16,943 nucleotides of DNA from Globomyces pollinis-pini (lineage: Eukaryota > Chytridiomycota > Chytridiomycetes > Rhizophydiales > Globomycetaceae): assembly GCA_025399215.1 (NCBI GenBank), contig MU621441.1:1-16943 (forward strand), read 5' to 3'. A model generated the notes under the pieces. The model saw only the letters and a list, made by a program, of their open reading frames with translations. It searched no databases and was not told where the DNA came from. Positions 1-16,943 of this stretch are shown piece by piece (within the stretch, counting starts at the first letter, position 1; each line of letters begins with the position of its first letter). Both the position numbers and the translations under genes were made by a program.

Positions 1-9
1 GCTCTAGCG

Positions 10-71
10 GTCCCAACATTGAATTGCATCCACTAGAGCAGTCCCAACATTTAGCTGCATCTACTAATTAA
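10..71. repeat. Two-copy direct repeat, ~31-nt unit
   Basis: The motif GTCCCAACATT followed by a GCATC block occurs at 10 and again at 41, with CTAGAGCA between the copies and a related GCTCTAGCG at the window edge. The array may begin outside the window. Confidence 0.6.
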
Positions 72-225
72 TTGATAAGAAAAGTGAGTGTAGATGAGTA
101 TCTATCTAGATCGCACGCCACACGCCACTAGAAAATCTTCTAGAACACAAACAAATTCAACTTACAGATCGAATTGAGATTAGAGATATTCAAGGTACTT
201 ATAACATACATGATAATCCAAAACC

Positions 226-248
226 AAAACTTTTGGACCAAAAGTTTT
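226..248. repeat. Near-perfect palindrome, 11-bp arms with a one-base centre
   Basis: AAAACTTTTGG (226-236) is followed by one A and then its exact reverse complement CCAAAAGTTTT (238-248). It could be a protein-binding palindrome or chance; no gene abuts it. Confidence 0.6.
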
Positions 249-491
249 CATTTTATTTTATAAACATGTTGTCATTATTCGTAAATCAATAATAAACGAT
301 GTATAAATGTTAATAGTCGTTATCTTGAGTTTGGACAATAGTAATGTTACCAGTGGTCGCGTAAAGTGATTTCACGAGTACAAAGGTAGATTGGTCTCAC
401 TTGAATAATATGTATTCTTGTTTATCTCCTTATGTTTTGAAAGTCAGAATGGCATTCAGTAAAAGAAACTCATTAAAAGGATTAAAGAATT

Positions 492-515
492 TTTAATAAA
501 CATCGTTTTATTAAA
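492..515. repeat. Small inverted repeat (9-bp arms, 6-nt loop)
   Basis: TTTAATAAA (492-500) pairs with TTTATTAAA (507-515) around the loop CATCGT. It is AT-only and lies next to the larger inverted repeat; no function is assigned. Confidence 0.45.
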
Positions 516-557
516 CGTTAACGACAAATTCACCTAAAGTAGTTTTATCACCACTGT

Positions 558-675
558 ATGTGTTACTGGGTATGACGGTTACTATACCTTGATTTTCATA
601 TTCCGCCAATACGAATAAATTGTATGCACGTAATGCGAAAATCAAGGTAAGGTAACCATAAACCCAGTAACACAT
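558..675. repeat. Imperfect ~40-bp inverted repeat, ~39-nt loop
   Basis: The arm at 558-597 (ATGTGTTACTGGG ... CCTTGATTTTC) is repeated in reverse complement at 637-675. The outer 13-14 bp and the inner 12-13 bp are perfect, with a few mismatches and small gaps between them. A transcript would fold into a long hairpin. It could be a decayed fold-back element or a hairpin RNA; no target-site duplication was established. Confidence 0.65.
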
Positions 676-679
676 ATTG

Positions 680-745
680 CCCAGCACCAGCACTATCCGC
701 ATCAACTATAGTCCCGAATAATCGTCCCAGCACCGACACTATTCC
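680..745. repeat. ~20-bp direct repeat
   Basis: CCCAGCACC followed by (A)GCACTATCC at 680-698 recurs as CCCAGCACCGACACTATTCC at 726-745. It sits directly beside the large inverted repeat and may belong to the same element. Confidence 0.45.
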
Positions 746-1157
746 ATGGTGATGGATATCTTGACATGGCGCGTTTCTTGAAACCAGGTATCTAGTTTTG
801 AGCTATATTTATAGTCCATTGTGCATGATGCATTCATTTGGATTGAGTTGTATGAATTTATGGTAGTTGACACCCTTTTAGGTTATTAAAGGATAAATTG
901 AAAGATGAAATGATTATGATTTTTAATTTCATCTGAATTTGTTTATTGTAATTGGTTGTAAAGTAAGGGTGTTAAATAGGTTGTGGTTATTAGGCTGTAA
1001 TGGGATGTGGTTAATAAGAAGGTAGGTTAAGTTTGGGTCTAGGGAGGGTTGTGGAGACACAAAGGACTTTCAAAAAACCAAAAAATAAATAAAATAAAAA
1101 TGTTTTTTTACATCCATTACGTATACAAAGATCCAAATGACTAAAATACAAGTGGAG

Positions 1158-4100
1158 TTACTGATTCAATTCCGCCTTCAAAGTCTTGATCACAGCTACA
1201 ATAACATCAAGTCGTTGATTGGTTCGTTCAGTCACCAAAAACAAAAACCACAAGATAATACAATTCATAAACATCAAGACCATTAGAATAACAATAGAGA
1301 GTACGAGATATTCTCGTGGTAGGGTACGAGTCCATTGGGTAAAGGTTTGGGTAGGAGTGACCACAATCGGTTTGGTTTCGGATTTAGGTTTGGATTGGGG
1401 TTGATCCGGTCCAGCCAATGTTTGATTACAAATCTTGTAGAGTTCATCATAGAGACTGGTGACGGTTTCATAGCCACTTTTCTCGGCCAAGGCTATGGTT
1501 GAGAAATGTAGAGTATTACCTTTAGGTACCGGATATTTCCCTTTACCACATACAATCTTGGTTTGAACATGAACTCGAGTCCGTGTGGATGTGCAAGCTG
1601 TATAACAGATCCGCAATAACGTCGACACACCGACATCAGCTACAAAAGCCTCCGAATGGAAACATACCCGATGAGGGGTGACATCATGTACATGGTCATT
1701 GGACGTATTGAGCATTGTTTTAGGAACTAGGGATTAAGATAGTCATGGTTACCAAACGGAATCCCATGTTTGAGTGGAACCAAATACTGTGCTTTGCGTT
1801 TCATCCCCACTTGGAGGTCTTTGAATGCCATACGGTATTGTGGATCCGAACATTGTGATAACGGTACCAAAGGGGCATCCTGTTCTTCTTTCTTGACAAA
1901 CTTGGAATACTCCAACTCTAACCAAAAATCAACCATGAGCTAAAATACCTGTCCATTTGGCAGCACCCGTGACGGTAAAGGTGGTGGAGAAGGTATTGGG
2001 CTGACTAGACACCGCAAACGTTTCAAGCCACAAAACAGCAATGGGGACATGAATCTCAGTCTCCAAGACCGTTTTGTAACCATCCTTTTCCAATTGAACA
2101 CATTCACACATCTGTTCAGCCCCCAATGGCGATTCAACAATAGAATCGATAAAATATTGAGTTAAATTTTGGTAAAATAAGGCTACACCTTCAATGGCGG
2201 ATTTCTCGGCCAAGGCTTTTGGTACTGGATATTTACCTTTACCAGTGAAAATCACCTTCATATAGGCTTTGAGTTGCGTTTGTGAGGGGGAGAGTTGCAC
2301 CAGACAAACATGGCATTGTGTGATGATACCCATGACTGGTAAATGTGCATCGGTAAAAACACAGAGCGTATCGTCATCACGATGAATGATCTACGATGAG
2401 TGATATACAGATACCTTGAACGATTCGATATTCTGTGCAGTTTTGGGGATAAATGGTAAACCATGGTTTAATGGGTTATTCCTGGTTGTTTTGCGTTCAT
2501 AACCTTCTTGGAGAGATGTCAGATCAGGATGATACATGCCATTCTCACGATGACCTAACGGTAACAGTTTATCCATTTCTGTAGGGTTATTGAGTACCCA
2601 TGGTCCGATTTCCAAATTCTGGACTTTTTCAGGACCAAGCAGGTAATTTGTAAATGTATTACCAGTCCCAGGGATGTTGAACCATTCGTTCCATAACGTA
2701 TCGATGGAGAATGGCAAGATGGATTCATGAACAGGTTTGAATTCATCTTTTTCGAAATGATGGTGTGAGTATCTAATACTTGGAGTAGGTTGTAAGGAAA
2801 TATGTTCATTAAGCCATACACAGAGTTCAGAATAGTATGCTTTAACACCATCAATAGTTGGTTTTTCCGCCAACGATTTTGGGACAGAATATTTACCATT
2901 ACCAGAAAATATAGCTTTAGCATATATTTTCATGGTGGTTTCAGATTCTTTAGATTCAAGACAGATATCCACGATGGTGATGACTCCAAGCATATCTAGA
3001 GTCGCCTCATTCACAAGGCAGATTTTATCCTTACTAACTGATTTAATGGTGATGGTTTCCACACTTTGAGCGGATTTTGGAACTTGAAGATTAGAGATGA
3101 AGATGATTACAAAATGGGATACCATGATTGAGGGCATTTGAACGACTGGTACGTCTTGTTAAACCCACCTTTAAGGATTCAAAAGTGGGTTCAAAATCAC
3201 CACCACCAGCTTGACTATCAGGTACTAAAACTTCTAATCCAGGATCACCTTCTGGTAACCAAGCACTCCATTCCAAATCTATCATCAAAACAATCTAGAA
3301 ATAAACCTTTAAGTTTTTGAGGTCCCAATAAGAATTTACTGAGGTTGCTAGCAGAGGAGGTGATACAAAACATTTCTTTCCATAAGATTGGTAATGTGAA
3401 AGGTAACGTTGTTTCAAAAACAAATTGAGATTCTGTATTGTTTCCACATTGACAATCCGGTACAGGTTCATCTTCAAGAAGGGTGTTGCCTTCGAGTACA
3501 GCAGGAGATGATATGATTTGTTGCAATGCGGCCGGTGCGGTATCTGTTACGGTAGATATTCTACGTCCAACGTCTGAAACAGAGTCTATTGTTAGCCATT
3601 CCGATTGAGTAGATATGAAGTATTTAGAAATTGTAGTAATATTCCATATATATAACTTATAGTGATACATTGTGTGTGTAATTATAAATTATAGTGATGT
3701 TTTGTACATAGTTTGTAGTGATATTTCGTATATAATATCTTGAGATGTTTTATATCATTTGTAATGATATTCCGTATATAAATTATAGTGATGTTTTATA
3801 TAATTTGTAATGATAATCCACATATAATATTTTGAGAATATTTAATGTGTATCAATTGAAATAATGTTTGTGAAATGTTTGGGTAAACAATACCTTTACG
3901 AGCGACATCGGTACTTGAACGATAATGAGAAGGTCTAGGAGAATCGGGCAAAGAGATGTTAGTCTCTGACCTAGAAAATGCCTTTTTGATATAAGCAAAA
4001 CCACTATTTTGTTTTTTGACTGAACTAGATTTCCGCCTGGTTAATATGGATAAATCATCTGAAGGTTTTGAAGCTCGATGTTGTTTTTGTATAGAAAAAC

Positions 4101-4810
4101 AAACATCACAAGTGTAATTTTCACATACACAAGGAGTGTTTGATAAATCTGGTCTACGTCTGAATAAACTTTGAGGCTAATGGTTAGGGGAGTGAAGGAG
4201 TACATCGACGACGGTAGACCATACTTTTGAGATGACTTCATAAGCTTCCTGTGGGGAATAGAATGAATCGAAATGGTACTAAGATATTAGTTTTTGTTTT
4301 TTGATTATGTGATGGTGATTAAGTTTTAATTTTATACCTCTATACAAGTATCTGAACGTTCTACAAAGACAGATATTGTACCAGATTGTAATAGTATGAT
4401 ATCTACTATATCTGAGAAATCAAAGATAGCTATTGACTTTAATGATTAAATTGATTTTAAATACTTTTCCAGGCCAATTTAATTTGAAGCATAAATGAAA
4501 TTCAGATATCCATAATTTTCCAGATTCTTTTTCTAGATTACATTTGAATACTTTTTTTGTTAGTAATATTTTTTGATACTTTGAAATAGTAATTCCCATT
4601 GAGGTATTGAAGGGAATAATTTCAAGAATTCTGATGATTTTTCTACACCTTTTTTTTTTTTAATTTTGTTTTAATACCTTGAGATAATAATAAGGTTGTT
4701 AAATGAATTTGTTTTGTTCTTTTTTGTATGATACGAGAATTACAAAAATCTATAAAAGGGATTGTAATTGGTAAAGGAGGAGGGGGAGGAACAATGAAAT
4801 TTGAATTCAT
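1158..4810 (-). CDS. GRAM - VASt x3 - transmembrane lipid (sterol) transfer protein, 13 exons
   Basis: Exons on the minus strand: 4810-4678, 4648-4580, 4550-4465, 4436-4338, 4278-4204, 4176-3894, 3585-3307, 3278-3111, 3082-2415, 2390-1949, 1917-1753, 1726-1520 and 1492-1158. Joined, they give 1002 codons with consistent phase. Residues ~46-150 form a GRAM domain (IFKCNLEKESGKLWISE, then YHFDSFYSPQEAYEVISKVW). Three VASt domains follow (~300-488, ~511-700, ~725-910), each with an L(N/K)HG(I/L)PF.PK block and a GKY(S/P)VPK.LAEK block. A single membrane helix lies at ~953-978 with a short tail. By family (Lam/GRAMD1) it anchors in the ER and moves sterol at contact sites; that role is inferred. 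Most of the twelve introns are 24-31 nt; the exceptions are 59 nt (4279-4337) and 308 nt (3586-3893). Exon 5 could instead begin after the CACAG at 4249, but the 59-nt choice restores the GRAM consensus. The start is the ATG at 4810. Confidence 0.85.
1493..1519 (-). other. 27-nt intron without a stop, in frame
   Basis: It begins GTAATACTC and ends TCTCAACCATAG on the minus strand. Left unspliced it adds nine residues inside the third VASt block (VPK|ALAEK). The other two VASt copies have no residues there, so I call it an intron although the frame stays open. Confidence 0.75.
2391..2414 (-). other. 24-nt intron, the shortest in the window
   Basis: It begins GTATCTG and ends ATCGTAG, which contains an in-frame stop. 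Removing it makes the second VASt domain match the first in spacing: 13 residues from the conserved E to the conserved C in both copies. Confidence 0.75.
3586..3893 (-). other. 308-nt intron of the GRAM/VASt gene
   Basis: The donor is GTATTG at 3893. The chosen acceptor follows GGCTAACAATAG at 3586, giving the required phase (split Asp codon). A later TTTCAG is an alternative acceptor. The intron carries a 47-nt tandem repeat, so it appears expanded compared with the 24-31-nt introns around it. Confidence 0.65.
3696..3836. repeat. Three tandem copies of a ~47-nt AT-rich unit
   Basis: Units start at 3696, 3744 and 3790, each with GATGTTTT followed by a TTTGTA(A/G)TGAT block and a (C/T)(G/A)TATATAA block. 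All lie inside the 308-nt intron. Confidence 0.7.
4177..4203 (-). other. 27-nt intron removing an in-frame TAG
   Basis: GTACTCC to CCCCTAACCATTAG, with the branch motif CTAAC. If it is not an intron, the GRAM gene has a premature stop just after its GRAM domain. Size, branch motif and phase all match the other introns. Confidence 0.7.
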
Positions 4811-4880
4811 TTTTTTTAGTTTGTGAATAAAGTAAGTTGTAGTTAATGAAGGGTTTGTTTAACCCTAATATGAATTTGGG

Positions 4881-4923
4881 GGTTAGTTAGGGTTCATTGT
4901 GAGTTAGGGTTAGTTAGGGTTCA
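4881..4923 (+). repeat. Degenerate telomere-like TTAGGG motifs
   Basis: TTAGTTAGGGTTCATT is followed by GAGTTAGGGTTAGTTAGGG. AACCCTAA lies just before, at 4861-4868. It is too short and mixed to be a telomere, and may be an interstitial relic or a Myb-type factor binding cluster. Confidence 0.45.
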
Positions 4924-5015
4924 TTCAACTACAAAGGAATTCATGGCTGTGTTAAAAGTGACTAACTTACCACTAACTAACTACTTACTAGTTATTAGTT
5001 ACTAGTTACTAGTAA

Positions 5016-5040
5016 TAAAATAAAATAAAATAAAATAAAA
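5016..5040. repeat. (TAAAA)5 microsatellite
   Basis: Five exact TAAAA units, seen directly. Confidence 0.9.
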
Positions 5041-5318
5041 TATTATTAAGGGTGGTGATTGTAAGTAATTTTAGGGTGGTTTTAAAAAAAAAACTAGTAA
5101 ACAAACAACTATCCATTACCACTCTACTAATTAATTAATTAACTATTAACTAATAACAAGTTACTAATAATAACTAATTAGTAACTAAAAAAAAAGTCAC
5201 TTTGGTAATCATCTTACGATTATTCTTCCACTCCCTTTTTTTTGTATCACTTACAACGCCGACCTCCCTCTTCTTGCCACTTTCATTTTTGCTTCACCTC
5301 ATTCAATACAAGTTATCA

Positions 5319-7498
5319 ATGACAAAACCTAATACCATACTATCATTACCACTCGATGCTATATTTCAAAGAGTACCGGGTATTTGGACTATATCAACTT
5401 TTATCTTTTGGTTCATTGGTCCTGTTTATGCTCCTGTCTCTTTCGCTATTTACTACTTAATAATGCATCTACTCTTCTTGGCAAATAACATTAGAACTTG
5501 CTATGGTGCTTGGCAAGGTTCAATAATGGCTAAAATTCATTCAAAAACTAATTGGGCAGAAAAGTATTGCAAAACTACTGGTGCTTCTTACCCTAATGAT
5601 ACTAGACATGACCTCCCTTTTGATGCCGTTAAACATGTCATCATTATCCCTCAATACAAAGAAGATTTAGGAACAATGTCGGATACTCTGGATACTTTAG
5701 CTTCTCATTCTTCAGCTATCACTCATTATAAGGTATCAATTCACTTTCCTCTTTATCATTAAAAAAACTTTTTTTCAAAATAACAATAACTAACAATCAT
5801 TGACATGTACCAATAACTGACAATCATTGTCATCTACCAATAATTTAAAACAATGAATTCATTGTCTTAAATATTCATTTATATACATTTACTTCAAATG
5901 ATCCAATTCACTATAATCATTCACTCTTGTTTCCATTCACGAATGATCCAATTCACTCTCAACCACTTTGTTTTTAATCAACATTCAAAAAGTGCTGGAC
6001 TAACAACTTTTAGATCTGTTTAGCCATGGAAGAATCGGAAAAAGAAGCTCCAGCAAAAGCACATCAACTAATTCAAAAATATCAATCCCTCTTTCATGAT
6101 ATCACTTTCACCCTTCATCCCTCTAATAGACCTGGTGAATGTAAAGGAAAAGGAAGTAACGTTGCTTGGGCCGCTAGGGAAATGGTTAGACAAGCTGGTG
6201 GTCCTCGTGTAGAAGAAGTCTTTACTATCATGGATGCCGATACCGCTTTTGCTCAAGATTACTTTGCTGCTGTCTCTTACCATTATGCTGTTGCTACTCC
6301 TGAAGAACGAAATTTATCAATGTATTGTCCTACCACTCTCTTTGATAGGTAATTTCAATCATTTTAACCCTTCAGAAATGCAGATCAAATTCCTTTCCTA
6401 GTTAGAGCTGCTGATATAAGTTGGTCTATTGCTGTCATGTCCAATTTATATGATGGTTGTGCTGCTAAATTCCCTTGTTCTGCTTATTCAATTCCAATGA
6501 CCTTGGCTGCTTCCGTAGGTTTTTGGGATACAAATGCTCAAGGAATGGCCGAAGATTTTCATATGGCTTTGAAATGTTTTTATTCTTCAAATGGACATTT
6601 CAAAATCACTGGTATCTATTCACCTGCTTCACAATGCAATATTCAAGGTGATAGTTATTTTGGTACAATTCAAGATCGATTTACTCAAGCTAAAAGACAC
6701 ATGTGGGCATCTTTGGATGTTGGTTATGCTTTAAGACGTGCATTTTACAATATCCTCGCTCCTTCTTTTGATGCCCCTGATGATAAAATTCAACAAATTC
6801 CAATCGTTGCTCCTTATGAACCATTCTTTTTTATATCAAAGTTGATTCCAATTCTTCATAAAGTGGCTGAAGCTCATTTACTAATGGGAAATATTCTATT
6901 AATGATTACTTTTACCATCTTTATCATTCCAGCTGGAGAAAATCCAACTTTTATATGGTCATTACTTACTACTTCATCCGTACATCCATTTCTAGCATAC
7001 ATTGCAGATATTTGTAACTATTTACGAATCATCGTTGCCATCCCAACAATCATGACACTCTATTATTACGATATTTACCAGAAATGGTGTTCAAGTGAAC
7101 GATGGATATTATCTTTACAAGAACAACTTCATCCTGGAACTGGTCAAGGAGTACAACCACTAGGAAAACGTTCACATCTCCAAGCTCGACGTTCATTACT
7201 CAACGTATTAGATTACCTCGCCATTCCACTCTGTGGTTACGCCTTTCTTTCTATCCCACAAGTGATTAACCAAATCAAACAACTATACACTTCCGAGATT
7301 GTGTACATTGTGGCTGGTAAACCTACCGTCCCACTTGATACCGTGACTGTCGAAACCGAACCATTACTATACACCAATCCATTTGTGGATGATAAACCGG
7401 CCACCACACGAGGGGATTCTGGATTTTATGATTTTGAAGAACCTATTGATCCTCAAGCTCGATTTTCCCCTTCCATGTGGAAAACTATACAAAATTGA
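5319..7498 (+). CDS. Multispanning family-2 glycosyltransferase, 3 exons
   Basis: Exons 5319-5732, 6014-6348 and 6376-7498 join to 623 codons plus stop. Two N-terminal hydrophobic segments (~21-57) precede a GT-A catalytic region: IIIPQYKE (early strand), GKGSN (~183), a DAD metal/nucleotide-sugar motif in TIMDADTAF (Asp212/Asp214), an acceptor-side ED in GMAEDFHM (~309-310) and QAKRHMW (354-360), which resembles the QxxRW motif of processive GT2 enzymes. Several membrane spans follow (~400-550). The fold and motifs say GT2, acting in a membrane, with the active site in the cytosol by family analogy. Donor sugar and product cannot be read from sequence. It is not a recognisable chitin synthase (no QRRRW). 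The second intron (6349-6375) is 27 nt; the Arg codon is split across it. Confidence 0.85.
5788..5841 (+). repeat. 27-nt direct repeat, two tandem copies
   Basis: AACTAACAATCATTGACATG... (5788-5814) is followed immediately by a copy with three changes (5815-5841), inside the 281-nt intron. Confidence 0.75.
5897..5957 (+). repeat. 16-bp exact direct repeat
   Basis: AATGATCCAATTCACT occurs at 5897-5912 and 5942-5957, also inside the 281-nt intron. Confidence 0.8.
6349..6375 (+). other. 27-nt intron in the glycosyltransferase gene
   Basis: GTAATTTC to TTTTAACCCTTCAG. Splicing joins TLFDR to NADQIPFLVRAAD in a continuous GT2 core; without it the frame ends at a TAA within the intron. This is one of the clearest ultrashort introns here. 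Confidence 0.9.
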
Positions 7499-7798
7499 GT
7501 TGCTTGACTTTTTTTTTTCCCGTACACTCGTAATATAATTATCCTCATGAATTTTATTTGTTTATTGCTTGGTGATTTATGTTTTTACATTACTACACTA
7601 AGTGAACTCGGTACCAATACGTAACCAACTCAAGATGGATCAAGTAGTTTGATTGCAATATCCTTATATACTGATGTACACCATTCATTTATTATTTTGA
7701 ATTTTATTGTTAATATAGTGTTGATTATACTGTTGAAGAAAAAACACGCGATTGGATGTGTGTGGGTTGAGTGATAAACAATAGATTTTTTGCAAACA

Positions 7799-7981
7799 AT
7801 GACAGAACTTTGGGATAATGTGAAACGAAGATCACGATCGTTTTCGATTTCAGGGTAACGGTATCATCCTCAGATTTGTAGATTTACCAAACCGCTTTCA
7901 TCAACTTTACGTAACCAACTCGAGATGGATCAAGTAGTGAGATTACAATATCCTTATATACTGATGTACATCGTTCATTGA
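7799..7981 (+). pseudogene. Duplicated 5' end of the Chibby gene, copy 1 (truncated ORF)
   Basis: Exon 1 copy at 7799-7854 starts MTELWDNVKRR; a 27-nt intron (7855-7881) is intact; the exon 2 copy follows the real gene for ~20 residues, then diverges and stops at 7979-7981, giving a 51-residue product. It lacks the Chibby core and coiled coil. Its exon 1 and donor are intact, so it could serve as an alternative first exon spliced to the acceptor at 8445. Confidence 0.7.
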
Positions 7982-8085
7982 TTATTTTTGAATTTTATTG
8001 TCATTGTAGTGTTGATTATATTGTTGAAAAAAACGCGATAGTTTGTGTGTGATTTGAATGATAAACAATAGATTTTTTGCAAACA

Positions 8086-8229
8086 ATGACAGAAATTTGG
8101 GATAATGTGAAACGAAGATCACGATCGTTTTCGATATCAGGGTAACGACATCATCCTCAGATTTGTAGATTTACCAAACCAGTTTCATCAATTTTACGTA
8201 ACCAACTCGAGATGTATCAAGTAGTTTGA
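8086..8229 (+). pseudogene. Duplicated 5' end of the Chibby gene, copy 2 (truncated ORF)
   Basis: Exon 1 copy at 8086-8141 (MTEIWDNVKRR, one Leu-to-Ile change), intron 8142-8168 (27 nt), then 19 codons of exon 2 similarity and a TGA at 8227-8229. It is truncated before the conserved Chibby region. As with copy 1, the start codon and splice donor are intact. Confidence 0.7.
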
Positions 8230-8362
8230 TTATACTGATGTACACCATTCATTTACTATTTTTGAATTTTATTGTCATTATAGTGTTGATTATACTGTTG
8301 AAGAAAAAAACGCGATAGTTTGTGTGTGAGTTGAGTGATAAACAATAGATTTTTTGCAAACA

Positions 8363-8825
8363 ATGACAGAACTTTGGGATAATGTGAAACGAAGATCACG
8401 ATCGTTTTCGATATCAGGGTAACGGCATCATCCTCAGATTTGTAGATTTACCAAACCAATTTCATCGGTACCAATACGTAATCAACTCAAGATGGACCAA
8501 GGCATTCGATTACAACTAGGTGAAACATCACTATTATTCCGTGAAGGCAAATGGATCACAGGTACCATAACATTTATTCCACATTATAAAATCCCATGAA
8601 ATCATCAAGATAATGATATTAATTGTTGTAGAGAGTGAAAAGAATGAAATGTTGATTCGAGAATTGGAAGAACGTAATCGAATGTTGATGAATGAGAATG
8701 AATTGTTGGGATTTAAATTAGGATTGGTTTTAGATATGTTGGCATTATCGAAATTAGATTTAGTACAAATGGTTTTAGCAAATGATAACAAATCTATTGA
8801 TCCCAAATCAATTCATAATAAATGA
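8363..8825 (+). CDS. Chibby-family small coiled-coil protein, 3 exons
   Basis: Exons 8363-8418, 8446-8561 and 8632-8825 join to 121 codons, close to the ~126 residues of animal Chibby. Introns are 27 nt (8419-8445) and 70 nt (8562-8631). After a basic Ser/Arg N-terminus (KRRSRSFSIS), the family signature appears: LGETSLLFREGKWITE (~49-64), then a leucine-rich coiled coil, LEERNRMLMNENELLGFKLG, ending in VLDMLA. In animals Chibby acts at basal bodies/membranes and binds beta-catenin; in this organism the role is unknown and neither function should be assumed. The ATG chosen is the one repeated intact in the upstream tandem copies. An internal Met (~34) is a possible alternative start. Strong match by motif order and length. 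Confidence 0.8.
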
Positions 8826-9384
8826 TTTTTTAATTGAGGATTTTGAAATGGATTTGGTATCACTTTTAATTGACGTTTTTTTATTGACGTGTCTGATATT
8901 CATTCGATGAACTGGCTATTTTACACACTGGATTTGAATTCATTATTAAGCATTGTATTGATGATCGAAATCGTATCGCTTTGAGATACCTCAACTTGTC
9001 TTAAAAACAATTTAGAAAGGTGTACCTTTTTTTTGGATAAACTAAAGGTCAAATTGGTTTGAAATATATGCAAGACTATGTACCATAGGAAACTGCCATA
9101 AACAAGTTCATGAAATTCTTATAAAAATGACTGGTTTTTGTACTCTTCATTTCGCTTCATCGATTTTGATTTGCAAACGGTAATCATAGATCGAAGTTAC
9201 ACCAAAAGCTATGAATTTCCCTTTGTGAAGTTGTAACATGAACAATTTCCAATGATTTGTGTATTAAAGTAATACGCTCTCAGAATCATGGTAAAAATAT
9301 AGATGTTATTGAGAAATTAAATAAAGAATCCTAGTACCAATATATTGAAAAAGAACAACGAGGTGAATGATAGATAGTACATAA
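8826..9384. other. Gap between convergent genes, no supported gene
   Basis: This is the 3' flank of two converging genes. I saw only short interrupted frames, including a plus-strand stretch around 8930-9010 with a run of coding-like residues but many stops. No RNA gene or repeat was recognised. Confidence 0.4.
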
Positions 9385-9775
9385 TTACTTTTTTGATTTC
9401 CAAGACCAAACATCAAACATAGTAGATAAAGAAGAAGTACTTTCCAAACTTTTCATTGTTTCTTTATCCAGTAAATGATATGTTCTAGGAGTAGGTAAAT
9501 AACTTTTCATTTGTGATTGACTCGATAATGGATACTAATGATTAGAATATGAATATGAATACTTTTTTCTCTATATTATTTTCAATCATATCAGAGTATT
9601 GATGATACCATTGATTCATTAAATTAATATCTAAATTAGGATTGGTTCTAAATTCTGTTTGAATTTTTGTTTTTAAATGTTGTTGAAAATTGAATTCTCG
9701 TTTGTCTTGTTTAGGCCATCTTTGAGTTAATCTTAATAATTGTTTGTATGATTTTAGTACTTGACTTTTATCCAT
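9385..9775 (-). CDS. UQCC2/Cbp6-like (LYR-like) mitochondrial assembly factor, 2 exons
   Basis: Exons 9775-9563 and 9534-9385 join to 120 residues. The 28-nt intron (9535-9562) runs from GTATTC to CTAATCATTAG. The N-terminus, SYKQLLRLTQRWPKQDKREF, then HLKTKIQTEFR, then an acidic/aromatic helix leading to KKYP, follows the order seen in UQCC2 (YR..L....WP ... L...V...FR ... KYP), an assembly factor for cytochrome bc1 that works with cytochrome b translation. It also resembles the wider LYR-motif fold. The length (120 versus ~126) agrees. The start is the ATG at 9775; the open frame extends three codons upstream only through a TTG. No clear targeting presequence is visible. The family call is made from memory of motifs and is moderate. 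Confidence 0.6.
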
Positions 9776-9819
9776 TGAATTCAATTGGGTTCAACTTTTT
9801 TTTTTATTTTTTTCTTGTT

Positions 9820-9839
9820 ATACCTACCATAGTAGGTAT
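9820..9839. repeat. Hairpin, 8-bp stem and 4-nt loop
   Basis: ATACCTAC, loop CATA, GTAGGTAT, in the 114-bp gap between two minus-strand genes, next to a T-rich run (9796-9813). It could be a 3' processing or promoter element; its role is unknown. Confidence 0.5.
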
Positions 9840-9840
9840 C

Positions 9841-9902
9841 TTTATATTTCAAATCATATTAAAACAATAGAAAAACAATCTTTTATATTTCAAACCATAT
9901 TA
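9841..9902. repeat. 21-bp direct repeat overlapping the BSD2-like stop codon
   Basis: TTTATATTTCAAATCATATT(A) at 9841-9861 recurs with one mismatch at 9882-9902. The second copy includes the last four codons and the stop of the minus-strand membrane-protein gene, so the first copy is probably a duplicated piece of its 3' end. Confidence 0.7.
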
Positions 9903-10675
9903 GCACTAATTGAGGTCTCTAATTCTTTCATCAACCTAGTCAGTTGATAGAATTTAAATGGACTACGAACAAGTAAAAATAATCCAAGAATCATTATAAT
10001 AATCGAAGTATTGGTAATTCCTTGTATTTTATCCAATTCTTCACTGGTGAGAACTTGTTGACTATCCTTATAACCTAACACAGTTTTATAAGTTTCTTGT
10101 TTAATTAACCATCCAAATCTAATGATAGTGATTCCTAACCCTGTTTGTGAACCTATCATTATATATTTCAATACTTTACCCAAAACAGATGCATGATCAT
10201 TTCCAATAAGTATAGTTGTAAAAAATCCTATTAATCCAAATACAATCGATATAATTCCACTAGTGAAGAATGAAAAGTATGATCCAATTGCCAATCCTAT
10301 AATAAATTAACATATTCTCATCCAACCTTCAATGAGAAGATTTCCATCTTCATCCATACATTCTTCAAAGTAATTGGGACATTCTGACCATTCAGATAAT
10401 TCATCATAACATGGAAGTTCACCATCGTCCAACGCGAATTCTTTGGTTGGTTTAACAGACATGTTTGAAAATACTCCTTCTTGTTCATTATGAATGATTC
10501 GTTTTGGTGTGACTAACTTGATTTTGATGATATCCTATGGTTATTAATTCAATCAGATTTAGATTACTTCCAATTGAATGTGAAATTCGTCATCAACCAT
10601 CGTTCTCTCAGATTGGAATGTTTCTGGATCATCCACGTTATGGTGAAGTATATCAAGTTCATTTGCATCCATCAT
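9890..10675 (-). CDS. BSD2: Bsd2/Ndfip-type membrane adaptor for Rsp5/Nedd4 ubiquitin ligase, 3 exons
   Basis: Exons 10675-10568, 10534-10327 and 10296-9890 join to 240 residues. Introns are 33 nt (10535-10567) and 30 nt (10297-10326). The N-terminal cytosolic part contains EGVFSNMSVKP, a hallmark of Bsd2-like proteins, and LPCYDE (76-81) where relatives carry PPxY-type ligase-binding motifs. Hydrophobic segments follow: SYFSFFTSGIISIVFGLIGF, GSQTGLGITIIRFGW and IIIMILGLFLLVRSPFKFY, matching the family's GF..T....A...G..AGLG..LI.+G pattern. Bsd2/Ndfip recruits Nedd4-class ligases to Golgi/endosomal cargo. The loop between spans 2 and 3 is longer than in yeast Bsd2. The last exon begins in an open frame with TTG only, so the upstream exons are needed. 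The start is the first of two adjacent ATGs. Confidence 0.75.
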
Positions 10676-10926
10676 TAGAAAATAGATTGAAATGAACAGT
10701 GTAATTTATTTACAAATGTTAGTTTTGTTTGTATCAATATTTGGGACAAGACAATGTAAAGCGTGACTGTGACTATTGTAATCTTTCAACTTACTGTTTA
10801 ACGTTTATCCAATCAGTAATATACTTTTACTATACTCTCTTAATGATTAATTGGCTATTGGTGACCCAAAGTTTACATGTAAATTCATACTTTATTTTTT
10901 TAACATTCTAACATATTTAGTTCAAC

Positions 10927-11694
10927 TTAGTTGGCAACAATCCAAGAATATAGTGAACCTACAGAAGCATAGACACCAGGATATCCAGCTAAAGCACAGC
11001 CTCTTCCAAAAGAGGTGAGTCCAGTGACAGTCGCGGTTCCATCCTCGTTACTAACAAATGCTGGACCACCAGAATCTCCTTGACATGTATCTTTGCCTCC
11101 TTCTGGGAATCCGGCACAGAAAGTTGTTGAAGTCAAATTTTGTAGTTGTGGGTAAGCTGTGAAGCAGGCTTGATTTGAAGTAATTGGAACAACTGTCTCC
11201 AACATAGTTAATGGAGCAGATCCACCGGAAGAGACAGTTCCCCAACCAGCAATCTTCAATGATTGGCCTTCTTGTGCTAAAGAACCATCATCTAATTTGG
11301 CAAATTGTGTTGGTACAGGTCCACTGAGAACTTCAACATCCCAAATAGCAACATCATATCCACTTCGAGATGCGGAGGTATAATTTGGATGAATAGTGAA
11401 TTTGTTTACTTTCAAAGTGGTTGCATTTTCGGATTCAACGGTAGTGTTAAAATTATAACGATGATAATATGCCAAAAAGTTTTCTGGTACTTGATTTACA
11501 GTACAATGAGCGGCAGTGACAATCTTGTTTGGACTAATGAGAGATCCACCACAGAAACCACGTCCGTTTTTACGAAGAGCAACTAACCATGGATAAACAT
11601 CTGGAGATCCAACTGGAGTTCCACCGACAATTGGTTTGTCAGCTGGGAGAGCCAAGATAGCGGAAGCAAGGACAGAGTAGCCGATTAATTTCAT
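10927..11694 (-). CDS. Secreted trypsin (S1A serine protease), intronless
   Basis: The single 255-residue frame is complete. A signal peptide (~1-16) and a very short propeptide precede the mature IVGG at ~22, whose new N-terminus would form the activating salt bridge. The catalytic triad is His63 (TAAHC), Asp114 (YDVAIW) and Ser208 (GDSGGP). Asp202, six residues before Ser208 in KDTCQGDSGGP, is the S1-pocket aspartate that gives cleavage after Lys/Arg. Six cysteines are placed for three disulfides (48/64, 176/193, 204/233). With a propeptide of only a few residues it probably needs little or no separate activator. Trypsins of this kind are abundant in insect- and animal-associated fungi; host degradation is inference. 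A TATAAATG lies 40-48 bp upstream of the ATG. Confidence 0.95.
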   Translation of the reverse strand: MKLIGYSVLASAILALPADKPIVGGTPVGSPDVYPWLVALRKNGRGFCGGSLISPNKIVTAAHCTVNQVPENFLAYYHRYNFNTTVESENATTLKVNKFTIHPNYTSASRSGYDVAIWDVEVLSGPVPTQFAKLDDGSLAQEGQSLKIAGWGTVSSGGSAPLTMLETVVPITSNQACFTAYPQLQNLTSTTFCAGFPEGGKDTCQGDSGGPAFVSNEDGTATVTGLTSFGRGCALAGYPGVYASVGSLYSWIVAN

Positions 11695-12659
11695 TTATAA
11701 TTGTTTTGATGACTTGACTGTGGAAATAACAAGGCATTTATAGCATTTCTGGTGACCAAATGTGATTTCAAAAGAGTTCTAGCAGCATGGTCTTAAGCAT
11801 GGATCACAAAACAGGGTGTTGTGATACAGAATAGTTGGTAAAGCCTTTCAGCTTCATTCACTTCTTAATTGTAGAACAGTTGTGATAGGGTTTTAATTGG
11901 ATATCTCCTTCTTGAAAAAGCACTGGTTGAACTCTTTTCCACTTTGTTGAATGATACTAATTTGACTCTATAGTGTGACTATCGGTAACTTTTGGGATTG
12001 GTCATACCACTAACCAAGTCAAACACCATATGGTCAACGTAATTACCCATGCTGTTGGACATATTCTTCCGCTTTATTGGCCATTTTTGGATACTGGTGT
12101 CACGATGAAATTTGAAACAACGTTGTTTGTCTTTCATGTTTCTTTGATGGAATGCATTGATAGATATTCTAGATTTTGGAGGGTGGTATTTGCTTGGTTT
12201 CACTAAATTAAATCTTTGCGAACGTTAAATTAGTTAGTCTACTATAAGATGCTAATTCTTGAAATTGTTAACACAATAGTAAGATGAATATTACAATAAC
12301 TTCTCAGTTAATAACTATTCAGCTGATGATAACTACTTTATTCAATTGTGTCTCAAACCTATTCAAAATGATAAATTTACTAATCAATCGATCAACTTGA
12401 AGACTAATGCCAATGTGATGGACTCACTGGCGTACATTGTAGTATATGTACTAAATGATGATGTGTGCTGATTTCTGTTTGGGTGATATTGTTTTTTGAT
12501 GTTTACTAAGTGTTGTGTGCACTTTTAGGTTGTGATGCATTTAAAGGTGCTAGGAATATTCAAAGTCCAGTAGTTTGCAAATCAAAACATATGAACTAAT
12601 GCGATGTATCTGTTAAAATTTAATATTTCTTACACAAATAGAACCTAGCTTTCTGATAT
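11695..12659. other. Upstream region of the trypsin gene; no supported gene
   Basis: It includes the trypsin promoter. A 74-codon minus-strand frame (11979-12203) begins only with GTG and shows no domain, so I do not call it. I see no repeats, tRNA or array in the rest. Confidence 0.45.
11735..11742 (-). promoter_or_regulatory. TATA-box candidate for the trypsin gene
   Basis: TATAAATG on the minus strand, ending 40 bases before the trypsin ATG at 11694, with no other ATG in frame between. The spacing leaves a very short 5' UTR. Confidence 0.45.
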
Positions 12660-12971
12660 CTAATACAATTCAGATTCCATAATATCTGTAATATCAGGTG
12701 TTTTATCATGTTTACCCTCTTTCAATAACTCACTAATCCATCCTGCTAAAAGTGATACTTCCTGTTTAGCTTCAGGAAGAAAATGCCAAGAAAATATTTT
12801 AAGATCATTGGAAAATAAATATCTAATAGTTGGAAAATTACTATGAACCGAATATCTCGGATCTAGACATATCTGAGGTAGGCAAGTGCTGAATTTAATT
12901 TTTAATTTTTGCATCTCTGCTACAGACTGGAGCTTCAGCTGCATTGTTTTGGAACCGTATGGTGCATCCAT
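12660..12971 (-). CDS. Hypothetical protein or C-terminal gene fragment
   Basis: I do not recognise this 103-residue frame. Composition looks like real coding in its second half: FSWHFLPEAKQEVSLLAGWI then ELLKEGK and a short acidic tail ending MESELY, consistent with an amphipathic C-terminal helix of a larger enzyme. The ATG at 12971 begins MDAPYGSKTMQLKL. Just upstream, a GT..AG segment of 25 nt (donor GTTGTG, acceptor TTGTCCAG) could join a few more codons starting at an ATG near 13004, but this is weak. It may be a truncated relic. No signal peptide or membrane span. Confidence 0.4.
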   Translation of the reverse strand: MDAPYGSKTMQLKLQSVAEMQKLKIKFSTCLPQICLDPRYSVHSNFPTIRYLFSNDLKIFSWHFLPEAKQEVSLLAGWISELLKEGKHDKTPDITDIMESELY

Positions 12972-13256
12972 GAAAACTGGACAAGAGATTTAAATCACAA
13001 CTAAATTGTTTCATTAAAATGAGGATCTTCAAGGCATAATCTCACTTATTTAATGATGAAAATGATGAATTGGAATGTTACAGGGAGTAAACGCATACTT
13101 ATATGGTTCTTCCTTGCTCAAAATTATGTTAATTAGCAGTTAAGAAATTGGATACTCTATTCCAACTATTTCATAATGGCATTTTGCTGAAGAGAAACTC
13201 AAGTTCGGATTTTTCTCATTACCATTCCTAGACGTGGACATTGTATCAAACCACGT

Positions 13257-14091
13257 ATGAAGGTATACAGAACACAGAAACACTTTTTAATATTTCTTTC
13301 GTTTTTGTTCACCATCAGCGTTTGTTGCTCTCAAATCAAGTTCGAATATGATCTCACCTATTCACCCATTGTTCTATTTGGCAAACATGAAGATGTCTGT
13401 GAATGGTAAAATTAGACCAGTAATCAATGGAACCTTACTTCGTGACCCTACCGTGCCTTTAGTAAACTACACATTAGTAGAACCAGATTATGTTATCAAA
13501 TACGACGAAGGCTTTACGTACTCATATCGCCCAGACAACAACCTGACTTATATAACCTATCACCCATTCTCACATACCACTGAAGCGCTACCCCAAAGTG
13601 TAGCATATGACCTTACTGCAAATACAAAAATGATGGGTTATGCAATTGGTATTAATACAACCAACTTAGACAAAAAGAGGTCTATAGGGTTTAGTGCTTA
13701 CGCTCACTCCAAAATCGACCCAGAGTATAGCAGAGGACAGCAGCAAGACGAGATGTATTGGGATTTTGATACTTACTGGCATTCAATCACCTTACGTGTT
13801 GCTACACCCGCATGTGGATCACACGGATTTGAATGGCAAAAATGGGAAGAGAGTAATCAATTCTGTCCTATTTCGAAGTGCTATCAAGTTGGCGTTGGCT
13901 ACTGGAGTAATCAAGATGATTGTTCTGTTGGCACGGACGCTGCTTACTTACGAGCAGACCTATGGTTTCAGTTAAGCAATTCGTGGTTTGGTTGTCCGAA
14001 CAATAGCTGTAGCCAACAAGGTTATTGCCGTGAAGGTTGTGTAAAAGTCACTGCTGGAGATAGTTATGTCCCTCAACATCAAAGTCTATAA
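13257..14091 (+). CDS. Unrecognised secreted protein with Cys-containing C-terminus; N-terminal frame change
   Basis: Two open frames must be joined. The first, from the ATG at 13257, encodes a clear signal peptide (FLIFLSFLFTISVCCSQ) and ~30 mature residues, then hits a stop at 13407-13409. The second is open from 13348 to 14091 and gives ~225 further residues, Tyr/Asn-rich with several NxT/S sites (NGT, NYT, NLT, NTT) and eight cysteines in the last ~100 residues, ending CPNNSCSQQGYCREGC. The junction needs removal of 3n+1 bases. Two 22-nt GT..AG segments (13371-13392 and 13399-13420) would do it, but neither has a good donor or branch, so a frameshift or sequence error is possible. I recognise no family; a secreted or surface role is inferred from the signal peptide. 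Confidence 0.6.
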
Positions 14092-14799
14092 AGATTCTAG
14101 TTTATCTAATAAAATAATTACCGTATCAACTGATAATTAACATAAAATAAGAAAAGAAATTATCCAAAAGCGCAAAATCCAATGATTGATCCAAGAATTT
14201 AGATTTAAAATTTCGAAGTTGGGGGCATAATTCAGTACAATCTTTTTTGTAAGTGACTTACAAAGATATCGGTAGTAGGAAATTAATCCTAAAATCCTCT
14301 TGGTCTTACTATTTCTACTTGTGGAATTACATATATCACTTTGTCATCTTTCCAAATCACTGGTAGAATCTAATGCTGTCCAAAAACAATTATGAGATGT
14401 TGACGAAGATTTTTCTGTATCTCCTTATGATGGCGATAAAGTTTTTAGATTGCGATCAACTGTCTCTGTTGTTTAAAATCATTTGAACAACTGCAATAAA
14501 CCAAGAAATTTTTAAATTTCTTAACAACCAAAGAAACACAAGAAGATAAAACAAATCAAAATATAAGTAGGTCCAAAAGAGGAAAGTACTTAGTCAGAAG
14601 AGTATCAGAGGATTAGAATAAACCAACTGTAGTTATGTCTAGAATTTGATATTTTACAACTAGAGTTGTAATAGATAGGTTCCTGTTACCCAGTTAAGAT
14701 CATTCAGAATCTTAACTTTGGTTCTTATTACATATCAAATTCAATTTACAACATTTGTAGGACAATCAATGGCTTTATTTATTTGAGTGCAAATGGTGA
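14092..14799. other. Gap between convergent genes, with a possible gene relic on the minus strand
   Basis: Between about 14225 and 14470 the minus strand encodes coding-like pieces (HHKEIQKNLRQHLIIVFGQH, then LPVIWKDDKVIYVIPQVEIV), interrupted by several stops not removable by convincing introns. This may be a decayed gene; I cannot name it. The remainder is AT-rich with nothing recognised. Confidence 0.3.
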
Positions 14800-15351
14800 T
14801 TAGCATTGATATTTGCCGATTAATGTGTCCAACAGTGATCCATCAAGAGCATCGATTGTACGCTGCCCAGGAACACTCGCGACACCTTTTAATGAAGCAG
14901 TGATGTCAATCTTCACCTTCGAAATAGGCTTTTTATGATAAGCAGTTCTTTTAACAGTAATTTCATCAGATTCAATGTAATCATCAGAGAATGGACCAAC
15001 AATGACCTTTTTTACAGTTTGGAATACAAGACCATTTGAATACCCATAATTGGAAACACGTTTGGATTTCAGGTTATCATCCAAAGAAGCAAATCCTCGA
15101 TAATCAAACCTGGTGTTGACACGCGAACATCTTTTTGGAAAGATAATGTTCAATTCAGCAATACATTTTGCACGATCATCGTCTGCTGTGACAATAAAGC
15201 TGTCGAAAATGACAGTAAATGTTCTTTTATCATCTGTGAGGGCAATGGATGCTGATTCACAAGCTGAGCCTTTTAGAGATACACTTTGGAATTGGACTTT
15301 ATCTTGACAAAGTGCAAGTGTGAAAAGCTGTGTTAAATATGCAATCTTCAT
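14800..15351 (-). CDS. Secreted DUF4360-like protein
   Basis: From the ATG at 15351 the protein is 183 residues and starts with a signal peptide (MKIAYLTQLFTLALC). The open frame extends 22 codons further to an ATG at 15417, but that would place a polar stretch before the signal, so I prefer 15351. The mature part follows the DUF4360 order: SLKGSACESASIALTDDKRT, FTVIFDSFIV, a cysteine before ELNIIFPK, and RFDYRGFASL, then a beta-rich C-terminus ending in Cys. The family is found in secreted fungal and bacterial proteins and has no established activity. No introns. The nearest upstream gene on the same strand ends 355 bp away; they look independent. Confidence 0.7.
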   Translation of the reverse strand: MKIAYLTQLFTLALCQDKVQFQSVSLKGSACESASIALTDDKRTFTVIFDSFIVTADDDRAKCIAELNIIFPKRCSRVNTRFDYRGFASLDDNLKSKRVSNYGYSNGLVFQTVKKVIVGPFSDDYIESDEITVKRTAYHKKPISKVKIDITASLKGVASVPGQRTIDALDGSLLDTLIGKYQC

Positions 15352-15706
15352 TGAATTCAAATGGAGTGGGATTTTATTATTTAATTGCGCGTTTATTGAT
15401 ATATCCACGATAGACATTATTTACTTCATGTGCAACGAACAGTTAGTATAAAGATGATTTTAGACAAGTTACTAGATGATCGAAATTTTGACTTCCACTT
15501 GTTGCTGTTTAGTAAAGTACTCCAAGTTGGCATGTGTGGGGATTCTGGATGTGGAATATTTTATTAATTTAACCATTTCAAGTAATCAGAATTATCTGTT
15601 GGTGCTTTAACAAGTGCCAAAATATACTACTACGTATAAACAGAACAATAATACCACAAAAAATAAACTCATTTTCAAAGATATTATGATTTATTTTGAA
15701 GTATCA
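15352..15706. other. Intergenic, promoter side of the DUF4360-like gene
   Basis: This 355-bp AT-rich gap lies between two minus-strand genes. It must hold the promoter of the downstream gene and the 3' UTR of the synthetase. Open frames here are overlaps from the neighbours; no repeat or RNA gene seen. Confidence 0.45.
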
Positions 15707-16943
15707 TTACAAGTCTTTGATTTTGTCGAGGAATTTAATAACCGATTTGTCATCATTAATATCATATGCATTCGCATTTCCACCAACTGCAAATTGGACA
15801 TCCAATGACCACGTTTTAACATACTTCCCGGAATTGATTTGATTTTGTAATTTATGGAATATAAAAGATGTTCCAGGCAATCCCAATAGTACATCTACAG
15901 GTCCAATACTTTCCAGATCCTGCAGAAAACTAGTATATTCTTTGCGATCATCTTGGATAAGTCTTCGGAAAGTGGATGGTGTTTTGACTTTAACAAGTAT
16001 CAGCGATATAGTGTAGTTGGTTTGGTCAAATAAATCAAGCAGTTTGTTGCAAAATTCATGGTAGTTGGTTAGTTTGGCAGTGTACAAAATAGCAATTCTA
16101 ACTCTTGTCGACACTGGTATAATATCTTCTTTTTCTTTCATTGAATCGACCAAAGTGTATGTAGCGAGAAGTGCATCATGAAGATATGAAGCAAAGTAAC
16201 TATCTTTCGGAATTTCGTGTCCAAACTCATGTTGAATATTTTTAGAGTATTGACGTTCATAACGCTCTAGCATGGAGTTTCCGATTCTGTCTTCTTCGAG
16301 TTTTCCTGAAAAATGTAATGAGAGTTCTGTTAATTTCTTAGAACAATCCAATTCTTGAACATCTAATGGTACTCCCGAAGCTAAAATACTGATACTCCAA
16401 AGCTTTTCAACTTTTCTTTCTGATGCTAATCTATCAAGAAGCTCAACCAATGATGCGCCTTGAGAGAAACCAAATATAGCATCAACTCTTTCGAACTTTT
16501 GTAATCTCTCATAAACCTTTAAACTTTTTTCATAAGCATTATCTGCGTTAATCCACCAATCATAATGTTCCATTCCAGTTGAGCTTAAGTCTAACAAATT
16601 AATTACAAACAAAATACCGAAATTTTTTGAAGGGACATCTCCTTGCATAAAGACAAATTGAATATCTTTTTCGCAAGCTTTAGTAATTGCTGACATTTGA
16701 TACTCGAAAATAGTATTGTTTTGAGATTGACCATGGAAACAAACTACCACTAACCTATCATCTCTTACTATTTGACTCTGTATTGTGTTGGTATAATTCA
16801 CTTTCGAGTCCAACTCTGCCATACTTTTAAGAATTGGGGATTTGAAAATCGAACTAGTTGAAATATCTATGGAAGAATCTTTGCATCGCTTCATTAATTG
16901 GATTGCTGAAATAGAATCACCACCTAACTCAAAGAATGATGAA
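15707..16943 (-). CDS. 3' end of an NRPS/PKS-type synthetase: carrier domain, FSH hydrolase, degenerate FSH-like domain (partial)
   Basis: The frame enters from the right edge and ends at 15707; 411 residues are visible. It opens with SSFFELGGDSISAIQL, the phosphopantetheine site of a carrier (T/ACP) domain, with the attachment Ser at residue 10 of the fragment. Next (~65-250) comes an FSH-family alpha/beta hydrolase: VVVCFHGQSQNN, nucleophile elbow GFSQGAS (Ser~160), HFSGKLEED and HEFGHEIP (His~242). LovG, a stand-alone FSH enzyme, releases a polyketide from its synthase, so this domain is probably a fused release thioesterase (inference). The final ~130 residues repeat the FSH layout (VRIAILYTAKL..., VDVLLGLPGTSF, KTWSLDVQF) but lack the nucleophile Ser. 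Upstream adenylation, condensation or ketosynthase domains lie outside the window, so NRPS versus PKS is undecided. No introns in the visible part. Confidence 0.85.
   Translation of the reverse strand, partial: SSFFELGGDSISAIQLMKRCKDSSIDISTSSIFKSPILKSMAELDSKVNYTNTIQSQIVRDDRLVVVCFHGQSQNNTIFEYQMSAITKACEKDIQFVFMQGDVPSKNFGILFVINLLDLSSTGMEHYDWWINADNAYEKSLKVYERLQKFERVDAIFGFSQGASLVELLDRLASERKVEKLWSISILASGVPLDVQELDCSKKLTELSLHFSGKLEEDRIGNSMLERYERQYSKNIQHEFGHEIPKDSYFASYLHDALLATYTLVDSMKEKEDIIPVSTRVRIAILYTAKLTNYHEFCNKLLDLFDQTNYTISLILVKVKTPSTFRRLIQDDRKEYTSFLQDLESIGPVDVLLGLPGTSFIFHKLQNQINSGKYVKTWSLDVQFAVGGNANAYDINDDKSVIKFLDKIKDL

Follow-up and report, generated by a model that had tools for sequence, protein, structure and literature searches.

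Ultrashort-intron genomes are already known from ciliates, mikrocytids, and nucleomorphs. In the passages cited here, the ciliates Paramecium and Nyctotherus are described as having ultrashort introns of about 25 nt (PMC5014332, PMC2633312) and no introns of any other class (PMC5014332). According to the relevant part of the report on Stentor coeruleus, its introns measure 15–16 nt, their branch A occupies position 10–11, and a strong branch consensus is absent (PMC9505925), and introns of 16–17 nt in mikrocytids and 18–21 nt in chlorarachniophyte nucleomorphs are given in the section cited from another source (PMC10245619). Among fungi, the cited excerpts place some introns of Cryptococcus neoformans in a 20–40 nt bin (PMC11913375) and give a mean of 63 bp for this species (PMC8476143), while those of Blastocladiella emersonii are given there as 55–333 nt, mostly 60–79 nt (PMC2773782). 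No fungus with introns shorter than 36 nt as its main class was found in the open-licence literature searched, so the absence of such a fungus is unproven.

Here, the window, i.e., the whole analyzed stretch of 16,943 nt, belongs to an 18.5-Mb genome in which most of the readable introns measured approximately 24–35 nt, about half of what is usual in fungi. The original prediction had listed 15 ultrashort introns (24–33 nt) in five genes of the window and held that they dominate there. All 15 were found as GT..AG segments and made up 15 of the 19 introns (Table 1), which upheld their dominance; a claim that these genes contain only ultrashort introns would fail. Four longer introns (59, 70, 281, and 320 nt), left out of the prediction, are located in the same five genes, unlike in Paramecium-like genomes with ultrashort introns only.

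Table 1. Genes and putative introns of the window (positions are those of the whole stretch).
Feature	Position	Strand	Evidence and remarks
GRAM-domain gene	1158..4810	-	Pfam GRAM 3.3e-07 on spliced protein; start codon inferred
Intron, 29 nt	4649..4677	-	GT..AG and frame only; branch weak, A-rich
Intron, 29 nt	4551..4579	-	branch CTAAC; within GRAM match
Intron, 28 nt	4437..4464	-	branch TTAAT; within GRAM match
Longer intron, 59 nt	4279..4337	-	branch CTAAT; within GRAM match
Intron, 27 nt	4177..4203	-	branch CTAAC; frame restoration
Longer intron, 320 nt	3574..3893	-	frame restoration; acceptor 3574 or 3586
Intron, 28 nt	3279..3306	-	spliced LGPQKLKDLEW resembles module 2 LGPEKVQNLEI (by eye)
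Intron, 28 nt	3083..3110	-	branch CTAAT; boundary-free excision against intronless module 2 gives 28
Intron, 24 nt (shortest of the set)	2391..2414	-	branch CTCAT; module 1 unbroken there (by eye)
Intron, 31 nt	1918..1948	-	frame restoration and module similarity (by eye)
Intron, 26 nt	1727..1752	-	branch TTAAT; boundary-free excision against module 2 gives 26
Intron, 27 nt (3n, no in-frame stop)	1493..1519	-	branch CTCAA; boundary-free excision against module 2 gives 27
Family-2 glycosyltransferase gene	5319..7498	+	Pfam Glyco_trans_2_3 7.9e-15; 623 aa spliced; splice check
Longer intron, 281 nt	5733..6013	+	branch CTAAC; of six acceptor combinations tried, the sole one with a single terminal stop
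Intron, 27 nt	6349..6375	+	branch TTAAC; within Glyco_trans_2_3 match
Chibby gene	8363..8825	+	Pfam Chibby 8.1e-14
Intron, 27 nt	8419..8445	+	weak branch; frame only; Pfam match starts at junction
Longer intron, 70 nt	8562..8631	+	within Chibby match
UQCC2/CBP6-like gene	9385..9775	-	Pfam UQCC2_CBP6 8.7e-08; ends read by eye
Intron, 28 nt	9535..9562	-	branch CTAAT; Pfam residues 10-81 span junction after residue 71
NEDD4/Bsd2 (Ndfip) family gene	9890..10675	-	Pfam NEDD4_Bsd2 1.8e-14
Intron, 33 nt	10535..10567	-	branch TTAAT; frame restoration
Intron, 30 nt	10297..10326	-	branch TTAAT; frame restoration; NEDD4_Bsd2 domain starts just 3' of intron

Excision of the segments restored conserved proteins, as had been predicted, with Pfam matches to GRAM, Glyco_trans_2_3, Chibby, UQCC2_CBP6, and NEDD4_Bsd2. 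A Pfam match encloses each of the junctions 4579, 4464, and 6349, and the UQCC2_CBP6 match extends across 9562. The UQCC2/CBP6-like protein also exceeded the cut-off of a LYR model. The GRAM-domain gene encodes three diverged C-terminal modules followed by a C-terminal hydrophobic segment, and a single open frame runs from 3594 to 1158 once six introns are removed. The VASt label originally given to this gene was not borne out: Pfam gave no VASt match, and its C-terminal part consists of the three modules, for which the Pfam search returned nothing over the cut-off. A sibling module was available for comparison at junctions 3306, 3110, 2414, 1948, 1752, and 1519. Three of them (3110, 1752, and 1519) were tested formally, and their lengths of 28, 26, and 27 nt were regained against the intronless internal module without the GT-AG assumption; 3306, 2414, and 1948 were judged by eye in translation. 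For 4677, 4203, 8419, 10567, and 10326, i.e., five of the 15 ultrashort introns of the window, the support consists of frame restoration and splice signals only.

Introns of the same kind were found elsewhere in the genome. The curated set comprised 56 introns from 18 genes (the five window genes, Prp8, SF1, and 11 kinase genes). After a cut at 36 nt, which removed four of the 56, the remaining 52 introns were 24–35 nt long (mean 28.7, SD 2.1). In the fetched part of Prp8, 11 of the 12 introns were clearly 27–33 nt, and for 11 of the 12, dropping the GT-AG rule left the length unchanged; the fifth intron, 62 nt under the GT-AG alignment and 56 nt boundary-free, was counted as an alternative 29-nt reading. 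Residues 1–1856 of the spliced Prp8 part aligned with residues 61–1919 of hPrp8. Spliced alignment revealed six introns in the SF1 gene, one of which the gene finder had given as 53 nt and which, after inspection, was counted as 29 nt. The alpha-tubulin gene, whose intron stands outside the 56, contained a single intron across all 451 guide residues, 28 nt long with or without the GT-AG rule. The gene finder gave this intron as 58 nt.

In the 11 kinase genes, 19 introns were kept from 26 GT-AG calls. Of the seven dropped calls, L004 and L043 accounted for two each. Those in L004, like the single ones in L044 and L046, were doubtful or lay outside the domain; of those in L043, one was doubtful and the other repeated the site of L007. 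The single call in L045 jumped from one tandem gene to another. All four spliced kinases submitted matched Pkinase over nearly its full length. Among 17 hand-picked pairs of adjacent kinase exons in different frames, the gap-corrected size, which is a rough measure, was 26–31 nt in 13, and 43, 46, 68, and 392 nt in the other four. A gap of about 120 nt separated adjacent exons of a U2AF65-like gene. Ten proteins picked from the 36 listed by the gene finder were also searched; seven had an over-cut-off Pfam domain spanning at least one junction, one matched a WD40 model below the cut-off, and two had no such domain.

All 56 curated introns had GT-AG ends, partly through selection; the donor was mostly GTA, a YTNAY-like branch followed about 20 nt downstream, and the acceptor lay about 8 nt beyond the branch, the branch A being separated from the AG by only about 6 nt. 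The predicted distance of about 20 nt from donor to branch A agreed with a median of 20 nt (quartiles 19–21) over the 51 introns whose branch scored well. Branch motifs exceeded the shuffles: YTRAY occurred in 31 of the 52 short introns versus 8.6 in shuffled sequences (maximum 19) and 7 in the reverse-complement control, and CTAAY in 12 of 52 versus 1.8 (maximum 7). A looser count gave 51 of 52 versus a shuffled mean of 30 (maximum 41), and it overstates the motif, as the best 5-mer per intron was taken. The donor–branch segment was composed of 45% T and 31% A. However, the "fixed geometry" of the original prediction was not supported as worded, since both segments varied, each correlating equally with total intron length (r = 0.58). 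In addition, the 59–320-nt introns carried donor and branch motifs similar to those of the ultrashort ones in the same genes. The splicing machinery thus looks length-tolerant rather than locked, and intron definition is plausible. A surplus of even intron lengths in the gene-finder output disappeared in the curated set (23 even versus 29 odd).

Stopless 3n introns are in short supply in Paramecium. A shortage of this type was undetectable here, where three of the 15 3n introns with known phase lacked an in-frame stop versus a shuffled mean of 4.1. These three could be read through, and some segments, chiefly of this sort, might be retained and translated or bypassed by the ribosome; such an explanation is very unlikely, as the majority of the segments shift the frame or contain stops and carry splice signals, and no additional residues are present in the sibling module that has no intron. 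Removal at the DNA level deserves still less credence. Ciliate internal eliminated sequences are short and bounded by TA, and similar lengths and precise excision would suit such a process, but TA at both ends was absent from all 56 curated introns, which have GT and AG there, the branch motifs exceeded those of the shuffles, and the boundary-free lengths agreed.

A gene finder without a splice-site model and with a flat length prior predicted, in its first pass over 250 kb, 13 GT-AG introns of 24–33 nt versus 2–4 for each of eight control dinucleotide pairs; GT-AG calls longer than 60 nt were no more frequent than those of control pairs. After retraining, 36 GT-AG introns were obtained versus 0–12 for 24 control pairs, a partly circular comparison, the model having been built on earlier GT-AG predictions. 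The finder regained four of 29 curated short introns, so any genome-wide ultrashort share drawn from it is biased. With introns of up to 400 nt or long-gene settings, exons were swallowed into false long introns; therefore, the output served as controls and a rough sample only. Intron length was limited to at most 60 nt for the retrained control run and the rough sample. Frame-breaking assembly or sequencing errors with chance joins can be virtually dismissed: the assembly is a draft (459 contigs), and indels could account for frame breaks as such, but errors would not add 24–35-nt GT..AG segments in which a branch motif has a constant position, the same kind of segment occurs in Prp8, SF1, tubulin, and the kinases, and the control pairs lacked the length peak.

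Thus, the segments are very probably introns of the major (U2-type) spliceosome, the commonest intron found being 24–35 nt long with the branch about 20 nt from the donor. At the sequence level, this reading is based on position, length, GT-AG ends, branch enrichment, protein restoration, and recurrence in 18 genes and tubulin. The GT-AG ends, a branch consensus near the acceptor, and core machinery point to the major spliceosome, as does protein restoration, seen in Pfam/PDB matches and spliced alignments except for five of the 15 window introns. Intron lengths also formed a narrow peak under about 35 nt, as known from Paramecium-like genomes (52 introns, range 24–35 nt).

As far as the cited parts of the reports allow comparison, the introns resemble those of Paramecium and Nyctotherus in length and in forming a narrow class of spliceosomal introns, whereas the coexisting 59–320-nt introns and the lineage differ. 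Tiny introns together with largely standard spliceosomal parts are shared with Stentor coeruleus (PMC9505925); however, the introns here are about 29 nt long, with the branch A near 20 and clear motif enrichment. Many short introns of narrow size are likewise found in mikrocytids and nucleomorphs, whose genomes, by these accounts, are reduced intracellular or remnant ones, unlike the present one with its 18.5 Mb, many kinases, flagellar genes, and intact SF1. Cryptococcus neoformans is a fungus with some introns below 40 nt in those sources, whereas the main class found here lies below 36 nt. Blastocladiella emersonii is a flagellated fungus with canonical junctions, but its usual intron, as given there, is more than twice the size seen here.

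A loss of SF1 or U2AF65 was not supported by the gene content. SF1 was intact, with its helix-hairpin, KH, and zinc-knuckle models matched, U2AF65-like exons were found below the cut-off of that model, and U2 snRNA scored 135.4 bits. A family search of the genome gave no match for U1 or U6 snRNA and was equally silent in control genomes. A U6 pattern with one mismatch allowed, likewise a weak test, gave no site; a looser pattern, just as weak, gave 11 ambiguous hits, with two one-mismatch U6-like sites versus 2 for the reversed control. A weak search of the genome for RED found none. Ten Chitin_synth_1 matches were obtained (nine over the cut-off, best 1.3e-74), and radial-spoke genes were present besides Chibby. 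Their combination here makes a flagellated (zoosporic) fungus likely. Since several groups of organisms have flagellar and chitin synthase genes, the introns might instead belong to another flagellated protist with chitin synthase, such as an oomycete, but this is rather unlikely. The bit scores of Prp8 versus solved chains do not settle the lineage.

Normal splicing machinery appears, judging from the genome sequence, to remove the ultrashort introns. The ultrashort segments would be spliced out, and the same spliceosome would remove both these and the 59–320-nt introns. In the human B complex, the donor–branch distance needed was estimated at about 52 nt (PMC6692369). At about 20 nt, well below half of that estimate, the U6/5'SS and U2/branch helices in their extended form, as in that complex, could not coexist without remodelling, so assembly would have to proceed via trimmed helices or sequential U1/U2 binding. 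The roughly 6 nt from the branch A to the AG leave no room for a normal U2AF65 pyrimidine tract; pyrimidine recognition, if any, would therefore take place in the donor–branch segment upstream of the branch, or would be dispensable.

In its cited part, a pan-eukaryotic survey of minor introns left out introns shorter than 30 bp in all species (PMC10639083). Since 35 of the 52 curated short introns are shorter than 30 nt, surveys and annotation that apply a 30-bp cut-off would lose the majority and disrupt gene models. A separate instance in a probable fungus that has branch motifs and an intact SF1 would allow the donor–branch limit to be tested against fungal and human spliceosomes. We tentatively suggest, as a rather doubtful possibility, that the spliceosome keeps SF1, a U2AF65-like protein, U2, and a highly conserved Prp8, may lack RED, and serves default introns with a donor–branch distance of about 20 nt. 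If true, the Smu1/RED bridge would not be the general short-intron solution, and it would be peripheral factors, not the catalytic core, that determine the minimum donor–branch distance.

All 15 of the ultrashort segments (24–33 nt) claimed in the original prediction were located in five genes of the window (contig C352 of an 18.55-Mb assembly of 459 contigs), and every one was bounded by GT and AG. The intron-removed proteins matched the Pfam models GRAM (3.3e-07), Glyco_trans_2_3 (7.9e-15), Chibby (8.1e-14), UQCC2_CBP6 (8.7e-08), and NEDD4_Bsd2 (1.8e-14); of the proposed GRAM/VASt label, only GRAM was retained, as VASt had no Pfam match on the spliced protein. The proposed dominance of the ultrashort class amounted to 15 of 19 introns, because introns of 59, 70, 281, and 320 nt are present in the same genes. 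Other features are listed in the table.

Positions of features in the window and on contig C17
Feature	Position	Observation
GRAM-gene module frame	3594 to 1158 (minus strand)	Three similar, diverged tandem modules; hydrophobic C-terminus
TTAGGG-like short runs	4880–4920, 5071	Contig-internal, between GRAM and glycosyltransferase genes
Tandem Chibby-exon copies	7799–8445; ATG at 7799, 8086, 8363	Three similar copies of first exon plus 27-nt intron-like stretch; full frame entered from last copy only (judged by eye)
Trypsin gene (1.3e-47)	10927–11694	Single open frame beside intron-bearing genes
266-aa open frame	13291–14091	Cys-rich near end; zero Pfam matches
DUF4360 gene (4.7e-18)	14800–15420	Single open frame beside intron-bearing genes
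PAK-like kinase gene cluster	C17, about 92–103 kb	

Removal of six downstream introns from the GRAM gene yielded the single module frame, in which module 2 is uninterrupted at the places where introns break modules 1 and 3. Stop-free excisions of 0 or 12–44 nt were scored against module 2 whatever their boundaries, provided that they began no more than 14 nt from the proposed donor (597, 412, and 513 candidates). The top-scoring lengths were 28, 26, and 27 nt. The GT..AG excision tied for the top score in the 26- and 27-nt cases and ranked second in the 28-nt case (79 vs. 82), offset by one base from the best. None of the modules exceeded a Pfam cut-off, and they possibly form an unnamed domain family.

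Similar introns recurred across the genome. Spliced alignment of the fetched part of Prp8, with a human guide sequence, gave 12 introns (30, 33, 30, 29, 62 or 29, 28, 28, 31, 28, 32, 30, and 27 nt), and the lengths were unchanged without the GT-AG rule, except for the fifth (56 nt). The 1856 spliced residues matched solved human Prp8 end to end, with about the first quarter of the alignment viewed. SF1, matching the SF1-HH, KH, and zinc-knuckle models, had six introns of 25–31 nt; 11 kinase genes had 19 kept introns of 25–35 nt, and alpha-tubulin a single 28-nt intron. Of the PAK-like cluster on C17, three kinase genes were read (L001, L003, and the first gene of L045), and each carries an ultrashort intron at one shared site in the kinase domain, guide position 106, as does L005 on C34. 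A tandem pair of Ser/Thr-rich protein copies (L013) has a 26-nt intron in each, differing at one branch-motif base (CTAAT vs. CTAAC).

A gene finder of low sensitivity, run on 20 stretches of 10 kb with a maximum intron of 60 nt, predicted 63 introns, 52 of them 24–33 nt; it recovered only 4 of 29 curated introns, and therefore the actual count is likely higher. Among ten of the gene-finder proteins, picked by the analyst from 36 listed, seven had at least one junction inside a Pfam domain over the cut-off, one had a junction spanned by a WD40 model scoring below it, one had a junction between two domains, and one had zero Pfam matches. Without a splice-site model, 13 GT-AG introns of 24–33 nt were obtained vs. 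2–4 for eight other dinucleotide pairs, and a simpler codon model, also without one, gave 21 vs. 5–9 across seven pairs. The retrained, partly circular model gave 36 vs. 0–12 across 24 pairs. Above 60 nt, GT-AG performed no better than control pairs (no splice-site model).

The 52 curated introns of 24–35 nt averaged 28.7 nt (SD 2.1). The predicted donor-to-branch distance of about 19–21 nt was borne out in the 51 well-scored introns, where the best branch-like A lay at a median of 20 nt (quartiles 19–21), followed by a median of 8 nt (quartiles 7–10). The loose branch score was reached by 51 of 52 introns vs. 30 in shuffles (maximum 41); stricter motifs discriminated better, namely YTRAY (31 vs. 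8.6, maximum 19; reverse-complement control 7) and CTAAY (12 vs. 1.8, maximum 7). Both the donor–branch and branch–acceptor segments varied with intron length (r = 0.58 each); thus, the geometry is tight, not fixed as had been suggested.

Among the splicing genes in which loss or divergence had been considered, SF1 and U2 snRNA were found, as was Prp8. The U2 snRNA carries the GTAGTA stretch that pairs with the branch. U1 and U6 snRNAs and RED were not found in the genome by weak searches, from which loss cannot be claimed; the U2AF65 model was matched by exons, none over the curated cut-off. These sequence features most likely reflect U2-type splicing of the ordinary kind, with a compressed geometry. 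The human spliceosome was reported to require about 50 nt between donor and branch, and 52 nt was estimated for the human B complex without structural change (PMC6692369); with about 20 nt available, the extended helices would have to be shorter or formed in sequence. With a gap of about 6 nt from branch A to AG, a pyrimidine tract of normal size would not fit. SPF45 takes the place of U2AF in those human short introns whose tracts are truncated (PMC8363638); here, the T-rich donor–branch segment (45% T, 31% A) may provide an alternative pyrimidine site.

Ten Chitin_synth_1 matches (nine over the cut-off), together with radial spoke and Chibby matches, suggest from sequence that the host is a flagellated fungus. 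Introns are longer in Cryptococcus (mean 63 bp; PMC8476143), although some fall in the 20–40-nt bin (PMC11913375), and in Blastocladiella (55–333 nt; PMC2773782). In the part of the open-licence literature surveyed, no fungus with ultrashort introns as the main class was found. Such introns are known in ciliates (PMC5014332, PMC2633312, PMC9505925) and in mikrocytids and nucleomorphs (PMC10245619). An intron of 23 nt has also been described in Trichomonas. Ultrashort introns themselves are thus already known elsewhere; the present case is notable for its lineage and for the retention of normal splice signals.
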